Source: an uncultured Lachnospiraceae bacterium (GTDB lineage: Bacteria; Bacillota; Clostridia; Lachnospirales; Lachnospiraceae). Taken from it: DNA of 64,000 nt. Both the position numbers and the translations under genes were made by a program. Location of the stretch: assembly GCA_947626415.1 (NCBI GenBank), contig CANQSA010000002.1, positions 124,001 to 188,000 of the forward strand, written 5' to 3'. Positions 1-64,000 of this stretch are shown here, one piece after another. The notes below the pieces were generated by a model. It searched no databases. It was given only the letters and a program-made list of their open reading frames with translations, and was not told where the DNA came from. Each line of letters starts with the position of its first letter. Positions within the stretch are counted from its first letter, which is position 1.

Positions 1-1173
1 TACTTTCACGCCGTCAGGCAGTACGGAATTCTCTCCGATGGTAGCCAGTCCGAACGCATAGATCTTCGGATCCAGTTTGCTGGGCGCTTCTTCTCCGATT
101 CCCAGCTCACAGTTCTTTCCTACCGTAACATTCTCCGCGATAATCGCCTTATAAACCTGGCTGCCTGCGCCGATCACCGTATCCTTCATAATGATGGAAT
201 CTCGTACGACCGCTCCCTTTTCAATGGTTACGCCCGGACCGATAATGGAGTTGTAGATCTCACCCTCGATGGTGGCGCCGTCACTGATAATACACCGGTC
301 AATCTTCGAATCACTGGAAATGTACTGCGGCGGCAGGGTATCATTCTTCGTATAGATCCGCCAGAATTCTTCATACAGATTAAATACGGGAATGATATCG
401 ATCAGTTCCATATTCGCTTCCCAATAGGAGCCCAATGTACCGACATCCTTCCAATAGCCATTGTACTCGTAAGCAAATACACGGTCACCTCTTCCAAAAC
501 AATATGGAATAATATGCTTACCAAAGTCACAATTTCTCTGATCCTTTAACTTGATCAGCGCTTCTTTTAAAATCGGCCAGCTGAAAATGTAGATACCCAT
601 AGAAGCCAGATTGCTTCTCGGGTTTGCCGGTTTCTCTTCGAAATCGGTAATCCTGTTATTATCATCTGTGATCACAATGCCGAACCGGCTTGCTTCTTCG
701 ATCGGTACAGGCATAGCCGCAATGGTAATATCGGCATTATTCGCCTTATGATAATCCAGCATCACTTCATAATCCATCTTATATATATGGTCCCCCGATA
801 AGATCAGCACATAATCCGGATTATAGGAATCCATGTAATCAATGTTCTGAAAGATCGCGTTCGCGGTACCGGTGTACCACTCGCTGCTGGTGCTCTTCTC
901 GTAAGGCGGCAGCACGGTCACGCCGCCGATATTGCGATCCAGATCCCAGGGAATACCGATGCCGATATGCGCATTCAGTCTCAGCGGCTGATACTGGGTC
1001 AGTACACCCACCGTATCCACGCCTGAGTTAATACAGTTGCTAAGCGGGAAGTCGATGATTCTGTACTTACCACCGAAAGATACTGCTGGCTTTGCAACCT
1101 TCGCTGTCAGTACACCCAGTCTGCTTCCCTGTCCACCTGCTAAAAGCATGGCAATCATTTCTTTCTTAATCAC
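1..1173 (-). CDS. glgC: Glucose-1-phosphate adenylyltransferase (3' end outside window)
   Basis: ADP-glucose pyrophosphorylase makes ADP-glucose from glucose-1-phosphate and ATP, the committed step of bacterial glycogen synthesis. The frame is open through base 1, so the C-terminus is missing; 391 codons are present. Residues 9-20 read [12 protein letters not shown], the nucleotide-binding loop of the family. [11 protein letters not shown] and FEEKPANP follow at the expected places, and the last ~100 residues are left-handed beta-helix hexapeptide repeats (for example [14 protein letters not shown]). The start is a GTG at 1171-1173 because AGGTG lies about 8 nt upstream; an in-frame ATG five codons later has no such site. 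The glycogen branching enzyme is 30 kb away in this window, so the glycogen genes are not in one operon here. The gene has its own promoter facing away from murC. Confidence 0.95.
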
Positions 1174-1205
1174 GCTATCACCTCGCTGTAAAGTTTATTT
1201 GATAG

Positions 1206-1233
1206 ATAGATTATAACATAAAATCCAAAATAT
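1206..1233 (-). promoter_or_regulatory. Sigma-A promoter of glgC
   Basis: On the minus strand: -35 TTGAAT (1228-1233), 16-bp spacer, -10 TATAAT (1206-1211) preceded by TGT, an extended -10. It sits about 35 bp upstream of the glgC GTG start. Confidence 0.7.
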
Positions 1234-1426
1234 TCAAATTATTTTTCGTTTTTTTGTATAATATTTTTTCGTGTTTTTCTGACTTTTCGTTTTTTTCATA
1301 TAAATTTACACAATTTTTCTTTGGCTTTTTCGTCATTATCACTATCTTTATTTATTTTTGCCCGGACCAAGGTGATTATGCTTCGATTTTTTAATGATTT
1401 TTGTGGCATTTTTTGTATTCCTATAG

Positions 1427-1432
1427 TATAAT
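1427..1432 (+). promoter_or_regulatory. Probable -10 element of murC
   Basis: TATAAT 44 bp before the murC start, in the very A+T-rich 1174-1475 spacer between divergent glgC and murC. No good -35 is visible at 16-18 bp, so this is a tentative call. Nothing else was recognised in that 302-bp spacer besides the glgC promoter. Confidence 0.4.
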
Positions 1433-1475
1433 AAAACCGTTCAGACACTATTTTTTTACAGGAGGATACTTCCTT

Positions 1476-2858
1476 ATGTATCAAATTGATTTTTCATGTA
1501 CCGGCTGGGTACATTTTACGGGAATAGGCGGTATCAGTATGAGCGGATTGGCGGAGATCCTGCTTGCGAAGGGCTTTCGCGTATCCGGTTCCGACTCCAG
1601 ATCCAGCGCAATCACCGAACATCTGGAATCTCTGGGCGCTGAGGTCTCTTATCGTCAGGTTGCCGACAATATTTCTCCCGAAATGGAAGTGTTAGTCTAT
1701 ACGGCTGCCGTTAAGCCGGACAATCCGGAGCTGGTACGGGCTGCCGAGCTGGGTGTGCCTCTGCTGACCCGTGCGGAATTTCTCGGACAGATCATGCGCA
1801 ATTACAAGACCGCGATCGGGGTTTCCGGTACGCACGGCAAGACGACGACGACCTCCATCCTCTCGGAGATCCTGTTAGACAGCGGATTGGATCCGACGAT
1901 TCTGGTCGGCGGCATTTTTGAACATATCCACGGCAATCTGCGGATCGGGCACTCCGATCTGTTTGTCACCGAGGCCTGTGAATATACCAACAGTTTTCTG
2001 TCCTTTGCGCCGACCACTGCCATTATTTTAAATGTGATGGCGGATCATCTGGATTTCTTTAAGGATATTGACGACATCCGTCACAGCTTCCGGAAGTTTG
2101 CCGAGCTGCTGCCGGCAGACGGTTCCCTGATCATCAACAGCGCGATCCCGGATCTTTCCTATTTCACGGAAGGTCTGCCCTGCCGGATCATTACCTTCGG
2201 TCTGGATCCGGCCACAAGCGATTACTGTGCTTCCAATCTCACCTATGATAAATTCGGCTGCGCCGGTTTTGATCTGATCGTACACGGACAGAAGATCGGC
2301 TCCCTGCACTTGAATACGCTGGGCGAACACACCGTGATCGATACCCTGGCCGCCATTGCCGCCGCTATGGATCTGGGTCTCAGCTTCCAGACAATCAAAC
2401 AGGGGGTTTCCGTTTTCCACAATGCGGACCGCCGCTTTCAGATCAAAGGGGATTTGCACGGCATTACGGTCGTAGATGATTACGCGCATCACCCGGATGA
2501 GATCCGGGCCACGCTGACTGCCGCACAGAAATATCCGCACCGGGAGATCTGGTGCGTGTTCCAGCCTCATACGTATTCCCGCACCAAAGCGCTGCTGCCG
2601 GAATTCGCCGAAGCGCTGGCGCTTGCCGACCATGTGGTGCTGGCCGATATCTATGCCGCCCGCGAGAAAAACACGTTCGGTATTTCCTCCATGCATATTT
2701 TAGAAGCGATGAAACAGTTTGACTGTGACGTTCATTATTTTCCGTCTTTTGGCGCCATCGAAAATTTTCTTTTGGAAAATTGTATCAGCGGCGACCTGTT
2801 GATAACTATGGGAGCCGGAGATGTCGTATTAATCGGAGAAAAACTGCTTGGGATTTAG
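1476..2858 (+). CDS. murC: UDP-N-acetylmuramate--L-alanine ligase
   Basis: Cytoplasmic ATP-dependent ligase that adds L-Ala to UDP-MurNAc, the first amino acid of the peptidoglycan stem peptide. The 460-residue product has the usual Mur ligase layout. An N-terminal Rossmann-type UDP-binding domain carries FTGIGGISMSGLA (residues 14-26), the central ATPase has GTHGKTTT at 118-125, and the C-terminal domain has DDYAHHPDE and QPHTYSRT. The start is the ATG at 1476, behind GGAGG at 1461-1465; the frame is open another 25 codons upstream but that part is A+T-rich and has no ribosome site. It appears monocistronic, ending at a strong hairpin terminator. Confidence 0.96.
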   Translation: MYQIDFSCTGWVHFTGIGGISMSGLAEILLAKGFRVSGSDSRSSAITEHLESLGAEVSYRQVADNISPEMEVLVYTAAVKPDNPELVRAAELGVPLLTRAEFLGQIMRNYKTAIGVSGTHGKTTTTSILSEILLDSGLDPTILVGGIFEHIHGNLRIGHSDLFVTEACEYTNSFLSFAPTTAIILNVMADHLDFFKDIDDIRHSFRKFAELLPADGSLIINSAIPDLSYFTEGLPCRIITFGLDPATSDYCASNLTYDKFGCAGFDLIVHGQKIGSLHLNTLGEHTVIDTLAAIAAAMDLGLSFQTIKQGVSVFHNADRRFQIKGDLHGITVVDDYAHHPDEIRATLTAAQKYPHREIWCVFQPHTYSRTKALLPEFAEALALADHVVLADIYAAREKNTFGISSMHILEAMKQFDCDVHYFPSFGAIENFLLENCISGDLLITMGAGDVVLIGEKLLGI

Positions 2859-2868
2859 TTATTCGCAT

Positions 2869-2920
2869 ATCCACATTTTTTGAAGGCAATTTCGGCTTTC
2901 AAAAATGTGGATAATTTTTT
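2869..2920 (+). terminator. Intrinsic terminator after murC
   Basis: Long stem with arms ATCCACATTTTTTGAAGGC and GCTTTCAAAAATGTGGAT (one small mismatch) around a 7-nt loop, followed by AATTTTTTATTT. It begins 11 bp after the murC stop. The rest of the spacer to 3173 holds the promoter of the next operon and is otherwise unremarkable. Confidence 0.85.
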
Positions 2921-3091
2921 ATTTCCGTTTTTGGCCTGCCTTCCGTTTTTTCTTGAAGCCAGTGCCTTTCGACACCTTTTGACAAAATTCCGCAAAACTT
3001 ATACACCGTTTCCACATTTTCCACATTTGGACGATTTGCAACTTTTTATTTAAGTGTTCGCACTAGATGATTTTTATTTTTGGAAGTTTTG

Positions 3092-3100
3092 TGCTATACT
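3092..3100 (+). promoter_or_regulatory. Extended -10 promoter of the dnaD-like operon
   Basis: TGCTATACT, an extended -10 (TG, one base, TATACT). The region 17 bp upstream is T-rich (TTTTAT) and only a weak -35. It is placed 74 bp before the chosen start of the DnaD-like gene. Confidence 0.5.
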
Positions 3101-3173
3101 CGTTCTCGGATCGAGACAGCCCTAAGGGGAGGTGGAGCTGCCGATTTAAATGTTTAAGCAAGGATGTAGCAAA

Positions 3174-4172
3174 ATGGGTGATTTATTTTTAGACAAGGGA
3201 AAATTGGTGGATACTACCTCCGTATCCAATTATTTTATTGACTCTTATATGCCGGGAGCGAACGGAGAATTTGTCAAGGTGTATCTGTATCTGCTTCGCT
3301 GCGCTTCCGACTCCGATCTGGATCTGTCTCTGGAGACAATCGCGGACAGATTCACCTGTACGGAAAGCGACATTTCCCGTGCGCTGCACTACTGGGCGGA
3401 TCTGGGGCTGCTTACCCTGAGTGAAGATTCCGGCGGGCACATCCAGGGAATCTGCCTGGAACGCTGTCTTCCCAAGACTCCGAAGGCAAAGGCGGTTTCC
3501 GCTTCGGAACGGCCTGCCTATACCGGCGCGCAGCTGGCGGCTTTCGCGCAGGAAGAAGATGTGAAGAACATTTTATTTACGGCGGAACAATATCTGGGGC
3601 GTACTTTAAGTCCCAAAGATATCGAGACTCTGATCTACCTGTATGATGAATTGGGGTTTTCCTATGAATTGATCGATTATCTGATCGAATACTGTGTCAG
3701 CAATAACAAACGGCGCATGCGCTATATTGAGAAAACTGCCCTCAACTGGGCTGAGGCAGGGATCACAACGCTTGAACAGGCAAAAGCGCAGACTTCCCTG
3801 TTCAGCAACAAGTATTACCCTGTCATGCGCGCTTTCGGCATCTGCGACCATTCTCCCGCTGAGATCGAACGCAGATATATCAATAAATGGCTGGACAAGT
3901 TCGGCTTTCCTATGGAGATCATCATTGAGGCCTGCAACCGCACGATCGCCGCTCTGCATAAACCCAGTTTCCAGTATGCCGATAAGATACTGACCGACTG
4001 GCAGGAACAGAACGTCCGAACGCCTGCCGATATCAAAGCGCTGGATCAGGAATATCATCAGAGAACAACGACACCTCCGCCGTCCCGCGGCAGGAATGAA
4101 TTTAATAATTTTTCTCATCGGGATTATGATTTTGATGAACTGGAGAAACAACTGTTGGCTTCCAGAAAATAA
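3174..4172 (+). CDS. DnaD-like replication initiation protein
   Basis: 332-residue protein of the DnaD/DnaB family, which in Firmicutes helps load the replicative helicase at oriC and at restarted forks. The N-terminal half looks like a winged helix (EFVKVYLYLLRC, then a TESDISRALHYW segment), as in DnaD N-domains. The C-terminal half has the DnaD-domain pattern: ETLIYLYDELGFSYELIDYL, RRMRYIEKTALNWAEAGI, and a later KWLDKFGFP repeat of the same fold. The ATG at 3174 has AAGGA 9 nt upstream, and the product then begins like relatives I know; the ATG at 3150, with GGAG 12 nt upstream, would add 8 residues and cannot be excluded. It is followed 21 bp later by an AAA+ helicase-loader-like gene, which fits a shared job in helicase loading. 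Confidence 0.85.
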   Translation: MGDLFLDKGKLVDTTSVSNYFIDSYMPGANGEFVKVYLYLLRCASDSDLDLSLETIADRFTCTESDISRALHYWADLGLLTLSEDSGGHIQGICLERCLPKTPKAKAVSASERPAYTGAQLAAFAQEEDVKNILFTAEQYLGRTLSPKDIETLIYLYDELGFSYELIDYLIEYCVSNNKRRMRYIEKTALNWAEAGITTLEQAKAQTSLFSNKYYPVMRAFGICDHSPAEIERRYINKWLDKFGFPMEIIIEACNRTIAALHKPSFQYADKILTDWQEQNVRTPADIKALDQEYHQRTTTPPPSRGRNEFNNFSHRDYDFDELEKQLLASRK

Positions 4173-4193
4173 TGCCGGATACGGAGGTGGCAC

Positions 4194-5183
4194 ATGTCGA
4201 TTTCATCGGAGCACTACAATACCATTTTAAGAGAATATGACCAGAAGCAGTTTACGGTTCAGCGGGAATTAAGCGAACGCCGGGAAGCCGTTTATGCCAG
4301 ATTACCGCGGATTCGAGAGATCCATGACAGACTTTCCGGCTTACAGGTAGAAAAGGCGCGGCTGCGTCTGTCGCAGAATGCTTATACGCTGGAAGCGATC
4401 AACCGGGAGATTTCGGCGCTTTCCGCCGAGCGGGACCGGCTGCTTGCAGAGAACGGCTATGCGCCGGATCATCTGGAACCGCACTATTTCTGTAAAGACT
4501 GCCGGGATACCGGTTATACGGCACAGCACCGGATGTGCCACTGCTTTAAGCAGGCGCTGATCGATGTAATGTATGACCAGTCCAATATAAAAACGCTTTT
4601 AAAGACCTGCAGCTTTGAGCACTTTAGGCCGGACTATTACGACGATACCGAGAAAGATCCGCAGACGGGAAAAACCGCCAGAGAAAACATTCTGGAAACC
4701 CGTCGCTACTGCGACCGATTTATTGAGGAGTTTTCTTCTCATTTCCGGAATCTGTTGTTTTACGGAGAAACCGGCGTCGGAAAATCCTTCTTGTCTCTCT
4801 GCATTGCCAAAGAGCTGTTAGAACGTTCCTTCTCCGTGCTCTACCTGTCTGCCATTGATTTTGCGTCGATCATGTCGGAATCCGTTTTCAATGCGCGGGA
4901 CATGAGTTCCAAAACAAAGGAAACGCTTCATTTTATCTATGACTGCGATCTGCTGATCTTAGATGATCTGGGTACGGAAGTGACAAACAGCATCAAATCT
5001 TCTCACCTGTTCCACTGCCTGGATAAGCGGCTGCAGAACAGGCGCGCTGTTATTATCAATACCAATCTTTCCCCCCGGGAGATCAGCCGGATCTATTCCG
5101 ACCGCATTTTTTCCAGGATTATCGGAAATTATACCTGTTTTAAGATTTTCGGAGACGATATCCGCAAAAAACAGAAACTATAA
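4194..5183 (+). CDS. DnaI/DnaC-like helicase loader ATPase
   Basis: 329-residue AAA+ ATPase of the DnaC/DnaI/IstB group; with its DnaD-like neighbour it probably loads the replicative DNA helicase. Residues 1-90 are helical and charged, likely the helicase-binding region. A metal-binding cluster follows (C100, C103, C115, C117: CKDC and CHC), as in the zinc-binding N-domain of DnaI. Walker A is GETGVGKS at 191-198 and Walker B is LLILDDLG near 253-260. IstB proteins of insertion sequences share the ATPase core, but no istA or IS ends are nearby, so a chromosomal loader is favoured. The ribosome site GGAGG lies 9 nt before the ATG, and the gene is followed by prs after only 17 bp. Confidence 0.88.
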   Translation: MSISSEHYNTILREYDQKQFTVQRELSERREAVYARLPRIREIHDRLSGLQVEKARLRLSQNAYTLEAINREISALSAERDRLLAENGYAPDHLEPHYFCKDCRDTGYTAQHRMCHCFKQALIDVMYDQSNIKTLLKTCSFEHFRPDYYDDTEKDPQTGKTARENILETRRYCDRFIEEFSSHFRNLLFYGETGVGKSFLSLCIAKELLERSFSVLYLSAIDFASIMSESVFNARDMSSKTKETLHFIYDCDLLILDDLGTEVTNSIKSSHLFHCLDKRLQNRRAVIINTNLSPREISRIYSDRIFSRIIGNYTCFKIFGDDIRKKQKL

Positions 5184-5200
5184 CTCAGATGGAGGTTATC

Positions 5201-6388
5201 ATGTTAGACTATGAAAAAATACTTGTAACAATTCCCGCCGGACCGCTGGGGATCGTACCGCTGCGGGGCTGCGAACAGATGGCCGCCGCCGTCGACCAGT
5301 ACATTGTCAACTGGCGCGCCAACGCAACACACAGTGAAGCAATCCGCTCCAACGTTGCCTTTGTGGACTACAAACGGGATACTTTTCTGGTAAAATCCCA
5401 GGTTCCCCGTTTCGGTTCCGGTGAAGCAAAGGGACTGATCAGCCAGTCCATCCGAGGCGACGATCTGTATTTTATCGTGGATATCACCAATCATAGCCAG
5501 ACTTATAAGCTGTGCGGACAGATTAACCATATGTCTCCGGACGATCATTTCAGTGATCTGAAGCGGCTGATTGCCGCTGCCGCCGGAAAAGCAAAGCGGA
5601 TCAATGTCATCATGCCGTTTTTATATGAGAGCCGGCAGGATAAGCGTTCCGCCAGAGAATCCCTGGACTGTGCGCTGGCGCTTCAGGAACTGAGCAACAT
5701 GGGCGTAGACAATATCATCACCTTCGACGTACACAATCCGGCAGTCTGCAACGCCATTCCATTGAAGGGATTTGAAAGCGTACGGCCCACTTATCAGTTT
5801 GTCAAGAGCCTTCTGGCCGTAGAAAAGGATCTGCAGATTTCTCCCGATCATTTAATGATCATCAGTCCGGATGAAGGCGCCATGAACCGTTCCATCTACT
5901 TTGCCAACGTGCTCGGCGTCAATGTGGGCATGTTCTATAAGCGCCGGGATTACGCCACCATCATTAACGGTATGAACCCTATTGTGGCGCATGAGTTTTT
6001 GGGAGATGACATTACCGGCAAGGATATCTTTATCTTAGACGATATGATCTCTTCCGGAGAAAGTATCTTAGACGTTGCCAGACAGTTGAAAAAACGCAAC
6101 TGCCGAAAGGTATTCCTGGCTGCGACCTTCGGGCTGTTTACCAATGGCATGGAAAAGTTTGACAAAGCATATGAAGAGGGCGTATTTGACCGGGTATTGA
6201 CGACCAACCTGACTTATCAGTCTGAAGAATTACTGAAACGCCCTTATTTTATCAATGTCGATATGTCCAAATATATCGCCCTTATTATTGAAACCTTAAA
6301 CCATGACGCCAGCATGAGTTCTCTGTTGGATCCCATGGACCGTGTTGCGAAACGGATTGAAGAATACAATGCGGCACAGGGGCGATAA
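5201..6388 (+). CDS. prs: Ribose-phosphate pyrophosphokinase, long divergent form
   Basis: Makes PRPP from ribose-5-phosphate and ATP for purine, pyrimidine, His and Trp synthesis. The product is 395 residues, about 80 longer than the usual ~315, and the motifs are variants of the family: ESRQDKRSARE for the ATP-site RQD-R segment, TFDVHNPAV for the usual DLHA, a KRR flexible-loop triplet (FYKRRD), and the PRPP-binding loop ILDDMISSGESI in place of the common DDMIDTAGT. The start is ATG 5201 with GGAGG 6 nt upstream. Some Clostridia carry this longer type, sometimes besides a normal prs; whether this one is the housekeeping enzyme cannot be told here. It closes the DnaD-DnaI-prs operon and ends at a strong terminator. 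Confidence 0.85.
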   Translation: MLDYEKILVTIPAGPLGIVPLRGCEQMAAAVDQYIVNWRANATHSEAIRSNVAFVDYKRDTFLVKSQVPRFGSGEAKGLISQSIRGDDLYFIVDITNHSQTYKLCGQINHMSPDDHFSDLKRLIAAAAGKAKRINVIMPFLYESRQDKRSARESLDCALALQELSNMGVDNIITFDVHNPAVCNAIPLKGFESVRPTYQFVKSLLAVEKDLQISPDHLMIISPDEGAMNRSIYFANVLGVNVGMFYKRRDYATIINGMNPIVAHEFLGDDITGKDIFILDDMISSGESILDVARQLKKRNCRKVFLAATFGLFTNGMEKFDKAYEEGVFDRVLTTNLTYQSEELLKRPYFINVDMSKYIALIIETLNHDASMSSLLDPMDRVAKRIEEYNAAQGR

Positions 6389-6436
6389 GATTTTGTATTA
6401 TTTTTAAGTTTTTCAGATGTTTTCTTATTGTTTTGC

Positions 6437-6495
6437 AGAAAAAACCGCCGTTTTCCGAAGAAGTCTTCGAGAAGCGGCGGTTTTTCTGTTTTTAG
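6437..6495. terminator. Bidirectional terminator between prs and the YhaN-like gene
   Basis: AAAAAACCGCCG and CGGCGGTTTTT form a GC-rich stem with A- and T-tracts on both sides, so it can stop prs transcripts from the left and the YhaN-like gene from the right. The stops of the two genes lie 115 bp apart. Confidence 0.85.
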
Positions 6496-6503
6496 GGGTC
6501 CTT

Positions 6504-8372
6504 CTAGGATAAAACAACCAGATGATAGGGAATCTGTTCTCTGTCTGCGATCACTTTTTCCCTTGTGTGGCAGGTAAATATCAGCAGCTGTCCTTCCGCT
6601 CCGGCCAGCGCTGTCAGGGTATTGCCCAGCCGGACATTGTCATAATGGGCGAAAGTATCATCCAGCAGCAGCGGCTGCTTTTCTGAATAAAGAACATCGG
6701 CGGCTGCCAGACGCAGAGACAGGTAAATCTGCTCGATCGTCCCGCGGCTCAGCCGGGCCGCATCTACCTTTTTCCCGCGGATCGGAACCTGAATATTCAG
6801 ATCCCTGTCAATAAACAGTTCTTTATACTTATTCTGTGTGATCCTGGCAAAATATTCGGAAGCCCTGGCATTGAACCGCAGACCGAATTCCGCGCGGACC
6901 TCATCCATTACTCTCTGTGTATTGAACAGCTCCATTTCCAGTGCCGCAATCTCATCCAGCGCAGCGCTTCTTTGCTTCTGCCAATCCCGGATCTGCTGTT
7001 TCTCATTCTCCAGTTCCGTCAGGCGTATCTTCTGCTGTTCAACCTTCCAATGCAGATTCTGAATCTCTACAGAAAGACTGACGATCGCCTGATTCTTTTC
7101 CTGAACCTTGGCAACAATCTGCGCGTCGATCTCCATGCCGGTCAATTCCTGCTGTTCTTTCTTAACTGCTTCCAGTTCTTTCGCAATCCCGGTCAGCTCT
7201 TCCGAGGTCTTTTCCAGCCGTTCGCTGCACTGCTTTCTTTCCTGCATCAGCGCGTCTGCGGCTTTCAGCCCGTCCAGATCTCTATCCCGATACGTCTTTT
7301 TAATGAAGAAACCGGCAATGGCTGCCGCCAGCAGGATCACCGTAACCGTTGTACTTTGGATCGCATAAGTGCGCTTGGTGCCGATAAAATTATAGATGGA
7401 AATGGCCGCGGCAATCACAAACAGGATCACTAAAACCCATGGGATTGGCAGTTTCTTATTTAGCTGGTTCCGTTTATTGGTCAGGTCCAGTTCATTGACA
7501 ATTCCTTTTTTCTCCAATTTCTCCGCAGACTGTTCCAGTTCTTTCGCCAGTCTGTCAGCTTTCTGTTTCAAAGCCTCCGACTCTTTCTCAAGCCGTTCCT
7601 GCTTTTCCTGAGCCAACTGCAGCATTGCCTGCATTTTAGCCGCCTGATCGGTCTGTACCTGTTCAACCTGCTGGATTCCTTCCAGATCCTGTACGGTCTG
7701 CGTCCGTTCCCTGTCCTTCTCAAATGATTCTGCCTCCAGCTGCGAAATCATCTCTCCGGTTTCTCTGCAGGCCTGTTCATTTTCCGCAAGCTGCCGTTCT
7801 AAAGTCTCCTGATCCAGCTTTTTCAGTATTTCTTCCTGTTCCGCTTTCTGCTGCTGCAGACGGTCGAAGGTTTCCTGCAGTTTCAGTTCCACATTTTTCT
7901 GATTATACAGCTCTGCCGCATATTCGCGCAGGGCAACCGCCAGAGACGCGTCCGTTTCACTGCAAAGCTGTCCGACGCTGACCGTATTCATATAACTGTT
8001 CTCTTCCAGCTCCGTATACAGCGCCGCGATCTCATTCTCCGCAAGCTGCGCGCCGGTCTCCAGATCCGTTACGCGAAAAGACGCAGACTCTTTTCGGAAA
8101 TCCCGTTCCAGGCGATACCACTTCCCACCTGTTTCCAGTTCCATAGACCCGGCATACTGCGCGCCGCCTTCCCATGGTTCATATTTCTGATAGCGGTCGG
8201 TTTCCGCCTCATCCGCGCCGTTCTGACCGAACAGCATGGCTCTGATAAAAGTATGTATCGTGCTCTTTCCCGCCTCGTTTTCCCCATACAGGATGTTAAG
8301 GCCCGGTTCCAGTTCTATATTTTTCTCATGAAACTTACCGAAATGTTGTAATGTTAATAATCTGATTTGCAT
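6504..8372 (-). CDS. YhaN/SbcC-like ATPase with coiled coil and two membrane segments
   Basis: 622-residue ABC-type ATPase of the SMC/Rad50/YhaN group. Walker A GENEAGKS is at residues 30-37. Near the C-terminus are an ABC signature-like LSRGTIEQIYLSLR and Walker B PLLLDDTFAHYD. Between them lie long Glu/Gln-rich coiled coils interrupted in the middle by two hydrophobic stretches (WVLVILFVIAAAISIYNF and TVTVILLAAAIAGFF), so it is probably membrane-tethered with both ATPase halves in the cytoplasm. YhaN-like proteins normally act with an SbcD-like phosphoesterase (YhaO); no such gene is adjacent, since the upstream neighbour is a divergent aminopeptidase. A role in DNA end or membrane-linked DNA processing is inference. 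Start: ATG with GGAGG about 10 nt upstream. Confidence 0.75.
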   Translation of the reverse strand: MQIRLLTLQHFGKFHEKNIELEPGLNILYGENEAGKSTIHTFIRAMLFGQNGADEAETDRYQKYEPWEGGAQYAGSMELETGGKWYRLERDFRKESASFRVTDLETGAQLAENEIAALYTELEENSYMNTVSVGQLCSETDASLAVALREYAAELYNQKNVELKLQETFDRLQQQKAEQEEILKKLDQETLERQLAENEQACRETGEMISQLEAESFEKDRERTQTVQDLEGIQQVEQVQTDQAAKMQAMLQLAQEKQERLEKESEALKQKADRLAKELEQSAEKLEKKGIVNELDLTNKRNQLNKKLPIPWVLVILFVIAAAISIYNFIGTKRTYAIQSTTVTVILLAAAIAGFFIKKTYRDRDLDGLKAADALMQERKQCSERLEKTSEELTGIAKELEAVKKEQQELTGMEIDAQIVAKVQEKNQAIVSLSVEIQNLHWKVEQQKIRLTELENEKQQIRDWQKQRSAALDEIAALEMELFNTQRVMDEVRAEFGLRFNARASEYFARITQNKYKELFIDRDLNIQVPIRGKKVDAARLSRGTIEQIYLSLRLAAADVLYSEKQPLLLDDTFAHYDNVRLGNTLTALAGAEGQLLIFTCHTREKVIADREQIPYHLVVLS

Positions 8373-8503
8373 GGTTCTGCCTCCGTCAGCACATTAGACC
8401 AATTTCTTACGATTTCTTACAGTTTAACACAGGTCTGATATAAAATGCAATTACTTTCCTGTGAGATTCTTGCCAAAAACCGCTGTTAAATCTCCTGCCG
8501 GTG

Positions 8504-8512
8504 TGATATACT
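8504..8512 (+). promoter_or_regulatory. Extended -10 promoter of the M29 aminopeptidase gene
   Basis: TGATATACT, an extended -10, 47 bp before the start codon. The -35 region (GTTAAA) is poor. A divergent promoter for the YhaN-like gene must lie in the same 187-bp spacer but I could not place it firmly. Confidence 0.5.
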
Positions 8513-8559
8513 ATCAGAAAAAAAATGAATGGAACAAACCAGAAAGGATTGTTGAGTTT

Positions 8560-9675
8560 ATGGATCAGAGAATTCAGAAATTAGCGCATAATTTAATCTT
8601 TCACTCCGTCAAGGCGCAGCCGGGCGAAAACGTATATATCCACCATTTCGGTCCTTCGACACGGGAACTGGCAAGGCAGCTAGTCAAGGAAACCTATGCG
8701 GCGGGCGCCATTCCGTTTGTACATTATACCGATACGCGGCTGCAGCGGGAGATTCTCCTTAACTGTACGGAGGCACAGTTAACTCTGATGGCGGAGATCG
8801 ACGGTCTGGAAATGTCTAAAATGGACTGCTATATCGGAGTCCGCGGCTCGGATAATATCGCGGAGCTGTCCGATATCCCGGAAGAAAATATGGCGCTTTA
8901 TGAACGCTGTTATCAGGATCCGGTACACGGGCAGATCCGGGTTCCCAAAACCAAATGGGTTGTACTCCGTTATCCCAATGATTCCATGGCGCAGTTATCT
9001 AATACCAGCCTGGAAGCATTTGAAGATTTTTATTTTGACGTCTGTACGCTTGATTATTCCAAAATGGGAAAGGCAATGGAAGCGCTGGTTGCCCTGATGA
9101 ACCGGACGGACCGGGTGCGGATCACAGGCCCCGGCACAGATCTGCGGTTTTCCATCAAAGGGATCCCCGCGATTCCGTGCGCAGGCAGTATGAATATTCC
9201 GGACGGCGAAGTTTTTACCGCGCCGGTCCGGGACTCTGTCAACGGTACGATCACCTATAATACGCCTTCCGTGCTGCAGGGCTTTACCTACGAACAGGTT
9301 TCCCTGACTTTTGAAAACGGAAAGATCATAAACGCCGCTGCCAATGACACCGCGCGGATCAATAAAGTCTTTGACACTGATGAAGGCGCGCGGTATGTGG
9401 GAGAGTTTGCCATCGGCGTAAACCCTTATATTACAAAACCCATGAAAGATATTCTGTTCGACGAAAAGATCATGGGCTCCATTCACTTTACGCCGGGCCG
9501 GTGCTACGACGAGGCGCCAAACGGCAACGCCTCTTCGATCCACTGGGATCTGGTCCTGATCCAGACGCCGGAATGGGGCGGCGGCTCTATTTATTTTGAT
9601 GAGGTTCTGATCCGGAAAGACGGCCGCTTTGTCATTCCCGAACTGGAATGCCTGAATCCGGAAAATCTGCTTTAA
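8560..9675 (+). CDS. M29-family aminopeptidase
   Basis: 371-residue cytoplasmic metallo-aminopeptidase of the AmpS/PepS/aminopeptidase T family, releasing N-terminal amino acids from peptides; the length is typical. Recognisable stretches are the N-terminal SVKAQPGENVYIH, MNIPDGEVFTAPVRDSVNG (with the acidic metal ligand region), ARYVGEFAIGVNP and a C-terminal HFTPGRCYDEAPNGNASSIH/HWDLV segment with His and Asp ligands. The ATG at 8560 was chosen (AAAGGA about 11 nt upstream); the frame is open 33 codons further upstream but with no start codon supported by a ribosome site, and the promoter lies there. The gene is single and converges on the lipoprotein gene, with stop codons overlapping by 4 bp. 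Confidence 0.9.
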   Translation: MDQRIQKLAHNLIFHSVKAQPGENVYIHHFGPSTRELARQLVKETYAAGAIPFVHYTDTRLQREILLNCTEAQLTLMAEIDGLEMSKMDCYIGVRGSDNIAELSDIPEENMALYERCYQDPVHGQIRVPKTKWVVLRYPNDSMAQLSNTSLEAFEDFYFDVCTLDYSKMGKAMEALVALMNRTDRVRITGPGTDLRFSIKGIPAIPCAGSMNIPDGEVFTAPVRDSVNGTITYNTPSVLQGFTYEQVSLTFENGKIINAAANDTARINKVFDTDEGARYVGEFAIGVNPYITKPMKDILFDEKIMGSIHFTPGRCYDEAPNGNASSIHWDLVLIQTPEWGGGSIYFDEVLIRKDGRFVIPELECLNPENLL

Positions 9676-11633
9676 CCCTGAACCGGGCTTTTCGCGAACG
9701 CTTTGACTTTCGGGAAACACTCGCGCAGGACTTCAAACAGATACGCTGCTTTCGCCTGGATATGCGAGGACTTGCAGGCCTCTGTCCGATCAGAGGTCTG
9801 TTCGGGCCCCATGAAATTTTCAAAGATCCTTGCCCGATCCTCTCCGGCAAAGGTCTTGCTGTACCCGTCTATAAAATATATCTCCGAATCTTCCGCATCC
9901 GGCGTATATTCCGGAAAGGCCGCGGAATCGATATCCATGCCGTCCTCTGTTACATAGGTATAAAAATAATCAAACCCCTTCGGATTTAACGCCATCCATT
10001 TATCGTAATCAAATCCCTCTGCCTTTCCGTCAAGCGTCATGGCGTCGATCTTATATTCCAGATGGTGCCACAGTTCATGATAAAGACAATTTCGGATCAT
10101 ATCCGCGTCATTGGAAGAAATATCCAGTACGATTATATTTTTATCCTCCATCTGCAGAGAATATCCCATTGCCGATGAGATCCCGGTATCATATCCCCGG
10201 ATCAGCGTTCCGCACAGATAAAGATCCAGTCCCTTCATTTCATCATATACAAATTCCAGGAAGAAATTCTCCCCCAGCTTTTTCTCCACAGACTCCAGAA
10301 CTTCTAACGCCGTACCGATCGCTTTTTCGTCTTCTATGGGATTAACGGCAAAATCAGGGAAAAACCGGATCGCGTCCTCTCTCGTATGGATCGTGATCCC
10401 GCACTCCTCTTCCAGTTCACGGATGCGGCGGTTGTTGTCTGCCGGATTTCCCGCCTCGCTAAAGTAATTAGGCTCCGGATCCGATTCCGGCGTATACGCT
10501 GAAATGGTTTCCGTATAGTCCCACAGACCGATTCCTGCATTCTGCTCATTTTCATACGTCATTAACACATAAGGAGAACTTTCACTGTCCAGTCCAAAGA
10601 AACGGTACAGATTCTCTGCGCCGTTCAGCTGCAGAACGCCGGCCAGTTTTCCCTGCTGCCGGTCATAGATCCGTACCAGTTCTCTCTCGCTGTCGTTTTC
10701 CGCATAACTGTCTGTCAGGAAAAAGCGGTCATTGCTGTCATACAAAATGCTTCCGGCTTCATTGTCCTCCTCCAGAGCAAAGCTCGTAACCAGACGATTC
10801 CGGTCCAGATCCACCCAGCGCACAACCGGATCGTCCAGAAACCCGTAAAATAAAATACTGTTTCGGCCGGCTATCCGATTATTGTTACTGTTTCCGATCT
10901 CCAGTTTTCCCGTCTCTATCAGATAATAACCGTCTCCTTCTTTATCCCCGCTTTCACTATATCCATCCACAAACAGGATCTGCCGGTCCTCCAGCATGCC
11001 GGAAAGCGCACAGTCCGCATAGATCTCCTGAAAATCCGTCAGTTTTTCCGCCTGTTCTTTGGAAAAATCATAACGCCAGAGTTCGGTCTGGTTTTCGATC
11101 AGATACAGGACTTCATTGGTCTGATCGAAATAATATTCTCCGATCTCCCGCCCGATCTCACAGGTTTTCTCCAGCTGCCAGTCCGCGTTATAGATCAGAA
11201 CCTGTCCTTCATAAGAGAAACAGTACACCCTGCCGTCCTGCCCCGGTCTGACTGCCAGGCAGGTTTTTTCTTCCGACTGGCAGGGAACCGGTTCCGATAC
11301 CGCTCCGGTCCGGATATTCTTCTTTGCGATATACCATTTTTCCCGGTCGCTCCACCGGCTGTCCGTATCGCAGAGAATGACTGCATACGTATCCTGTTCG
11401 CATTGGAAACCGTCAAACGGCGTCTTGCCCGGAATTTCCTTTTCGTCCATCAGCCGGTATATATGATCCTGTATCTGCTCAAGCGATATCGTCTCTTCCT
11501 TCTGGGTTTCTTCGACTGCAGGAACCGTCTCCGTCTGCTTCTGCTCCTCTTTCCTGTCTCCGCAGCCGCTGCAGGAAAGCAGAACAGCCGCAGCTATCAG
11601 GAAAGCCGTCCATTGTAAAACACCCTTTTTCAT
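9672..11633 (-). CDS. Lipoprotein with beta-propeller-like part and HExxH metalloprotease-like motif
   Basis: 653 residues, not recognised as a named family. The N-terminus is a lipoprotein signal (MKKGVLQWTAFLIAAAVLL, then SCSGC with the probable lipidated Cys), so it should sit on the outer face of the membrane. The middle (~90-400) has repeated short beta-like strands with WRYDFSKEQ and VRIYDRQQG-like turns, suggesting a propeller. Near residues 519-523 is HELWH, a zinc-peptidase HExxH motif, followed about 75 residues later by FAGEDRARIFENF, which could supply the third (Glu) ligand of a gluzincin. It lies 18 bp after the membrane-protein gene and looks co-transcribed with it. Peptidase activity is an inference from the motif only. 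Confidence 0.6.
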   Translation of the reverse strand: MKKGVLQWTAFLIAAAVLLSCSGCGDRKEEQKQTETVPAVEETQKEETISLEQIQDHIYRLMDEKEIPGKTPFDGFQCEQDTYAVILCDTDSRWSDREKWYIAKKNIRTGAVSEPVPCQSEEKTCLAVRPGQDGRVYCFSYEGQVLIYNADWQLEKTCEIGREIGEYYFDQTNEVLYLIENQTELWRYDFSKEQAEKLTDFQEIYADCALSGMLEDRQILFVDGYSESGDKEGDGYYLIETGKLEIGNSNNNRIAGRNSILFYGFLDDPVVRWVDLDRNRLVTSFALEEDNEAGSILYDSNDRFFLTDSYAENDSERELVRIYDRQQGKLAGVLQLNGAENLYRFFGLDSESSPYVLMTYENEQNAGIGLWDYTETISAYTPESDPEPNYFSEAGNPADNNRRIRELEEECGITIHTREDAIRFFPDFAVNPIEDEKAIGTALEVLESVEKKLGENFFLEFVYDEMKGLDLYLCGTLIRGYDTGISSAMGYSLQMEDKNIIVLDISSNDADMIRNCLYHELWHHLEYKIDAMTLDGKAEGFDYDKWMALNPKGFDYFYTYVTEDGMDIDSAAFPEYTPDAEDSEIYFIDGYSKTFAGEDRARIFENFMGPEQTSDRTEACKSSHIQAKAAYLFEVLRECFPKVKAFAKSPVQG

Positions 11634-11651
11634 ACGGTCTCCACCCTTCGA

Positions 11652-13796
11652 TCAAGATTTAAACGTTTCCCGGTAACTCCATATCACCTGATTGCTGCTG
11701 TCCGTAAAAAATCCTTTCCACTGGTCAGCCGCCTGCTGTGCCCGCGCCATCGAGGTTTCCACGCTCTGCAGTTTTCCAAGTCCGTAAACATAGTAATTGG
11801 AATCCTTTTTCTGCAGTTCTTTAATTGTCAGCGTATTCTCTGCCGCCATCTGTATCATTTCCGGCGTCCGTACCTGTATTTTTTCCGAACTGATCACAGC
11901 GGACGCATAGCGCAGCACGACTTCGGTCTGTCTGGCCTCTGTAACGATCGTTCCCAGTGTCACGCCCGAGGTTTCCGGCTCCGTATTGCTTAAAATCTGA
12001 TCTGTTCCCATATTTTTCAGCGATACGGATTTTCCCTTCTGTTTTTTCTGTACCAGATCAAACGCGATCCGCGCGGAGGTAACGTCACAGTTGGTAATCA
12101 GTCGGTTTTTCTTTTGATACTCCTTTAAAACCTGTTTTTCGGAATCAATGATCGTAAGTTTCGAGATCAAAATCTGCCTGCTTCCGTCTATCGATACGAT
12201 ATTGCCTTCTTCTACGGTTCCATAGGCAAAGTCTTCTCCCAAAAATCCAATCGGAACCAGAATTTTTCCTTCGCTTCCTTCCAGGATCAGATCCATACCG
12301 GTCTGCAGATCTTTGATCCGGATCGTATTATTGGTTTCCAGCGCGTCTGTCCAGGCCAGTCTCCGCCCGCTTTCATCAGAGCAATATCCGTCCTGCGGCA
12401 GATCGGGAATCAGCTGAATATAAGTTTTTCCCTGCAGATCTACGCAGTAAATGCCCGGATCCAGATAAATATAGAAAAACTGTTCTGTCAGATAACAAAT
12501 TTTATGAATGCTTTCTTTTAAAACGGAATACGGCCGGTCCGACGGCAGAAAGATCAGTTCCTCCGCCCGGTTGGTCTCACTGTTATAGCGATACAGCACC
12601 ACGCCGTTTTCCCCTTCCAGCGTTCCCCGGTTCATATAGCCGTATACCAGAAAATCTATCGTTCCTTCGTCGGTCACATTCACGATCTCGATCCCATGAT
12701 CCGCGATCCGGTCTCTGATACTCTGATGCGCATCGTCATAGAAAGAAAAGATCCGGGTGATCCGGTTTGCGTCCGTATCCATCAGCCAAAGCTGATTTTC
12801 CTTAACAAAAGCGATCTGCCGGCGATCCCCGCTTGTCCGATAAGCAATCTCCAGGTCGCTGTCGATTCCCAGATTCATGCGGCTCGCAGATACGTTGCCG
12901 ATCTCGGGATTATAGACCTGTTCCATTTTTCTGTCAAAGGAAACCAGATACGTCCTGCCTTCGTGATAGCAGATCCGATAAAATTCCGTTACGTGATATT
13001 GAACGGGAATATCTTCTCCTTCTATTGTTTGTCCGTCGTAGGTTAAAACATAGGAACCGGTTTCACTGTTTATATCCGATATCGTCACCTGCGGTTCGCT
13101 TGTCCGTTCCAGTTTGAAATTATCCCAGGTGATCTGCTTAAAGGAAGCCGTAATATCTACATGTCCCAAATTATTGTTCCGCGCCGTTTCGGAAGGCTCG
13201 ATATACGGGATGATCGACTCCGCTTCCTTCGGATCAAAGGTTTTATCACTGAAATCTTTAAGGAACGCGATCTGCGAAGAGATTGGTGCGTCCGGCAGAT
13301 AGCGCAGTACGGAATAATAGTACAGTGCCTTTTGACTCTCTGTCGCAAGCGTGATCCGCAGCATATAATCATCCAAAGTCCCGATCTCATCCGACAGGGC
13401 AGTCAGAACCAAAATGCCGGTCTCCGTTTTTTCCCAGGCGGGGGATACATAGTGATCGACCTGCGTTCCGTCCATTTCCAGGACGTCAATCGTAACGCCT
13501 GTAATATGGTTCCCAAAGCCTTCTACTTCAAATTCCAGATCCCGTCCGGCTCCCAGGACCGTCAGCTGATCCCGCATATACCGCAGATCCATTTCCATTC
13601 TATAGCCCTGCAGCGTTGTGACCGGGTTTCCTTCAAATCTGGTATGTATGATTGGGAAAGCGGCCTCCTGGATCAGATCTGCTTTTTCCTCCGTTTCCTG
13701 TATAGACAGCTTATAAAAACGGTAGCCGCCGTAGCCGGCGATTACCAGAATGCATAACAGCAGCAAGCCCAGTCCCTTATATATCTCTCGTTTCAT
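11652..13796 (-). CDS. Membrane-anchored propeller-like protein of unknown function
   Basis: 714 residues, function unknown. It begins with a short positive segment and one membrane helix (GLGLLLLCILVIAGYGGYRF). The rest is probably outside the cell and beta-rich, with propeller-like pieces such as NQLWLMDTDANRITRIFSF and IRIKDLQTGMDLILEG. The start is the ATG at 13796 with GAGGAA close upstream; the frame stays open 18 codons further but those codons fold into a small hairpin and have no ribosome site. It is co-transcribed with the downstream HExxH lipoprotein, which has a similar propeller-like part, so the two may work together at the cell surface. Transcription starts at a good promoter and runs through a structured leader of about 115 nt. 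Confidence 0.6.
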   Translation of the reverse strand: MKREIYKGLGLLLLCILVIAGYGGYRFYKLSIQETEEKADLIQEAAFPIIHTRFEGNPVTTLQGYRMEMDLRYMRDQLTVLGAGRDLEFEVEGFGNHITGVTIDVLEMDGTQVDHYVSPAWEKTETGILVLTALSDEIGTLDDYMLRITLATESQKALYYYSVLRYLPDAPISSQIAFLKDFSDKTFDPKEAESIIPYIEPSETARNNNLGHVDITASFKQITWDNFKLERTSEPQVTISDINSETGSYVLTYDGQTIEGEDIPVQYHVTEFYRICYHEGRTYLVSFDRKMEQVYNPEIGNVSASRMNLGIDSDLEIAYRTSGDRRQIAFVKENQLWLMDTDANRITRIFSFYDDAHQSIRDRIADHGIEIVNVTDEGTIDFLVYGYMNRGTLEGENGVVLYRYNSETNRAEELIFLPSDRPYSVLKESIHKICYLTEQFFYIYLDPGIYCVDLQGKTYIQLIPDLPQDGYCSDESGRRLAWTDALETNNTIRIKDLQTGMDLILEGSEGKILVPIGFLGEDFAYGTVEEGNIVSIDGSRQILISKLTIIDSEKQVLKEYQKKNRLITNCDVTSARIAFDLVQKKQKGKSVSLKNMGTDQILSNTEPETSGVTLGTIVTEARQTEVVLRYASAVISSEKIQVRTPEMIQMAAENTLTIKELQKKDSNYYVYGLGKLQSVETSMARAQQAADQWKGFFTDSSNQVIWSYRETFKS

Positions 13797-13865
13797 ATTG
13801 TTCCTCTCTGCGCCGAAGCAGCGCATACAACGCGAAGCGTAAACGGACATCTATCGTCTGTTTTC

Positions 13866-13901
13866 GCAGGCGGTACCCTATACGCCTGCCGGGGTACCGC
13901 C
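13866..13901 (-). promoter_or_regulatory. Structured leader with two mutually exclusive hairpins
   Basis: In the leader RNA of the membrane-protein/lipoprotein operon, GGCGGTACCC and GGGTACCGCC form a perfect 10-bp stem. The loop contains GCAGGCG, which can instead pair with CGCCTGC overlapping the 3' arm. Both stems use the same bases, so only one can form at a time. No run of T follows, so this is not a plain terminator. Confidence 0.5.
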
Positions 13902-13920
13902 GTCTGATCTTTCGGCTTCC

Positions 13921-13949
13921 ATTATACGATACGGATTTGCCTTTATCAA
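13921..13949 (-). promoter_or_regulatory. Sigma-A promoter of the membrane-protein/lipoprotein operon
   Basis: Minus strand -35 TTGATA (13944-13949), 17-bp spacer, -10 TATAAT (13921-13926). The -35 overlaps the stop of the preceding small gene, and the start of transcription is predicted near 13914. Confidence 0.75.
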
Positions 13950-14287
13950 TAGGGGATAAAAAATTGATTGCGATTTTTGTAGTTCCGATAGCGGCGCCGC
14001 CGCATCATCATTTCCTGACAAAGCATGACCGGAACGATCTGGTCGATCCAGTCCTGATTTCGTTCATTCCGGCATTTCTGACAAACCTTCTTACACCGGA
14101 GGCGCATCATAAAACGGTCCGGATATTCGTCGAACATAGGGCTTCCATCGTATTCCATCTGGTCGCAGAACTCCTCGATCTCCTGCTGTATTTTCCGCAT
14201 TTCCGCCGGATAAAGCTGTTTCAGATAATGGTAATCGCGCCGTTCTGCTTCCGCATTTCCGAAATTATAATATGTGCCTTCAAACAT
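13946..14287 (-). CDS. Small conserved-looking protein of unknown function
   Basis: 113 residues, no family recognised. It is rich in Met, Arg, Glu and Tyr, has no signal peptide or membrane helix, and contains KVCQKCRNERN with a CxxC that could bind metal. The C-terminus is basic (MMMRRRRYRNYKNRN), compatible with nucleic-acid or phosphate binding, but this is guesswork. A GGTGGAG ribosome site lies about 8 nt upstream of the ATG. It follows the YwmB-like gene by 61 bp on the same strand and may share its transcript. The -35 box of the next operon overlaps its stop codon. Confidence 0.55.
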   Translation of the reverse strand: MFEGTYYNFGNAEAERRDYHYLKQLYPAEMRKIQQEIEEFCDQMEYDGSPMFDEYPDRFMMRLRCKKVCQKCRNERNQDWIDQIVPVMLCQEMMMRRRRYRNYKNRNQFFIPY

Positions 14288-14348
14288 ATTGTCACTCCAC
14301 CACTTTCTCGCTTTATCTTATGAAAAAAAATACGTTTCGTTCCTGATT

Positions 14349-15083
14349 TTAATAATCCAGATCCAGGATCGGCGCAGCCAGGTAGATCCTGGTCTGATCA
14401 TTCTGCTCGTCGTAGGTGATCGCGATATTGAGATTTACGGTCTCACCGCCCACGGTAACGCTGTCTTCCATTTGATCCGTATAGCCGTATACCGTATACA
14501 GACCACCGTCCCTGCCATCGATCACCAGCCTGCTTCCCGTATCCTCCAATAATTGTTCCACGATCGCCTCTTTCTGAGCGTCGCTGCACTTTCCGTCGAT
14601 CAGTCCCATGATATTAACCGTTACCTGGGGGTCTTCCACAAACCGGCTGGCCGCTTTTTTGATCTGCTGTCTGTAATATAACGCACTTTCCGCAGAATCT
14701 TTCAGCGCCAGATTCACATAAAAATAATGAGCCGGAGACTCTTCTTCCACAGTAAGAAGTTTGATCGCCGCAGAATATTGATCCGTTTGTTTTGCCAGCA
14801 CCCGTACCGTCCCGTTTTCATTTTCTTCCTCATACAAGGTGTACCGGTCATGCAGTCCCATGTCATCGGCAAGCTGCACCAGTATTTCCTCTTTTTGTCT
14901 TAAAGTCAGATCTCCTTTTCCGTAATAGGCCATGCATTCCACTGTAGAAACCGTTTCTTTACAGGCCAGACTCGCAAACGCGCTTACCACCCGATTTTCC
15001 GCTTCTCTCTGAAACGGCATAAACAAAACCACGCCGACGATCAGAGCCAGGCAGCCTGCCCCGTAATAAATCCATTGACGCAT
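14349..15083 (-). CDS. YwmB-like (DUF1779/TATA-box-binding-like) extracytoplasmic protein
   Basis: 244 residues with an N-terminal membrane helix or signal (WIYYGAGCLALIVGVVLFMP). Two features recall YwmB of Bacillus: the segment YYGKGDLTLRQKEEILVQLA followed by a strand with VRVLAKQTDQYSAAIKLLTV, and a second half of the same alpha/beta type (KCSDAQKEAIVEQLL, RLVIDGRDGGLYTVYGYTD). In Bacillus the gene sits beside murAA and spoIID; here those neighbours are absent, and the function is unknown, with a cell-envelope or sporulation role inferred only by family. AGGAG lies about 10 nt before the ATG. It follows the dCMP deaminase gene by 73 bp, on the same strand. Confidence 0.65.
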   Translation of the reverse strand: MRQWIYYGAGCLALIVGVVLFMPFQREAENRVVSAFASLACKETVSTVECMAYYGKGDLTLRQKEEILVQLADDMGLHDRYTLYEEENENGTVRVLAKQTDQYSAAIKLLTVEEESPAHYFYVNLALKDSAESALYYRQQIKKAASRFVEDPQVTVNIMGLIDGKCSDAQKEAIVEQLLEDTGSRLVIDGRDGGLYTVYGYTDQMEDSVTVGGETVNLNIAITYDEQNDQTRIYLAAPILDLDY

Positions 15084-15156
15084 AAAAACCGATCTCCTTT
15101 CTGTTGTTATTGAAAGGATAACCGGTTTTTTGGTTTATAAACAAAAACTGTTTTTC

Positions 15157-15645
15157 TTATAGCTGAATGGTAATGCTTCGCCCTGTCCGCTGATATGGGA
15201 TCAATTTCACGCCCGCGGTCTGCAGCATCCGCTTTGAGGCCTGTACCGACGGCGTATCCGCATATTTATCACAATCGTATACGATAGAAGTGATCCCACT
15301 CTGGATGATTGCTTTGGCGCATTCATTGCAGGGAAACAGGGTCACATACATCTTACAGCCTTCCAGACTGCCGCCGCGGTAATTTAAGATCGCGTTTAAT
15401 TCGCTGTGTGTAGAATAAAAGTATTTATTCTCCAGCGGATTCTCATTGACCCGGTTCCATGGAAATTCATCGTCCGAGCATCCGGTCGGAAATCCGTTAT
15501 AGCCTATAGACAAAATCTTATTGGCCGCGCTGACAATACAGGCGCCTACCTGTGTGCCGGGATCCTTCGACCGCATTGCCGCCAGATACGCCACTCCCAT
15601 AAAATATTCATCCCAGGAAATATAATCTGTTCGCTTTTCACCCAT
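15157..15645 (-). CDS. dCMP deaminase (ComEB-like)
   Basis: Zinc-dependent deoxycytidylate deaminase converting dCMP to dUMP, the substrate for thymidylate synthase. The 162-residue product carries the cytidine-deaminase signature: HSELNAIL (His zinc ligand plus catalytic Glu) and FPCNECAKAI (two Cys ligands), with SKDPGTQVGACIV before it. The start is ATG 15645 with GAGAGG 6 nt upstream; 13 further upstream codons overlap the end of rpiB and are not needed. In Bacillus the relative is called comEB because of its location, although it is a nucleotide enzyme. It follows rpiB by 32 bp in the Sua5 operon. Confidence 0.92.
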   Translation of the reverse strand: MGEKRTDYISWDEYFMGVAYLAAMRSKDPGTQVGACIVSAANKILSIGYNGFPTGCSDDEFPWNRVNENPLENKYFYSTHSELNAILNYRGGSLEGCKMYVTLFPCNECAKAIIQSGITSIVYDCDKYADTPSVQASKRMLQTAGVKLIPYQRTGRSITIQL

Positions 15646-15677
15646 GGTACGCCTCTCTTTCCGGCAGACGCCCGGAT

Positions 15678-16109
15678 CTAACAACCTTCGATCTGGCTGA
15701 TCCTTCTGATATGCCGTTCGTCATTGGAAAACGGGGTATCCAGAAATGTATCGACAATTTTGATTGCCAGTCCGGCTCCTACTACACGTCCGCCAAGTGC
15801 CAGAATATTGGCATTGTTATGCTGTCTTGTAGCCTCCGCACAGAAGCAGTCCGTACACAGCGCGCACCGCACGCCCGGAATCTTATTCGCGGTAATCGAA
15901 ATCCCGATTCCGGTTCCGCAGATCAGGATCCCGAATTCACATTCACCGTCCACGACTGCCTTTCCTACTTCTTTCGCATATACGGGATAATCGCAGGATG
16001 CTTCCTCATAACATCCGAAATCCTTATACGCGATCCCTCTTTCTTCCAAATGCTTCATAATCTCCTGTTTTAACGCGAACCCACCATGGTCGCTTCCGAT
16101 TGCTATCAT
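15678..16109 (-). CDS. rpiB: Ribose-5-phosphate isomerase B
   Basis: 143-residue RpiB/LacA-type isomerase interconverting ribose-5-phosphate and ribulose-5-phosphate in the pentose phosphate pathway. Diagnostic stretches are the N-terminal IAIGSDHGGFALK, the phosphate-binding loop ICGTGIGISITANK, and CALCTDCFCAEATRQHNNAN containing the family's catalytic Cys region. The start is ATG 16109 directly behind GGAGG; the 12 upstream codons in frame have no ribosome site. It follows the phosphatase gene in the same order as Bacillus ywlE-ywlF. D-allose-6-phosphate isomerase is an alternative activity of this fold. Confidence 0.93.
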   Translation of the reverse strand: MIAIGSDHGGFALKQEIMKHLEERGIAYKDFGCYEEASCDYPVYAKEVGKAVVDGECEFGILICGTGIGISITANKIPGVRCALCTDCFCAEATRQHNNANILALGGRVVGAGLAIKIVDTFLDTPFSNDERHIRRISQIEGC

Positions 16110-16178
16110 TTCTCCTCCATTCCGCCACACCCATGTGACAATCAAATTTAATTTTCGTTTATTTTTTCGGTTCCGCGG

Positions 16179-16628
16179 CTACGCCTCACTGTTCAGTCTG
16201 GCGATCACTTTGGAAACCAGATCCTCCAACTCCTCATAAAACTCCCCGTACGCCTGCAGATCACCGCCGTAAGGATCGCCTATATCTCCGGTCTCATTCA
16301 CAAATTCTTTCACCGTGTATATGTTGACTGCCTCTTTATAATCCGCATAAATCCCTTCTTTCAGCTTGTCCGACATAACCAGAACCAGCACGTCTTCCGA
16401 AAAGTCTTTTTCTTCTAACTGCCGTGTTCTGTGGTTTTCCAGGGAAATCCCCTTACTCTTTCCTATGTCTACCGCTTTCGGATTGGCCGGTTCCGGAAAC
16501 AATACAATAACACCTCTTGACTCTGCCCTTATATCCGTATCGGCATGACGGTTAAAGATCTCTGCCGCCAACGGACTTCTGCAGGTATTGCTCCTGCAAA
16601 CAAATATGACTTTGTGATAGGTCAACAT
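16179..16628 (-). CDS. Low-Mr phosphatase, likely protein-arginine phosphatase (YwlE-like)
   Basis: 149-residue low-molecular-weight phosphatase. The P-loop CRSNTCRS (residues 11-18) fits the CX5R(S/T) signature, and GDPYGG near residue 118 supplies the general-acid Asp. At the P-loop position that tells apart the two subgroups it has Thr (CxxNTCR, as in YwlE) rather than the Ile of tyrosine phosphatases (CLGNICR). By established work on YwlE this favours phospho-arginine as substrate, counteracting the McsB kinase; no mcsB is in the window. Gene order Sua5 - this - rpiB matches Bacillus ywlC - ywlE - ywlF and supports the call. AAGGA lies 6-7 nt before the ATG. Confidence 0.85.
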   Translation of the reverse strand: MLTYHKVIFVCRSNTCRSPLAAEIFNRHADTDIRAESRGVIVLFPEPANPKAVDIGKSKGISLENHRTRQLEEKDFSEDVLVLVMSDKLKEGIYADYKEAVNIYTVKEFVNETGDIGDPYGGDLQAYGEFYEELEDLVSKVIARLNSEA

Positions 16629-16646
16629 ATGCTTTCCTTCTTTCTG

Positions 16647-17702
16647 TCAAGAAACCTGTTCGATCCGATATCCTGCTGCCTTACAAAGACGATTCATAAT
16701 TGCGGTCCCCATCGTTTCCGTATGGAATGCCTCGCAAAAAATAACCTCCATACCGGCTTCGTCCATTTTTCTGAGTACATGATACAGATTTCTCGCTATG
16801 GTACTTTCGTTGCTTCGTTCCCCTATCGATACGATCCAACCGTAATGGTATGCGTTTTTTGTCTCTTCTGTGGCGATAATACCCACACGGTATCCCCCGG
16901 CTATCTTTTCTTTCGCTTCCGCATTGATGCGGGCGGCTACACAACTCTGTTCTCCCTCAAAGATCGTCAGTTCCCCGCGCGGCGCGTAATGCCGGTACAT
17001 CATTCCCGGCGCTTTGGGTCTGAGTCCTGCCTGCGGTTTTCCCAGGATCGCCGGATCCACTGTTACCGGACCTGTAACGGCTTCCAGCATATCCCGGTTA
17101 ATATAACCAGGTCTTAAAATAACCGGCATCGCTCCGGTTACATCTACAATCGTAGATTCGATCCCGATCCCGACTTCACCTCCGTCCAGGATCATCGCGA
17201 TTCTGCCGGATAAGTCCTCAGCCACATGTTCTGCCCGTGTAGGACTTGGTCTGCCGGAAGCATTGGCACTGGGCGCTGCAATCATAATACCCGATCGGCG
17301 GATCAGTTCCCTTGCGACCGGATGAGACGGCATCCTGACGGCTACCGTATCCAGTCCCCCTGTCGTGGTATCCGGCACACAGCTTTTCTTTTTCAGGATC
17401 AGGGTAAGCGGGCCCGGCCAAAATGCTTTCATCAAGGATTCTGCATATGCCGGTACCTGCTCCGCCAATTCATAAACCTGGTCTTCCTCCGCAATATGCA
17501 CGATCAGCGGATTATCCGACGGACGTCCTTTCGCGGCGTAAATTCTGGCAGCCGCCGTCTCATCCATCGCGTTTCCTCCCAACCCGTATACCGTCTCTGT
17601 AGGGAACGCAACCAGTTCTCCCTGCCGCAGCAGGACAGACGCTTCCTCCAAAATATCCGGTTGGGGAAAATCCTGATTGATTTTGACGATCCTTGTGTTC
17701 AT
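16647..17702 (-). CDS. Threonylcarbamoyl-AMP synthase, Sua5 type
   Basis: Makes threonylcarbamoyl-AMP from Thr, bicarbonate and ATP for the t6A37 modification of ANN-decoding tRNAs. The 351 residues contain the YrdC domain in the first ~200 (AFPTETVYGLGGNA, AKGRPSDNPLIVHI, MIAAPSANASGRPSPT) and a second Sua5 domain at the C-terminus, with the linker PGMMYRHYAPRGELTIF typical of the two-domain Sua5 rather than short TsaC. The start is ATG 17702 with GGAGG 4 nt upstream. It is first in the operon Sua5 - phosphatase - rpiB - dCMP deaminase, behind a good promoter that overlaps the end of cwlD. Confidence 0.93.
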   Translation of the reverse strand: MNTRIVKINQDFPQPDILEEASVLLRQGELVAFPTETVYGLGGNAMDETAAARIYAAKGRPSDNPLIVHIAEEDQVYELAEQVPAYAESLMKAFWPGPLTLILKKKSCVPDTTTGGLDTVAVRMPSHPVARELIRRSGIMIAAPSANASGRPSPTRAEHVAEDLSGRIAMILDGGEVGIGIESTIVDVTGAMPVILRPGYINRDMLEAVTGPVTVDPAILGKPQAGLRPKAPGMMYRHYAPRGELTIFEGEQSCVAARINAEAKEKIAGGYRVGIIATEETKNAYHYGWIVSIGERSNESTIARNLYHVLRKMDEAGMEVIFCEAFHTETMGTAIMNRLCKAAGYRIEQVS

Positions 17703-17737
17703 CTTTCCTCCATAACGCCAACTGTCTGACTGTCCCC

Positions 17738-17766
17738 AGTATAACATTTTTCTTCGTATTTTTCAA
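17738..17766 (-). promoter_or_regulatory. Sigma-A promoter of the Sua5 operon
   Basis: Minus strand -35 TTGAAA (17761-17766), 17-bp spacer, -10 TATACT (17738-17743). The -35 overlaps the last codons and stop of cwlD. Confidence 0.75.
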
Positions 17767-18509
17767 TCCTTATTCCCCGCAAGATAGGATAGGATCCCAT
17801 CCTTAATCGCATTTGCCACCTGAATCTGGTATTCTTCTGATTTCAGTTTTGCCGTTTCCTCCCAATTACTTAAAAAACCACATTCCACAATTACCGCGGG
17901 ACATTCCGTATGTAGCAGCATATAATAATTCTGATTGTTTTTCGCCTTTCGCTTATTATTCGGATCTACCTGTTCTATCAGACATTGCTGAATCTTTTCC
18001 GCCAGTTTTTTTCCGCCTTCTGATTTCTCATAATAAAATACCTGCGCGCCCTTCACCGACTCCGACGGATAGCTGTTTTGATGGATACTGACTACAACGT
18101 CAGGCAGGCTTTCCGCAATCAGTTTACATCTTGCTTTTAAGTCTGCCGTCTTTTTATTCAGATCCTGTTCCGTATACAGCGCCGTATCTTCCGTTCGGGT
18201 CATCACGACCGTGATCCCATTATTTTCCAGAATCTCTTTTAAACGCAGAGCAATCGCCAGATTGATATCTTTTTCCGGGGTTTTGTCTACCGCCACTTTC
18301 CCCGGATCATTGCCTCCATGTCCGGGATCGATCACCACCACTCTGGCCGCTTCTGTTTCGGTACGGTTATCCGCTGCCATCAGTACCGGTACCTGTATCG
18401 ACAGCACATATACAAGCGACAGCAGAACCAGGCACATGATCGCCTGAATCTGATGCCCCGCATACCGATCCTGTATCGTTTCTTCTGTCCGAGTCTGCTT
18501 TTTCTGCAT
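17763..18509 (-). CDS. cwlD: N-acetylmuramoyl-L-alanine amidase, CwlD-like
   Basis: Zinc amidase (amidase_3 family) that cuts the MurNAc-L-Ala bond. At 248 residues with one N-terminal membrane helix (IMCLVLLSLVYVLSIQVPVL) and no cell-wall binding repeats, it fits CwlD, which starts muramic-lactam formation in spore cortex. The zinc and catalytic residues are present: VVVIDPGHGGNDPG (His), PEKDINLAIALRL (Glu), VVSIHQNSYPS (His), CPAVIVECGFLSN (Glu). A weak ribosome site (TGGAG) lies 8-9 nt upstream. No sigma-A promoter is evident in front of it, which would suit a sporulation sigma factor, though I did not find a clear one. Confidence 0.82.
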   Translation of the reverse strand: MQKKQTRTEETIQDRYAGHQIQAIMCLVLLSLVYVLSIQVPVLMAADNRTETEAARVVVIDPGHGGNDPGKVAVDKTPEKDINLAIALRLKEILENNGITVVMTRTEDTALYTEQDLNKKTADLKARCKLIAESLPDVVVSIHQNSYPSESVKGAQVFYYEKSEGGKKLAEKIQQCLIEQVDPNNKRKAKNNQNYYMLLHTECPAVIVECGFLSNWEETAKLKSEEYQIQVANAIKDGILSYLAGNKD

Positions 18510-18552
18510 AGAATTACTCCAGTTTTCCTTATGGATATTCTATGCAGAAAAG

Positions 18553-18599
18553 ATAAAAATGTGCCGGATGCGGCGGTAATTTTTTCATCCGCATCCGGC
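18553..18599 (-). terminator. Terminator between ksgA and cwlD
   Basis: Arms GCCGGATGCGG and CCGCATCCGGC (perfect 11 bp, 15-nt loop) followed on the minus strand by ACATTTTTAT. It ends the metG-tatD-ksgA transcript, so cwlD must have its own promoter. Confidence 0.8.
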
Positions 18600-18626
18600 A
18601 TTGTTTTGCGATAAATATGCTGCGAT

Positions 18627-19493
18627 TCAGTTTTTTTCCGCAAGCAGATTGGCAAATTCCGCAAACTGCTCCAACGTCAGCGCTTCTCCGCGTATCGTAA
18701 CCGGCAGCCCCAGTTCTGTCAAAACACCCTGGATCTGCTCTTTGGAAAACGGCAGATCTGCCGCATTGGATAATGCGTTCTGCATCGTCTTTCTCCGCTG
18801 ATTAAAAGCCGCGCGGATGATCCGAAACATCAGCTTCTCATCCGTTACCGAAACCGGCGGTTTTTCATGCTTCGTAAGGCGGATTACCGCAGACCCTACT
18901 TTGGGACGCGGGATAAAACAATTCGGCGGCACATTTCCTATGATCTCCGGTTTTGCATAATACTGAACCGCCAGTGACAAGGCCCCATACTCCTTGGAAC
19001 CGGGTCCTGTCTGCATCCGGTCAGCCACTTCTTTCTGTACCATAACAGTAACGGCAGAAACCGGCATATGCTTCTCAAACAACCCCATAATGATCGGAGT
19101 CGTAATATAATACGGCAGATTCGCAACCACCTTAAAAGGCTTGCCCTGATTCTCCGTTTCCGCCAATTTCTGAATATCTACTTTCAAAATATCCGCCTGG
19201 ATAATTGTTACATTCTTATAATCTGCCAGCGTTTCATTCAGGATCGGGATCAGCGCCCGATCGATCTCCACCGCGATTACTTTTCCGGCATGCTCGCACA
19301 GATATTGTGTCAGGGTTCCGATTCCGGGTCCGATCTCCAGCACCGTATCCGCAGGACCGATCTGCGCCGATTGAATGATTTTATCCAACACGCGGGGATC
19401 GATCAGAAAATTCTGTCCGTATTTCTTTTGAAACGCAAACTGATATTTCTGTAATACGGCAATCGTGTTGCCGGGTATCCCTAAATTCGCCAT
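18627..19493 (-). CDS. rsmA: 16S rRNA (adenine(1518)-N6/adenine(1519)-N6)-dimethyltransferase
   Basis: KsgA/RsmA dimethylates two adjacent adenines in the 3'-terminal hairpin of 16S rRNA during small-subunit maturation; its loss gives kasugamycin resistance. The 288-residue product shows FLIDPRVLDKII, the SAM-binding VLEIGPGIGTLTQYL, the acidic VIAVEIDRALIPIL, and the catalytic NLPYYITTPII (variant of NLPY). The C-terminal helical domain has FIPRPKVGSAVIRL and FNQRRKTMQNAL as usual. It starts at an ATG with AAGGA upstream and is last in the metG - tatD - ksgA operon, the same order as in Bacillus (metS - yabD - ... - ksgA). Confidence 0.95.
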   Translation of the reverse strand: MANLGIPGNTIAVLQKYQFAFQKKYGQNFLIDPRVLDKIIQSAQIGPADTVLEIGPGIGTLTQYLCEHAGKVIAVEIDRALIPILNETLADYKNVTIIQADILKVDIQKLAETENQGKPFKVVANLPYYITTPIIMGLFEKHMPVSAVTVMVQKEVADRMQTGPGSKEYGALSLAVQYYAKPEIIGNVPPNCFIPRPKVGSAVIRLTKHEKPPVSVTDEKLMFRIIRAAFNQRRKTMQNALSNAADLPFSKEQIQGVLTELGLPVTIRGEALTLEQFAEFANLLAEKN

Positions 19494-19526
19494 ATCCGGT
19501 CCTTTCCGACATTCGCTTCCCGCAGC

Positions 19527-20306
19527 TTACATCCTGTTGATCTCAAACAAGCGCATGGCGTTATCTCTGGTAATCTGAATCACTTCCCGCGGAGCAATCT
19601 CCCGGATCCGCGCGATCTCATTTACAACATGGGTCAGATTCAGCGAAGAATTCCGCTGGCCTCTTAACGGTTCCGGCGACAGATACGGACTGTCTGTTTC
19701 GATCACCATCCGATCCATCGGCATATATTTTACAACTTCTTTCAGTTTTTTGGAATTTTTAAAGGTAACAACGCCGCCGATTCCCAGATACAGTCCCATA
19801 TTCAGAAATTCTCTGGCCATATCGACGCCATAGCTGAAACAATGGATCACGCCGCCGATATCTCCCGCATTTCCCTCTTTCAGGATCGCGAGCGTATCCT
19901 GTGCCGCTTCTCTGGAATGAATGCTGACAGGCAGGTCGCTTTCCCGCGCCAGATCCAGCTGCCGCACAAACCATTCCTTCTGCAGCGTTCTTACGGCTTC
20001 GCTTTCACTCCAATAATAATCCAGACCGATCTCTCCGACTGCCACGATCTTCGGCGTAAAAATATTCTGTTTCAGCCAGAAAAACTGATCCTCCGTCACC
20101 TTGGATACTTCATTCGGATGAAACCCTAAGGCCCCGTATACAAAAGGAAAGCGCTTAATTAAACCCAGCGTCTCCCGGCAGCCATCCATAGAGGCGCCTA
20201 CATTGATAATATAACCGATCCCCCGGGATTCCATCGCATCCAACAGGGTTTCTCTGTCCTCATCAAACGCTTCATCATCATAATGTGCATGGCTGTCAAA
20301 AATCAT
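19527..20306 (-). CDS. TatD-family metal-dependent hydrolase
   Basis: 259-residue TIM-barrel hydrolase of the TatD (YabD) family, cytoplasmic deoxyribonucleases or tRNA-quality enzymes. Metal ligands are visible: DSHAHYDD at the start, GEIGLDYYW (Glu), SIHSREA, GVIHCFSYG and ETDSPYLSPEP. The ATG at 20306 has AAGGAG 7-8 nt upstream; the 10 codons in front overlap the end of metG and are not used. It lies between metG and ksgA, where TatD proteins are found in many Firmicutes, suggesting a translation or RNA-linked task, though the substrate cannot be read from sequence. Confidence 0.92.
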   Translation of the reverse strand: MIFDSHAHYDDEAFDEDRETLLDAMESRGIGYIINVGASMDGCRETLGLIKRFPFVYGALGFHPNEVSKVTEDQFFWLKQNIFTPKIVAVGEIGLDYYWSESEAVRTLQKEWFVRQLDLARESDLPVSIHSREAAQDTLAILKEGNAGDIGGVIHCFSYGVDMAREFLNMGLYLGIGGVVTFKNSKKLKEVVKYMPMDRMVIETDSPYLSPEPLRGQRNSSLNLTHVVNEIARIREIAPREVIQITRDNAMRLFEINRM

Positions 20307-20329
20307 AGTTTTGCTCCTTCCTTTGTAAC

Positions 20330-22267
20330 TTAACATATTTCCGAACCGGCAATGATATCCCGATCCACAGTCAATACTGACAGATTTCCTTCTTCATCAC
20401 CGGCAGCCAGGATCATTCCTTCCGATAAAATACCGCATAGTTTTACCGGTTTCAGATTGGTGATCACTGCTACCTTTTTTCCCACCATTTCTTCCGGTTT
20501 ATAAGAGTTGGCAATTCCGGAAACAATCTGACGAACCTCATCTCCGATCCGGATCTGAGATACCAGCAGTTTCTTCGCCTTCTTTACCGGCTCACACTGC
20601 AGCACTTCTCCCACCCGAATCTGAATTTTATCAAAATCATCTATCGTAATCTCCGCTTTCGGTTCGATCTGCGGATAACTTACTTTGTTTTCTGTTTCCC
20701 TCATTGCTTCAACTGCTTCCAAAACTTCTTGGGCATCCAGTCTGGCAAACAGGATCTCCGGCTTTTCCGTCACTTTATTTCCGGACGGATACAGTCCGTA
20801 CTGTTCCATTTCTTCCAAGGTCCGCTTTGGTACCCGGATCTGTTCCAGAATCCTGGCGGAAGTCTCCGGCATAAAGGATTCCAGCAGACTTGCACCAATG
20901 GCAATACATTCTACAAGATTATAAAGAACCGTTGCCAGCCGCGCCTTTTTGCTCTCGTCTTTTGCCAGTACCCAGGGCATCGTTTCATCGATATACTTAT
21001 TGCATCGCTTAAACAGCGTAAAAATTTCTGTGATCGCGTCCGCCACACGAAGCCTGTTCATCTGGTCAATCACCTTTTTCGGAGTCTCCAGCGCAAGCGC
21101 TTTCAATTCCTCGTCTACCGGTTCTGACGCGCCCATATCCGTGACAATGCCGTCAAAATATTTATTAGACATGGATACGGTCCGGTTCAACAGATTGCCC
21201 ATGGTATTCGCCAGATCGGAATTCACACGCTCCGTCATCAATTCCCAGCTGATCACGCCGTCATTTTCAAAAGGCATCTCATGCAGTACAAAATACCGCA
21301 CCGCATCCACACCGAAAATCTTTACCAGATCATCCGCATAGATCACATTTCCTTTGGACTTGCTCATTTTGCCGTCGCCCTGAAGCAGCCAGGGATGTCC
21401 GAAAATCTGCTTCGGCAAAGGCTGACCCAAAGCCATCAGCATGATCGGCCAGTAAATGGTATGGAACCGTAAGATATCCTTTCCGATCAGGTGCAGATCC
21501 GCAGGCCAGTATTTTTTATATAGTTCTCCATGATCTCCGTCCGCGTCATATCCCAGACCGGTAATATAGTTCGACAGCGCGTCGATCCATACATATACGA
21601 CATGTCCCGGATCAAAGTCAACCGGGATTCCCCACTGAAAGGAAGTTCTGGATACACACAGATCCTGAAGGCCCGGAAGCAGGAAATTATTCATCATTTC
21701 ATTTTTTCTGGACTCCGGCTGAATAAAATCCGGATGTGTATTGATATATTCGATCAAACGGTCCGCATACTTACTCATACGGAAGAAATAAGCTTCTTCT
21801 TTGGCAGGATGCACTTCCCGCCCGCAGTCCGGGCATTTTCCGTCTACGAGCTGGCTGGCCGTAAAGAACGACTCACAGGGCGTACAGTACATGCCTTCAT
21901 AATAGCCTTTATAAATATCGCCCTGCTCATATAATTTCTTAAAAATCTTCTGTATCTGCCGTTCATGGTCCTCATCCGTGGTCCGGATAAATTTATCATA
22001 AGATGTATTCATCAGATCCCAGATGGTCTTGATCTGACCGGCTACATCATCTACAAACTCCTTGCAGGAAACTCCCTTTTCTTCTGCCTTTAATTCCACC
22101 TTCTGACCGTGCTCATCCGTACCGGTCTGAAATCTGACATCATAACCCTGGGCTCGCTTAAACCGCGCGATACTGTCCGCCAGCACGATCTCATAGGTAT
22201 TTCCGATATGCGGCTTGCCGGATGTATACGCGATCGCCGTAGTTAAATAATAGGTTTTCTTACACAT
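20330..22267 (-). CDS. metG: Methionyl-tRNA synthetase
   Basis: Charges tRNA-Met. 645 residues with a class I Rossmann fold: HIGH-type PHIGN (residues ~20-24), zinc-binding CTPCESF...CPDCGREV, KMSKSKGNV (about residue 300), an anticodon-binding helical domain, and a C-terminal EMAP/Trbp111-like tRNA-binding domain (IRVGEVLQCEPVKKAKKLLV). The length and fused C-domain match Firmicutes enzymes. Start: ATG with GGAG upstream. It follows the FHA gene of the pilus operon by 57 bp without a terminator, but has a promoter candidate of its own, and it heads the metG - tatD - ksgA operon. Confidence 0.96.
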   Translation of the reverse strand: MCKKTYYLTTAIAYTSGKPHIGNTYEIVLADSIARFKRAQGYDVRFQTGTDEHGQKVELKAEEKGVSCKEFVDDVAGQIKTIWDLMNTSYDKFIRTTDEDHERQIQKIFKKLYEQGDIYKGYYEGMYCTPCESFFTASQLVDGKCPDCGREVHPAKEEAYFFRMSKYADRLIEYINTHPDFIQPESRKNEMMNNFLLPGLQDLCVSRTSFQWGIPVDFDPGHVVYVWIDALSNYITGLGYDADGDHGELYKKYWPADLHLIGKDILRFHTIYWPIMLMALGQPLPKQIFGHPWLLQGDGKMSKSKGNVIYADDLVKIFGVDAVRYFVLHEMPFENDGVISWELMTERVNSDLANTMGNLLNRTVSMSNKYFDGIVTDMGASEPVDEELKALALETPKKVIDQMNRLRVADAITEIFTLFKRCNKYIDETMPWVLAKDESKKARLATVLYNLVECIAIGASLLESFMPETSARILEQIRVPKRTLEEMEQYGLYPSGNKVTEKPEILFARLDAQEVLEAVEAMRETENKVSYPQIEPKAEITIDDFDKIQIRVGEVLQCEPVKKAKKLLVSQIRIGDEVRQIVSGIANSYKPEEMVGKKVAVITNLKPVKLCGILSEGMILAAGDEEGNLSVLTVDRDIIAGSEIC

Positions 22268-22306
22268 TGTTCTGTTTCTCCTTCTTCCGTCAATCCATAT
22301 AGTATC

Positions 22307-22335
22307 AATTTATCCTGTTTCGTCCTATTTGTCAA
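22307..22335 (-). promoter_or_regulatory. Promoter candidate of metG
   Basis: Minus strand -35 TTGACA (22330-22335, inside the last codons of the FHA gene), 17-bp spacer, -10 TAAATT (22307-22312; four of six consensus bases). No T-box or other leader fits in the 57-bp gap. Confidence 0.5.
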
Positions 22336-23401
22336 TAGGCAGCATAATCCGAAATTGCCTGCCGCCGATCTGTAAAACATCCCCGCTATGCACCTCTGCC
22401 CGGCTATATGGGACAAGCAGCGCCCCGTTCAGGCGGGTTCCGTTCATGGAATTCAGATCTTCCACATAATAAACTCCTTTTTCCTGATACAATTTCCCGT
22501 GGATCCGGCTCACAGTCGGCACCGGAATTACCGCTGTCACGCTGCCGCTCTGTTTTCCGAATATGCCGCCGCTTGAAGGAAACACGATCACCGGCAGTTT
22601 TTGCTCCGCATCCCAAAGTTCGATCGCACTGCCGTTTCGCATCTCTGTGTTCAGCAATACGGTTTCTTCCGGTTCCGGTTCGCTCTGCCGCAAAACAGGC
22701 TCCGATTCCGGCGCTTTCGGTATAGAGATCCGTTTCTTCTTATTTTTGGTCTGAACCCATTCTTTTATCCGAGTCTTCCAGCTTTTTCTCTGATAGATCT
22801 CCTGTTCTTTCAGTTTGGGGATCGTCTGTTCCGGCCGAACAATTTCTGCTTTTGGCGTGAAAATTTTCCCTTCCAGGTTTTCCAGCTCTTTCTTTGTCGG
22901 AAGTCCCTGATCCGCCATAATCTGTATTTCATAAAGAAACGTGACCGCCTGTTGATCATTATAATCAATCCAGTTTAACATATTCTGAAGCAGCTCCCGT
23001 AATTGCTCCAAAAACGGTTTTGTTTGATACGGATCGATACAAAACTCAAATTTCTCCCGGTCTCTGGTCAAAAAGATCAGCTCCGGGATCAACAGGATCG
23101 TTTCTGTATTGAGAAAAAAATCCTGCATTTTTTCCGTCAGACTCCAGAGATTTCTTACGAATCTTTTTAAAGAATCCACGGTCAGCTTCTGAACCCTGCA
23201 AAATTCAGTCAGAGATTGCCGATTCGAGATCTGATATAATAAATAAGGATCGTTATCGATATATCTGACCGAAAGCGGGATTACAAACGGTATCTGATTC
23301 CGGAGCAGCATCTGAATCGCATACGGATGTTTTTCTTCCGTCTCTTTCGCCGGCAATACGGCATATATGCTGTTTCCTTCCCGTCGGTACGTTATTTCCA
23401 T
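22325..23401 (-). CDS. FHA-domain protein of the Tad-type pilus operon (DUF6382-like)
   Basis: 358 residues, cytoplasmic, no signal peptide. The first ~190 residues resemble the DUF6382 region found before FHA domains in Clostridia (for example YDNQ-type positions around WIDYNDQQAVTFLYEIQ); I make that link from memory. Residues 196-240 are Lys/Pro-rich. The C-terminal ~80 residues are a forkhead-associated domain with the core residues in place: GIFGKQSG, PTVSRIHGKL (Arg-Ile-His) and LNSMNGTRLNG (Asn-Gly-Thr). FHA domains bind phosphothreonine. Its place at the end of the pilus operon, overlapping the pseudopilin gene by 10 bp, suggests phospho-dependent control of pilus assembly. This is inference. 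Confidence 0.8.
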   Translation of the reverse strand: MEITYRREGNSIYAVLPAKETEEKHPYAIQMLLRNQIPFVIPLSVRYIDNDPYLLYQISNRQSLTEFCRVQKLTVDSLKRFVRNLWSLTEKMQDFFLNTETILLIPELIFLTRDREKFEFCIDPYQTKPFLEQLRELLQNMLNWIDYNDQQAVTFLYEIQIMADQGLPTKKELENLEGKIFTPKAEIVRPEQTIPKLKEQEIYQRKSWKTRIKEWVQTKNKKKRISIPKAPESEPVLRQSEPEPEETVLLNTEMRNGSAIELWDAEQKLPVIVFPSSGGIFGKQSGSVTAVIPVPTVSRIHGKLYQEKGVYYVEDLNSMNGTRLNGALLVPYSRAEVHSGDVLQIGGRQFRIMLPIDK

Positions 23402-23754
23402 CCGTTTCCTTCTTTCAGTTTTTCTTCCACGCTGTCAAAAATCACCTGATACCGCTGCAGTTTTTCGATTGCCGGAGCTTGCTCCACGGATATGATCTGT
23501 TCCATGTCTTCTGAACTGACTTTTACTTTCTGTTGACTGCCGTCCGTAAATTGTACCTGTACTTTTCGCCGCATAAGAAACTGTTCCTCTAACGCCTCTT
23601 GCATATCGGTTTCCTTTCGTTCCTCCTGTTCAATCCAGTTTCCTCGCAATATTTCCACGCAGGCGCGGTCATGCAGGAAAAAGGCCAGACTGCAGACTGA
23701 AAGAACCGCAGAGAGCACGACCGGCATAACCAGCGCATGTTCCAATGTATGCAT
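23392..23754 (-). CDS. Small pilin-like membrane protein of the Tad locus
   Basis: 120 residues. After the start Met it reads HTLEHALVMPVVLSAVLSVC: a Glu at position 5 and a hydrophobic helix, just like a mature class III pseudopilin but with almost no leader. The rest is polar with charged segments and probably lies outside or in the pilus periphery. The start is ATG 23754, with GGAGG 8 nt upstream; the longer version from 23778 would put the ribosome site inside the gene. It overlaps the FHA gene start by 10 bp. I infer a minor pilin related to TadE/TadF; no exact family is recognised. Confidence 0.6.
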   Translation of the reverse strand: MHTLEHALVMPVVLSAVLSVCSLAFFLHDRACVEILRGNWIEQEERKETDMQEALEEQFLMRRKVQVQFTDGSQQKVKVSSEDMEQIISVEQAPAIEKLQRYQVIFDSVEEKLKEGNGWK

Positions 23755-23767
23755 TGTATCTTCCTCC

Positions 23768-24724
23768 TTATAATCCACATCGGCTGCAGCGCTTTAATCC
23801 CGCGACTTTATCTTTGCTGATCGCGATCACGCTTCGTTTTAGCGCGCTGCAGGACATATCCATGTGAAATCGGGTTCCCTCTTCTGTGATATATACATAG
23901 ATTCCGCTTAGGATTCCTCCCCGGCAAAGGCTGCATGCCTCATATTTAGCGCCTTTTTGGTTTCTTCGGTTTTCTATATCGGAAGCCGCAACTTTCTGGA
24001 TACGGTTTGTCAGATAAGTGCAGTCCTGCTTCATGTGGTAAACCGTCCCGTTTGGCGTAATATAAACGATCACCTGATGGCTGCTCAGGCTTTTGCCGAG
24101 CCACAAAGCATGCCGCTGCCATTGTTTTTGATAAAACGTCTGTTTCAGCCCCGGCAATATGGAGATTTTCCACTGGTAATCTGTCTGCAGATCCATAAAC
24201 TGCGCTTCTTCATTCACGACGGAACCGGCCATCGTCATGGTCCCCTTTACCGCCTGACTGCTCCATAAAGCGCTTCCTGTCTTTCCCTGCAGTCTGCCGG
24301 TCAAATACAGATCTGTCACCGCACCTTCCAAAACCTGGCCCAATTCCTGTCTGTCCTCATTCTCCAACAGATTCAGCCATGTCTTTCCCAGTTCTTCACT
24401 CCGTTCCCGTACATACCAGTTTCTTCCCAGTTCTCTGCCCATCTCCATCATCGCGTTTTCTACTTTGATCCGGGCTGTATATAGACAGTATATTTGCAAA
24501 ATTGCCAAAAGAAACCATAATACCAATGGCAGTACCAGAGCAGCCTCCAGCGTAACGCTCCCGGTATGGGAGGTGATTGAAAACACCCTTTCACGGCGCT
24601 TATATTTTTTAATTTGATCTGTCAGATATCTTGGCCTTGGTACTTGGAGAGGGGTACTGCGACTATGCAGGATCTTTTTTTCGCAGAAACAGAAAGTCTC
24701 TGTTTTTATCTCGTGAAAGGGCAT
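23768..24724 (-). CDS. TadE-like pseudopilin with C-terminal Cys motifs
   Basis: 318 residues. After a ~50-residue basic N-terminal leader comes HTGSVTLEAALVLPLVLWF: a prepilin-like cleavage site after Gly, Glu at +5, then a hydrophobic helix, as in TadE pseudopilins. The C-terminus contains two copies of a small motif, each with an aromatic-His-Met strand, a Cys six residues on, and CxxC about 35 residues later (TVYHMKQDCTYL...ACSLC and TRFHMDMSCSAL...RCSRC). These might bind metal or form disulfides. The start ATG 24724 has AGGAGG 9 nt upstream; TTG 24730 is too close to that site. It lies directly after the DUF5702-like gene. Confidence 0.7.
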   Translation of the reverse strand: MPFHEIKTETFCFCEKKILHSRSTPLQVPRPRYLTDQIKKYKRRERVFSITSHTGSVTLEAALVLPLVLWFLLAILQIYCLYTARIKVENAMMEMGRELGRNWYVRERSEELGKTWLNLLENEDRQELGQVLEGAVTDLYLTGRLQGKTGSALWSSQAVKGTMTMAGSVVNEEAQFMDLQTDYQWKISILPGLKQTFYQKQWQRHALWLGKSLSSHQVIVYITPNGTVYHMKQDCTYLTNRIQKVAASDIENRRNQKGAKYEACSLCRGGILSGIYVYITEEGTRFHMDMSCSALKRSVIAISKDKVAGLKRCSRCGL

Positions 24725-24730
24725 TTTCAA

Positions 24731-26545
24731 TCACCTCCTTGTATAACTTTGCGTATGCGAAACCGAAAAAGAATCCGCCAGGTTAAAGGGATCCTGTATT
24801 CTGAATTCCGCCGAAACCTGAAACGTATCTATGCATTGATAAAAGCTAAAACTCCTGTTGTATCTGGTCTGCAAATTAAATTGAATCAAGTCCATCGTCC
24901 TTCCCCATAAAATTTCATCATCCTGTAATAACAGCAGACACTGCAGATACTGTTCGTAGGTCATGCCTTTCTGTTCTTTAGACGTCTCAGGTTTCTGCGC
25001 CGATACTTCCAGAACATGATCCAACGAAAGCTGCCAGTCGTCCTTACTTTTTATCAACCCAAGCTGATTTCCCGCCATCAGGCTTTTTACATCCATTACG
25101 GATTCCGCAAAAGACCAGACGGCAACAATAACCCCTTTTACGATCATCTGCAAAACCGGAATCCCGCTCCACCCCACGATCACGGCTGCCAGCTCTCCGG
25201 CCTCCGCCATCTTTTGACTGTCGGCAAGCAGGGAGATCAGATTTATCCCTTCTCTTACCCGGATCAGCTGCGTTACCGCTTCCGATAAATTCTCTTTATC
25301 CCGTTCTTTTCCGCCCAATACATATTCCAATTCATACCGGAGAGCGGTATTCGGTTTTGCCTCCCTGTAATTGCCGAAAAATTCTGCCAGGTACTGGCTA
25401 CAAAGCGCCTTCTGATAAACAGTCGAATCTGTGATCTCCTCACCATCTGCCAGTCTTTCAGAAGGAAGCTGTCCGAATTCCACCGCGGCATTTGACAACT
25501 CCGAAACATTCTCCGCCACCAGAGCCAGTTTTCCCTCTGTCAGCAGCGCTTTTAGCTGTCCCAGCAGATCTTTGTCCTCTGATCCTTTCTTTGCGGGAAG
25601 CGCGATCCGATCCCAGTCCTGATAAATATTCTGAAACTGTTCTAATTTTTCCAAAGCCTCAGAAACATCCGCCTCTTCTTCCGGCTTATGCTTCTGCAGA
25701 TACTCCTGTAGTTCCTGATCTCCGGTCTGCACCTGCTCCAATAGCCGCTTATTTTCCAGAATAAAATCTGCTTCTTCTGTTTTCCCGGACAATATGCTTT
25801 CCTTTTGCGCCAACAGCTCTTCTGCCGCCTCATAAGCCTCCATCCGGGCCAGCAGCCTGCCCAGCGCCTGTTTTTGCGCCACAACGTCAATAATCAGATG
25901 CTGCCACCGCCAACTTATTTCATAAGATTCCTTTGCCCAGTCGGACTTTCCCTTCGCAGCTTCCGCCTCCTGAAGTTCCCGGATCAGATCCAGCAGCCGG
26001 CGGCGGGGTTTATTTTCCGCTTCTTTCAGTTTTTTCAGATCTTCATAAATGCCTTCCGCCATTTGAGACAATTCGTCCATCTGGTCTTCCGTCTCTTCCG
26101 AAACCGTTTCTTCTTCCGTCTGTTCCGATCTGCGGACCGATTGGGAATCCGAGATCAGTTTCGTGATCACCTGCGCCGGCACAACTGCTTCCATGTAGCT
26201 GCAGACTTGCTGCCGAAATGCTCCGGCGCCGAAATCCAGCGCATAGGTCTTTTTTACCTGACAGTCCTCCAGGCTAACCTTCTGTAAGTCGTCTGTCTGC
26301 TGCAGCCGGCTCAGGATTTCTGCTTCTGTTTGATCTTCCAGACAAAACATCACGCCATAGTCTTCAAACAATTCCCTGCAGTAATCCGCCATATCGGCGT
26401 CTACAGCCTGTGTCACAATATGAGAAGCGGTAACTTTCTGAATCTTGATCCGGATCCCGGCCATAACCAGTAATAATAAACTCAAAACACTTCCCAAAAT
26501 AAGCAGAACCCAGATCGTCACGCTCCCTGTTCTGTCTCTGATCAA
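24731..26545 (-). CDS. DUF5702-like membrane protein of the Tad locus
   Basis: 604 residues. The N-terminus, DRTGSVTIWVLLILGSVLSL, looks like a pilin-type signal followed by a membrane helix, but has Trp where pseudopilins have Glu at +5. Residues ~60-400 are Glu-rich with heptad-like stretches (coiled coil), and a second hydrophobic region lies near GELAAVIVGWSGIPVLQMIVKGVIV. Proteins annotated DUF5702 occupy this place in Clostridial Tad loci; the role is unknown. The likely start is TTG at 26543-26545 with AGGTGA 8 nt upstream; it overlaps the stop of the pilin gene as TTGA. An upstream extension of 52 codons would run antisense-free over the pilin gene in another frame and is not credible. 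Confidence 0.65.
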   Translation of the reverse strand: MIRDRTGSVTIWVLLILGSVLSLLLLVMAGIRIKIQKVTASHIVTQAVDADMADYCRELFEDYGVMFCLEDQTEAEILSRLQQTDDLQKVSLEDCQVKKTYALDFGAGAFRQQVCSYMEAVVPAQVITKLISDSQSVRRSEQTEEETVSEETEDQMDELSQMAEGIYEDLKKLKEAENKPRRRLLDLIRELQEAEAAKGKSDWAKESYEISWRWQHLIIDVVAQKQALGRLLARMEAYEAAEELLAQKESILSGKTEEADFILENKRLLEQVQTGDQELQEYLQKHKPEEEADVSEALEKLEQFQNIYQDWDRIALPAKKGSEDKDLLGQLKALLTEGKLALVAENVSELSNAAVEFGQLPSERLADGEEITDSTVYQKALCSQYLAEFFGNYREAKPNTALRYELEYVLGGKERDKENLSEAVTQLIRVREGINLISLLADSQKMAEAGELAAVIVGWSGIPVLQMIVKGVIVAVWSFAESVMDVKSLMAGNQLGLIKSKDDWQLSLDHVLEVSAQKPETSKEQKGMTYEQYLQCLLLLQDDEILWGRTMDLIQFNLQTRYNRSFSFYQCIDTFQVSAEFRIQDPFNLADSFSVSHTQSYTRR

Positions 26546-26712
26546 AACGAACTCACCTGATTTCTGATCTTGGAAAACAGAGAATTGGCAATGGAAGTGA
26601 TCTGCGTCCGAAAGATCAGCGCCAGTCCTACCAGAACCACAATAATTAAAATTACTTCTATGACACCCATTGCTTCCTCTTCCTCTAAAAACTGTTTCCA
26701 TAATGTACGCAT
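26542..26712 (-). CDS. Flp-type pilin candidate (Flp1-like)
   Basis: 56 residues, the smallest gene of the locus. After a short charged leader with EEEE it reads AMGVIEVILIIVVLVGLALIF, the processing-site Gly, a Glu and a very hydrophobic helix seen in Flp1-type class IVb pilins, then a polar tail. It is probably cut by the prepilin peptidase of the same operon and forms the pilus shaft. The start is ATG 26712 with GGAGGG 6 nt upstream. A position between tadC and the minor pilin-like genes fits. Only one such gene is present, unlike loci with several flp copies. Confidence 0.75.
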   Translation of the reverse strand: MRTLWKQFLEEEEAMGVIEVILIIVVLVGLALIFRTQITSIANSLFSKIRNQVSSF

Positions 26713-26729
26713 CGTTAACCCTCCTTCCA

Positions 26730-27497
26730 TTAAAATGATAATTGGCAGATCGCGGGGATCATGATCAATGCCATTACGATCACCAGCTGAATTCCCATCG
26801 GCAGCAGCAGTTTACTTTCTGCTTCCTGCGCCCGCTTGATCGCCTGATTTTTTCTCAGCTCATACGCTGCCATTACTTCCGTCTGCAGTAAATACACAAA
26901 CTGCTTATTGCCTTTTTGCATATTCTGTGTCAGCAGATTCGCCAGTTTCATATAACAATGCAGATGACAACGCTGTCCGAATCTCGAAAACGCTTCTGCC
27001 TCCGGACTGTTCCGCTCCAGTCTCCGCACCAGGATCTTCAGTTCCTCATATGCGTATCTGCGCTCTCCCTTTTTTTCATATTGGGTCACGATCCTGGAAA
27101 GTGTCTGATAAATACTGACCCCCGCCTGATGAAGCAGCGTCAGTTCGGAAATGATCTGCGGATAATCAATGATCATCTGGTATTCCCGTTCCTTCATTCT
27201 CCGATATAAATTTTGGTCCTGCCGAACCAGGAGCATTACCGTCAGAGTAATTCCCACAAAGATCCATAGAATCCTGTTCTGCGCAATATTCAATATCGCC
27301 AGCAGCGCTGTTGCGACTGTCAGCAGAATCCCTATCGAGATCTTTCGTACATAATACCCGTCCAAAATGTCAGACACATCATCCCGCAGATAGAGCGCCT
27401 GCATGCAGAGTAAAATTTTCTGATTCTGCCGAAGCCTGTCGTACGGCAGGATATGTCGTAATAAAAAACGGCTGCACAGATCCGGTAATTTCCACAT
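26730..27497 (-). CDS. TadC-like inner-membrane platform protein
   Basis: 255 residues of the type II secretion F family. Two membrane helices lie at about 49-85 (ISIGILLTVATALLAILNIA and WIFVGITLTVMLLV), then a cytoplasmic helical domain (DYPQIISELTLLHQAGVSIYQTL is the F-domain hallmark) and a C-terminal helix pair end (MGIQLVIVMALIMIPAICQL). TadB and TadC together form the platform on which the TadA ATPase works. The start ATG has GAGGTG upstream, and the gene overlaps the 3' end region of tadB by its ribosome site. Confidence 0.82.
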   Translation of the reverse strand: MWKLPDLCSRFLLRHILPYDRLRQNQKILLCMQALYLRDDVSDILDGYYVRKISIGILLTVATALLAILNIAQNRILWIFVGITLTVMLLVRQDQNLYRRMKEREYQMIIDYPQIISELTLLHQAGVSIYQTLSRIVTQYEKKGERRYAYEELKILVRRLERNSPEAEAFSRFGQRCHLHCYMKLANLLTQNMQKGNKQFVYLLQTEVMAAYELRKNQAIKRAQEAESKLLLPMGIQLVIVMALIMIPAICQLSF

Positions 27498-27501
27498 ATC
27501 G

Positions 27502-28275
27502 CTACACCTCGATTTTCGTGACCCGCTCGCCCAGCCAGACCGCGGTCAGATAAATTCCCAAAGTAATTGTCATGATCAGATATCCGGTCAGATTGTGATA
27601 TAGCATATCCATCAGCCCGTCTGACACGGTTCTGACATAAATCACGATCGCGATCGGAATGCAATCCATAATCCGCTGCTCATATCGGCGGCTGTTCATG
27701 ATCACATCCATTTCCTGCATCGCCGCCAGCCGTTCGCCGATATTTTCTCCGGTGATCCGCATCAGTTCCGGCAGATTTCCTCCCGTCTTCCTCGCCATCT
27801 CAAAAATCTGGGCAAACTGCATGATTTCTTCTATCTCGGTTTTTTCGGCAAACTCTTTCATTACATTACCCACCGCCTGACCCGTCTGCAGTTTATACAC
27901 CATAGATTGGAATGCTTGTACGATCCATACTTCCTCTCCATACAGTGTACATAATTCCCGCCACGCTTCCCTGATACTGTTTTCCACGCTATAGCCTGCC
28001 ATAACTGCCGCCTGCATTCCCAACAGGGCCTCCCGAAACTGTCCGGCAATCCTGTCCTGTTTTTTCTGATAATTCCATTTCGTAACCGCTTTCTTTTCAA
28101 AGTGCCAGAATAACAGTATCAGCGCTGCCGTGTACCAGCAATCATAAAATGTATATCCTAAGATTCCCAGCACGCCCGCACCGGATAAAAACCAAACCAA
28201 CCTTTCTCTCTTTGCCGGCAGATACAGCGACTGTTCCTCCGGCTTTTTCTGTTCATGCATTTTCTGTTTATGCAT
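27502..28275 (-). CDS. TadB-like inner-membrane platform protein
   Basis: 257 residues, second F-family platform protein. A basic N-terminus is followed by membrane helices (LVWFLSGAGVLGILGYTFYD, AALILLFWHF), the F domain (QFREALLGMQAAVMAGYSVE, FAQIFEMARKTGGNLPELM) and C-terminal helices (IPIAIVIYVRTVSDGLM, YLIMTITLGIYLTAVWL). The start ATG 28275 is right behind GGAGGAGAAG; 15 more codons upstream overlap tadA. It is 8 bp into the end of tadA, a translationally coupled arrangement. Confidence 0.82.
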   Translation of the reverse strand: MHKQKMHEQKKPEEQSLYLPAKRERLVWFLSGAGVLGILGYTFYDCWYTAALILLFWHFEKKAVTKWNYQKKQDRIAGQFREALLGMQAAVMAGYSVENSIREAWRELCTLYGEEVWIVQAFQSMVYKLQTGQAVGNVMKEFAEKTEIEEIMQFAQIFEMARKTGGNLPELMRITGENIGERLAAMQEMDVIMNSRRYEQRIMDCIPIAIVIYVRTVSDGLMDMLYHNLTGYLIMTITLGIYLTAVWLGERVTKIEV

Positions 28276-29446
28276 CTTCTCCTCCGTACCGCAGCAGTTT
28301 CTCCCTGTTATGCAGATCACCGATCCGCTCCAATGTCTGGTTCCGCCAGAACAGCTTCCTTAACTGAATCCCGTTTTTTGTCACATGCTCCACTTCGTCA
28401 ATTTCTATGACTTTTCTGCTTTTATCCTGCATTCTGCCCAGAAATACAACCAGGTCGATCGCCATGGAAATCTGCTGCCGAATCGCAGACAGGGGAAGAT
28501 TGGCTCCCATTAAAACCATCGTCTCCAAACGGGTCATCATATCCGCTGCGCTGTCCGCATGACCGGTAGAAAGGCTTCCGTCATGCCCGGTCATCATGGC
28601 CTGCAGCATATCCAGCGTTTCTTCTCCCCGGACTTCCCCTACAATGATCCTGTCCGGCCGCATTCGGAGCGCTGTCCGGATCAGATCCCGGATCGATACC
28701 GCATTGCTTCCTTCTTCATTTGCCGCTTTGGTCTCCAGCCGAACCAGATTTTTGATCTGCGCGATCTGCAGTTCCGCCGAATCTTCAATGGTAATGATCC
28801 TTTCGTCTTCGGGAATATACTCCGACAGTACATTGAGGAATGTGGTTTTGCCGGAGCCGGTTCCGCCGCAGATAAAAATATTGTACCGTGCCCTTACCAT
28901 TTGCTTTAAAAACTCTGCGGCCTCTCTGGTGATGCTGTTCCATGCGATCATGTGCCGCATGGTGATCCGTTCTCTGGGGAATCTTCGAATCGTCAGGATC
29001 GGCCCGTCAATCGCTACCGGCGGCAGCACAATGTTGACCCGGGAACCGTCCGGCAGTCTGGCGTCTACAATCGGACTGCTTTCGTTGACCCGTCTGTTCA
29101 CCTTGGATACGATCTGCGAGATCACAGCATGCAGCCGTTCCTCCGAAGAAAACTCCAGATCTGTCTTTTCGATTTTTCCTTCTTTTTCCACATAAATATC
29201 CCGGTATCCATTCACCATGATTTCCGTTATCGCGTCGTCTTCAGCCAATTCCGAAAGAATATCAAATCCGCAGACTGCATAATACAGTTTTTTTCGGATA
29301 CGGCTCTTCTCCGGAACAGACAGATACCGGTTTTTCTGCTCATTCTGCAAGACCGCTTCGATCACTTCATATACGGCTTCTTCTACCGGCTCCTGTGACA
29401 TATCCAGACGCATTAGGACCTGTTCATACAGCACTTCCGTGTTCAT
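28268..29446 (-). CDS. tadA: TadA/CpaF-type secretion ATPase
   Basis: 392-residue hexameric ATPase of the VirB11/CpaF group, the motor for pilus assembly. Walker A is FICGGTGSGKTTFL (about residue 200); the Asp box TIEDSAELQ, Walker B-like RIIVGEVRGEE and the His box TGHDGSLSTGHADS follow in the right order. The N-terminal ~100 residues are the usual CpaF N-domain (DILSELAEDDAITEIMVNG). The start ATG 29446 has AGGAGG 6-7 nt upstream; a TTG 18 bp earlier lies inside that site. It overlaps the tadZ-like gene by 23 bp. Confidence 0.92.
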   Translation of the reverse strand: MNTEVLYEQVLMRLDMSQEPVEEAVYEVIEAVLQNEQKNRYLSVPEKSRIRKKLYYAVCGFDILSELAEDDAITEIMVNGYRDIYVEKEGKIEKTDLEFSSEERLHAVISQIVSKVNRRVNESSPIVDARLPDGSRVNIVLPPVAIDGPILTIRRFPRERITMRHMIAWNSITREAAEFLKQMVRARYNIFICGGTGSGKTTFLNVLSEYIPEDERIITIEDSAELQIAQIKNLVRLETKAANEEGSNAVSIRDLIRTALRMRPDRIIVGEVRGEETLDMLQAMMTGHDGSLSTGHADSAADMMTRLETMVLMGANLPLSAIRQQISMAIDLVVFLGRMQDKSRKVIEIDEVEHVTKNGIQLRKLFWRNQTLERIGDLHNREKLLRYGGEDA

Positions 29447-30446
29447 CCGCTTCCTCCTGTTCAATAATCCTGCGCACCTGTCTGTTATAGAACCCTAAAA
29501 ACAACGCATCCAGCGAATCTTCCTCTCCTCTAGCTTCATCCCAGGGCAGTTCCACATACTGGATCCGTTCCAGTACTTCCGCATATTCGGTCCGGAATAA
29601 AAATTCTTCAAATTCCTTTTTCTTGCACTGCGATAAATAAGAATCATCGACCGGTGCGAAAATCCGGTGGCAGACAGCAAGCAGTTCCTGAACATCTCCC
29701 AGTGAATCTCCTACATCCACTACAATATTCTCATACAGTCCTGTCTTCATGATCCCCAGCAGCAATCCGATCCACTGTCTGGTCTCCACATCATATACAC
29801 TTCCGCCAAAATGGAACGGCGGAATATAATCGATATTATGGATCGACAATACTGTCGCCTGAAGCTGGGCCGTCAGTTTCATGGGATTCTGCAGATAAAA
29901 ATACATCAGATCTCCCACATCCCGTTTTTCATTCTGTTCCATCCACTTGCTAAACCCGGAAAACATCTCCAGATTTACATAAAGGGTAGAAGAACTCTCG
30001 CCCAGCACATTCGCGAGAGCCAGCGCAAATGCCGTTTTTTGACTCCCTTTTACAGGAGAATAAACCCCTACCAATCGCGTCTCCGTATCGCTCGGTATGG
30101 TCAGATCCGTTCCATTATGCGTAACCGCATAGCAAGCCATAACTTCCCTGATAATGCCGTCTCCTGACTGATACTTATAGATGCTCGGATATTCCAGAAA
30201 TGCCGTACTCTCTTCTCCGTTTGACAGCAGAATGATCTGCGCCACCGGCAATTCTTCAAATTCTTCTTCCATGACCTGCGCTGAGATCAGCAAAATCTCC
30301 AGTTCATTGGTCATGCAGTATGAGAGTAACGCTTCTTTCTTTGTAAATGTCCTGATCTCAAAAGGGATCCCTTTCTTTCCGGATATGTAACTGGAAAACG
30401 CCACCGCATATTCCATATCCACATCATAAATTCCTAATACCTTCAC
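29424..30446 (-). CDS. TadZ/CpaE-like polar localisation protein with degenerate P-loop
   Basis: 340 residues with a receiver-like N-terminal part (MKVLGIYDVDMEYAVAF) and a ParA/MinD-type second half. The deviant Walker A would be around VYSPVKGSQKTAFALALAN, where KGSQKT replaces the KGGxGKT of MinD: the second Gly is lost although Lys-Thr remain. ENIVVDVGDSLGD corresponds to Walker B. TadZ/CpaE proteins place the secretion machine in the cell and often have weakened ATP sites, so the degeneration is not unusual. The start is GTG at 30446 with AAGGA 6 nt upstream. It overlaps tadA by 23 bp. Confidence 0.75.
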   Translation of the reverse strand: MKVLGIYDVDMEYAVAFSSYISGKKGIPFEIRTFTKKEALLSYCMTNELEILLISAQVMEEEFEELPVAQIILLSNGEESTAFLEYPSIYKYQSGDGIIREVMACYAVTHNGTDLTIPSDTETRLVGVYSPVKGSQKTAFALALANVLGESSSTLYVNLEMFSGFSKWMEQNEKRDVGDLMYFYLQNPMKLTAQLQATVLSIHNIDYIPPFHFGGSVYDVETRQWIGLLLGIMKTGLYENIVVDVGDSLGDVQELLAVCHRIFAPVDDSYLSQCKKKEFEEFLFRTEYAEVLERIQYVELPWDEARGEEDSLDALFLGFYNRQVRRIIEQEEADEHGSAV

Positions 30447-30465
30447 TGTTTTTCCTTTCTCCGTT

Positions 30466-30960
30466 CTACCGGCTCATCCAAATCGTCAAAAAAAATCCGC
30501 CTAACATTGCCCATGTAAAATGTATCGTATCCTGTTCATACTGGCCTGCATAACGCTGATAAGGTCTGAATTTCCCGCTGCGCAGCAACTCGGCTCCCCA
30601 ATGAAACGCCCACAGCAGCCGGGCCCGTAACTCTTTTTGCCGGATCATCTTAAACAGACTCATCAATCCTCCCAGCACAAATGCCCATAAAACGCACCGA
30701 AAGCTCAACTTGATCCCGTAATAACACCCGATCACCGCAAATAACTTAATATCTGCCGCACCCAATACATGTAACACAAACAGCGGAAATAAAACTGCAA
30801 TTAAGATTATAACTGCGCCAATCCGCTCTGCGCCTGCAAACAGACCATCCCGGCAGGCGGTAATCCCCAATCCCAAAAGTCCGCTTCCGATCAGGAAATA
30901 ATTCGAGATCGCATACCGTTCCAGATCCATTAAACATGCCATAATAAGAACGCATACCAT
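30466..30960 (-). CDS. Prepilin peptidase (A24/CpaA-TadV type)
   Basis: 164-residue membrane aspartic peptidase that cuts leaders from Flp and pseudopilins. The two catalytic Asp sites are ACLMDLERYAISN and LGAADIKLF (a GAAD variant of GxGD). About four to five membrane helices are predicted (FLIGSGLLGLGITA, IGAVIILIAVLFPLFVLHVL and others). It is the first gene of the pilus operon. The ATG at 30960 has no ribosome site; an in-frame ATT at 30979-30981 has AGGAG 10 nt upstream and would give a normal first helix (7 extra residues), so the true start may be the rare ATT. Confidence 0.82.
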   Translation of the reverse strand: MVCVLIMACLMDLERYAISNYFLIGSGLLGLGITACRDGLFAGAERIGAVIILIAVLFPLFVLHVLGAADIKLFAVIGCYYGIKLSFRCVLWAFVLGGLMSLFKMIRQKELRARLLWAFHWGAELLRSGKFRPYQRYAGQYEQDTIHFTWAMLGGFFLTIWMSR

Positions 30961-31038
30961 ACAGATTATTTTAATATCAATCCTCTATCATCTCCTTTCC
31001 TTTTGTATTTAATTTATGTTGTTTCATTTTGTACACTT

Positions 31039-31067
31039 ATTATATATGCTGTTTCATGTTTTGTAAA
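31039..31067 (-). promoter_or_regulatory. Sigma-A promoter of the Tad pilus operon
   Basis: Minus strand -35 TTTACA (31062-31067), exact 17-bp spacer, -10 TATAAT (31039-31044). It drives the ten-gene block from 30960 down to 22325; no terminator was seen inside the block. Two related sequences, GTTTCATTTTGTAC and GTTTCATGTTTTGTA, flank the -10 on the plus strand and could be a regulator site. Confidence 0.8.
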
Positions 31068-31082
31068 GTACAAATTTCACAT

Positions 31083-31134
31083 AAAAAATAGTTGCAATTT
31101 ATGGTTTGTCGATAACTTGCCATAAATTGCAACT
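31083..31134 (-). terminator. Terminator of glgB with 15-bp perfect stem
   Basis: Arms AGTTGCAATTTATGG and CCATAAATTGCAACT (15-nt loop), followed on the minus strand by ATTTTTTAT. It lies about 95 bp downstream of the glgB stop and just upstream of the pilus promoter. The stem is A+T rich but long. Confidence 0.7.
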
Positions 31135-31227
31135 TTCTCATTCTTGATTGCACATAACTGTGCTAAAAATTTTTTTATATCCGCGTCTGAATATATGTTT
31201 ATTAAATTATATTATATATAAATATAT

Positions 31228-33189
31228 TTACTTTCGAGTGGTTTTCTCCTGCTTTTTCCCGGGAGTCGTCTTTTTCACTGCCGGACGTTTTCCTGTTCCC
31301 GAAGCCGGCTTCTTCGGCATGGGAATCGCAAGCACCATCGCCTCAAACGGACGCAGCGGAATATTGAGTCTGTCCTCATAACCGTCACACTCATCCTGAA
31401 CAGAATGATATACGGTCTGAACATCTTCCTCCACCGAAGACAGCAGTACCTTATAATTTCCCGCATGCGGCACGCCTACGGCATAATCTCCCCACTCCAT
31501 CGGCGTGAAATTAAACAGGAACAACAGCGCGCCTTTCCAGTTCTCCGGCTCTTTTCGGATCAGGCTGAATGTGCTTCTGCCTGCGTCGCTGCAGTTAATC
31601 CACTGAAATGTATCATAACCGGCATTATCCAGATACATCGCCGGCGTTTTTCTGTATAAATGCAGCAGCTGCCTCATATAATTCTGTACATCCCGGTACT
31701 CGGGTTCCTGCAGCAGATGCCATTCCAGACTCATATCTTCCGCCCATTCGTGCTGCTGGGCAAATTCCTGACCCATAAACAACAGCTTTTTACCGGGATG
31801 CGCCATCATAAATGTATACGCCGTCTTCAGGTTTTTGAACTTGTCCGACGGATATCCGGGCATTTTGTTGATCATGGAACACTTCAGATGTACCACTTCG
31901 TCATGGGATAAAACAAGAATAAAATTCTCGCTGAACGCATAGGTAATGCCAAATGTCATTTTGTCATGATTATTCTTTTTAAACAGCGGATCCAATTTTA
32001 CATATTCCAGGAAATCATGCATCCATCCCATGTTCCATTTCATAGTAAAGCCCAAACCGCCTTCTTCCGCTCTTCTGGTCACATCCGGCCATGCTGTGGA
32101 TTCCTCCGCGATCAGCATCGCATTCGGGGTCCGGCGCTCCAAAATACTGCTTAAATGCCGGAAGAATTCGATCGCTTCCAGATTCTTATTTTCTCCGTAT
32201 TTATTGGCAATCCACTGTCCGTCCTTCCGTCCGTAATCCAGATACAGCATAGAAGCCACGGCGTCCACGCGCAGCCCGTCGATATGATATTCCTCAATCC
32301 AGTAAAGGGCATTGCCGATCAGGAAATTTTTAACTTCGTTTTTCTCAAAGTCAAACACCTTCGTTCCCCAATCCGGGTGCTCGCCCTTCCGGGTATCCGC
32401 ATATTCATATACCGGAGAACCGTCAAACATGGCAAGACCAAACGCGTCTCTCGGAAAATGCGCCGGTACCCAGTCTAAGATCACGCCGATTCCCTTCTGA
32501 TGCATATAATCTACAAAGTATTTAAAATCCTTTGCGCTTCCATAGCGGGAGGTAGGCGCATAATATCCGGTCACCTGATATCCCCAGGAACCGTCAAACG
32601 GATGCTCCGCAATTCCCATCAGTTCCACATGGGTATAGCCCATATCGGTTACATAATCCGCCAATTCCACTGCAGCCCGTCTGTAATCATAAAATCCATC
32701 TTCGTTCAGGCTGTAATCCTTCTTCCAGGAACCAATGTGTACCTCATAAATGGAGATCGGTTTCGCCGTATTCTCTCTGGCCTTCACCTGCGCAGCCTGC
32801 CATTTTGCGTCTTTCCAGTGATATCCGTCAATATTGGTTACGACAGACGCCGTTCCCGGGCGCCGCTCCGCGCCAAACGCATACGGATCTGCCTTATAAA
32901 GCTCCTGCCCATCCGCACCGTCAATCCAATACTTATATAACTCCCCTTCCAGATTACCGGCAATCCACAATTCCCAGATGCCGCCATCTCCCAGTTTCTT
33001 CATCGGATTAGCTTTCGGATCCCAATTATTAAATTCACCGACCACGCTGACCGCCTTTGCTTTCGGCGCCCACACGGCAAAATTCACGCCGTCTGTTCCG
33101 TTCTTTTCTTCCAAATGCGCCCCCAGCTTGTGGTAAATCTCATAATGCGTGCCCTGACCAAACAGATATTGATCCATTTGTGTTATCAT
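31228..33189 (-). CDS. glgB: 1,4-alpha-glucan branching enzyme with basic C-terminal tail
   Basis: Glycogen branching enzyme (GH13): cuts alpha-1,4 chains and rejoins them as alpha-1,6 branches. 653 residues: an N-terminal CBM48-like domain (VNFAVWAPKAKAVSVVGEFN), the catalytic barrel with GVILDWVPAHFP, DGLRVDAVASM (nucleophile Asp), LIAEESTAWP (Glu) and VLSHDEVVH (Asp), and the C-terminal beta domain. The last ~28 residues are Lys/Arg/Thr-rich (KRPAVKKTTPGKKQEKTTRK), which is not part of the enzyme fold. Start: ATG 33189 with GAGGT 8-9 nt upstream. It is monocistronic, with an extended -10 promoter and its own terminator. Confidence 0.95.
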   Translation of the reverse strand: MITQMDQYLFGQGTHYEIYHKLGAHLEEKNGTDGVNFAVWAPKAKAVSVVGEFNNWDPKANPMKKLGDGGIWELWIAGNLEGELYKYWIDGADGQELYKADPYAFGAERRPGTASVVTNIDGYHWKDAKWQAAQVKARENTAKPISIYEVHIGSWKKDYSLNEDGFYDYRRAAVELADYVTDMGYTHVELMGIAEHPFDGSWGYQVTGYYAPTSRYGSAKDFKYFVDYMHQKGIGVILDWVPAHFPRDAFGLAMFDGSPVYEYADTRKGEHPDWGTKVFDFEKNEVKNFLIGNALYWIEEYHIDGLRVDAVASMLYLDYGRKDGQWIANKYGENKNLEAIEFFRHLSSILERRTPNAMLIAEESTAWPDVTRRAEEGGLGFTMKWNMGWMHDFLEYVKLDPLFKKNNHDKMTFGITYAFSENFILVLSHDEVVHLKCSMINKMPGYPSDKFKNLKTAYTFMMAHPGKKLLFMGQEFAQQHEWAEDMSLEWHLLQEPEYRDVQNYMRQLLHLYRKTPAMYLDNAGYDTFQWINCSDAGRSTFSLIRKEPENWKGALLFLFNFTPMEWGDYAVGVPHAGNYKVLLSSVEEDVQTVYHSVQDECDGYEDRLNIPLRPFEAMVLAIPMPKKPASGTGKRPAVKKTTPGKKQEKTTRK

Positions 33190-33240
33190 TTTTGCTACCT
33201 CTTTTCTCGTTTATTTTTCATTCCGCATTTCATATTGTAT

Positions 33241-33249
33241 ATTTTATCA
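33241..33249 (-). promoter_or_regulatory. Extended -10 of the glgB promoter
   Basis: Minus strand TGATAAAAT, an extended -10, 52 bp before the glgB start; no convincing -35. A perfect 14-bp palindrome ATCGGCATGCCGAT at 33313-33326 lies about 65 bp further upstream and may bind a regulator. Confidence 0.45.
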
Positions 33250-33355
33250 CAAAAATTTCAATTTACATAGAGAAAAATCATTATTTTTCACTATTCTGTT
33301 TGATTAAATTATATCGGCATGCCGATTATTTGTCGAGTATTATTTCGCATATACA

Positions 33356-33390
33356 AACGGCAGAATTTCTATTTTAGAAATTCTGCCGTT
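33356..33390 (-). terminator. Hairpin after the arabinanase gene
   Basis: Perfect 16-bp stem (AACGGCAGAATTTCTA / TAGAAATTCTGCCGTT) with a 3-nt loop, 22 bp past the stop. The T run after it is short (TTTGT on the minus strand), so it may terminate weakly or protect the RNA end. Confidence 0.6.
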
Positions 33391-33411
33391 CTGCTTTACA
33401 TCATATAAAGA

Positions 33412-36400
33412 TTACTTAATCGTATAATTAGTTTGTGCATTAACTTCTGTAAATCTGCCATTACCATCATTTGGTCCTACATATCCTGAAAAAGAAATCT
33501 GTTTATTTGCCAGAGTATTTACATTATAGCCAGCTACTGACAAATCAACTACATTCAATAAAATACACCCTGTATCTGTATCGGCATCATTATTAAATGT
33601 TCCAAAATCCATATAGCCACGAACTACACTGCTATCATCGATTAATTGCTTAATTTCTGCAGCTCCGGGTTCAACACTATCCCAAAGAATTCCATTTGCA
33701 TAAACTACTTTATCAGCAGAACTGTACCACGCATGGCTTCCAACACTATATTTCTTTCCATCAATATGCAGGTAAATCTGTGAATTCATACCGTTCCACC
33801 ATGCATATGCTGTTCCGCCGACAGTACTTCCATCTGAATGAAGTTTGTCCGTCTTAATAATGGACATCACATACATCTTCGTACCGTCTACTTTATAATA
33901 TGCGGAAGAATAAGTATTAGCTGCTGTCTTGATCTGCGTATAGTTTGTATTGGCAGACATCGCCAATTCATAATCTACAGTTTTTTCTGCATAGGTCTTT
34001 GTTCCGTCTGTCAAAGCAACTGTATAGGAACCTTCTACATCATGCCAGCCTTCCATTGCTTTCATAGACAACACGGCCTCTACAGTATCACCTTTATAGG
34101 ACACACTCTTGACTGTAGCCAAGTTCTTTGTGATTCCGGTTGCGGCCTTTGTTCCATTCACAGTTACATAATACTTAGAAGAGTCAATACTCTGATTTCC
34201 CTTAAATGTAACGGTCACCTCACTGGCAGTATCCGGATATGCTTTTCCGCTTACTGTTGCTGTCGCCTTAAATGGAGAATTTAGCGAATAAGTAGCTGTC
34301 CCATCCACTTCTACAAATCTGCCATTACCATCATTCGGTCCTACATATCCTGAAAAAGAAATCTGTTTATTTGCCAGAGTATTTACATTATAGCCAGCTA
34401 CTGACAAATCAACTACATTCAATAAAATACACCCTGTATCTGTATCGGCATCATTATTAAATGTTCCAAAATCCATATAGCCACGAACTACACTGCTATC
34501 ATCGATTAATTGCTTAATTTCTGCAGCTCCGGGTTCAACACTATCCCAAAGAATTCCATTTGCATAAACTACTTTATCAGCAGAACTGTACCACGCATGG
34601 CTTCCAACACTATATTTCTTTCCATCAATATGCAGGTAAATCTGTGAATTCATACCGTTCCACCATGCATATGCTGTTCCGCCGACAGTACTTCCATCTG
34701 AATGAAGTTTGTCCGTCTTAATAATGGACATCACATACATCTTCGTACCGTCTACTTTATAATATGCGGAAGAATAAGTATTAGCTGCTGTCTTGATCTG
34801 CGTATAGTTTGTATTGGCAGACATCGCCAATTCATAATCTACAGTTTTTTCTGCATAGGTCTTTGTTCCGTCTGTCAAAGCAACTGTATAGGAACCTTCT
34901 ACATCATGCCAGCCTTCCATTGCTTTCATAGACAACACGGCCTCTACAGTATCACCTTTATAGGACACACTCTTGACTGTAGCCAAGTTCTTTGTGATTC
35001 CGGTTGCGGCCTTTGTTCCATTCACAGTTACATAATACTTAGAAGAGTCAATACTCTGATTTCCCTTAAATGTAACGGTCACCTCACTGGCAGTATCCGG
35101 ATATGCTTTTCCGCTTACTGTTGCTGTTGCCGTTAAGTCAGTTCCCGGTTCCGGCGTTACCGAAGATCCATTATTCTTCACGGTTACATTATCTACTGCT
35201 GTAACAGAATTGTAACGTCCACCTCTTACATAGAGACCGGTAACATCATTGCTTTCGCCATTTACTGTAACAGTGCCAGTATAAAGAGTAGTATCACCAT
35301 TTGTAATCTTCACTGTAACCTTACCGGTCGTCTTATCAACAGTTGCGCTGATATGAACCCAGGTATCCTTCGGAATTACAACAGTATCATTTGTACCAAC
35401 AATACTCCATGTTGTACTCTTTTCCGAAGACAGTTTCAAAATATATCCAGACTCAATACCGTTATTGGCATTTCTCTTACCCTCATTATCTGCCATATAT
35501 GTACTATTACCGGCAGTTATTGCAAATTCTGTTGTCTGATTATTACCAGCTGTTAATTTTACATCGGTTTCTACAGTATAAGAATCGCCCAAGTTTAAAC
35601 CTGAAAATGTCGTATACGCAGCTCTGGAATTTTGTGTAGTATCGAGAGCAAACTCAACATAATTTGCATGTTCGTCCCCATCATTTTCAAATTTCAGGTA
35701 GCCCTGTGCATTCGGTGAAGTCCATCCGGTATCCGACAGATTGTTATAGTCTTCATAATACTCATAGCCTGAAGCATCTGCCTTCTCAACTGCTTCTACC
35801 CACAGTTCCACGTCACTAATCTTTCCGTTGAAAGGTGTATCCCAATCGAATGCGCCCTTACCGAAATTCAATTCGTCTGCAGTGTTATTCAGGAATCTCA
35901 AAACCTCTGCAAACGGATCCTGCTCAGACTTTCCGCCCGGAACTTTACCTGCGATATCATCCTGATCGTAGGCAAGTTTACCGTCAACATACACTTCAAA
36001 GCCTTTCGGTAAGATCTTAATCTCGACAGCAGTTTCCTCTGTCCCCAGGAAATCCGTTCCCGCTTTCCAGTTATTTTTATCAGAATTATCAACATTGGCG
36101 TCAAAGAAGTTGCCGGTATTATATCCCAGGTAAGAGCCGCCGGTAAACCATAAACCGTTATTGGCTCCCTTTTCATTAAATCTGAAGATATTGCTTAAGA
36201 AATCCAATGCCGTTCCGGTACGCTGTGCCTTAAATTTGATCGACACGCCGTTGTAGATTGCCAATCCGGCAGTTACATTTCGGTTATATGGATTCCGATA
36301 TGTATAAGTATTCGGCGTTCTTTCCTCACAGGTAATCTTCGCAGTTACCCCAAGCGTATACGCTTTTCCTGCATAGGTAATATCTTTGGAACCGGAAGCA

Positions 36401-38778
36401 GTAACAACCGTCTCCTCTACATCCACATAGGACAGATCCTGCGGATCATTGGTAAAGAAGTCCGCAACTTTATACATGCCGTCATGTTCTGCAAATACCT
36501 TAACCGTATAAGAAACCTTTGTCGTTGCCTCACCGTAGGTGATCGTTGCCGTCAAAGTAACTTCTGTATCCTCAGCCGGTGTTGTAACCTTACCTTCTGC
36601 AGTCAGAACAGCCGGATTGGAGGATTCCCATTGAATGGTGGTTCCGTAAGCACCGGAAGTCGGCAATGTAAAGCTGCTGACCGCACCCATCGGAACTTCC
36701 AGTTTCTCACATGTTGCCTCAACTCTGTCTTCATCTGCAAAATCGTAACGATATCCCCATACACTGACTTCATCGCTGCCTAAAACAGTAAATACAGTCG
36801 CGGTTTCATCGGTTCCTTCTTTCTTCTGCTCTAAGAACACGCCCTTATAAGTCGTATTGCCTAACTTCAAGGTTACATAAGGAGAACCGTCGGACAACTG
36901 CTTCCAGGTACCGGTTCTGGCTCCGGTAACAGTTCCGTCCGCGGCAAATGTCAGTTCCACGCCTTCTACACATTCCACATTCGCAAAATCCGTTCCGGTC
37001 TGGAATAACGTCTCATATACGCCGGCAATCTGCGCTGTTGTGATTTTCTCCGGCAATGACTCGCCGGTATATTCAAACGGCGCTGCAACCAGCCATCCGT
37101 CCTCATTCAGGAATAACTGATGTACTCTTACCTGATGCCATTCTGTCCCGTTATTAAACCTGGTATGATATACCACATAGGCTTTGCCGTCACTATCTAC
37201 AAATGCGGAGTTATGACCTTCCGCTACATAACCGTAGTCCATGAAGCTCCACTTATAATAGGACATCAGACGGTTTCCGACATGCCCGTTGGTATTGCCG
37301 GCATTACTGGATCCCGGATCTCCGGCTGCCATCGGGTATCTGGCGTCTTCTCCGCTCTCATCCACATAAGGTCCCGTGATCTCTTTGGAACGGAACACTC
37401 TCATATTATATCCGCCATTGGCAGCCAGACCGCCATAGGTAACGAACAGATAATAGTAATCTCCGATATGCTCAATATAAGATGCCTCGCCGCTGCTCTG
37501 ATTACCGCCGGCAATCTTATATCCGGTATACGGATCGGATACGCTTGATTTACTTGCGTATTTGGTATTATAGTCCCGTAATCCGGTCTTGTTATCCAGA
37601 CGGATCAGACCAATACCGCCGGACCAGGATCCATAGCTCATCCACAGGTTCCCGTCTTCATCATAAGTAACACAGGGATCGATCGCGTGCGGCTCAATAG
37701 TCGGATTACCTTTTCTGACCGCATTAGTATAACGGCTGTTCACGGTTGTCTCTCCGGTTACCTTGGTATAATCAAAGGTCGGACCGAATCCCATAGACAT
37801 ACCGGACTGAATAACCGGTCCTACATAAGTCCAGTTTCCATCCAGATGATCCGCAGTCAGCAGGCAGATCGTCGAATTCCACTTTGGACCATTGATACTC
37901 ATATACATGCACCATTTGCCCATTGCTTCGTTGTAGATAACATCCGGCGCCCACATATTTCCGTCTACATCATAACTGCTGTCCGCTTTACGCGCCCATG
38001 CTGCTTCAGCCGCAAATAAAGTTCTGAAATTCGTATTAATATTATTGGTAAAGGTCGTCCAGTTCTTTAAATCGGTAGACTTCGCCCATGCCAGATGAGA
38101 ACCGAATACATAATAAGTATCGCCTTCTTTTACAATACTGGGATCATGTACGCTGACTCTGCCGCGTTCCTGAATCGGTGACGCCGCGTAAGTCTCAGAC
38201 GGAGAAACAATCCCCACCATACTCAGTACCATAGCCGCTGTCAGCAAAGCAGACAGGCTCTTGCGAAGCCATTTCTTCTTATAACCGACAACAACCAGTG
38301 TACCTGCTGCCGCAAAGACTGCTATCCAGATCAGCATCGTAGGCGCGTCACTTGTCTGTGCCGGATTTCCCGTTCCATCGCTGTCTCCCGGCTTTACCAC
38401 AGGATCATTTCCATCACCCGGCTTATTATCATCCGGATTCTCCGGCTGTGAAAGCTGCTCCAGATTGGTAAAAATCACGTTTGCTCCTGCCTCCAGACCG
38501 TTTAAAACCGTCGGCAGTTTGTCATACCCCGGAATCTTATCTTTCAGTTCCTCCGGTATATCATAAGTCAACTCCACTTTTGTAACTGCTGCATTGGACT
38601 GACTATCTATCCCGATCTGCAGTCCAATCTCATCCCCATCTGCATATGTATCCTTATTCGTATCCACTGAAACCGTGAAATCCGATTCCGATACTTCTGC
38701 AAATGCCGTCATTGCTCCGGTTAATGCAAAGAGTAATGACAGGAAAAGCGTAAAGATTCTTTTTACACTTTTTTGCAT
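33412..38778 (-). CDS. Secreted multidomain GH43 arabinanase-like protein with internal sorting and signal segments
   Basis: 1788 residues; probably degrades arabinan or a related plant polysaccharide. Order: signal peptide (1-27, TAFA cut); small domain (28-110); Pro/Gly/Asp linker; NPAQTSDAPTM plus hydrophobic helix and GYKKK (138-169), which looks like a C-terminal sortase signal; LRKSLSALLTAAMVLSMVGI...TYA (171-198), a second signal peptide; GH43 five-blade propeller (~205-520) with VSVHDPSIV, HAIDPCVTYDEDG, SSGEASYIEHIG as the Asp/Asp/Glu sites and AEGHNSAFVD; a C-terminal beta domain as in Abn2-type endo-arabinanases; a bacterial Ig-like domain (~705-770); two LamG-like lectin domains (~785-1190); then two 288-residue repeats (1213-1500, 1501-1788) nearly identical to each other. 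No anchor at the end. Good promoter and AGGAGG site. Confidence 0.85.
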   Translation of the reverse strand: MQKSVKRIFTLFLSLLFALTGAMTAFAEVSESDFTVSVDTNKDTYADGDEIGLQIGIDSQSNAAVTKVELTYDIPEELKDKIPGYDKLPTVLNGLEAGANVIFTNLEQLSQPENPDDNKPGDGNDPVVKPGDSDGTGNPAQTSDAPTMLIWIAVFAAAGTLVVVGYKKKWLRKSLSALLTAAMVLSMVGIVSPSETYAASPIQERGRVSVHDPSIVKEGDTYYVFGSHLAWAKSTDLKNWTTFTNNINTNFRTLFAAEAAWARKADSSYDVDGNMWAPDVIYNEAMGKWCMYMSINGPKWNSTICLLTADHLDGNWTYVGPVIQSGMSMGFGPTFDYTKVTGETTVNSRYTNAVRKGNPTIEPHAIDPCVTYDEDGNLWMSYGSWSGGIGLIRLDNKTGLRDYNTKYASKSSVSDPYTGYKIAGGNQSSGEASYIEHIGDYYYLFVTYGGLAANGGYNMRVFRSKEITGPYVDESGEDARYPMAAGDPGSSNAGNTNGHVGNRLMSYYKWSFMDYGYVAEGHNSAFVDSDGKAYVVYHTRFNNGTEWHQVRVHQLFLNEDGWLVAAPFEYTGESLPEKITTAQIAGVYETLFQTGTDFANVECVEGVELTFAADGTVTGARTGTWKQLSDGSPYVTLKLGNTTYKGVFLEQKKEGTDETATVFTVLGSDEVSVWGYRYDFADEDRVEATCEKLEVPMGAVSSFTLPTSGAYGTTIQWESSNPAVLTAEGKVTTPAEDTEVTLTATITYGEATTKVSYTVKVFAEHDGMYKVADFFTNDPQDLSYVDVEETVVTASGSKDITYAGKAYTLGVTAKITCEERTPNTYTYRNPYNRNVTAGLAIYNGVSIKFKAQRTGTALDFLSNIFRFNEKGANNGLWFTGGSYLGYNTGNFFDANVDNSDKNNWKAGTDFLGTEETAVEIKILPKGFEVYVDGKLAYDQDDIAGKVPGGKSEQDPFAEVLRFLNNTADELNFGKGAFDWDTPFNGKISDVELWVEAVEKADASGYEYYEDYNNLSDTGWTSPNAQGYLKFENDGDEHANYVEFALDTTQNSRAAYTTFSGLNLGDSYTVETDVKLTAGNNQTTEFAITAGNSTYMADNEGKRNANNGIESGYILKLSSEKSTTWSIVGTNDTVVIPKDTWVHISATVDKTTGKVTVKITNGDTTLYTGTVTVNGESNDVTGLYVRGGRYNSVTAVDNVTVKNNGSSVTPEPGTDLTATATVSGKAYPDTASEVTVTFKGNQSIDSSKYYVTVNGTKAATGITKNLATVKSVSYKGDTVEAVLSMKAMEGWHDVEGSYTVALTDGTKTYAEKTVDYELAMSANTNYTQIKTAANTYSSAYYKVDGTKMYVMSIIKTDKLHSDGSTVGGTAYAWWNGMNSQIYLHIDGKKYSVGSHAWYSSADKVVYANGILWDSVEPGAAEIKQLIDDSSVVRGYMDFGTFNNDADTDTGCILLNVVDLSVAGYNVNTLANKQISFSGYVGPNDGNGRFVEVDGTATYSLNSPFKATATVSGKAYPDTASEVTVTFKGNQSIDSSKYYVTVNGTKAATGITKNLATVKSVSYKGDTVEAVLSMKAMEGWHDVEGSYTVALTDGTKTYAEKTVDYELAMSANTNYTQIKTAANTYSSAYYKVDGTKMYVMSIIKTDKLHSDGSTVGGTAYAWWNGMNSQIYLHIDGKKYSVGSHAWYSSADKVVYANGILWDSVEPGAAEIKQLIDDSSVVRGYMDFGTFNNDADTDTGCILLNVVDLSVAGYNVNTLANKQISFSGYVGPNDGNGRFTEVNAQTNYTIK
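33473..34263 (-). repeat. Tandem repeat copy 2 (C-terminal) in the arabinanase gene
   Basis: Second copy of an 864-bp in-frame direct repeat. Aligned against copy 1 (offset 864) I see no difference from 33473 to 34263; the first mismatches are T/C at 33472/34336 and C/T at 34264/35128. Both strands translate identically over the part I compared closely. Confidence 0.9.
34337..35127 (-). repeat. Tandem repeat copy 1 in the arabinanase gene
   Basis: First copy of the 864-bp repeat. Each unit encodes a beta-rich half (SGKAYPDTASEVTVTFKGN) and a second half with WWNGMNSQIYLHIDG and GSHAWYSSAD, possibly a carbohydrate-binding module; I do not recognise the family. Confidence 0.9.
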
Positions 38779-38820
38779 AAATCTACCTCCTTATACGACT
38801 ATAGTCTTATCTATTGTTTT

Positions 38821-38849
38821 ATTTTAGCATTTACCTTAGACAAATGCAA
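38821..38849 (-). promoter_or_regulatory. Sigma-A promoter of the arabinanase gene
   Basis: Minus strand -35 TTGCAT (38844-38849), 17-bp spacer, -10 TAAAAT (38821-38826) with TGC before it (extended -10). A 10-bp palindrome GACTATAGTC at 38797-38806 in the short leader could be a regulator site. Confidence 0.7.
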
Positions 38850-38884
38850 CCAAATCTTTCGTCATTTTTACTAAAATTTTGTGG

Positions 38885-38933
38885 TAAAAAAAGGATTGTG
38901 CAAACAATTTTACCTATTTTGCACAATCCTTTT
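38885..38933 (-). terminator. Terminator of the ABC exporter operon
   Basis: Arms AAAAGGATTGTGCAAA and TTTGCACAATCCTTTT around a 13-nt loop, continued on the minus strand by TTTTTTTACC. It lies just past the small coiled-coil gene. Confidence 0.85.
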
Positions 38934-38943
38934 CCGATGTTCC

Positions 38944-39180
38944 TTATGTTGTTTCCGAAATCATCTGCAGGGCTTTCGTGTAAGCCGCGATCATCTGCTG
39001 GTTGGTTGTTTCCCTGCAGGAAACGATATGCTCCAGCGACACGATCTTTTGATTGACGATTTCCGGATTGCCGTCTGCCGGAAGTTTCTCCATAGTATCC
39101 AATACATTTTTCAGATACGCGTTTTCTCTGTTAACCGCATCCAGTTTCTCCAGAATATCTTTCAGCAATGGTGTGTCCAT
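38944..39180 (-). CDS. Small coiled-coil protein co-transcribed with an ABC exporter
   Basis: 78 residues, unknown family, no signal or membrane helix. The first half has a heptad-like pattern (LLKDILEKLDAVNRENAYLK) and the whole is predicted alpha-helical; C-terminal half KALQMISETT. The start is ATG 39180 with GGAGAGG upstream; 9 extra codons upstream cover that site. It follows the second exporter gene after 52 bp and shares its terminator, so it may regulate or be carried along with the exporter. No peptide-pheromone or bacteriocin hallmark (no leader GG) is seen. Confidence 0.6.
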   Translation of the reverse strand: MDTPLLKDILEKLDAVNRENAYLKNVLDTMEKLPADGNPEIVNQKIVSLEHIVSCRETTNQQMIAAYTKALQMISETT

Positions 39181-39232
39181 ATACGTCCTCTCCTTTCTGA
39201 TCTGCACATGTATTTTCTAAATATTCCATATC

Positions 39233-41029
39233 TCAGCCGTTCTGTTTCTGCACCAGCTGATAATATCTGCCTTTCTTTTCCATCAGTTCCTCATGGCTGC
39301 CGGCCTCTACAATGCCTTTCTCATCGATAAACAGAATCCTGTCAGCTTTTTGGATCGTGGAAAGGCGGTGCGCGATCACAAAGCTCGTTCTTCCTTTCAG
39401 CACTGTATGCATCATTTCCTGAATCTGCGCCTCTGTATCCGAGTCAATATTACTGGTCGCTTCATCCAGGATAATGACCTTAGGATCCGCGAGGATCATC
39501 CGCGCAAAAGAGATCAGCTGACGCTGACCGCCAGACAGTTCACTGCCCTGCTTGGTCAGTACGGTATGATACCCCTTCGGCATCTGCATAATAAAATCAT
39601 GCGCATATACCTTTTTCGCCGCTTCCATGCATTCCTCATCTGTCGCTTCCGGTTTTGAAAACCGGATATTCTCAATGATCTCACGGCTGAAAAGGAAGGT
39701 ATCCTGCATCATCGTTGCCACCTGTCTGCGCAGAGATTCGAGCGTCACTTCCTTAATGTCATGCCCGTCTACATAAATGTGGCCGCCCTGACAGTCGTAA
39801 AACCGGCTCAACAGACTGACCATCGTAGTCTTTCCGGCTCCGGTTGGTCCTACCAGCGCAATCATTTCTCCGGGCTTTACATCCAGATTCACATGCTCCA
39901 GCACCGGCTCGCCTTCCAGATAAGAAAACGTCACATCTTCATACCGCACTGCACCGGTAATCTGCGGCAGCTCTTTCGCATCCGCTTTATCCTGAATCGC
40001 CGGTTCCTCGTACATCAGCTCAAAAATACGCTCCAGATTGGTAGTCAGCGTCGTAATGTTCTGGAACCGCTGGCAGAGGTTAAATACCGCCTCCGCAAAT
40101 GTCTGCATGTAGGTGGTAACACTGACGATCACACCCAGATTCAGCGTTGTGGGATCAGACTGGATCATTAAAAACGACGCTACATAAATCACGATCATAC
40201 AACAGATCCGAATGATACCGTGAGACATAGGGAAAATGGCTTCCCGGAAATGCGTCTCCATCATGAACGCCTTTGTACACTGATCCGTCAGGTTATAAAT
40301 GATATCTCCGTTTAAATCTTCCCGGTTAAACGCGTGAATAACGTCAATTCCGTTAATATCCTCTGCCACAAACGCGGTTCGGTTACTGTTTTTATTTCGG
40401 GTGATCCGGGCACATCGCTGCAGATTCCGGATCAGAATATATACGATCACAAGCATGGGCAGCTCGACCAGCATTACCCAGCCCATCAGACGGATTTCCG
40501 TAAAGCAGACAAATACCAGCGTAAAGATCATGTTAAACAGATTCATAATGATATTTGTCAAATGATCCACAAAAATCTGCGTGATCTCATCACAGTAAGT
40601 CGTGATACGCACCAGAATCTTGCCGGACGGACGGCTGTCATAGTAATCAAATGACAGCTGCATCAGTTTGTCAAACATATCCTTCCGCAGTTCACAGACA
40701 ATACTGTTGCCCAAGCGCAGCGTTACCCGGTTGTTTATGTAAGTTGCCACAACCTGGCCGATGATAACCGTGCTCCAGATGGAAATAATGATAACCGCAC
40801 TGATCTTAAAGTTCGGCAGCAGTTCTCCATCTTTCGGCAGCACCCGGTTAATGATCTGCATGTTTAAATATGCCGGCAGCATAGACAGCACACTGGTCAG
40901 AACCAGGAACCCCATAACCAGCGCATACGTCTTCTTATACTTCTTCGCGTACTGCAAAATATTGCGGATCATGGCAAAATTGAAGCTTCGCTCCATCATT
41001 TCATCTTCATAATAAAGATTTCTACTCAT
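39233..41029 (-). CDS. ABC exporter half-transporter (catalytically normal subunit)
   Basis: 598-residue fused membrane-ATPase half. The first ~340 residues form six helices of the type I exporter fold (ALVMGFLVLTSVLSMLPAYL is the first). The ATPase has Walker A VGPTGAGKTTMVSLL, signature LSGGQRQLISFARMIL, Walker B VIILDEATSNID and His loop VIAHRLSTI. With its neighbour it should form a heterodimer like BmrCD or TM287/288, exporting drugs, lipids or peptides; the substrate is unknown. The start ATG 41029 has GAGGAGGTGG about 8 nt upstream and overlaps the end of the other half by 8 bp; 18 more upstream codons lie in that gene and are not used. Confidence 0.9.
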   Translation of the reverse strand: MSRNLYYEDEMMERSFNFAMIRNILQYAKKYKKTYALVMGFLVLTSVLSMLPAYLNMQIINRVLPKDGELLPNFKISAVIIISIWSTVIIGQVVATYINNRVTLRLGNSIVCELRKDMFDKLMQLSFDYYDSRPSGKILVRITTYCDEITQIFVDHLTNIIMNLFNMIFTLVFVCFTEIRLMGWVMLVELPMLVIVYILIRNLQRCARITRNKNSNRTAFVAEDINGIDVIHAFNREDLNGDIIYNLTDQCTKAFMMETHFREAIFPMSHGIIRICCMIVIYVASFLMIQSDPTTLNLGVIVSVTTYMQTFAEAVFNLCQRFQNITTLTTNLERIFELMYEEPAIQDKADAKELPQITGAVRYEDVTFSYLEGEPVLEHVNLDVKPGEMIALVGPTGAGKTTMVSLLSRFYDCQGGHIYVDGHDIKEVTLESLRRQVATMMQDTFLFSREIIENIRFSKPEATDEECMEAAKKVYAHDFIMQMPKGYHTVLTKQGSELSGGQRQLISFARMILADPKVIILDEATSNIDSDTEAQIQEMMHTVLKGRTSFVIAHRLSTIQKADRILFIDEKGIVEAGSHEELMEKKGRYYQLVQKQNG

Positions 41030-42842
41030 CCATTGCCACCTCCTCGCCGACCTGACGCTCATAAATCTTCGCATACCTGCCATGCAGCGCCATCAGTTCC
41101 TCATGCGTTCCCCGCTCTGCTACCCGGCCGTTTTCCAGAAATAGGATTTCATCCATATCCTTTAAGGCACTGGCGCGATGCGTTGCGATCAGCAGCGTTT
41201 TATCTCCGCAGATCTCCTTAATATTGGCAAAGATCTTTTTCTCCGTTTCAAAATCCAGCGCGCTGGTACAGTCATCCAAAACCAGAACCGGCGCTTCCTT
41301 TAACATGGCGCGCGCGATCGAAACCCGCTGCTTCTGACCGCCGGAAAGTCCAAAGCCTTTTTCACCGACAATCGTCTGATAGCCGTCCTGCATTTTCAGG
41401 GCAAATTCATCGACTTCCGCAGCTTTCCCGTACCGCATAACCTTCTCATCCGGCGCATCCGGATCGTAAAATGCGATATTAGACTCGATGGTATTGGAAA
41501 ACAGGAATACATCCTGCATTGCATAGCCGAATTTCCGCCGCACACTGCTTCTTCTGTATTCATGGATATCTTTTCCGTCGATCGTAATCTGTCCGGCGGT
41601 CGCTTCCAGGAATGTCTGGATCGTCCGCAGCAGAATGGACTTGCCGCTTCCGGTCTTACCCATGATCCCGATTTTCTTTCCATAGGGAATATCCAATGTA
41701 ATATCCGAGATCAGTTCCCGGCTCTTCACGCCATAGTCGCGTACATACGCCGAAACATGATCCAAGCGGATATGCGGTTTGTCTCCTACTTCTTCGGTTC
41801 CGTAAGCATCTTTTTCATAATCGGTCAGATTCAGCAGCCCGAATAAACGCTGACTGGATACCACGCTGTTCTGCATTTCACCCAGACCATTGGAAATGCC
41901 GACAAACTGTCCGGCGATCATCATTAAATATGTAAGGAAACTGGTAAATTCACCGTTTGTCATGCTCATATTGACAGACAGCACAATACCAAAGATCATA
42001 CTGCAGATATACAGCGCATTTTGGATGCCGGAGTACATCATATTAAAATTGGCACGGAAATCACCGAATTCATACATCGTATTCCGCAGCGCCAGATTCC
42101 GTTTTTCAAACAGACTGGTCTCATATTCTTCCCGTGCAAACGCCTTGATCGTACGAACGCCGTAAATCGCTTCCTGAATCTCTGTCGTCAGTTCAGAGCC
42201 CCGCAGCCACTGCTGATCCCAGTACATTTTACTCCTGCGGATAAAACGCCGCGTAACGAATACATAGCACAGACCGGTAATAAACGGGAAGATCATCAGC
42301 CACACGCTCAGCCTGCACAGATACACTGCCGCGACGCTGATATATACAATGGGATCCAGCAGTCTGGGAATATAATCGGTATACAGCGTTTTCAGTTTCA
42401 CCGGATCGGAATTGGCAATGGTCAGCAATTCCCCTGCCGTATACCCCTTCAATAATTCCGCACTGGAGCCATTCAGCTTATCCAGCGCGTCATGACGCAT
42501 TTCCCGCTCGCTCTTGATTCCGAAATAATGCGCCAGATGCCAGCGTGTATAGAACGAAACCACATAGACTGCGATCATGACCAGCAGCACGCTGACCAGC
42601 CGGATCAAGATGGTTTTATAGTCGTCAACCGGCACATCCTCGATGATAAAGGAAAATAAACTGTTGTTTTCCACTGATGCAGCTCCAAACGCAGGGTTGA
42701 TAACCCGGTCGACGATCAGCGACAGGATCTGCGGCTCCATCAGCAGAATGACCATACGCAGCATACCCAGCAGATAGCAGATACAGTGGATCCATAAATA
42801 CTTTTTAAAATAGGGAAACGTATTGTGAAATAATTCCTTCAA
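41022..42842 (-). CDS. ABC exporter half-transporter (degenerate-site subunit)
   Basis: 606-residue type I exporter half. Membrane helices occupy the first ~340 residues; the ATPase has MGKTGSGKSILLR, LSGGQKQRVSIARAML and VLVLDDCTSALDFE. Here the Glu that follows Walker B in active sites is Asp (LDD instead of LDE), the usual sign of the non-catalytic site in heterodimeric exporters, and the partner's site is normal. The start is TTG at 42840-42842, with GAGGT 8 nt upstream; no ATG fits as well. The promoter lies 83-111 bp upstream. Confidence 0.9.
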   Translation of the reverse strand: MKELFHNTFPYFKKYLWIHCICYLLGMLRMVILLMEPQILSLIVDRVINPAFGAASVENNSLFSFIIEDVPVDDYKTILIRLVSVLLVMIAVYVVSFYTRWHLAHYFGIKSEREMRHDALDKLNGSSAELLKGYTAGELLTIANSDPVKLKTLYTDYIPRLLDPIVYISVAAVYLCRLSVWLMIFPFITGLCYVFVTRRFIRRSKMYWDQQWLRGSELTTEIQEAIYGVRTIKAFAREEYETSLFEKRNLALRNTMYEFGDFRANFNMMYSGIQNALYICSMIFGIVLSVNMSMTNGEFTSFLTYLMMIAGQFVGISNGLGEMQNSVVSSQRLFGLLNLTDYEKDAYGTEEVGDKPHIRLDHVSAYVRDYGVKSRELISDITLDIPYGKKIGIMGKTGSGKSILLRTIQTFLEATAGQITIDGKDIHEYRRSSVRRKFGYAMQDVFLFSNTIESNIAFYDPDAPDEKVMRYGKAAEVDEFALKMQDGYQTIVGEKGFGLSGGQKQRVSIARAMLKEAPVLVLDDCTSALDFETEKKIFANIKEICGDKTLLIATHRASALKDMDEILFLENGRVAERGTHEELMALHGRYAKIYERQVGEEVAMDE

Positions 42843-42924
42843 GCTCTTACCTCGTTTCTAAGCAGCTGATTTCCGTTTGGAGTCCATGACGCCGCCGTCC
42901 GCACAAACTCCTGTCCGAATGTGC

Positions 42925-42953
42925 ATTTTACTCGCTTTCAAAGGAATTGTAAA
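42925..42953 (-). promoter_or_regulatory. Sigma-A promoter of the ABC exporter operon
   Basis: Minus strand -35 TTTACA (42948-42953), 17-bp spacer, -10 TAAAAT (42925-42930). The leader of about 75 nt contains no recognised structure. Confidence 0.75.
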
Positions 42954-43023
42954 TAGAAAAATTTATTTTTGTTTTTGTGTAATCTTATACCACAGAAAGA
43001 GAAGGGTAAATGATACGCGGGCT

Positions 43024-43080
43024 TTACAAAAATGATCCCGCTCCGGCTCAGATGGACTCCGCCGTTTCGAGATCATTTTC
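43024..43080 (-). terminator. Probable terminator after the hydratase gene
   Basis: Imperfect inverted repeat with AAAATGATC and GATCATTTT at its ends and CCGG/CCGCCG inside; followed on the minus strand by TTTTTGTAAAG. Loop and inner stem are irregular, so this is a moderate call. Confidence 0.5.
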
Positions 43081-43109
43081 TGCAAAACTTATTTCTTTAT
43101 TTTATAACT

Positions 43110-45401
43110 TTATAACTGCTTGTTATTAAAATTGATCAGACAGCCTTTCAGAATGATCTGCCGCTCATCATCCGTCATCTGGCCCAGTTTAAAGTCTACC
43201 GGCGTCAATGCGCCGTCTTTTACGATAAAGGCATGGACGGTTTCCGCTTTTTCCGCGATTGCCTTTGCGATTTCCGGCACAAAGATATAGTCTCCGTTTT
43301 TAAACGGCAGTTCCGTTTCTTCATATAAGAATGGAAGCATACCCCAGTTCATCAGATTGGAACGGTACCGCTTGGTCGCGTATTCTTTCGCGATATTCGC
43401 CCATCCGCCCAATACCTTCTGACAGGAGGCCGCCTGTTCACGCGCGGAACCGTCGCCCGGCTTTACCGCGTAAATGGTACTGCCGAATCCCACATTTGTC
43501 TTATTGACATTGGGATAAGAAGCCTTAATGGTATCCATCACAGCCTTTACTTCCGGCAATGCGGACGCAGGGCACTTTCCTTCTTCAACTGCCTTCTGGG
43601 CCTTCTGTACTTCCTTAGCACGTCCGACATACGCGGGGTCTTTTCTGGAGAGCGTAAATTCTGCCAGTCCCAGTGGATTGGAACGATAGGAAGACGTCTC
43701 GCCCGACGGAATCAGTTCGTCCGTAGTCGTAACCGGATCGTGAATCTCCGATACGATCTTCAGAACCAGATTTTCCGGCAGTTTCGGCATCTTCGGCCAA
43801 TCCTTAATGTTCGGTCCAAACTGAATCTCTACGGACGGATCGGCAACACCCTTGCTGTCAAAGACGCGGTTCGCGTAAATACTGCTGTCAAAATGATATT
43901 TCGGTCCGGTATATTCCACATCCAAATCGGTCGCAGGCGTCAGGAAGCCTTGGTTTGCCGCCGTAGCTGCAATGGAACGGGCATCCATCAGCGCTACTGA
44001 GGCAATCTGACCGTTCTGCAGCTTGGAGCCTTCTCTGTTCGGGAAGTTTCTGGTAGAATGGCGGATACTGAACGCATTGTTTGCCGGCGTATCCCCTGCG
44101 CCGAAGCAAGGGCCGCAAAATGCAGTCTTCAGGATCGCGCCGCACTGCAGCAGATCAGCCGCCGCGCCGTTCTTGATCAGTTCCATATAAATCGGTGTGG
44201 ATGCCGGATATACGCTTAACGTAAAGGCGTCAGAACCGATATATTTTCCTCTCAGGATATCCGCCGCCGCGCAGATATTCTCAAAACCGCCGCCCGCGCA
44301 GCCGGCAATGATCCCCTGCTCTACATAAAATTTTCCGTCTACGATCTTATCCTTCAGAGAATAGTCCACCGCGCCGTCCAGGCTGACAAGCGCGCGCTTT
44401 TCCACATCCGCCAGCACGTCCGCCAGATTCGCGTTTACTTCTTCAATCGTATATGTATTGCTGGGATGGAACGGCATTGCGATCATCGGCTTAACGGCGC
44501 TTAAATCCACATAAACCATGCCGTCATAATAGGTCACGTCTCCCGGATTCAGTTCCTGGTAATCTTCCTTTCTGCCGTGAATGTCATACCACTCCGCAAT
44601 CTTCTCATCTGTTCTCCAGATAGAAGACAGACAGGTGGTCTCGGTCGTCATAACGTCAATTCCGATCCGGAAGTCCGCGCTCAGATTGGAAACGCCCGGT
44701 CCCACAAATTCCATCACTTTATTATTCACATAACCGTTGCCAAATACGGCTCCGATAATCGCCAGCGCCACATCCTGCGGGCCAACGCCCTTTGCCGGTG
44801 TTCCTTCCAGATAAATGCCGATCACGCCCGGCATATTGATATCATAAGTCTGTTCCAGAAGCTGCTTTACCAGTTCCGGTCCGCCTTCACCCATCGCCAT
44901 GGTACCCAGAGCGCCGTAACGGGTATGGCTGTCCGATCCCAGGATCATCTTGCCGCCGCCTGCCAGCATCTCCCGCGCGAACTGATGGATCACTGCCTGA
45001 TGCGGCGGAACATAAATGCCGCCGTACCGCTTCGCGCAGGTCAGCCCGAACATGTGGTCGTCTTCATTGATCGTACCGCCTACCGCGCACAGACTGTTAT
45101 GACAGTTCGTCAGTACATAGGGAATCGGGAACTTCTCCAGTCCGGATGCCCGCGCCGTCTGAATGATACCCACAAATGTAATGTCGTGAGAAGTCAATTT
45201 ATCAAACTTGATCTGCAGCTTCTCCATATTGCCGGAAGTATTGTGCGCCTTCAAAATCCCATACGCCATGGTATTTTTCGCAGCCTCCGCCGGCTCCAGA
45301 TATCTGCCGCCCAGTTCTTGTCTTACCTGCGCTTCACTGCCGCACTCCACTACCTTCATGCCGTCAACCAGATACGCGCCTGTCTCGCTTAATCGAATCA
45401 T
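43110..45401 (-). CDS. Aconitase-family hydratase (YbhJ-like)
   Basis: 763-residue hydro-lyase of the aconitase superfamily, closest by recall to E. coli YbhJ-type hydratases. The three Fe-S cluster Cys are present (GCAGGGFEN and CGPCFGAGD), as are [21 protein letters not shown] in domain 1/2 and [13 protein letters not shown] in the swivel domain, where true aconitases have the substrate-binding SSRD-type Arg region. It may act as the cell's aconitase or on another hydroxy acid; the order of domains matches aconitase A. The ATG 45401 has AAGGAG 7-8 nt upstream. Alone between a promoter that faces hflK and a terminator. Confidence 0.8.
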
Positions 45402-45452
45402 TATTTTCTCCTTCCTGCCTGCTGTTTTCACTTGTTTTCTTTCCGTTCACTA

Positions 45453-45481
45453 AGTATACCTTTAATTCGGCAAAAAATCAA
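45453..45481 (-). promoter_or_regulatory. Sigma-A promoter of the hydratase gene
   Basis: Minus strand -35 TTGATT (45476-45481), 17-bp spacer, -10 TATACT (45453-45458). Divergent from the hflK promoter; the -35 boxes are about 20 bp apart. Confidence 0.7.
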
Positions 45482-45500
45482 TGTTTGCTGTGAAAAGATA

Positions 45501-45529
45501 TTGATATTTTTTCTGGAATCATATATAAT
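45501..45529 (+). promoter_or_regulatory. Sigma-A promoter of hflK-hflC-fabV
   Basis: -35 TTGATA (45501-45506), 17-bp spacer, -10 TATAAT (45524-45529), 46 bp before the hflK start. Confidence 0.75.
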
Positions 45530-45575
45530 TCGTCCAAAAACCAGTTAAATATTTCAAAGTGAAACGGAGGTTCTT

Positions 45576-46598
45576 ATGGATTTTCAAAATATCAAAGTAA
45601 ATTTGAATCCAAAAAAGATCGGGAAAATCGCACTCATCATCGTACTGGTGCTTTTTCTCATCCTATGCGGCTTTAATGCCACGTATCAGGTAAAGGAACA
45701 GGAAGAGGCCGTACTGCTGACATTCGGCAACGCCACCACGGTTTCCGATTCCGGACTGCATTTTAAGATACCGTTTATTCAATCGGTACGAAAGGTAGAC
45801 ACCACGATCCAGGGATTTGCGCTGGGCTATGATCTGGAGACCGGCGAAACCGTGGAAGAAGAATCCCTGATGATCACCAATGACTATAATTTTGTCAATG
45901 TAGACTTCTTCGTGGAATATCAGGTCACCGATCCCATTAAAATGCTGTATTCCTCCAGCGACCCCGTAGAAATCCTGCGGAATATCGCGCAGAGCTGCAT
46001 CCGAACGGAAATCGGCAACTCTCTGGTGGACGATGTACTGACAACCGGAAAAAGCAAGATCCAGGCCTCGATCAAAGATATGATCACACAGCAGCTTGAA
46101 ACCTATGACCTGGGGCTCTCTCTGGTCAATATCACCATTCAGGATGCGGAGCCGCCCACAACCGAAGTTATGGAAGCGTTTAAGGCGGTAGAAACAGCCA
46201 AGCAGGGGAAGGATACCGCATTAAACAATGCGGAAAAATATAAAAATGAGAAGCTGCCGGCCGCGAAAGCGGAGGCGGACCGGATCCTGCAGGAGGCCGA
46301 AGCCACCAAACAGGCGCGGATCAACGAAGCGAACGGTCAGGTGGCGCGGTTTGAAAAAATGTATGCGGAATACGCCAAATATCCGGAAGTCACAAAGCAG
46401 CGAATGTTTTATGAAACTATGGAAGATGTGCTTCCGTCCTTAAAGGTTATTATCAATACCGGAGCCGGAGCAACCCAGAATATTTTGGTATCCGGCACGG
46501 AAAATATCTTAAACGGCACCAGCAGTCAGAACAGTACCGGCACACAGAATGGTACGGCAGGCAATGCGGCGGATAACGCGCAGACCCCGGCAGAATAA
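45576..46598 (+). CDS. hflK: HflK-like membrane protease modulator
   Basis: 340-residue SPFH/band-7 protein. It has one N-terminal membrane helix (IALIIVLVLFLILCGF), then the SPFH domain (EEAVLLTFGNATTVSDSGLH is the HflK signature), a charged coiled coil with Ala/Glu repeats (~200-265), and a polar Asn/Thr/Gly-rich tail. In E. coli HflK and HflC form a cage around FtsH and tune its proteolysis. hflC follows after 18 bp. Start: ATG 45576 with GGAGG 7 nt upstream. Confidence 0.9.
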   Translation: MDFQNIKVNLNPKKIGKIALIIVLVLFLILCGFNATYQVKEQEEAVLLTFGNATTVSDSGLHFKIPFIQSVRKVDTTIQGFALGYDLETGETVEEESLMITNDYNFVNVDFFVEYQVTDPIKMLYSSSDPVEILRNIAQSCIRTEIGNSLVDDVLTTGKSKIQASIKDMITQQLETYDLGLSLVNITIQDAEPPTTEVMEAFKAVETAKQGKDTALNNAEKYKNEKLPAAKAEADRILQEAEATKQARINEANGQVARFEKMYAEYAKYPEVTKQRMFYETMEDVLPSLKVIINTGAGATQNILVSGTENILNGTSSQNSTGTQNGTAGNAADNAQTPAE

Positions 46599-46616
46599 GA
46601 AAGGAGCTGGAAGATT

Positions 46617-47477
46617 ATGATGAAAAAAATATTTGCAGGCATTATTGTGGTTGTTGCTGCCGTTTTATTGTTTTCCTCTCTGATCATCACGTATGATGAC
46701 GAATTCCGCCTGGTAAAGCGGTTCGGCAAAGTAGAACGGGTTATTACCGAATCCGGTGTACAATGGAAGCTGCCTTTTATCGAACAGGCCGACACGCTGC
46801 CCAGAAATATCCAGTTATATGATCTGGCAGCATCCGATGTCATCACAAAAGACAAAAAAACAATGGTTACCGATACCTTTGTTCTTTGGAAGATCACAGA
46901 TCCGCTGCTGTTTGCACAGAGCTTAAACTCCCTGCCTAACGCAGAAAGCCGGATCAATACCGTCGTATACAACTCTTTAAAAACAATTATCGGCAGTCTG
47001 GATCAGGCGGAAGTGATCAGCGCGCGGGACGGTTCTCTGCGAACCAGTATCATGCAGAATATTGACCAGACCATGGATCAGTACGGAATCGAGATCGTCA
47101 GTGTGGAGACCAAGCATCTGGATCTGCCCAATGACAATAAAACCGCCGTATATGAACGAATGATCTCCGAACGGGAACAGATGGCGGCCAATTATACCGC
47201 AGAAGGAAAATCTTCTTCCCAGATCATCAAAAACGAAACTGACAAGGAAGTTTCCATTCAGATTGCGGAGGCAAAAGCAAAGGCGGAGGAAACTGTTGCA
47301 GAGGGCGAGGCATCCTACATGCAGATTCTCGCGAAAGCATACAACACCAAAGATAAAAGTGATTTCTACACCTTTATCCGCTCCCTGGACGCCGCCAAAG
47401 CGTCTCTAAGCGGAAATAACAATACCCTGATTCTGGATCAGGATTCTCCTTTGGCAGAGATCTTTACCCAAAAATAA
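46617..47477 (+). CDS. hflC: HflC-like membrane protease modulator
   Basis: 286-residue partner of HflK: N-terminal helix (IFAGIIVVVAAVLLFSSLI), SPFH domain starting DDEFRLVKRFGKVERVI, then the conserved MISEREQMAANYTAEGKSSS coiled-coil region and a C-terminal stretch FIRSLDAAKASL of the family. The complex likely sits with FtsH at the membrane. The ATG has AGGAG upstream, and the next gene, fabV, begins 21 bp after the stop, an unusual partner that could reflect only shared expression. Confidence 0.9.
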   Translation: MMKKIFAGIIVVVAAVLLFSSLIITYDDEFRLVKRFGKVERVITESGVQWKLPFIEQADTLPRNIQLYDLAASDVITKDKKTMVTDTFVLWKITDPLLFAQSLNSLPNAESRINTVVYNSLKTIIGSLDQAEVISARDGSLRTSIMQNIDQTMDQYGIEIVSVETKHLDLPNDNKTAVYERMISEREQMAANYTAEGKSSSQIIKNETDKEVSIQIAEAKAKAEETVAEGEASYMQILAKAYNTKDKSDFYTFIRSLDAAKASLSGNNNTLILDQDSPLAEIFTQK

Positions 47478-47498
47478 GGAATGGAGGACGATACCGAT

Positions 47499-48656
47499 AT
47501 GATCGTAGAACCCAAAGTACGCGGCTTTCTCTGCGGAACCGCCCATCCCCTCGGATGTGAAAAAAATGTGCAGAATCAGATTGCTTATGTAAAAGCAAAC
47601 GGAACCTGTGAAGGTCCGAAGAAGGTACTGGTAATCGGCGCATCTACCGGCTACGGGCTGGCCTCCCGGATCACCGTCACCTATGCCTGCGGCGCCGATA
47701 CCATCGGCATCATGTTTGAAAAGGAATCAAATGGCAGACGGACGGCGACGCCGGGTTATTACAATACACGCACCTTTGAAGCGCAGGCAAAAGCCGACGG
47801 GTATATTGCGAAAACGATCAACGGCGACGCATTTTCCGCTGAGATCAAAGCAGAAACCATTTCTCTGATTCGCGAAACCTTCGGTCAGGCGGACATGGTG
47901 ATCTACTCGCTCGCTTCTCCCCGGCGGACCGCGCCCGACGGCGTTACCTATACTTCCGTTCTGAAAACCGTAGGGGAAAGCTTTACTGAAAAATCCTTAA
48001 ACCTGCGCACAAATGAGATCGAGGAGGCTTCCATACTGCCTGCGGCAGAAGAAGAGATCGCCGCCACTGTCAAAGTCATGGGTGGTGAGGACTGGATGCT
48101 GTGGATCGACGCTTTAAAAGAAGCGGATGTACTGGCGCCCAACGCGGTCACACTGGCCTATTCCTATATTGGGCCTGAACTTACCTACCCGGTTTACAAC
48201 AACGGTACCATCGGTATGGCAAAAAAGCACCTGACACAGACGGCAGAGCAGATCCGCTCCAAATATCCGGATGTCACGGCGCTGATCTCCGTCAATAAGG
48301 CTCTGGTCACCCAGGCGAGCGCCGCGATCCCGATCGTGCCGCTGTATATTTCCATTATGTATAAGGTCATGAAAGAGGCCGGTCTCCACGAAGGCTGTAT
48401 TGAACAGATCGACCGCCTGTTTATGGAGAAATATCAGAACGGTTCTTTTCAGACCGACGCTTCCGGACTGATCCGGATGGACGACTGGGAACTGCGCGAG
48501 GATATCCAGAAACGTATTATGGAATCCTGGAAACAGGTAAACAATGAAAATCTCCATGCGCTCACGGATATTGACGGCTACTGGGACGATTTCTACCATA
48601 TGTTTGGGTTCCGGTTTGACGGCATCGACTACACCGCAGACGTAGAGATCCTGTAA
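47499..48656 (+). CDS. fabV: Trans-2-enoyl-CoA/ACP reductase, FabV type
   Basis: 385-residue NADH-dependent enoyl reductase of the FabV/TER family, reducing the double bond in the last step of each fatty-acid elongation round or in butyryl-CoA formation. The typical start IVEPKVRGFLCGTAHPLGCE is present, as are the Rossmann motif VLVIGASTGYGLASR and the catalytic YSYIGPELTYPVYNNGTIG plus K (Tyr-x8-Lys, AKKHL). FabV is insensitive to triclosan in other bacteria. ATG 47499 was chosen: GGAGG is 10 nt upstream, while the ATG at 47481 overlaps that site. Ends in a strong shared terminator. Confidence 0.93.
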   Translation: MIVEPKVRGFLCGTAHPLGCEKNVQNQIAYVKANGTCEGPKKVLVIGASTGYGLASRITVTYACGADTIGIMFEKESNGRRTATPGYYNTRTFEAQAKADGYIAKTINGDAFSAEIKAETISLIRETFGQADMVIYSLASPRRTAPDGVTYTSVLKTVGESFTEKSLNLRTNEIEEASILPAAEEEIAATVKVMGGEDWMLWIDALKEADVLAPNAVTLAYSYIGPELTYPVYNNGTIGMAKKHLTQTAEQIRSKYPDVTALISVNKALVTQASAAIPIVPLYISIMYKVMKEAGLHEGCIEQIDRLFMEKYQNGSFQTDASGLIRMDDWELREDIQKRIMESWKQVNNENLHALTDIDGYWDDFYHMFGFRFDGIDYTADVEIL

Positions 48657-48677
48657 TTCTGTAATTTAAAATTTAAA

Positions 48678-48720
48678 GACGCCCCGGCAGTCCTTTCGGA
48701 CCGACGGGGCGCCTTTGTTT
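48678..48720. terminator. Bidirectional terminator between fabV and the 47-residue gene
   Basis: GGCGCCCC-type stem (GACGCCCCG / CGGGGCGCC) with an inner GTCC/GGAC pair and TTTC loop, T run on the plus side (CTTTGTTT) and A-rich on the left (AATTTAAA). Confidence 0.8.
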
Positions 48721-48736
48721 GTGACCTATATGCTGT

Positions 48737-48880
48737 TTAGTACCGGATGACCTGTTTGGGTTCTGAATTTAAATGGAATCCTGAGAGGATAAAGGTCATC
48801 ATCTTTGCTTTCGCAATTTCCACTTCCTGCTCAGACAGCTGTGTCTGACGCTTTGGTTCAGGAACTTCATAAATTTTCAT
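48737..48880 (-). CDS. 47-residue peptide of unknown function with its own promoter
   Basis: Small gene between the fabV terminator and the trp operon. The product has no signal or membrane segment; it begins MKIYEVPEPKRQTQLSEQEV, is rich in Glu, Lys and Met, and has a short hydrophobic stretch (MMTFILSGFHL) in the middle. AGGAG lies about 9 nt before the ATG, codon structure is clean over all 48 codons, and a near-consensus promoter with 17-bp spacing stands 90-120 bp upstream, so it is expressed apart from trpA. No homologue is recognised. Confidence 0.6.
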   Translation of the reverse strand: MKIYEVPEPKRQTQLSEQEVEIAKAKMMTFILSGFHLNSEPKQVIRY

Positions 48881-48971
48881 TCCAATCATCTCCTAACTGT
48901 TTTACAACATGTTTACGGTTACATATTTTTCCCTTTTTGCATCCGGGGTAAACTTCCCGAATGCTACGGTC

Positions 48972-49000
48972 AGTATATGCGCTTTTTCAAAAAATTGCAA
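48972..49000 (-). promoter_or_regulatory. Sigma-A promoter of the 47-residue peptide gene
   Basis: Minus strand -35 TTGCAA (48995-49000), 17-bp spacer, -10 TATACT (48972-48977). Located just after trpA, inside the same spacer. Confidence 0.7.
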
Positions 49001-49033
49001 CCGCTTTTGGAAACTTCATGAATTTCAACAATT

Positions 49034-49810
49034 TTATTGGGAAATTACGGCATTTTTCATTGATTTTACATATTGCATTAACGGTTCTTTTGCGTTTTCT
49101 CCGTATTTTTCAATCAATTTTACAATTGCGCTTCCTACGATTACGCCATCTGCCATAGCGCCGTATTTGGCCGCCTGTTCCGGCGTATTGATCCCGAATC
49201 CGATCGCGGCCGGGGTCGCGGAAGCCTCTCGGATCGTTTCCAGAATTCCTTCCAGATCCGTCTTGATCTCACTCCGCATACCGGTTACTCCCATGGAAGA
49301 TACCACATAGATAAAACCAGTCGCTTCTCCTGCGATCCGGCGGATCCGGTCTTCCGAGGTAGGCGCGATCATACTGATCACATCCACATCATTCGCTTTT
49401 GCGATCGGGAGCAGTTCTCCTTTTTCTTCATAAGGCATATCCGGAATGATGATCCCGTCAATCCCGACCTCCCGGCACTTTTCGAAGAACTGTTCATATC
49501 CGTACTTGAATACCGGATTTAAATACGTCAGAAATACAAGTGGGATCTGCGTTTTTTTCCGTACGGATACCACCATATCAAACACCTTATCCGTGGTGGT
49601 TCCCACCGAAAGCGAACGGATATTGGCATCCTGGATCACCTGGCCCTCCGCAATAGGATCGGAAAAAGGAATCCCGATCTCAATGAGATCCGCGCCTGCT
49701 TCCTCCATCGCCAGAATATATTCCTCCGTCTTTTGTAAATTCGGATCACCGGCTGTTAAGAAACCGATAAAAGCCTTTCCGTTTTGAAATGCGTTCTGTA
49801 TTTTACTCAT
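49034..49810 (-). CDS. trpA: Tryptophan synthase alpha chain
   Basis: 258-residue TIM barrel that splits indole-3-glycerol phosphate into indole and glyceraldehyde-3-phosphate. Clear motifs: [35 protein letters not shown] (catalytic Glu and Asp), [16 protein letters not shown] and [11 protein letters not shown]. It overlaps trpB by 8 bp, giving a tight alpha2-beta2 pair. Last gene of the trp operon; no terminator is obvious behind it, and the next gene has a separate promoter. Confidence 0.96.
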
Positions 49811-50987
49811 GTAAATCTACCCCCTTGTATCTTGCGATCGCTGCCACGTCCTTATCTCCTCGTCCGGACAGGCAGCAGATAATAATGTCGTCTTTGCTCA
49901 TAGTGGGCGCGATCTTGCGCAGATGCGCGACTGCATGAGCGCTTTCAATCGCGCAGATAATGCCTTCTGTTCTGGCAATATATTCAAACGCGTCTACCGC
50001 TTCCGCATCGGTTACCGGTACATACTGCGCTCTGCCTGTATCATGCAGATATGCGTGTTCCGGTCCGATTCCCGGATAATCCAGTCCCGCGGAAATGGAA
50101 TAAACTGGCGCGATCTGCCCGTATTCATCCTGGCAGAAATAGGATTTCATACCGTGAAATACGCCTAAAGTACCCTTTGCGATGGTCGCCGCGTGCTTAT
50201 CCGTATGAATGCCGTGTCCTGCCGCCTCACAGCCGATCAGCTGTACCTCCGGATCATTGATAAATTCATAGAACATTCCCATGGAATTGCTGCCGCCGCC
50301 CACACAGGCCATCACCGCAGTCGGCAGTTTTCCTTCTTTTTCCAGGATCTGCGCCTTTGCTTCTTTGGAGATCACGCTCTGAAAATCCCGTACGATCATA
50401 GGGAACGGATGGGGACCCATTACGGAGCCCAGCACATACAGCGTGTCATTCACTCTGGAGGTCCATTCCCGCATCGCTTCATTCACGGCGTCTTTCAGGG
50501 TCATGGTTCCGCTGGTTACCGGATGTACCTTAGCGCCCAGCAGTTCCATCCGATACACATTCAGCGCCTGTCGGATGGTATCTTCCTTTCCCATAAAGAT
50601 CTCACATTCCATATCCAGCAGTGCGGCCGCCGTCGCGGTTGCCACACCGTGCTGGCCGGCGCCGGTCTCTGCGATTACTCTGGTCTTGCCCATATATTTT
50701 GCCAGCAGCACCTGTCCCAGCACGTTATTGATCTTGTGAGACCCGGTATGGTTTAAGTCCTCCCGTTTGAAATAGATCTTCGCGCCGCCCAGGTCCTTTG
50801 TCATCTTCTCCGCATAGTAAAGCAGAGACGGTCTGCCTGCATACTCCGCCAGCAGCTTGTTTAAATGCGCGTTAAATTCCGGGTCCTTTTTATAATGTTC
50901 ATACGCTTCTTCCAAGTGAATGATCTCATTCATCAGCGTTTCCGGTATATACTGTCCGCCGTGAATGCCATATCTGCCTTTTGCCAT
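49803..50987 (-). CDS. trpB: Tryptophan synthase beta chain
   Basis: 394-residue PLP enzyme joining indole and serine to tryptophan. The PLP lysine lies in [13 protein letters not shown], and the phosphate-binding loop is [22 protein letters not shown] and [13 protein letters not shown] (the catalytic Glu) are also present. It is a TrpB1-type chain, consistent with the TrpA partner next door. The start is ATG 50987 behind GGAGG; four codons upstream overlap the ribosome site. It follows trpC by 33 bp, where many operons have trpF; none is here. Confidence 0.96.
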
Positions 50988-51020
50988 AATTTCCTCCATT
51001 TCAAGCGCTTCCCGCTTTTT

Positions 51021-51818
51021 TTATCTTAAACTTTCCAACATTGCCTTTTTGTCCGGGCTTCTCATAAACGTTTCTCCGATCAGAACCGCATCCGTATGGT
51101 TTTCCTTTAGCCGCTGCACATCGGCCGGCGTCCTGATTCCGCTTTCCGATACGAATACCCGGTCTTCGGGTACCAGTTTCCGCAGACGGATGCTGTTATT
51201 GATATCTACCGTAAAGGTTTTCAGATCCCGGTTATTGACGCCGATAATCTGCGCGCCTGCGTCCAGCGCCCGCCGGACTTCTTCTTCGTCATGCGCTTCT
51301 ACCAGTGCAGACAGTCCCAGACTGTGTGCCAGTTCCAGATACATCTTCAGCTGCTCATCATTTAAGATCGCACAGATCAACAGTACCGCGTCCGCTCCCA
51401 GCACTCTGGCCTCATAAATCTGATACGCATCCACCGTAAAATCCTTTCGCAAAAGAGGGATCTCCACTTTCGCCCGAATTTCCTCCAGATACGCGCTGCT
51501 GCCCTGAAAATAATAGGGCTCTGTCAAAACGGAAATTGCGCCGGCGCCTGCCTCCTCATACGCTTCGGCGATCTCCAGATAAGGGAAATCCGGAGCTATC
51601 AGGCCCTTTGAAGGAGACGCCTTTTTGATCTCGCAGATAAAGGACAGACCTTCCTGCCGTAATGCCCGCAAAAACGGAAAGTCCTGTCTGGCAGGAGACA
51701 GCTGTTCCGCCGCCTGCACCGCCATTTTCTGCATCTGCTCCGGCGATATCTGTTTTTTTGCTTCCGTTACCCGTATCTTTGTACACTCGGCAATCTCAAC
51801 TAAAATATTTTTTTCCAT
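51021..51818 (-). CDS. trpC: Indole-3-glycerol-phosphate synthase
   Basis: 265-residue TIM barrel closing the indole ring in tryptophan synthesis. Motifs: CEIKKASPSKGLIAPDF (substrate Lys), GAGAISVLTEPYYFQGS, LLRKDFTVDAYQIYEARVLG, and VGVNNRDLKTFTVD-like region with SESGIRTPADVQ. Only the TrpC domain is present; no TrpF is fused. The ATG 51818 has AGGAG 5-6 nt upstream; the first base after trpD's stop region is shared, so translation is coupled. The GTG six bases earlier is an alternative start. Confidence 0.95.
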   Translation of the reverse strand: MEKNILVEIAECTKIRVTEAKKQISPEQMQKMAVQAAEQLSPARQDFPFLRALRQEGLSFICEIKKASPSKGLIAPDFPYLEIAEAYEEAGAGAISVLTEPYYFQGSSAYLEEIRAKVEIPLLRKDFTVDAYQIYEARVLGADAVLLICAILNDEQLKMYLELAHSLGLSALVEAHDEEEVRRALDAGAQIIGVNNRDLKTFTVDINNSIRLRKLVPEDRVFVSESGIRTPADVQRLKENHTDAVLIGETFMRSPDKKAMLESLR

Positions 51819-51820
51819 GA

Positions 51821-52831
51821 TCACTCCTGCTGTGTCGCCGCTACAAATGCCTTTAACTGCTCTGCCGCTTTGCCGCTGTCAATGGCTTCCTCTGCCAGAC
51901 TGATCGCATCTTTGATAGAAATATCTTCCTTTGCAATATGAATCGCCGCCGCTGCGTTTAAGACTACGGCGTCCCGCTTCGGGCCTTTTTCCCCATTTAA
52001 AATTGCCCGAATGATCTCCGCGTTTTCCTGTGCGTTGCCGCCCACCAGATCTTCCTTCGCGCAGCGGGTAAAGCCGAACTGCTCCGGTGTGATCACATAA
52101 GAGGTAAATTCTCCGTTCCGAACCTCGCAGACGGTAGTCGGCGCGCTCATGGAAATCTCGTCGATACTGTCCTGTCCGTAAACGACCATAGCTTTCTTAA
52201 CGCCCAGATTAGACAGTACCCGGGCCAGCGGCTCAACCAGTTCTTCACTGTATACGCCCAACAGCTGCATAGTCGCGCCTGCCGGATTTGCCAGCGGTCC
52301 CAGAATATTGAACATGGTCCGGATTCCGATTTCTTTTCTTACCGCGCCCACAAACCGCATTGCCGGATGATATTTCTGTGCAAACAGGAAGCACATATTG
52401 TGCTGCTTTAAGATACTGCCGCTTGCTGCCGGCGCGATGGATAAGTTGACGCCCAGATTTTCCAGCACATCCGCTGTTCCGCATTTGCTGGAAGCGGCGC
52501 GGTTTCCGTGTTTTGCTACCGGGATTCCCAGCGAGGATACCACGATTGCCGCAGAAGTGGAAATATTGAAAGTATTGCTGCCATCTCCGCCGGTTCCCAC
52601 GATTTCCAATACATCCATATCATTTAAAAACCGCTCGCAATGGCTGCGCATTACTTTTGCCGCAGAGGTAATCTCCGCAATCGTTTCCCCTTTCATATTC
52701 AAGGCAGTCAGAAACGCCGCTTTCTGCGCGTCCGTTGCTTCACCTTCCATAATCTCATTCATGACCGCCGTCATGACTTTTTCACTTAAATCTTCCCGTT
52801 TGATCAGTTGTGCGATTGCCTGTTGAATCAT
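51821..52831 (-). CDS. trpD: Anthranilate phosphoribosyltransferase
   Basis: 336-residue enzyme attaching PRPP ribose-phosphate to anthranilate. [18 protein letters not shown] is the PRPP site, followed by [18 protein letters not shown] and the [14 protein letters not shown] region; residues and length are typical. It lies 15 bp after trpG and directly before trpC. A GGAGAAAA site precedes the ATG. Confidence 0.96.
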
Positions 52832-52845
52832 AATTTTTTCTCCTT

Positions 52846-53409
52846 TTACTTCATAAAATTTTTTAATATTTGTTTTCCGTCCGGCGTCATAATGGATTCC
52901 GGATGGAATTGTAATCCGTATACCTGAAATTCTTTATGCTGTACTGCCATCACTTCCCCGTCTTCCGTGTCTGCCACAACCCGCAGACAATCCGGGATCG
53001 TATCCGGCGCCGCTGCCAGAGAGTGATACCGCGCTACCGGGATCCGGTCGGCCAGTCCCTCGAACAAAGGACAGCCGGTATCCAGTGCGGCCACAGACTG
53101 TTTCCCGTGCATCAGCCGTTTCGCGTAGGTTACGGTTGCCCCATATACCTCGCAGATTGCCTGATGTCCCAGGCAAACGCCCAGGATCGGGATCTTCCCG
53201 CCAAACTGCCGGACCACTTCTTCACAGATGCCGGCATTTGCCGGTTTCCCCGGCCCCGGCGAGAGAATGATCCGTTCCGGCGCCAGCGCTTCGATCTCCG
53301 CAATCGTCATCTCATCATTCCGGATGACCCGGATATCCGGATCAATCGATCCGATCAGCTGATACAGATTATAAGAAAAACTATCGTAATTATCAATCAG
53401 CAATATCAT
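52846..53409 (-). CDS. trpG: Anthranilate synthase glutamine amidotransferase subunit
   Basis: 187-residue class I glutaminase providing ammonia to TrpE. The triad is visible: GVCLGHQAI (Cys), and [10 protein letters not shown] (His, Glu) at the end; [13 protein letters not shown] is the oxyanion region. It starts directly at the trpE stop (TAAATG) with AGGAGG 9 nt upstream. It might double as the folate PabA subunit, but no pab genes are near and the operon is trp. Confidence 0.95.
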
Positions 53410-54900
53410 TTACAGCACCTCCTGTCCCTGCTCCAGCGCGTTCATCACCGCTTTGGCCTTATTGATGCATTCCTGATATTCATTCTCCGGCACACTGTCC
53501 GCCACGATTCCCGCACCGGAACGGACAAAGACTTTGCCGTTTTTCTTAAACGCGATCCGGATCGCTATGCAGGTATCCAAATTGCCGGTAAAATCAATAT
53601 ATCCGATGGCGCCGCCATAAATCCCCCGTTTGTTGTTTTCCAGTTCGTTAATGATCTCCATGGCCCGGATCTTCGGCGCTCCCGACAGGGTACCCGCCGG
53701 CAGGATCGCATCCACCGCATCCAGCGCGGTTCTATCGTTCGCGATCTCGCCCCGTACGGTAGACCCGATATGCATAACATGAGAATACCGTTCGATTTCC
53801 ATATATTTTTCTACTTCCACCGTTCCGAATTTACTGATCTTTCCGATGTCGTTTCTTCCTAAATCCACCAGCATATTGTGCTCGGCCCGTTCTTTTTCAT
53901 CCGCCAGCAGTTCTTTTTCCAGCCTCTGATCTTCTTCCGCCGTCTTGCCGCGGGGCCGGGTACCGGCCAGCGGAAATGTATGCAGGACGCCGTTTTCCAG
54001 CTTTACTAACGTCTCCGGTGAAGCGCCTGCTACCTCAATATCGTCACTGCTGAAATAAAACATATAAGGGGACGGATTGGTCGTCCGGAGCAGCCGGTAA
54101 GTATTTAACAGGCTCCCCTCGAAGTCGGCCTCCAGCCTGTTTGACAGTACCACCTGAAAAATATCTCCCTCGTAAATATAGTGCTTTGCTTTTTCCACCA
54201 TCTCGCAATAGGCTTCTTTTTCAAATAAAGGCCGAAATTCTGAGGTGATCTTTCCGGGCGTTACGGAAACTTCCTCCCCAACCCGGATCAGTGTGGCAAT
54301 CTGCAGAATCTCTTCCTGCGTCTGATAAAAGCTGTTTTCCAGATCGTCCGTCCTGGCATTGCCGATGATCAGTATTTTCTGTTTCAGATTGTCAAAGGCA
54401 ATCACTTTATCAAACAGCATCAGATCTACATCCTTAAAGCCTTCTTCATCCTCTGCGTCCAGTTTCAGAGACGGTTCGCTGTATTTGATATAATCATAAG
54501 AAAAATATCCCACCAGGCCTCCGGTAAACGGCGGCAGAGACGCTACTTTCGGGCTGGTATAATCAGCCAGGATACTGCGGATGGCTTCTCCCGGATGCGC
54601 CACCTGTTTCGTATCCGTCTCCGTTTCTTCTTTTTTCCCATTGAATCCGTTTTTCCGCACCTGCAGAAATCCGTTGGTGCAGGTAATCTCCATGGTCGGA
54701 TCGAAACCCAGGAACGTGTAGCGTCCCCAGTTCTCCTGTTCCTCCACGCTTTCCAGCATATAACAATGGTGACTGACATTTTTCAAAATACGCAGTACTT
54801 CCATAGGCGTCCGAATATCTGACAGCATCTCGTAACAGACCGGTACGATCCGATACCCTTTGGCCATCTGTCTGGTTTCATCCAATGTAAATTGAAACAT
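53410..54900 (-). CDS. trpE: Anthranilate synthase component I
   Basis: 496-residue chorismate-using enzyme producing anthranilate with TrpG. The catalytic part has [32 protein letters not shown] and [15 protein letters not shown]; the N-terminal region has [17 protein letters not shown] and [17 protein letters not shown], with the LLES-type Trp-binding stretch replaced by MLES, so feedback inhibition by Trp is likely. The start ATG has GGAGC about 7 nt upstream and is preceded by the T-box leader. Confidence 0.95.
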
Positions 54901-54928
54901 CCTCTTGCTCCTTTCTTTCTCAAATCAA

Positions 54929-55264
54929 AAAAGCCATCCTGAGAAAACACTTCAGTTCTCTCAAGGACGGCTTTCATCAATCCCTCTCGGAAATCATACA
55001 CAAAAATACCGCGGTACCACCTTGCTTTGTGAAATTCACACACTCTGCAGAATACAATCATATTCTTCGTCCTTAACGCAGACGCTGCGTCATGGAATAC
55101 TCAGAATCCGTCTTCACCAATGAATTCCTTTGACCATGCCCTCCGTGGTCCATTTAACAGACTGCATCTCTATGAGGCTCTCACCTGCCCTCACTCTCTG
55201 GAAGCGCATCTTCTGCTGTTATCTCCACATCAACGGTTTTCTATGTCTGATTTGATTTTAGTCT
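54929..55264 (-). promoter_or_regulatory. T-box riboswitch (tRNA-Trp) of the trp operon
   Basis: Leader RNA that senses uncharged tRNA. The T-box AAGGTGGTACCGCGG is at 55009-55023 on the minus strand (TGGTACCGCG core, 55010-55019), able to pair with the tRNA acceptor end. Upstream, the specifier loop candidate reads AAATGGACCAC with TGG (Trp) at 55150-55152. A terminator hairpin (AAGCCGTCC... / GGATGGCTTTTTT, 54929-54975) follows the T-box and would be opened when tRNA-Trp is uncharged. The whole leader is about 335 nt and ends 28 nt before trpE. Confidence 0.92.
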
Positions 55265-55270
55265 AGTTGT

Positions 55271-55298
55271 ATTATACGCCGATTTATTGAAATGTCAA
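55271..55298 (-). promoter_or_regulatory. Sigma-A promoter of the trp operon
   Basis: Minus strand -35 TTGACA (55293-55298), 16-bp spacer, -10 TATAAT (55271-55276); both boxes are consensus. Transcription should start near 55264. Confidence 0.85.
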
Positions 55299-55326
55299 GA
55301 GCAGATTTTTCAATATCTTGTTTTCT

Positions 55327-56286
55327 CTACAAAATCCCATACTCATGATATAACTGGTTCCGCATTGCTTCATCTGTTGCTATGGAGACCATATCCGAAT
55401 TTCTCCCGTCTCTCTGCAGGCACAGGATCAGCTGAGCCAGACGACTTTCTCCCTGACTGACTCCTGCCGCCTTCGCCTCTTCCATCATCATATCCAATGC
55501 CAGACACATATCTACCGCTTCCTCCTTTTCTTTCTTTGTTTCCTCCGGAAACCGGCTGTTCGTATGGCTCTCGATCACGCGGATCGCCTCCCGACTCACC
55601 GCATGCGCATGCCGGTCCCGCCGCACCGCCTCTTCCAGCTTCTCCCGGTCCTTCCCGTACCGGAACCACTTAAACACCATCCCCAAGTCCGTTTGGAACA
55701 GATCCAGTTCTTCCTCCTTCATCCGGTGCGGGTCGATCAGGTGGATCTTATAATCCTGGATCCACGGCTCTAACCGCCGGTCCCGGATCTCTAACATCTC
55801 CCGCAGGCTCACCGGGCCGTCCCACGCCTCCTGCGACAGGTTTAAGACTGCCGTGATCACCGGCAGGATCCGTTCTCCCCGGTGGATCCCGGACAGAAAT
55901 TCTTCCGGACCATCTCCGTAGTCGTGTTCCTGCCTGTGCAGCCTCCCGAGTTCCTCCACCTGTTTAGTATAGGACAGGCTGTCATACAGCATGTTCCGGA
56001 CCGGCATAGCGTAATGCGTCTTCGCCTGGGCGTCGATCCCGAGCAGGAGATAGGCTGCCCTTCCATCCTCCCCGGAGGAGAGCACCTTGATCTGGTCCCG
56101 GATCCGTTCCAGGGCAAACCCCTTTCCCGTCTTCCCGTAAGGGGCTGCAAGCTCCACCGGATCCAGCGGGGAAAGCTTCTCCGGGCGGATCTCCTGCCTG
56201 CCCTGGTAGAGCAGCATGTTAAAGAGGTCCGCGAACACCGCGTTGTTCCCGATATACTGTTTTGCGTAAATATCCTTTCTGCCCAT
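55327..56286 (-). CDS. Rpn-family (PD-(D/E)XK) nuclease / transposase-like protein
   Basis: 319 residues of the Rpn/YhgA-like group often annotated as putative transposase; E. coli members are recombination-promoting DNA endonucleases. The first part has AVFADLFNMLLYQG, and the nuclease core would include YLLLGIDAQAKTHYAMPVR followed by the YDSLSYTKQVEELGR region. The C-terminal part is helical and charged, with a Gln/Gly-rich AAGVSQGESRLAQ typical of the family's oligomer tail. It is more G+C rich than the kinase genes beside it. No inverted repeats or target duplications typical of a transposon are seen. Ribosome site GGAGG and a near-perfect promoter are present. Confidence 0.8.
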   Translation of the reverse strand: MGRKDIYAKQYIGNNAVFADLFNMLLYQGRQEIRPEKLSPLDPVELAAPYGKTGKGFALERIRDQIKVLSSGEDGRAAYLLLGIDAQAKTHYAMPVRNMLYDSLSYTKQVEELGRLHRQEHDYGDGPEEFLSGIHRGERILPVITAVLNLSQEAWDGPVSLREMLEIRDRRLEPWIQDYKIHLIDPHRMKEEELDLFQTDLGMVFKWFRYGKDREKLEEAVRRDRHAHAVSREAIRVIESHTNSRFPEETKKEKEEAVDMCLALDMMMEEAKAAGVSQGESRLAQLILCLQRDGRNSDMVSIATDEAMRNQLYHEYGIL

Positions 56287-56315
56287 CCGTTTTCCTCCAT
56301 TATAGCTGATTATTT

Positions 56316-56333
56316 TATATATTGCAATATATA
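56316..56333 (-). promoter_or_regulatory. 18-bp palindrome in the leader of the Rpn gene
   Basis: TATATATTGCAATATATA, a perfect palindrome between the promoter and the ribosome site of the Rpn-like gene. It may be an operator, for example for autoregulation. Confidence 0.4.
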
Positions 56334-56397
56334 CTTTCTTTTTATTGGTTTATTATCGGCTCACTTATTATTTTTTATCTTTACTATGTTGTATGTT

Positions 56398-56426
56398 ATT
56401 ATATCTGTTATATCTCTTTTTGTCAA
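56398..56426 (-). promoter_or_regulatory. Consensus sigma-A promoter of the Rpn-like gene
   Basis: Minus strand -35 TTGACA (56421-56426), 17-bp spacer, -10 TATAAT (56398-56403). The remainder of the 305-bp spacer (56287-56591) is A+T rich and otherwise contains only the palindrome and the kinase terminator. Confidence 0.8.
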
Positions 56427-56471
56427 TATAATATTTGATGTTTTTTAATATACTTGTATTTTTTTCACAAC

Positions 56472-56522
56472 AAAAAAAGAGCTGTTATCAGTAACTTATT
56501 TTATACTAAACAACAGCTCTTT
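56472..56522 (-). terminator. Terminator of the kinase/phosphatase operon
   Basis: Arms AAAGAGCTGTT and AACAGCTCTTT (25-nt loop) followed on the minus strand by a run of T (TTTTTTTGTTG). It lies 70 bp past the stop of the PASTA kinase. Confidence 0.8.
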
Positions 56523-56591
56523 AATATTATACTTATTTTTTATGTTTTTTTAACTATATCATCATATATAATATAGCATTTTGAATTATTA

Positions 56592-59500
56592 TTATTTTTT
56601 CTGATATTTAACCCATCTTTGTATATTTTTTATCGTATTTGAAGCAGTTACCTCCGTTTTGGATTCTTTAGCCTCTGTTTTTGTGTGATAATAGGTATAA
56701 ATTAACTGACGATCCCTATAACGGTATTCAACATGAGTTTCAGCCGGAACTTGAGTTGCCTCTCCAAAAAACCATTGATTACACCAACTATGACCACATT
56801 TACTGGATCCGTAGTATCCGTATAAACCTCTTCCGGAATCAACAAGACTAAGCGGGTATGTTAAGATGATTTCATCATAAATATTACATCCATTCCATCC
56901 TTGTGTACCATACCAATAATGATTAGAACTACGATAAATCCAATATCGATAATTTGTATACGCTGCTCTATCTATCACTACTTTCGTTTCTATTTGTCTG
57001 GAATCACTGTTACTAACCGCTGTTCTCGACCAGTCACTCCAGGAAGAATAATCACTCCATTTAGAAGTTGTATTGTAAAGCGTATATCCCGGTTCATACG
57101 ATTTATTTGATGTAATATTTGTCACAAGATCATAAGTCCATTTCTGTTCCACAATCTTTGCTCCGGACGGGATTTTAGAAGCCAGCACCCAGTCTGATAC
57201 CGAGTTTTTTGTCCAGTGTGCATATAAAGTGTGTGCATCCGCGGCTGAAACAACTGTTGACGCCGTAATATTTTTCCCTTCACTTGCTGAAGTATACCAT
57301 CCTAAAAATGTATAGTATTCTCTACTAGGTATAGGTAATTCCCCATACGGTGAATTATATTGAACAGTGACACTTGCTTTTGTTATATTCCCCCCATTTG
57401 GATCAAGAGTCACTCGATACTGATTAACATGCCACTGAGCATATAAAGTTTGATCCTTTCTTAGGGAGTAAATTGTATTTTCCGTCACTTTACTTCCACC
57501 GTTTGATGATGTATACCACCCGTCAAAAGTATATCCTTTTCGAGTTACAGATGGCAAGGTACCATATTTTTCCCCAAAGGTCACTTTCTTTTGATTCAGA
57601 GTCCCAGTACCTCCATTTGCTTTAAATGATACAGTATAAGAATTTGCATTCCACTGAGCATATAAAGTTTGATCCGTTGTTAATGAATAAATCGTATTTT
57701 CCGTCACTCTACTTCCACCGCTTGCTGATGTATACCATCCGCTAAAAGTATATCCTTTTCTGGTTACAGATGGCAAGGTACCATATTTTCTGTCAAAAGT
57801 TACTTTCTTTCGCTCCAGAGTCCCGGTACCCCCATTTGCTTTAAATGATACAGTGTATGAATTTGCTTTCCAACCAGCGTAGAGGGTATGATTGGAAGAA
57901 GTAGTTATCTGCATATTTTTTGTTACCTGGACACCTCCTGATTTTTCCATATACCAACCGGAAAATGTATATCCTGCTCTAATTGGAATCGGAAGTTGAA
58001 GTTTACCATAAGTATCCAGCACATACGCCTGCTTACTTGCAATATTTACAGAACCTCCATTTGCATCAAACGAAACGGTGACTGCCTGTTTTCCTTTACT
58101 TACATAAAGAACAATTGTTTCTCCCGGTAATTGTGCAGTACCCGATTTGGGAGATTGCTCAATAATGGTACCAGCCGGAACAGCAGCATCATAATTTTCC
58201 AGAGCTGTAACTTGAAATCCCTGATCTTTCAATATCTTTTCAGCCTCTTGCCGCATCTTTCCAACAACGTTCGCAACTTCTATTGTTTCACGTCCGCTGG
58301 ATACTATAATCGTTATCTGATCACTTCGTTTTACATTTGTACCTGCAGAAATACTCTGACTGATAACATTACCTTCTGCAACATTTTTATCCTTCTTGTA
58401 CTCTACATCAACTACAAGTCCTTTTTCCGTCAATGTGTTTTTTGCAATATCTTCCTTTTGTCCAACCACATCTGGCATAGAAAAAGCGGCAGGACCGATT
58501 GATACAGTCAGAGTAATGCTTGTCCCTTCTTCAACTTCTGTTCCAGCCTCTACACTTTGAGAAATTACAGACCCATATGCGACTACTTCATCATTTTTTT
58601 CCACAAAATGCGGGTTATTCAATCCTGCTTTTAAAAGTTTTTCAACTGCATCCTCTTTGGTATCCCAAATCACATAAGGAACTGTGGACACTCCATTTTC
58701 AGGAGATTCTATCTTCTTCCCACTGCTGACCATGAGAAGTACAGTCCCATTCTTATCTATATAGGATCCTCCCACAGGTGTCTGCAAGATAATTTTTCCG
58801 GCATTGATATATTCTGATTCTATAGATCCATCTGTTGCCGCCAGCAAATTCCCCTCTTCTATCAATTTTAATGCCTCTTCTTTGTTCAGTCCTTCCACAT
58901 CCGGTACAATTACAATATTGTCAGGAATCACTATTTCTTCCGTAAAATTTGAAAAGTTAATCTTGCCCGTTATCAATAATGCTCCAAATACCAAAATAAG
59001 AGCCATAGCCACCGGTAGGATAATTTTTAACCACAAAGGCCATGCGTATAAGTCTATTTTCTTTATCTTTCCATAGATTCTTTTTACAGGGACATCAGCA
59101 TTCAAATCTTTTATAAACGTTGCAATATCCTGGGTTCGGTCTTCCTTCCGAACATTCATTGCATTCAAAATTGCATTTTCCCTGTTACGTGATAATTTTT
59201 TATTGATTTTATGTGGTTCTACAAGAATTTCCTTTTTTCTATTCTCATATTCGGCGCGCCGCTCCATTGCATCCGGCGGCCTTTTCCCTGTTATCATTTT
59301 ATATAAGGTAGCAGCAACCGAATATACATCTGTATAGGGTCCCTGTTTTCCCTTACTCTGGTATTGTTCTGCAGGAGAGTATCCCGGTTTTATAATTGTG
59401 GTCAAACTTCTGCTGTGTGATGTTGTAGCATATCTGGATGCCCCAAAATCAATCAGTTTAACCTCTCCGGTTTTAGTAAGAAAAATATTATCCGGTGCAA

Positions 59501-60068
59501 TATCTCTATGTATCAGTCCCTCCGTATGTACTACCTGCAAAGATTCCATAATCGGCATTAACATAGCAACTGCAGTATCTTCAGGAATTGTACCTTCTCT
59601 CTTCAAATATTCGGTCAAAGTTTCTCCGTCCAGATATTCCATGATGATATATGCCGTATCATTTTCCTCAAAACTGTCAAAAATTTTAACGATTCCGGGT
59701 TCATTTTGAAATTTTGCAAGATGCTTTGCTTCCTCAATAAACTTTTTCAAACCGTCATTAAATTGTTCGCTTTTTTCGCCTTCAAAAACTTTTACCTGAG
59801 ATCTCCCCGGTATTCTAGTTGAAAATTCACCCGGTAAATATTCTTTAATAGCAACCTTTTGTTCCAGGCGTCCGTCCCATCCAATATAAGTAACGCCGAA
59901 TCCGCCATAACCAAGTACTTTTCCTACAATATATCTTTCATGCAATAATGAACCCGTTTCCAGATGAATTGCTTCTTCAACCTCAGTTCCAACCACATAA
60001 CCGCAGTGCGGACATACTTCAAACTCATTTCCAAACAGTTCCATACATCCTAAACATCTTTGACTCAA
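56592..60068 (-). CDS. Zinc-ribbon Ser/Thr kinase with PASTA, InlB-like repeats and Trp-rich tail
   Basis: 1158-residue membrane kinase. An N-terminal zinc ribbon (CLGC, CPHC) leads into the kinase (~40-300): GYGGFGVTY loop, ATP Lys in VAIKEYL, HRDIAPDN catalytic loop (Lys of HRDxKxxN is Ala), IDFGASR. One helix (LWLKIILPVAMALILVFGAL, ~340-362), then outside: four PASTA domains (~380-665; each with PDVVG-like start), four beta-grasp InlB/Listeria-Bacteroides repeats (GYTFSGWY ... TLYAQW, ~668-950) and a ~200-residue Trp/Tyr-rich end (WSDYSSWSDWSRT, YRYRDRQ, with CGHSWC). PASTA domains bind muropeptides or wall. Start is TTG 60068, with AGGTGA 6 nt upstream, which overlaps the end of the previous gene by its ribosome site. 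Confidence 0.88.
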   Translation of the reverse strand: MSQRCLGCMELFGNEFEVCPHCGYVVGTEVEEAIHLETGSLLHERYIVGKVLGYGGFGVTYIGWDGRLEQKVAIKEYLPGEFSTRIPGRSQVKVFEGEKSEQFNDGLKKFIEEAKHLAKFQNEPGIVKIFDSFEENDTAYIIMEYLDGETLTEYLKREGTIPEDTAVAMLMPIMESLQVVHTEGLIHRDIAPDNIFLTKTGEVKLIDFGASRYATTSHSRSLTTIIKPGYSPAEQYQSKGKQGPYTDVYSVAATLYKMITGKRPPDAMERRAEYENRKKEILVEPHKINKKLSRNRENAILNAMNVRKEDRTQDIATFIKDLNADVPVKRIYGKIKKIDLYAWPLWLKIILPVAMALILVFGALLITGKINFSNFTEEIVIPDNIVIVPDVEGLNKEEALKLIEEGNLLAATDGSIESEYINAGKIILQTPVGGSYIDKNGTVLLMVSSGKKIESPENGVSTVPYVIWDTKEDAVEKLLKAGLNNPHFVEKNDEVVAYGSVISQSVEAGTEVEEGTSITLTVSIGPAAFSMPDVVGQKEDIAKNTLTEKGLVVDVEYKKDKNVAEGNVISQSISAGTNVKRSDQITIIVSSGRETIEVANVVGKMRQEAEKILKDQGFQVTALENYDAAVPAGTIIEQSPKSGTAQLPGETIVLYVSKGKQAVTVSFDANGGSVNIASKQAYVLDTYGKLQLPIPIRAGYTFSGWYMEKSGGVQVTKNMQITTSSNHTLYAGWKANSYTVSFKANGGTGTLERKKVTFDRKYGTLPSVTRKGYTFSGWYTSASGGSRVTENTIYSLTTDQTLYAQWNANSYTVSFKANGGTGTLNQKKVTFGEKYGTLPSVTRKGYTFDGWYTSSNGGSKVTENTIYSLRKDQTLYAQWHVNQYRVTLDPNGGNITKASVTVQYNSPYGELPIPSREYYTFLGWYTSASEGKNITASTVVSAADAHTLYAHWTKNSVSDWVLASKIPSGAKIVEQKWTYDLVTNITSNKSYEPGYTLYNTTSKWSDYSSWSDWSRTAVSNSDSRQIETKVVIDRAAYTNYRYWIYRSSNHYWYGTQGWNGCNIYDEIILTYPLSLVDSGRGLYGYYGSSKCGHSWCNQWFFGEATQVPAETHVEYRYRDRQLIYTYYHTKTEAKESKTEVTASNTIKNIQRWVKYQKK

Positions 60069-60070
60069 CT

Positions 60071-62056
60071 TTACTCACCTCTCCTTTTAAAAACAAACTT
60101 TTGTTTTATATCTGACAGTGCTGCAAGCTGCATTGACTGAATTTTTGATTCAAAGCAAGTAGGATTTACCGGAATTTGTCCGTCATTACACTCACTTATC
60201 ATTAAATAGTTTTGATATACATTTCCCAACATCCAGGCAAGCAGCCTTTCCGCAGCCTCTAATTCTTCTTTTGTCCCGCTGCCAATACTCCATTCATAAA
60301 TAAACTTGCATTGTATCTCATCACTATCAAAATAAACATATGTTTTTTCGTAATTTGTTAATTTAGTTCGAACTTCATTTATCATCATTGTTGATGATAA
60401 TAATACCGGGCTGCTATTGGCTTCATTATTTAAAAACTCCTCTTTTGAACATAACCCGCTAACACTAAAATTTGCTTTTAAAAGGTCCTCACACCGATCA
60501 TCATATGCTATATGGTCAGACGAAAAATCACTGATGCTGTGGAAATAATTATCGGAATAGTTGATGCAACTGGCTCCATTTGTAATTACAAACGCAACCG
60601 GCACTTCTATTGCAAGTGGAACTTGTTTCCTATTATCATAATAATCTGAATACTGATTTAAAAACATTGCGCTTTTAAATTGTTCTGAATCAATCACAGA
60701 ATCCAAATCTTCCGCCTTTTGCAGTATATCCACGGGTAATCCCGTACTTTCAAACAAAGTTGGAAGTTTTCCCTGATCAGCAGCTTCTTGAATCCGCTTT
60801 TCATATTCTGCTTCAGGAATCGCAACTGTCTCAACAGTGATTCCTTCGTTTTTATGTTCGAAATCTGTCCGAATAACCTGCATGGCATCTGTTTCCTGCG
60901 ACCCCTCAGATACAGAATACCAGACAACAATATCAGCCGGATCTAAATATCCTTTTTTTCGTTCATTTTGATATGTATTATATACAACAACCGTTCCGAT
61001 AAGGAGAATGATAACCGCAGCAGCAATTCCAAAAAAGCGTTTCAAATTTCTTCTCTTTTTTTCCTTTGCTAACGGAAGTACTTTCCGTTCACCGTTAATT
61101 GCACGCAAAAATTCCTGCACTGTTTGAAAGCGCATATGTTTTTCTATAGCCATTGCCTTCATGATAGCATTGCTTAAATTTTCAGACAGCAATGGATTTA
61201 ATAAATGCGGCGGCACAACTTCATCCTTATTATCCCTTCTATCTGTAGCCTCATCCGGTTTCACACCGGTTAACATCGCATATAAAGTTGCCCCTAATGC
61301 ATAAATATCAGTCCATGGACCGAGTGTATTATTTTTATCATACTGCTCTACAGGGGAATACCCGGGTTTTAAAATAACATCAATTATTTCATCTGTACTG
61401 TCTGCCAGTTTTGCTGCTCCCAAATCCAATAACTTAACTGACTGACGATCTCTGATTCCGTTAGCGGAACAGATATAAATGTTATCCGGAGCGACATCAC
61501 AATGAATGATATTTTGTTCATGAAAAGACTTTAAAGCATTCCCTACTTCATTAGCTACCATCAATGCGAAATCCATATCTGCTTTACCACCGGATTTCTT
61601 CAAATATTCTCTTAAGGTTTCTCCCTGGAGAAGTTCCATCACAATGTAAGCCGTATTATTTTCTTCAAAAAATTCAAATACATTCGGTATACTTCTATGG
61701 CTTCCAAACTTTGCCATATTTCTTGCCTCTGCAAGGAACCGCTTCTTTCGATACTCAAATTCTTCCCTTGACTTTTTTGCAATAATCAAGTTTTTCAAGC
61801 CTACCGCTCTTGTAGCAAGACGACTTACAAAAAACTCTTTAACCGCAACAATAGTCTCCAGTTTTTTATCCCATGCCCGATAAACAATTCCAAATCCTCC
61901 TGATCCGACTGCCAGCCCAAGTATATAGCGGCCTGCCAGTATAGTTCCCGGGGCTAAATGAATGGGCTCTATGGCTTCTTCTTCAATGTTTCCGCAATAA
62001 GGACAAACTTGATATTGATCATCATATTCCCCAAAACACGAATAACATCTTTTCAT
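60071..62056 (-). CDS. Zinc-ribbon Ser/Thr kinase fused to a solute-binding-protein-like domain
   Basis: 661 residues. Zinc ribbon C4, C7, C18, C21; kinase domain (~40-300) with AVGSGGFGIVY, VAVKEFF, HCDVAPDN (Asp kept, Lys changed to Ala) and LLDLGAAK (Gly-Phe of DFG changed to Leu-Gly); membrane helix (~338-358, FFGIAAAVIILLIGTVVVY). The outside part (~365-661) resembles family 1 ABC solute-binding proteins: IVVWYSVSEGSQETDAM, ITVETVAIPEAEYEKRIQE, LPTLFESTG and VPVAFVITNG. So a sugar- or peptide-binding fold may switch the kinase. Start ATG 62056 follows GGAG; 17 earlier codons belong to the FHA gene end. It overlaps the FHA gene by 4 bp (ATGA). Confidence 0.85.
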   Translation of the reverse strand: MKRCYSCFGEYDDQYQVCPYCGNIEEEAIEPIHLAPGTILAGRYILGLAVGSGGFGIVYRAWDKKLETIVAVKEFFVSRLATRAVGLKNLIIAKKSREEFEYRKKRFLAEARNMAKFGSHRSIPNVFEFFEENNTAYIVMELLQGETLREYLKKSGGKADMDFALMVANEVGNALKSFHEQNIIHCDVAPDNIYICSANGIRDRQSVKLLDLGAAKLADSTDEIIDVILKPGYSPVEQYDKNNTLGPWTDIYALGATLYAMLTGVKPDEATDRRDNKDEVVPPHLLNPLLSENLSNAIMKAMAIEKHMRFQTVQEFLRAINGERKVLPLAKEKKRRNLKRFFGIAAAVIILLIGTVVVYNTYQNERKKGYLDPADIVVWYSVSEGSQETDAMQVIRTDFEHKNEGITVETVAIPEAEYEKRIQEAADQGKLPTLFESTGLPVDILQKAEDLDSVIDSEQFKSAMFLNQYSDYYDNRKQVPLAIEVPVAFVITNGASCINYSDNYFHSISDFSSDHIAYDDRCEDLLKANFSVSGLCSKEEFLNNEANSSPVLLSSTMMINEVRTKLTNYEKTYVYFDSDEIQCKFIYEWSIGSGTKEELEAAERLLAWMLGNVYQNYLMISECNDGQIPVNPTCFESKIQSMQLAALSDIKQKFVFKRRGE

Positions 62057-62727
62057 TCTTCTTTCTCCTTTTTGTCTATTTCTTCCCACGAAAATGATTC
62101 TCCGCAAAATGGAACAAACATAAATTTACTGTCTCCTAATTCGATTACGTCATAGGAAGTCAGTTTTTGAACACTGGTAACCAAATTATCATTTAAATAT
62201 GTAATTCCACTGCTGTCACCGGGCTGAAGATAAAAATCTCTTTTTTTGGGTTCATACACAATCATTGCATGCTTTATACGTGATATACTACCGTCATCAG
62301 TTATGGCAATTCGATTTTCCGTACTTCTGCCAATAGAATTCTGACCCGCATAAATAAAAAAACTTTTTCCGAAATGATACCCCTTGATACATACTATCCA
62401 TCCAACGACCGGATCTGATAAATTTTCATATCGTTTTTCATCAGGCTGCTGTCCGGCTACCTTATTAAAATATCCTATTGTTTTTTCTTCATTGCTGGCA
62501 GACGCTTTTTTTACAACTTCTTTCAGTTTGTCTTTCTGGTTGATTACGATTTCTTCTGTCACGGAGTCGCCTTTATCATAACTTGTTTTATTTTTCCTTC
62601 CCATAAAGCGGCTGCTTTCAGAAACAAATTGACTCCCATTACAATGCGGACAGCTTTTGTATTGTTTTTTGTCATAAAAATGTCCGTTTTCACATTGAAT
62701 TACATCTTCTTGTCTTACACTACTCAT
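62053..62727 (-). CDS. FHA-domain phosphothreonine reader with zinc-binding N-terminus
   Basis: 224 residues, cytoplasmic. The N-terminus has CENGHFYDKKQYKSCPHC, a likely single zinc site like the kinases' ribbons. A Lys/Glu-rich linker follows, then the FHA domain (~105-210) with NSIGRSTENRI (Gly-Arg-Ser), DDGSISRIKHAMI (Arg-His core) and DSSGITYLNDNLV (Asn region). It would bind phosphothreonine made by the neighbouring kinases, giving the module a reader. It overlaps the downstream kinase by 4 bp, and the PP2C gene precedes it by 18 bp. Confidence 0.85.
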   Translation of the reverse strand: MSSVRQEDVIQCENGHFYDKKQYKSCPHCNGSQFVSESSRFMGRKNKTSYDKGDSVTEEIVINQKDKLKEVVKKASASNEEKTIGYFNKVAGQQPDEKRYENLSDPVVGWIVCIKGYHFGKSFFIYAGQNSIGRSTENRIAITDDGSISRIKHAMIVYEPKKRDFYLQPGDSSGITYLNDNLVTSVQKLTSYDVIELGDSKFMFVPFCGESFSWEEIDKKEKEE

Positions 62728-62745
62728 AATTAACTCCTTTATTAT

Positions 62746-63543
62746 TTATTTTATGCCTATCAATGCTATTGTCATATTATCTCTGGATTTTTGATTGCTT
62801 TTTGCGTTTTTCTCCGCTTTCATTTCCAGCGCCTGAACAGCTTCCTCTATATTTTTAAAATTACTCAGGATTCTTAAAATTTCCGAATCCGTAACCGTTT
62901 TATATAAACCGTCCGACATAATAATAATCCTATCTTCTTTTTCCAAATCCAACGGAATTTCCGAGTAATCTATCAATTCAAGATTCCCGATTCCCAAGAA
63001 ACTAATCAAGGCCTCCCCCCTCTTACTTTCTTTGTAAAATTCCGTTTCATCTAATAACCCCGCTTTTCTTTTTCCGAGCAGCACAGTATAATAATTTTGA
63101 TCTTGCGTCAGTTGAACAATCTCTCCATTTCTCATCAAATACGCTCTGCTGTCTCCTACAGAACACCATATAAGTTTTTTTCGATTGACTAAAACAGAAA
63201 CAACTGTACTGCCTGCTTTAAGCAGCTTTCCATCGCTTCCTTTCAGACCTGAAATCATTTTATCGATCTTTTTAGCAGCGCTGATCAACATTTCTTTTTG
63301 TTCCCCTGCAAAATAATTATTTTCATACTGCCTTAAAAAAGTTTCTACTGCTAATTCACTGGCTGCCTTTCCGCCTTCCTGTCCTCCCATTCCATCGCAT
63401 AAAACAAGCAACCCCTCATCTTGTTTCATACTATATCCAAAACTATCCTGCTGCGTATCCCTATCTCCAATTACAGATAACGCAGCAAGTCTAAATACAG
63501 AATTTTCATCTTTTATTAAATAATGGTCTTTATGAATTAACAT
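62746..63543 (-). CDS. PP2C-type Ser/Thr phosphatase
   Basis: 265-residue PPM phosphatase that removes phosphate from Ser/Thr with two metal ions. Motifs: LCDGMGGQEGGKAASELA (motif with metal Asp and Gly pair), WCSVGDSRAYLMRNG, IIMSDGLYKTVTD and NMTIALIG at the end with the last metal Asp (RDNMT). RDTQQDSFGYS near the start supplies the first Asp. Start: ATG 63543 with AGAGGA 7-8 nt upstream; 9 extra codons upstream overlap the end of the next phosphatase. It probably opposes the two kinases of the same operon. Confidence 0.93.
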   Translation of the reverse strand: MLIHKDHYLIKDENSVFRLAALSVIGDRDTQQDSFGYSMKQDEGLLVLCDGMGGQEGGKAASELAVETFLRQYENNYFAGEQKEMLISAAKKIDKMISGLKGSDGKLLKAGSTVVSVLVNRKKLIWCSVGDSRAYLMRNGEIVQLTQDQNYYTVLLGKRKAGLLDETEFYKESKRGEALISFLGIGNLELIDYSEIPLDLEKEDRIIIMSDGLYKTVTDSEILRILSNFKNIEEAVQALEMKAEKNAKSNQKSRDNMTIALIGIK

Positions 63544-63557
63544 ATCTGTTCCTCTTT

Positions 63558-64000
63558 TTATTGATTCCATACAGCGATTGCAGAATAATTATCCATATCT
63601 TTTTCTATTCCATTAGTCTGAACGATTTGAACCATATTGTTTAACCATTCTTCAACCGTTTCTGCTTTTTTTAATTGTGCACACATTTCCTTTTCCTCGA
63701 TTAATTCCCAAAATCCATCCGAACATAAAAGGAAAGCCTGACATTTTTTCAGCGGAATTGGACTCATAAGTTCAAACAAGTTTTCGTCCCACTCGATTCC
63801 CAACACTCTTAATAAGAAATTACGATCCGGATGATTTCTTATCTGATCCTCCCTGATTTCCTTTGATAAAACCAGCATTTGAGGAATACTATGATCCAAT
63901 GTTCTTATTTTAACTTTATTCTTATAGAAGACATACGCCCGAGAGTCTCCAATATGTCCGATATACGCATTTTTGCCGTCAGTAACTACCGAAACTCCAG
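63558..64000 (-). CDS. Second PP2C-type phosphatase (5' part outside window)
   Basis: The C-terminal half of another PPM phosphatase; its start lies beyond base 64000. The frame is open to the edge and carries YIGHIGDSRAYVFYKNK, FLLCSDGFWELIEEKEM and a final DNYSAIAVW, all in the order of PP2C. Reading it as a separate 113-residue gene from an internal TTG is wrong, because the motif GDSRAY lies upstream of that codon. It is followed 14 bp later by the first phosphatase. Two PP2C in tandem, with different sequences, may dephosphorylate different targets or one kinase each. Confidence 0.85.
   Translation of the reverse strand, partial: GVSVVTDGKNAYIGHIGDSRAYVFYKNKVKIRTLDHSIPQMLVLSKEIREDQIRNHPDRNFLLRVLGIEWDENLFELMSPIPLKKCQAFLLCSDGFWELIEEKEMCAQLKKAETVEEWLNNMVQIVQTNGIEKDMDNYSAIAVWNQ

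Follow-up and report, generated by a model that had tools for sequence, protein, structure and literature searches.

The window, that is, the whole stretch of DNA that was analysed (64,000 nucleotides), carries on its minus strand a single long reading frame, P0001, in which a small Ig-like part with its own export signal precedes a GH43 enzyme part with another. The frame begins at an ATG, which is the sole well-supported start and has a strong GGAGG upstream. An independent translation start at the second signal peptide was considered and rejected, as only poor in-frame candidates were found there and none of them had a good ribosome site. The features of the locus are as follows.

33412..38778, minus strand: whole reading frame of P0001, 1788 amino acids, putative Ig-like receptor followed by the GH43 enzyme; open throughout, with ortholog L009/L222 and paralog L005
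38786..38790, minus strand: GGAGG ribosome-binding site of the start, read from the sequence
38698..38778, minus strand: signal peptide 1, residues 1-27, AFA/EV, read from the sequence and conserved in alignments A1-A4
38461..38694, minus strand: incomplete Ig-like domain of NEW3 type, predicted strands A-E, residues 29-106 (AlphaFold strands at 26-104; dN/dS 0.08)
38368..38460, minus strand: disordered linker, residues 107-137 (pLDDT <50; dN/dS 0.34)
38347..38367, minus strand: degenerate sorting-like motif NPAQTSD, residues 138-144, read from the sequence
38281..38337, minus strand: predicted stop-transfer membrane segment 1, residues 148-166 (hydropathy; position conserved in 45 proteins)
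38260..38280, minus strand: short positive loop KKKWLRK, predicted to be cytoplasmic, residues 167-173 (the first six members aligned all have KKK)
38185..38259, minus strand: signal peptide 2, internal, residues 174-198, predicted to be cut by signal peptidase I at TYA/AS (site in 45/45 module proteins)
37081..38163, minus strand: GH43 catalytic domain, endo-arabinanase type, residues 206-566 (Pfam PF04616)
36754..37080, minus strand: GH43_C lipocalin-like domain, residues 567-675 (PF16369, E 1e-20)
36490..36681, minus strand: aBig_2 domain, residues 700-763 (PF20578, E 3.6e-18)
36319..36429, minus strand: candidate docking beta-hairpin, residues 784-820, strands 789-802 and 805-818 (held-out HMM; pLDDT 82-88; gap in L129)
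33415..35130, minus strand: near-perfect C-terminal duplication of a unit of about 288 residues, residues 1217-1504 and 1505-1788 (self-comparison)

Both profile and structural comparisons identified the enzyme part as GH43: Pfam matched PF04616 with E 7.7e-28, and VIA-align superimposed the domain on 4kca with Z 43.9 and rmsd 2.3 over 465 aligned residues. The score against the NCBIfam AbnB equivalog NF053746 was 310.7 bits, under the cut-off of 750. Between aBig_2 and the duplicated units lies a region that, in our own reading, is concanavalin-like; Pfam gave no match for it. The duplicated units, which form the C-terminal third of the protein and are likely to be substrate-binding, are identical in 275 of 284 amino acids and 836 of 852 nucleotides, every amino acid difference lying among the final 12 of the first 284 residues. 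Since the sister-species ortholog has a different end, the duplication is either recent or an effect of assembly.

The first-pass annotation had described a normal signal peptide at residue 1, a sorting-signal layout at residues 138-169 and a complete second signal peptide ending in TYA before the GH43 domain. Both signal peptides were borne out. The internal one has the n/h/c layout of a type I signal peptide, with a positive n-region (KKKWLRK), the core SLSALLTAAMVLSMVGIV and the end SETYA/AS, cleavage being predicted between A198 of T196-Y197-A198 and A199. The sorting signal stood only in part. Residues 138-148 read NPAQTSDAPTM, and the hydrophobic residues 148-166 are followed by KKKWLRK, as in a genuine sorting signal, but the motif itself (PAQTS) is degenerate, with the proline missing and S in place of G, and does not fit xPxTG. 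C-terminal sorting signals encoded elsewhere in the same genome read VPTTGD, LPITGG, SPETGD, IPTTGA and MPSTGG, and ten sortase genes were found there as PF04203 matches over cut-off. A pentapeptide-like motif, a hydrophobic segment and positive residues are thus common to P0001 and the LPXTG-type cell-wall sorting signal (Gram_pos_anchor), whereas in P0001 the element is internal, with a signal peptide, an enzyme and in all about 1615 residues beyond it, and its motif is degenerate.

The N-terminal arrangement, hereafter the module, was identified in 45 proteins, many of them only 20-25% identical to P0001 over this region. An [AVSTIL]-x-A site with a typical +1 residue follows the second hydrophobic core in 45/45, where shuffling of the 22 residues beyond the core, within which the site was sought, gave an expectation of 32.5/45. 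A sorting-like motif precedes the first hydrophobic segment in about 17 of the 45; good examples (NPKTG, NPKTGS, NPKTGD, IPNTGD, PPKTGD and TPKTGD) occur mainly in proteins with cargo other than GH43. GH43 members have mostly lost the motif and have a poly-V helix as their first segment. The ubiquity of the cleavage site, the patchy occurrence of the motif and the ten sortases together suggest that a signal peptidase I cut would be general and sortase transfer optional. The small wall-anchored protein proposed in the first-pass annotation is therefore a weak case for P0001 itself, given its degenerate motif, and plausible only for those members that keep xPxTG.

The module is not peculiar to this locus. 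An ortholog in another species of the same genus (L009/L222) retains the whole of it at 90% identity, and the genome of P0001 also encodes a diverged paralog (L005) whose parts stand in identical order. Comparison of P0001 with the ortholog gave a dN/dS of 0.13 for the module against 0.19 for GH43. By part, the values were 0.08 for the Ig-like domain, 0.06 for residues 138-166 and 0.17 for the second signal peptide, the linker at residues 107-137 being the least constrained stretch inside the module; the short docking hairpin itself gave 0.53 over 33 codons. Judged from these ratios, the module is at least as constrained as the enzyme and under purifying selection. A profile search found 29 full-length modules in 25 of 397 Lachnospiraceae genomes, and a class-wide sample added three further Clostridia families to make four in total, these figures being a function of the profile and of the genomes sampled. 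In a phylum-wide sample of 398 genomes, searched at E 1e-10, the only module found was that of the window's own genome, with none outside the class Clostridia. The layout was seen in more than 20 genera and with differing cargo, including GH43, GH16 with CBM4_9, Listeria-Bacteroides (InlB-type) repeat proteins, carboxypeptidase-regulatory/PEGA proteins and others without a name.

Several members of the family deserve separate mention. A frame of 1246 amino acids (L216, G770:C27) carries two complete modules in series, each with an Ig-like part, NPKTGS, a membrane segment, a signal peptide and a hairpin, from which three non-covalently chained pieces could arise; its contig is just 4.4 kb long and the genome has tandem paralogs elsewhere, so that an assembly chimera is possible. 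In another Clostridia family, L217 (G459:C55) comprises three tandem module genes; the cargo, about 430 residues long, is glycosidase-like and looks like a TIM barrel. A module gene with Listeria-Bacteroides-repeat cargo is broken by a frame change in its PEETTT repeat linker in L220 (G014:C47) and L221 (G237:C57); the change is identical in the two genomes, which are assigned to different genera, and phase variation or recent transfer is possible. The resulting 183-amino-acid frames were considered as examples of a separately encoded half and rejected, since each is really the module gene with the frame break in its linker repeat. No homologues with the two halves as separate genes were found as the normal state.

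A complete Ig domain of NEW3 type needs two further strands beyond strand E. In the AlphaFold model of P0001 strands are found at residues 26-104 and no more occur until the membrane segment; in that of L088, strands A-E lie at 36-116, ahead of the membrane segment. On the cargo side, L088 has a hairpin at residues 187-217 (pLDDT about 92) directly past signal peptide 2, where a hairpin motif of about 30 residues is present in most members with cargo other than GH43. The P0001 hairpin, too, is modelled with confidence (pLDDT 82-88), between flanks that both have pLDDT <50. The Ig domain therefore appears in these models to be split, with its last two strands placed on the cargo side as a hairpin of about 30 residues, and residues 784-820 of P0001 are presumed to be the missing strands F-G. 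Both strand count and AlphaFold confidence fit a donor-strand Ig fold, while the profile comparison spans strands A-C only. Against NEW3 (PF10633, cut-off 24.4 bits), L005 scored 28.9 and L052 29.3; P0001 was not listed and the others were below the cut-off or absent. Comparison with profiles of complete NEW3 domains aligned the first 45 columns alone, corresponding to strands A-C, and hhalign and PDB profile searches likewise reached only strands A-C, where the remote similarities were to arrestin, dextranase and NEW3-like tandem domains. Fold searches were dominated by GH43 matches and so barely probed the Ig-like part, and a search of the viral library for the fold returned nothing useful.

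An HMM of the hairpin was built from 17 rows, nearly all from cargo other than GH43 (L156 being the single GH43 row) and without P0001. It matched P0001 at residues 794-813 with 13.2 bits, the best place in 1590 residues; 0 of 300 shuffles did so, and the maximum among 46 GH43 proteins lacking NEW3 was 5.3 bits. Paralog L005 and L050 were also found, again with 0/300 shuffles each. The HMM missed L069 and L072 and was weak on L087 and L059, all four of which have an insertion whose motif was first picked by eye (alignment A4) and tested afterwards. Six GH43 members without a hairpin after signal peptide 2 have one insertion each, of 30-55 residues, in three different loops: L005, L072 and L087 in one propeller loop, L059 in another, and L050 and L069 in GH43_C. 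The hairpin of P0001 itself lies after aBig. In the same alignment these six GH43/GH43_C insertions are missing from 17/17 enzymes without NEW3 and from 16/16 of RPYV type, and P0001 784-818 coincides exactly with a gap in L129. The relocated hairpin thus co-occurs with the module. Such a wandering position would fit a docking tag better than a folding remnant, and it would make most sense for the cargo to carry the missing strands if they tie two pieces together.

Co-variation of the two elements was also examined. The nearest relatives of the P0001 Ig-like part and of its hairpin both come from L049, a protein with other cargo. Ig-like and hairpin similarities were correlated overall (r 0.56) and between proteins with different cargo (r 0.21, p 18/2000), the latter not significantly once the RPYV group was removed. 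In seven genomes, 8/8 hairpin matches below 1e-4 lay in module-bearing frames, several of these being in the profile. Further matches at E <0.01 in the seven genomes, which might have indicated use of the hairpin as a tag in trans, were treated as chance and set aside; they comprise a YwmB/DUF1779-like protein, its same-genus counterpart and one frame of 104 amino acids in G078. The YwmB/DUF1779-like protein is encoded in the window at 14349-15083 (minus strand), and its stretch DSVTVGGETVNLNIAITYDE, which is kept in the sister species, resembles the docking hairpin with E 5.6e-4, probably by chance.

Anchors are exchanged on GH43 enzymes. A large subfamily whose cargo starts with the hairpin 'TVTLRPYVxVxYAGQEV' exists in two anchor forms. 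The membrane-hairpin form has a signal peptide, the Ig-like domain, a membrane segment, KKK and signal peptide 2, and the lipoprotein form has the same Ig-like domain fused directly to the same cargo start without membrane segments. The lipoprotein forms are uncut and their hairpin adjoins the Ig-like domain, as expected for one continuous domain. Lipobox anchors and the membrane hairpin thus alternate inside one subfamily, and well-supported branches of the GH43 tree require the hairpin label to change six times or more. The enzyme nearest to P0001, L129 from an uncultured Roseburia, shares 69% identity with it in GH43, stays collinear with it in the domains that follow, and has a dockerin-like repeat at its N-terminus in place of the module (Dockerin_1, 18.8 bits, under the cut-off of 22.9); P0001 gave no dockerin match at E up to 1. 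The lipobox, the dockerin-like repeat and the module appear to fill one functional slot, the surface retention of the enzyme. The N-terminal dockerin-like repeat of the Roseburia arabinanase (L129:312-620) suggests an uncharacterised cohesin partner.

Drawing on sequence and on AlphaFold confidence, we consider it probable that the receptor stays anchored when signal peptidase splits off the enzyme, and that the hairpin re-docks the latter non-covalently. The gene would thereby give an anchor-plus-enzyme pair from one precursor. Signal peptide 1 would export the incomplete Ig-like domain with strands A-E, the next hydrophobic segment (residues 148-166) would halt transfer, and after a short cytoplasmic KKK loop signal peptide 2 would restart export of the enzyme part. 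Signal peptidase I would then cut after TYA198 to leave a small membrane-held receptor and a free arabinanase; in xPxTG members, sortase may transfer the receptor to the wall. The enzyme's beta-hairpin (about 784-820), as the two missing strands of the receptor, would re-dock by strand complementation, a contact that strand counts and model confidence suggest. The device would resemble a cohesin-dockerin pair encoded in cis, at a 1:1 ratio. The two exported products envisaged in the first-pass annotation are in keeping with this, as the conserved internal signal peptide is best read in that way, but the halves are probably not independent, because the hairpin would complement the Ig-like domain.

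Three other explanations were weighed against cleavage and re-docking. The precursor may stay uncut as a membrane hairpin, with both domains outside and covalently tied by two membrane segments, the second 'signal peptide' being an anchor helix. The replacement of the lipobox by the module in one GH43 subfamily, which points to surface retention as the shared function, and the long poly-V helices that form some first segments would agree with this. An AxA site with a typical +1 residue in 45/45 members and a second segment that is short and signal-peptide-like speak against it, and an anchor would need no cargo-side placement of the missing Ig strands. We regard an uncut hairpin as unlikely; many homologues with a stable anchor and no processing, which would have told against two products, are not what the sequences indicate, as the AxA site is present in all members. 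If the signal peptidase cut instead sets the enzyme free and leaves a small Ig-like protein in its anchor, the two never re-associating, this accounts for the conservation of the internal signal peptide and for the lack of a C-terminal anchor in the cargo parts listed. Such a plain polyprotein leaves unexplained why the Ig-like halves lack strands F-G and why the cargo has a matching hairpin at varied sites that is missing from relatives without the Ig-like part, and we consider it quite improbable.

The first-pass annotation had also raised the fusion of two genes by deletion of an intergenic region. The junction does resemble a C-terminal sorting signal that runs directly into a signal peptide, as would be expected if the gene for a small wall protein had been joined to an enzyme gene by accident or by misassembly. 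The same layout is found in the ortholog, in the paralog and in more than 20 genera of several families with unrelated cargo, under purifying selection and with no frame break in P0001. A local accident or assembly error is hardly credible and stands refuted; the module may owe its origin to an ancient fusion.

The component principles are known singly, namely internal signal-peptidase cleavage, a polyprotein with an internal signal, donor-strand complementation and cohesin-dockerin docking. FbcH, the cytochrome b/c1 polyprotein of Bradyrhizobium, is encoded by one gene with an internal signal peptide, and a leader-peptidase cut gives two partners of one complex; unlike P0001, it belongs to a respiratory membrane complex, with no surface receptor, split domain or modular cargo. 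To our knowledge, very few bacterial polyproteins are processed by signal peptidase. The likeness to cohesin-dockerin systems lies in a small module on a secreted enzyme that docks to a surface-held domain, and in L129 a dockerin-like repeat replaces the module; those systems rely on calcium-binding helices and encode the cohesin in a separate gene, whereas P0001 has a beta-hairpin and an Ig-like domain in one gene. In LtaS of Staphylococcus aureus, the type I signal peptidase SpsB cuts at A217/S218, past an internal membrane segment, and thereby releases the extracellular enzyme, which according to the authors may remain associated with its membrane part (PMC10865820). LtaS differs in having a polytopic membrane domain and in lacking an exported N-terminal domain, a sorting-like motif and a second complete signal peptide. 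Donor-strand complementation outside a Gram-positive cell is provided by TapA/TasA, in which an incomplete Ig-like fold is completed by a beta-strand of another polypeptide (PMC10151520); there, separately encoded subunits serve filament assembly, with no precursor cut by signal peptidase and no enzyme display.

In the open-access literature searched, we found no description of internal cleavage, polyprotein, strand complementation and docking in combination, no paper on an internal signal peptide in Lachnospiraceae and none on an internal sorting signal with sortase. The chances seem evenly divided as to whether this is a previously undescribed form of surface display in Clostridia, in which a secreted cargo with a hairpin tag is cut from an incomplete Ig-like receptor held by an anchor and the two are reunited non-covalently, in the manner of a natural split-protein tag. 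The tag could then sit almost anywhere in the cargo, and the module would swap with lipobox and dockerin anchors. It would be a new variety of surface anchoring, with an even chance of being a new principle.

These results indicate that an internal signal peptide does not necessarily mark a mis-called start or an assembly error when it turns up in a predicted protein, and that annotation of such genes as simple secreted or membrane enzymes overlooks the anchor. If true, the receptor and hairpin would offer protein engineering a receptor-tag pair that is genetically encoded. The module spans unrelated cargo and its hosts are plant-fibre-degrading gut bacteria; a split Ig-like domain that rejoins the two pieces would, if true, be a new way of displaying enzymes on Gram-positive cells.

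Follow-up and report, generated by a model that had tools for sequence, protein, structure and literature searches.

An operon-encoded PASTA kinase with an exchangeable Trp/Tyr-rich tip as a candidate sensor of a T7SSe-like secretion system in an uncultured Lachnospiraceae bacterium

To our knowledge, the triggers that activate type VII secretion systems (T7SS) are largely obscure beyond a few cases, and the locus described here raises the question of what a membrane kinase with a long, composite outer part might sense and which process it might control. The kinase gene lies in the window, a stretch of 64,000 nucleotides from an uncultured Lachnospiraceae bacterium (contig CANQSA010000002.1, positions 124,001 to 188,000), where it occupies 56592..60068 on the minus strand, which is also the strand of all other window features given below, and forms an uninterrupted open reading frame with a TTG start that encodes 1158 amino acids. 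The TseD-like protein begins with a zinc ribbon (Cys 5, 8, 19 and 22; 60000..60056), all four cysteines of which are kept in 84 of 84 aligned relatives; for C5 and C8 the search pattern itself partly required this. This is followed by a Ser/Thr kinase domain (residues 47-331, 59076..59930; Pfam PF00069, Pkinase, E 1.4e-39), in which the alignment with relatives places the VAIK, HRD and DFG motifs, and by a transmembrane helix predicted by a hydropathy scan at about residues 342-364 (58977..59045). The outer part consists of four PASTA domains (residues 384-659, 58092..58919; PF03793, four stretches, E 4.8e-52), four Flg_new or InlB-type repeats (residues 661-953, 57210..58088; PF09479, four stretches, E 1.2e-66) and a W/Y-rich frame at the tip (residues 953-1158, 56595..57212; iterated profile and AlphaFold2) with 11 Trp and 22 Tyr among its 206 residues. 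The tip has a variable centre at about residues 1043-1102 (56763..56942), marked by the lowest column identity and a lower pLDDT, which includes the motif CGHSWC (residues 1091-1096, 56781-56798). Pfam and the sequence itself confirmed the succession of four PASTA domains, four beta-grasp repeats and a Trp/Tyr-rich tail with CGHSWC given in a preliminary description of this DNA, and the extracellular modules additional to PASTA that it had pointed out are present and recur in related kinases. The kinase gene starts 2 bases past the stop codon of a sister-kinase gene and is followed by a hairpin and a U run, so that it probably closes its operon. The zinc ribbon, the short distance to the sister kinase and the T7SS nature of an operon that extends past the window are additions to the preliminary description. 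The likely intrinsic terminator (56470..56522) is a predicted RNA hairpin (-22.8 kcal/mol, z -5.86, upon folding of 56460-56530) that is not listed by a terminator pattern scan with a loop limit of 8.

The operon reaches past the end of the window, where its type VII secretion content is found. At its start stands an EssC/TseC ATPase, whose 1529-aa open frame contains FtsK_SpoIIIE domains and an FHA domain of 61.7 bits. Next come a small protein at the position expected for TseB (84-aa ORF with a weak Pfam ubiquitin match, E 0.13) and two WXG100 proteins, TseA and TseA2 (101 and 98 aa; 39.2 and 35.9 bits, Pfam cut-off 27.3). These are followed by a 736-aa lipoprotein-like protein, a DUF6382-FHA protein (TseJ; 65.9 and 51.4 bits), an 84-aa zinc-ribbon protein, a 568-aa Mbeg1/lipase-like protein and three small proteins, two of which score over the WXG100 cut-off. 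The operon ends with two PP2C-type phosphatases, one cut by the window end (63558..63998; the whole gene is L002:10559-11293) and one complete (62746..63570; PF13672), an FHA protein with a Cys-rich N terminus (62053..62727; PF00498), the sister kinase with a Cys-rich N terminus and a solute-binding-protein-like ectodomain (60071..62107; PF00069, PF13416) and finally the window kinase. By eye, the phosphothreonine-binding motif is represented by GR, T/SxxH and NGT in the FHA domain of TseC and by SRKH and NGT in the DUF6382-FHA protein, and its NGT part reads as degenerate in the FHA protein at 62053..62727. This gene set fits the description of the T7SSe in PMC11217815, which names TseC with FHA, TseA and TseA2, a ubiquitin-like TseB, the kinase TseD, the phosphatase TseF and the DUF6382-FHA protein TseJ, so that the locus can, judged by sequence, be called T7SSe-like. 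The two share the TseC-FHA, the paired WXG100 proteins, a small and possibly TseB-like protein, the DUF6382-FHA protein and the combination of membrane Ser/Thr kinase and PPM phosphatase; this combination comprises two kinases and two PP2Cs here, whereas the published T7SSe names one kinase. PMC11217815 also describes TseH and TseK as small single-helix proteins and TseI as a large Ig-like protein with a signal peptide and a C-terminal helix. The 84-aa zinc-ribbon protein, which is hydrophobic over a stretch near its N terminus, may be TseK, the 736-aa lipoprotein-like ORF (Big_2 below threshold, no C-terminal helix by eye) is a guess for TseI, and TseH was not identified in the operon. The window kinase differs from the TseD of PMC11217815 by its PASTA domains, Flg_new repeats and W/Y-rich tip; the terms PASTA, InlB and zinc ribbon are absent from the main text of that paper, and an exchange of tips is likewise undescribed there as far as accessible. 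Our analysis adds PASTA domains, InlB-type repeats and a family-less W/Y-rich module to a described T7SSe kinase.

Taken as a whole, the locus makes it probable that the window kinase is a membrane sensor kinase of a T7SSe-like system, a phospho-switch whose tip would set what is sensed. The kinase domain would reside in the cytoplasm, while the stalk would carry the tip through the wall, where binding of a ligand (wall, surface or neighbour) would alter kinase dimerisation. The kinase would then phosphorylate threonines on TseC or its partners, the FHA domains in TseC and in the DUF6382-FHA protein would bind these phosphothreonines and so turn secretion on, and the PP2Cs would reset the switch, so that an exchange of the tip would change the trigger of secretion and leave the switch itself untouched. 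Phospho-control of the T7SSe was already suggested in PMC11217815. We draw this reading in parallel with the PpkA, PppA and Fha threonine phosphorylation pathway of the T6SS, in which, according to PMC5995506, a membrane kinase, a phosphatase and an FHA protein are likewise encoded with a secretion system, although it is a different machine and domain types alone are in common, and with IreK of E. faecalis, which promotes transcription of the T7SSb (PMC10765036). The switch is supported by operon content, locus linkage, conserved catalytic residues, FHA motifs, tip modularity and the presence of a separate Stk1. Counted against it are a TseH that was not found, a TseI assignment that is a guess, the second kinase relative to the single published one, a relative with a degenerate kinase, genomes in which TseC was not detected, a same-genus genome without the kinase, tip frames on proteins without PASTA and the partial inheritance of tips along the kinase tree.

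A kinase-alignment scan of our genome collection, with a pattern that includes part of the zinc ribbon, gave 77 distinct loci, which are a sample because they stem from the best 80 of 171 confirmed relatives. With at most 10 kb of flank per side, and duplicates included, the 77 loci of these best 80 of 171 relatives contained a match to the sister-kinase ectodomain in 73 cases, a PP2C in 63, the zinc-ribbon FHA protein in 58, a DUF6382-FHA protein in 22 and the N part of TseC in 19; in 54 of 75 loci the sister kinase ends at most 300 nt upstream of the PASTA kinase. A TseC orthologue was found in 36 of 49 genomes (from 50 of the 77 loci, two loci sharing one genome), and for 22 of the 36 the coordinates fit an equally oriented gene no more than 35 kb upstream, provided that both genes are on the same contig. 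In the other 13 of the 49 genomes, mostly MAGs, no TseC reached E<=1e-40, owing to either loss or missing data. Among the aligned PASTA kinases the catalytic Lys is kept in 82 of 84, the HRD Asp in 82 of 84 and the DFG Asp in 84 of 84, and in the sister kinases the four motif residues are kept in 75 of 75. One relative (L009) has lost both the catalytic Lys and the HRD Asp and is likely a pseudokinase by sequence; as it keeps four PASTA domains and the tip on this degenerate kinase, and a few further relatives are without one motif residue, kinase activity does not seem to be always needed. The system is accessory, since a genome of the same genus (G012) has no such kinase; the kinase of L048 is 79% identical to that of the window.

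The modularity of the outer part became evident from 76 complete PASTA kinases, with incomplete ones (open 3' end) left out and duplicates counted once (L056=L040, L060=L041, L055 as a near copy of L054, and L002, which is the window). In this set from the best 80 of 171 relatives, home-made profiles detected 1-14 PASTA domains and 0-7 Flg_new repeats per kinase, with any Flg_new in 30 of 76, and the window-type W/Y-rich frame formed the tip of 37 of the 76. The median W+Y content was 15.0% in these tips versus 5.7% in the others, which include Big_2 + LRR_5 (L072), DUF6273 (L070) and RCC1 (second kinase of L078). When 72 of these kinases were compared in pairs (4 of 76 with tips shorter than 40 residues left out), 41 of 92 pairs with a kinase identity of at least 0.75 had a tip identity below 0.30, a value nearly reached by shuffled tips (mean 0.14, maximum 0.297 of 200). 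One such pair is L045 and L046, with kinase domains 97% identical and tips 11%. Their DNA is 82.6% identical over 7557 to 13068, so that the match breaks off where the last Flg_new repeat finishes (13066), and it resumes beyond the stop codon of L045, where a W/Y-rich remnant of a tip end matches the L046 tip end with 84% identity over 25 residues. The simplest reading of this arrangement is that in L045 the stalk received a new tip and the end of the old one stayed in place downstream. It represents one clear tip-exchange event; MAGs leave a slight chance of an assembly error, but both contigs are long (402,686 and 124,585 bases). On a kinase tree with 75 rows (L104, L112 and L121 scored W by eye for the tree only, L048 left out) a minimum of 15 changes of the W frame is required. 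Each of 300 shuffles needed more (17 at the lowest, 25.1 on average), which indicates that tips are partly inherited. Tips are thus both inherited and exchanged. While the T7SSe and its kinase are known, an exchangeable tip is apparently unreported: no report of it or of this architecture was found in the literature searched, which covered few subscription papers. An outer end that differs among near-identical relatives offers a direct handle on what the T7SS senses, as the tip can be used alone as bait and the kinase can be removed to learn the sensed signal.

The main rival to the switch is a structural role, in which the ectodomain would mainly be a wall-spanning part of the T7SS and the tip would do no more than fasten it to the wall or some other part. 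A structural T7SS role has reportedly been proposed for EsaA, or for the ectodomain of the EssB pseudokinase. The retention of four PASTA domains and the tip on the degenerate kinase of L009 argues for such a scaffold, and the sister kinase, with motifs intact in 75 of 75, could signal instead. In addition, L103 and L113 contain a PG_binding_1 domain inside the W/Y-rich frame and the PASTA protein of L133 has a similar PG_binding_1-like insert by eye; these inserts point to the wall, in those three tips only. However, the HRD Asp is kept in nearly all PASTA kinases (82 of 84), and near-identical kinases bear wholly different tips, a difference for which a fixed anchor has no need. We therefore regard a mainly structural ectodomain as unlikely and the sensor switch as the better account.

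Tip modules are not confined to kinases. A search of 397 genomes of the family, presumably Lachnospiraceae (threshold E<=1e-8), recovered the W frame in 10 genomes and 11 proteins, five with PASTA and six without PASTA in the available stretch, the latter including secreted Flg_new + LRR_5 proteins and one protein with an M23-like start by eye. As the frame occurs in secreted proteins, with a top secreted-to-kinase tip identity of 0.59 (L011 and L046), the modules are common to kinases and surface proteins. The preliminary description had proposed to look for the tail alongside adhesins, and it was indeed found in adhesin-like proteins, which are large, secreted and equipped with Flg_new and BspA-type LRR repeats. 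This would also suit a related alternative, that the tip and repeats form an adhesin for the host or another cell with signalling being secondary, but most relatives carry the tail on a kinase encoded within a secretion operon, and we consider a mere adhesin improbable. A kinase beside T7SS genes with an exchangeable, recognition-like end suggests how the secretion machine could be tuned to different surfaces. Tentatively, and with considerable reservation, this might be extended to T7SSe-type systems of gut Clostridia in general, which would possess a polymorphic, recombining recognition tip on a dedicated PASTA kinase, so that the surface signal that sets off secretion (wall type, neighbour or kin) would differ from strain to strain, with specificity changing by cassette exchange at a fixed boundary behind the stalk from a pool in common with secreted surface proteins.

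The view of the preliminary description that a PknB-type kinase had gained modules was not supported. The window protein shares the kinase, one membrane helix and PASTA repeats with PknB, PrkC, Stk1 and IreK, satisfies the domain definition of NF033483 (Stk1/PknB equivalog; kinase + PASTA) and has this family as its top NCBIfam match, as would be anticipated for an ordinary growth kinase bearing extra repeats. In contrast, it scores 368.4 bits, below the curated cut-off of 450, and differs by its zinc ribbon, its extra stalk and tip and its location in a T7SS operon. A search of its own genome gave five kinase-domain matches and eight PASTA matches in two genes, and the second PASTA kinase, on contig 10, passes the cut-off with 634.8 bits and adjoins PP2C-like and RsgA-like genes (both named by eye from protein ends). 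Since this separate Stk1/PknB passes and the window protein fails, the latter is not the housekeeping kinase and belongs to a T7SS-linked kinase family; that it nevertheless acts as the growth kinase is very improbable. Finally, the exchange invites comparison with CdiA, with its modular receptor-binding regions and polymorphic C termini (PMC5371414 and PMC3150448), which has a conserved stem, an exchangeable end and displaced remnants; here the exchangeable end sits on a kinase, and no toxin or immunity pair was seen. The replacement with a displaced remnant resembles the CdiA-CT and orphan arrangements (PMC3150448). A polymorphic effector like the CdiA C-terminal toxins is nevertheless scarcely credible here: tips are often Ig, LRR, RCC1 or PG_binding_1, the window tip is predicted to be all-beta, and in the window the kinase gene runs into a hairpin resembling a terminator, with no small gene of an immunity type behind it.

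The tail itself is a real module and not chance sequence, because an iterated profile recovers matches in 47 proteins of the collected related loci and AlphaFold2 folds it, as an all-beta structure, at a mean pLDDT of 90.6, with high confidence at the ends and lower values in the centre (68-91 per block). Identity between tail pairs likewise reaches 0.33 at tail residues 41-50 and 0.29 at 171-180 and is lowest centrally (0.09-0.17, residues 91-160), so that conservation is higher in the first half and in the strands that follow the centre than in the centre itself. No match to the tail was obtained in Pfam and NCBIfam, in PDB sequences up to E 10 or in plasmid and phage sequences; PHROG gave a single insignificant match (E 0.83), and four pattern matches of the window tail in viral sequences included no relative. 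Among solved structures, Foldseek returned 0 of 684 matches with E<=0.001 for the tail model, and the best VIA match was weak (Z 3.5, 63 aligned, rmsd 3.8). A thrombospondin-type Trp-Arg ladder, prompted by the repeated WSxWS ... VETRT.YRYR pattern, was unsupported, and a 70-aa repeat unit of the tip (37 rows) folded only to pLDDT 77 (pTM 0.52), its model giving 0 of 15 Foldseek matches with E<=0.001 and 0 of 37 VIA matches with a Z of at least 2. In L057 and L074, tip ORFs that lie apart downstream were considered as spare cassettes and rejected, because three-frame reading showed a single kinase gene interrupted by a frame change and a premature stop; they represent broken genes or errors. 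Many other downstream matches of the tip search were adjacent tandem kinases or other Ig, LRR and DUF6273 proteins.

The PASTA kinase is accompanied by a sister kinase (60071-62107, minus strand) whose ectodomain resembles a solute-binding protein (PF13416, E = 6.3e-7) and in which an HCD motif replaces HRD. The two kinases are kept together in most of the 77 loci derived from the best 80 of 171 confirmed matches. Tandem PASTA kinases with differing tips, the C-terminal modules of the ectodomain, occur within single loci (L041, L077, L078, L088, L111 and L113), and the members of the L111 pair share 95% identity in the kinase and 56% in the tip. A PASTA protein in L009 (positions 7472-10168 of that locus), which adjoins a second kinase, carries the tip together with degenerate kinase motifs and is likely a pseudokinase form. 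In L057 and L074 a frameshift or stop codon interrupts the kinase gene ahead of its tip-encoding part, representing either broken genes or errors.

Elsewhere in the operon, a 568-aa Mbeg1/lipase-like protein is followed by three small proteins (positions 11330-13876 of L002, the locus that carries the operon on past the window), two of which passed the WXG100 cut-off, and this arrangement looks like a reverse lipase substrate with its partners. The 319-aa ORF immediately downstream of the PASTA kinase (55327-56286) had no matches in Pfam or NCBIfam; judged by eye only, it resembles Rpn/transposase-like proteins.

Other kinase clusters were observed in the genome G000. On contig 17 (L042), another kinase, one with TPR, is clustered with an FHA-like and a PP2C-like protein, and a weak Flg_new match lies close by. 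The cluster on contig 19 (L044), assigned by eye, comprises a TerD-like protein, a kinase, and vWA-like and PP2C-like proteins, and is probably unrelated to the T7SS.

Follow-up and report, generated by a model that had tools for sequence, protein, structure and literature searches.

A Ser/Thr kinase with a predicted sugar-type solute-binding ectodomain, encoded in a type VII secretion cluster, as a putative receptor kinase

What would a membrane Ser/Thr kinase whose outer half is folded like the sugar-binding protein of a transporter be sensing, and which process would it control? This question is raised by a gene in the window (the whole stretch of 64,000 nucleotides analysed here) that joins a kinase to a solute-binding protein (SBP) domain, and whose product is referred to below as the kinase-SBP (Table 1). 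The best explanation, to which about an even chance of being correct is given, is that of a receptor kinase that senses outside the cell and sets phosphothreonine/FHA control of a T7SSe-like secretion machine.

Table 1. Features of the kinase-SBP locus (positions beyond 64000 continue on the contig past the window)
Feature	Position	Strand	Basis
19.8-kb low-GC island with type VII and kinase genes	56449-76219 extended (56449..64000 in window)		GC, absence in G012
Terminator-like inverted repeat at the operon's downstream end, AAAGAGCTGTT...AACAGCTCTTT	56475..56525	-	Read in sequence
Zinc-ribbon kinase, 4 PASTA and 4 Listeria-Bacteroides (InlB-type) repeats	56592..60068	-	Pfam
Ser/Thr kinase with SBP ectodomain (kinase-SBP), 661 aa	60071..62056	-	ORF and Pfam; fusion conserved
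Ectodomain of kinase-SBP, predicted family-1 (sugar-type) solute-binding fold, residues ~371-661 (modelled as 368-661)	60074..60946	-	Pfam, profile, model
Single transmembrane helix of kinase-SBP, residues ~341-365	60962..61036	-	Hydropathy
Hanks-type kinase domain of kinase-SBP, residues ~43-325	61082..61930	-	Pkinase E 3e-31; catalytic residues
N-terminal zinc ribbon of kinase-SBP, residues 1-24, Cys 4, 7, 18, 21	61985..62056	-	Homologue alignment
Zinc-ribbon FHA protein	62053..62727	-	FHA E 3e-9; 4-base overlap with kinase-SBP start
PP2C-type phosphatase	62746..63570	-	PP2C_2 E 5e-16
Second PP2C-type phosphatase	63558..64000, on to 64292 past window	-	PP2C_2 E 5e-15

The ORF of the kinase-SBP was read from an ATG start at 62056, with the longest frame beginning slightly earlier at a TTG (62107), and scans for promoters and terminators within the gene gave counts near chance. 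Every cysteine of its zinc ribbon is kept in 28 or more of the 30 homologues compared. The Pfam Pkinase match spans residues 49-277 (E 3e-31), and the domain has the hallmarks of a Hanks-type kinase, namely the Gly loop, VAVK lysine, alpha-C Glu, catalytic Asp, Asn, the Asp-Gly of DFG and the APE Glu. Residues K73, E110, D187, N192, D211 and G213 are invariant in all 30 sequences compared, the sole exception to invariance among the kinase positions tested being the first glycine of the Gly loop (27/30). HRD is replaced by HCD in the copy at 60071-62056 only, and DFG there reads DLG; both positions vary in other active kinases too, with the HRD arginine absent from some. The kinase-SBP falls outside the Stk1/PknB PASTA kinases, scoring 151.9 bits on the family model against a cut-off of 450, and no PASTA repeats were detected by Pfam in residues 368-661. 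It shares with those kinases a Hanks domain, one membrane helix and an outside sensor, and differs in lacking the repeats; the next gene downstream is of that type. A role as a phage-defence kinase was considered and dropped, as the defence-system models matched kinase or ATPase domains only, which is expected of any kinase. A KEKKRRNLKR run lies ahead of the membrane helix which, by the established positive-inside rule, would place the kinase inside the cell and the C-terminal 290 residues outside.

From its sequence and a structural model, this outside portion is predicted to have a family-1 (sugar-type) solute-binding fold. SBP_bac_8 was matched at residues 397-489 (E 5.9e-7, 30.0 bits against a gathering score of 27 bits), the match to SBP_bac_1 was under its cut-off, and a profile was constructed from 11 ectodomains, 8 of which match SBP_bac_8 individually. 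Compared with solved structures, this profile matched sugar-binding proteins, the best being 7v09 (E 4.9e-9), over two separate stretches, one in the N-terminal lobe and a later one ending in the LPVN motif. An AlphaFold2 model of residues 368-661 (mean pLDDT 85, pTM 0.84) was aligned by VIA-align to 7v09 (Z 20.4, rmsd 3.8) and to YcjN 8vqk (Z 20.0, rmsd 3.7), each alignment taking in 278 of 294 residues, in a comparison in which 954 of 1000 chains reached a Z of at least 8. The top Foldseek match of the model was 5f7v, the cycloalternan-binding Lmo0181 (E 3.9e-13). The ectodomain therefore unites the sequence profile of the family with its two-lobe alternating alpha/beta fold. The earlier note had described a kinase core, one membrane helix and an SBP-like outside domain, a description on which Pfam, profile and model agree, and the periplasmic-binding-protein fold that it proposed for residues 365-661 was confirmed (Z 20) on the modelled part. 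A shared fold does not by itself establish that the ectodomain binds a solute.

Reading of the contig past the window edge showed the kinase-SBP to be gene 14 of 15 on one strand, with intergenic gaps of -13 to 219 bases. In order, the cluster encodes an EssC-like ATPase, a YukD-like protein, two WXG100 proteins, a lipoprotein, a DUF6382-FHA protein, a small membrane protein, an Mbeg1-like hydrolase, two more WXG100 proteins, two PP2C phosphatases, the zinc-ribbon FHA protein, the kinase-SBP and the PASTA kinase, the gene of the latter starting 2 bases downstream of the kinase-SBP. The ATPase (1526 residues) reaches 1058.9 bits on the NCBI EssC equivalog TIGR03928 (cut-off 778.4) and has an FHA domain that retains the GR, S.H and NGT positions, while all four WXG100 proteins are at or above the Pfam cut-off; with an EssC/EccC ATPase and WXG100 proteins, the cluster belongs to type VII secretion. 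The YukD-like protein (84 residues) was assigned by resemblance, with no Pfam match to YukD, and the small membrane protein (84 residues) was assigned as a T7SSe counterpart by resemblance only. The Mbeg1-like protein is a 568-residue alpha/beta hydrolase (L031:9169-10875) adjoining the two extra WXG100 genes; it looks like a candidate secreted substrate, with the extra WXG100 proteins as its partners. The PASTA kinase (56592-60068) combines PASTA and InlB-type repeats with a further outside tail, which is unusual for an Stk1-like kinase.

Subtype T7SSe, described in 2024, comprises a membrane kinase, a PPM phosphatase, a DUF6382-FHA protein, two WXG100 proteins and an FHA-bearing ATPase, with TseI being a large Ig-domain envelope protein (Garrett, Higginson and Palmer, PMC11217815). 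By gene list the locus resembles this subtype, as Pfam located the FHA-bearing TseC, TseA, TseA2, the DUF6382-FHA protein TseJ, the PPM phosphatase TseF and a membrane kinase. It shares with the T7SSd-T7SSe cluster an FHA-bearing EssC, a core of two WXG100 proteins, a PPM phosphatase and a DUF6382-FHA protein and, by resemblance, may share the YukD-like protein and the small membrane protein. For the further subtype members TseB, TseH and TseK, these two 84-residue proteins are the putative counterparts. Unlike T7SSe, the locus has a pair of kinases, a pair of phosphatases and an FHA protein encoded separately, and where a clear 1,700-residue TseI would be expected there is a lipoprotein of 736 residues with a weak Big_2 match. 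The kinase-SBP is like the T7SSe kinase TseD in being a membrane Ser/Thr kinase with its kinase domain in the cytoplasm and its C-terminal part outside. However, the kinases of T7SSc/d are described as helical outside (PMC11217815), and TPR repeats take this place in the kinase of the T7SSe-type locus of G095, whereas the ectodomain here has a predicted solute-binding fold. An identification of the kinase-SBP as TseD was dropped, since one genome (G720) appears to combine a T7SSe-type locus that has a different kinase with an SBP-kinase on a separate contig.

The cluster lies in an island with a GC content of 0.363 over 19,771 bases, compared with 0.48-0.49 in both flanks. A genome of the same genus (G012) is precisely without the island, its flanks being 93-94% identical with 29 bases between them. 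As the flanks meet there without the island, the kinase cassette comes and goes with the type VII genes as a single unit. No direct repeat beyond 10 chance bases was found at the island ends, no integrase was found to explain its transfer, and no tRNA was detected by ARAGORN anywhere in the window. Just outside the island (L032, extended positions 76366-77832), a protein of ~490 residues with an N-terminal helix-turn-helix is encoded divergently beside the EssC gene, and similar-sized proteins with a similar start were seen near two related clusters (L111:2711-4195, L095:14079-15557).

The proposed writer, readers and erasers of phosphothreonine are encoded side by side. The earlier note inferred a nutrient-sensing route, but a type VII locus whose partners are PP2C and FHA proteins suggests that secretion, not metabolism, would be under control. 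The FHA positions of EssC have been tied to possible control by threonine phosphorylation (PMC11217815), and precedents for kinase control of secretion include the Agrobacterium T6SS and the action of IreK on the Enterococcus T7SSb (as cited in PMC11217815). Under the receptor-kinase reading, the ectodomain, descended from an ABC sugar-binding protein, would sense a ligand, which may be a small glycan, another solute or a cell-wall partner. Its binding would alter lobe closure or receptor pairing, and the single membrane helix would relay the signal to the cytoplasmic kinase, which may then phosphorylate its own threonines and those of machine components. The FHA domains of EssC, the DUF6382 protein and the neighbouring FHA protein would read these marks and so influence how the machine assembles or how active it is, the two PP2C phosphatases would remove them, and the adjacent PASTA kinase may provide a second input, probably derived from the cell wall. 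In this scheme we infer ligand binding and the identity of the ligand, transmembrane signalling, the substrates, and the direction of the effect on secretion and the effect itself. A narrower version, in which an extracellular solute, probably a glycan, turns type VII secretion on or off through threonine phosphorylation that the FHA domain of EssC reads, and in which the same cassette is reused for further machines of the cell surface, Tad-type pili among them, is put forward tentatively and is itself rather doubtful.

The rival explanation that survives best, although judged to be rather unlikely, is that the SBP fold is ligand-less and holds the kinase at the machine or the wall by binding a protein, for example the 736-residue lipoprotein. 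The ectodomain resembles sugar-type ABC SBPs (SBP_bac_8/SBP_bac_1; YcjN, MsmE, Lmo0181) in fold and in distant sequence similarity, but it is ~100 residues shorter than the matched solved proteins (~400 residues) and is tethered to a kinase. Its anchor is the kinase's own helix, it has no lipobox, and no ABC permease gene is present in the cluster, so that the lipobox and gene linkage typical of a transporter SBP are missing. It also diverges faster than the kinase, with identity down to 21% where the whole proteins keep 36-38%. For a distant homologue with this 21% ectodomain identity, SBP-type proteins were again the top structural matches, with a weaker model in which one lobe is of low confidence. 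Short and fast-diverging as the ectodomain is, ligand binding may have been lost, and these features would suit a docking role. However, near-clade ectodomains are well conserved (44-69%), including PLxIEVPxA and SPVxLSSTM, which is as compatible with a retained pocket as with a docking surface.

A second rival, unlikely on the present evidence, is that of a general nutrient receptor kinase that controls metabolism in the manner of GlnH-GlnX-PknG, with the type VII neighbourhood being a passenger effect of the shared island. Control of a Ser/Thr kinase by an SBP does exist (PMC6069109, PMC9769921), and relatives of the fold bind sugars. The mycobacterial and corynebacterial GlnH-GlnX-PknG relay likewise has a solute-binding protein outside and a Ser/Thr kinase inside, but it consists of three separate proteins, with an amino-acid ligand, a soluble kinase and a metabolic target (PMC6069109, PMC9769921). 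The kinase-SBP does not belong to this relay, being one polypeptide with a predicted sugar-type fold among secretion genes. Also in keeping with a nutrient receptor, 11 of the 21 fusion-bearing genomes have neither a convincing EssC (short FtsK-like matches only) nor a WXG100 gene, and so the kinase-SBP is not bound to the type VII machine. Against this rival, the cluster is without metabolic or transport genes, and where flanks could be read, the kinase-SBP of most homologous loci adjoins a PP2C gene, a second kinase and usually an FHA gene, these being the constant neighbours across genomes. Moreover, in several genomes the cassettes away from type VII genes adjoin Tad-like or vWA-FHA genes and not catabolic genes: Tad-pilus-like genes, recognized by reading and not by family search, in G318, G253 and G534, and vWA-FHA proteins in G360 and G318. 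The PP2C-FHA-kinase-SBP cassettes at L098, L101 and L109 are divergent copies, beside TadE-like, TadC-like and prepilin peptidase genes and a DUF6382-FHA protein, with no type VII genes found on these three stretches.

Type VII genes were identified on the same stretch or contig as the fusion in G017, G109, L020, L023, L024 and L025. Among 299 family genomes, with counts joined from separate searches, the fusion was found in 4 of the 7 genomes with the close T7SSe-like EssC type versus 10 of the 292 others (Fisher p 1e-4, kinship ignored). Other loci with this EssC type have a different kinase, with TPR repeats in G095 and PASTA in G002. The TPR kinase in a T7SSe-type locus indicates that the machine can do without the SBP domain, and the differing kinases suggest that the place of the sensor kinase is filled by different ectodomains. 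By gene content, the kinase cassette thus appears to be a module separable from the type VII machine.

The fusion itself was found in ~30 distinct clostridial genes in the genome search that the earlier note had called for, of which a scan of genome contigs yielded 11 loci at 36-74% identity. In profile searches, which covered 397 genomes of the family and 391 of the class, fused genes are separated by a gap from stand-alone SBPs, having long frames and mostly E below about 1e-12. For the extracted genes, the kinase was matched as well in those that are long, and a lipoprotein-type signal stands at the start of most stand-alone ones. When 28 fused ectodomains were placed in a tree with 34 stand-alone proteins, those from fusions grouped as a single clade (support 100/99) apart from the transport-type SBPs, which fits a single fusion event, the root of the tree not being known and several branches being long. 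The fusion therefore appears to be old and retained. Homologues with the two parts as separate genes were sought, and none is split between them; the only split homologue, in G075, is broken within the kinase domain, and would reflect decay, rearrangement or an assembly error. In G075 (L027:7473-9964, same contig as L106) the first half of the broken kinase-SBP is continuous with the zinc-ribbon portion of the FHA gene. A second and divergent copy of the kinase-SBP gene was seen in G017, on a different contig (L103:13291-15051) and with no PP2C neighbour on the stretch read. That two separate genes were fused by assembly or gene calling, for which the two frames of the G075 homologue (L027/L106) could be cited, is regarded as already refuted and as having next to no chance of being right, given the fused genes in so many different genomes and the position of that lone split.

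SBPs that stimulate Ser/Thr kinases, and dCache sensors within such kinases, have been mentioned (PMC9602780); the dCache kinases have a ligand-binding ectodomain fused likewise, but of a fold unrelated to the SBP. The words solute and PASTA are absent from the main text of PMC11217815, and in the open-licence papers searched no description was found of a sugar-type SBP-Ser/Thr kinase fusion, or of one in a type VII locus. Names of the type bifunctional kinase/substrate-binding protein may be in use for some actinomycete proteins. Among plasmid-borne kinases, a collection that makes a poor test, annotation names revealed no other kinase-SBP fusion. The claim of the earlier note that such a route was not known as described thus holds for the direct fusion in the papers searched, and does not extend to SBP control of a Ser/Thr kinase by separate proteins, as in GlnH-GlnX-PknG, or to T7SS loci with membrane kinases, both of which are known.

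The trigger of type VII secretion in gut clostridia and the signals that bacterial Ser/Thr kinases sense are both open questions. A fold with ligands that can be screened by thermal shift, tied to a kinase in an all-or-none secretion operon, makes both of them testable. The kinase-SBP may let an outside molecule control the type VII machine of a gut bacterium.
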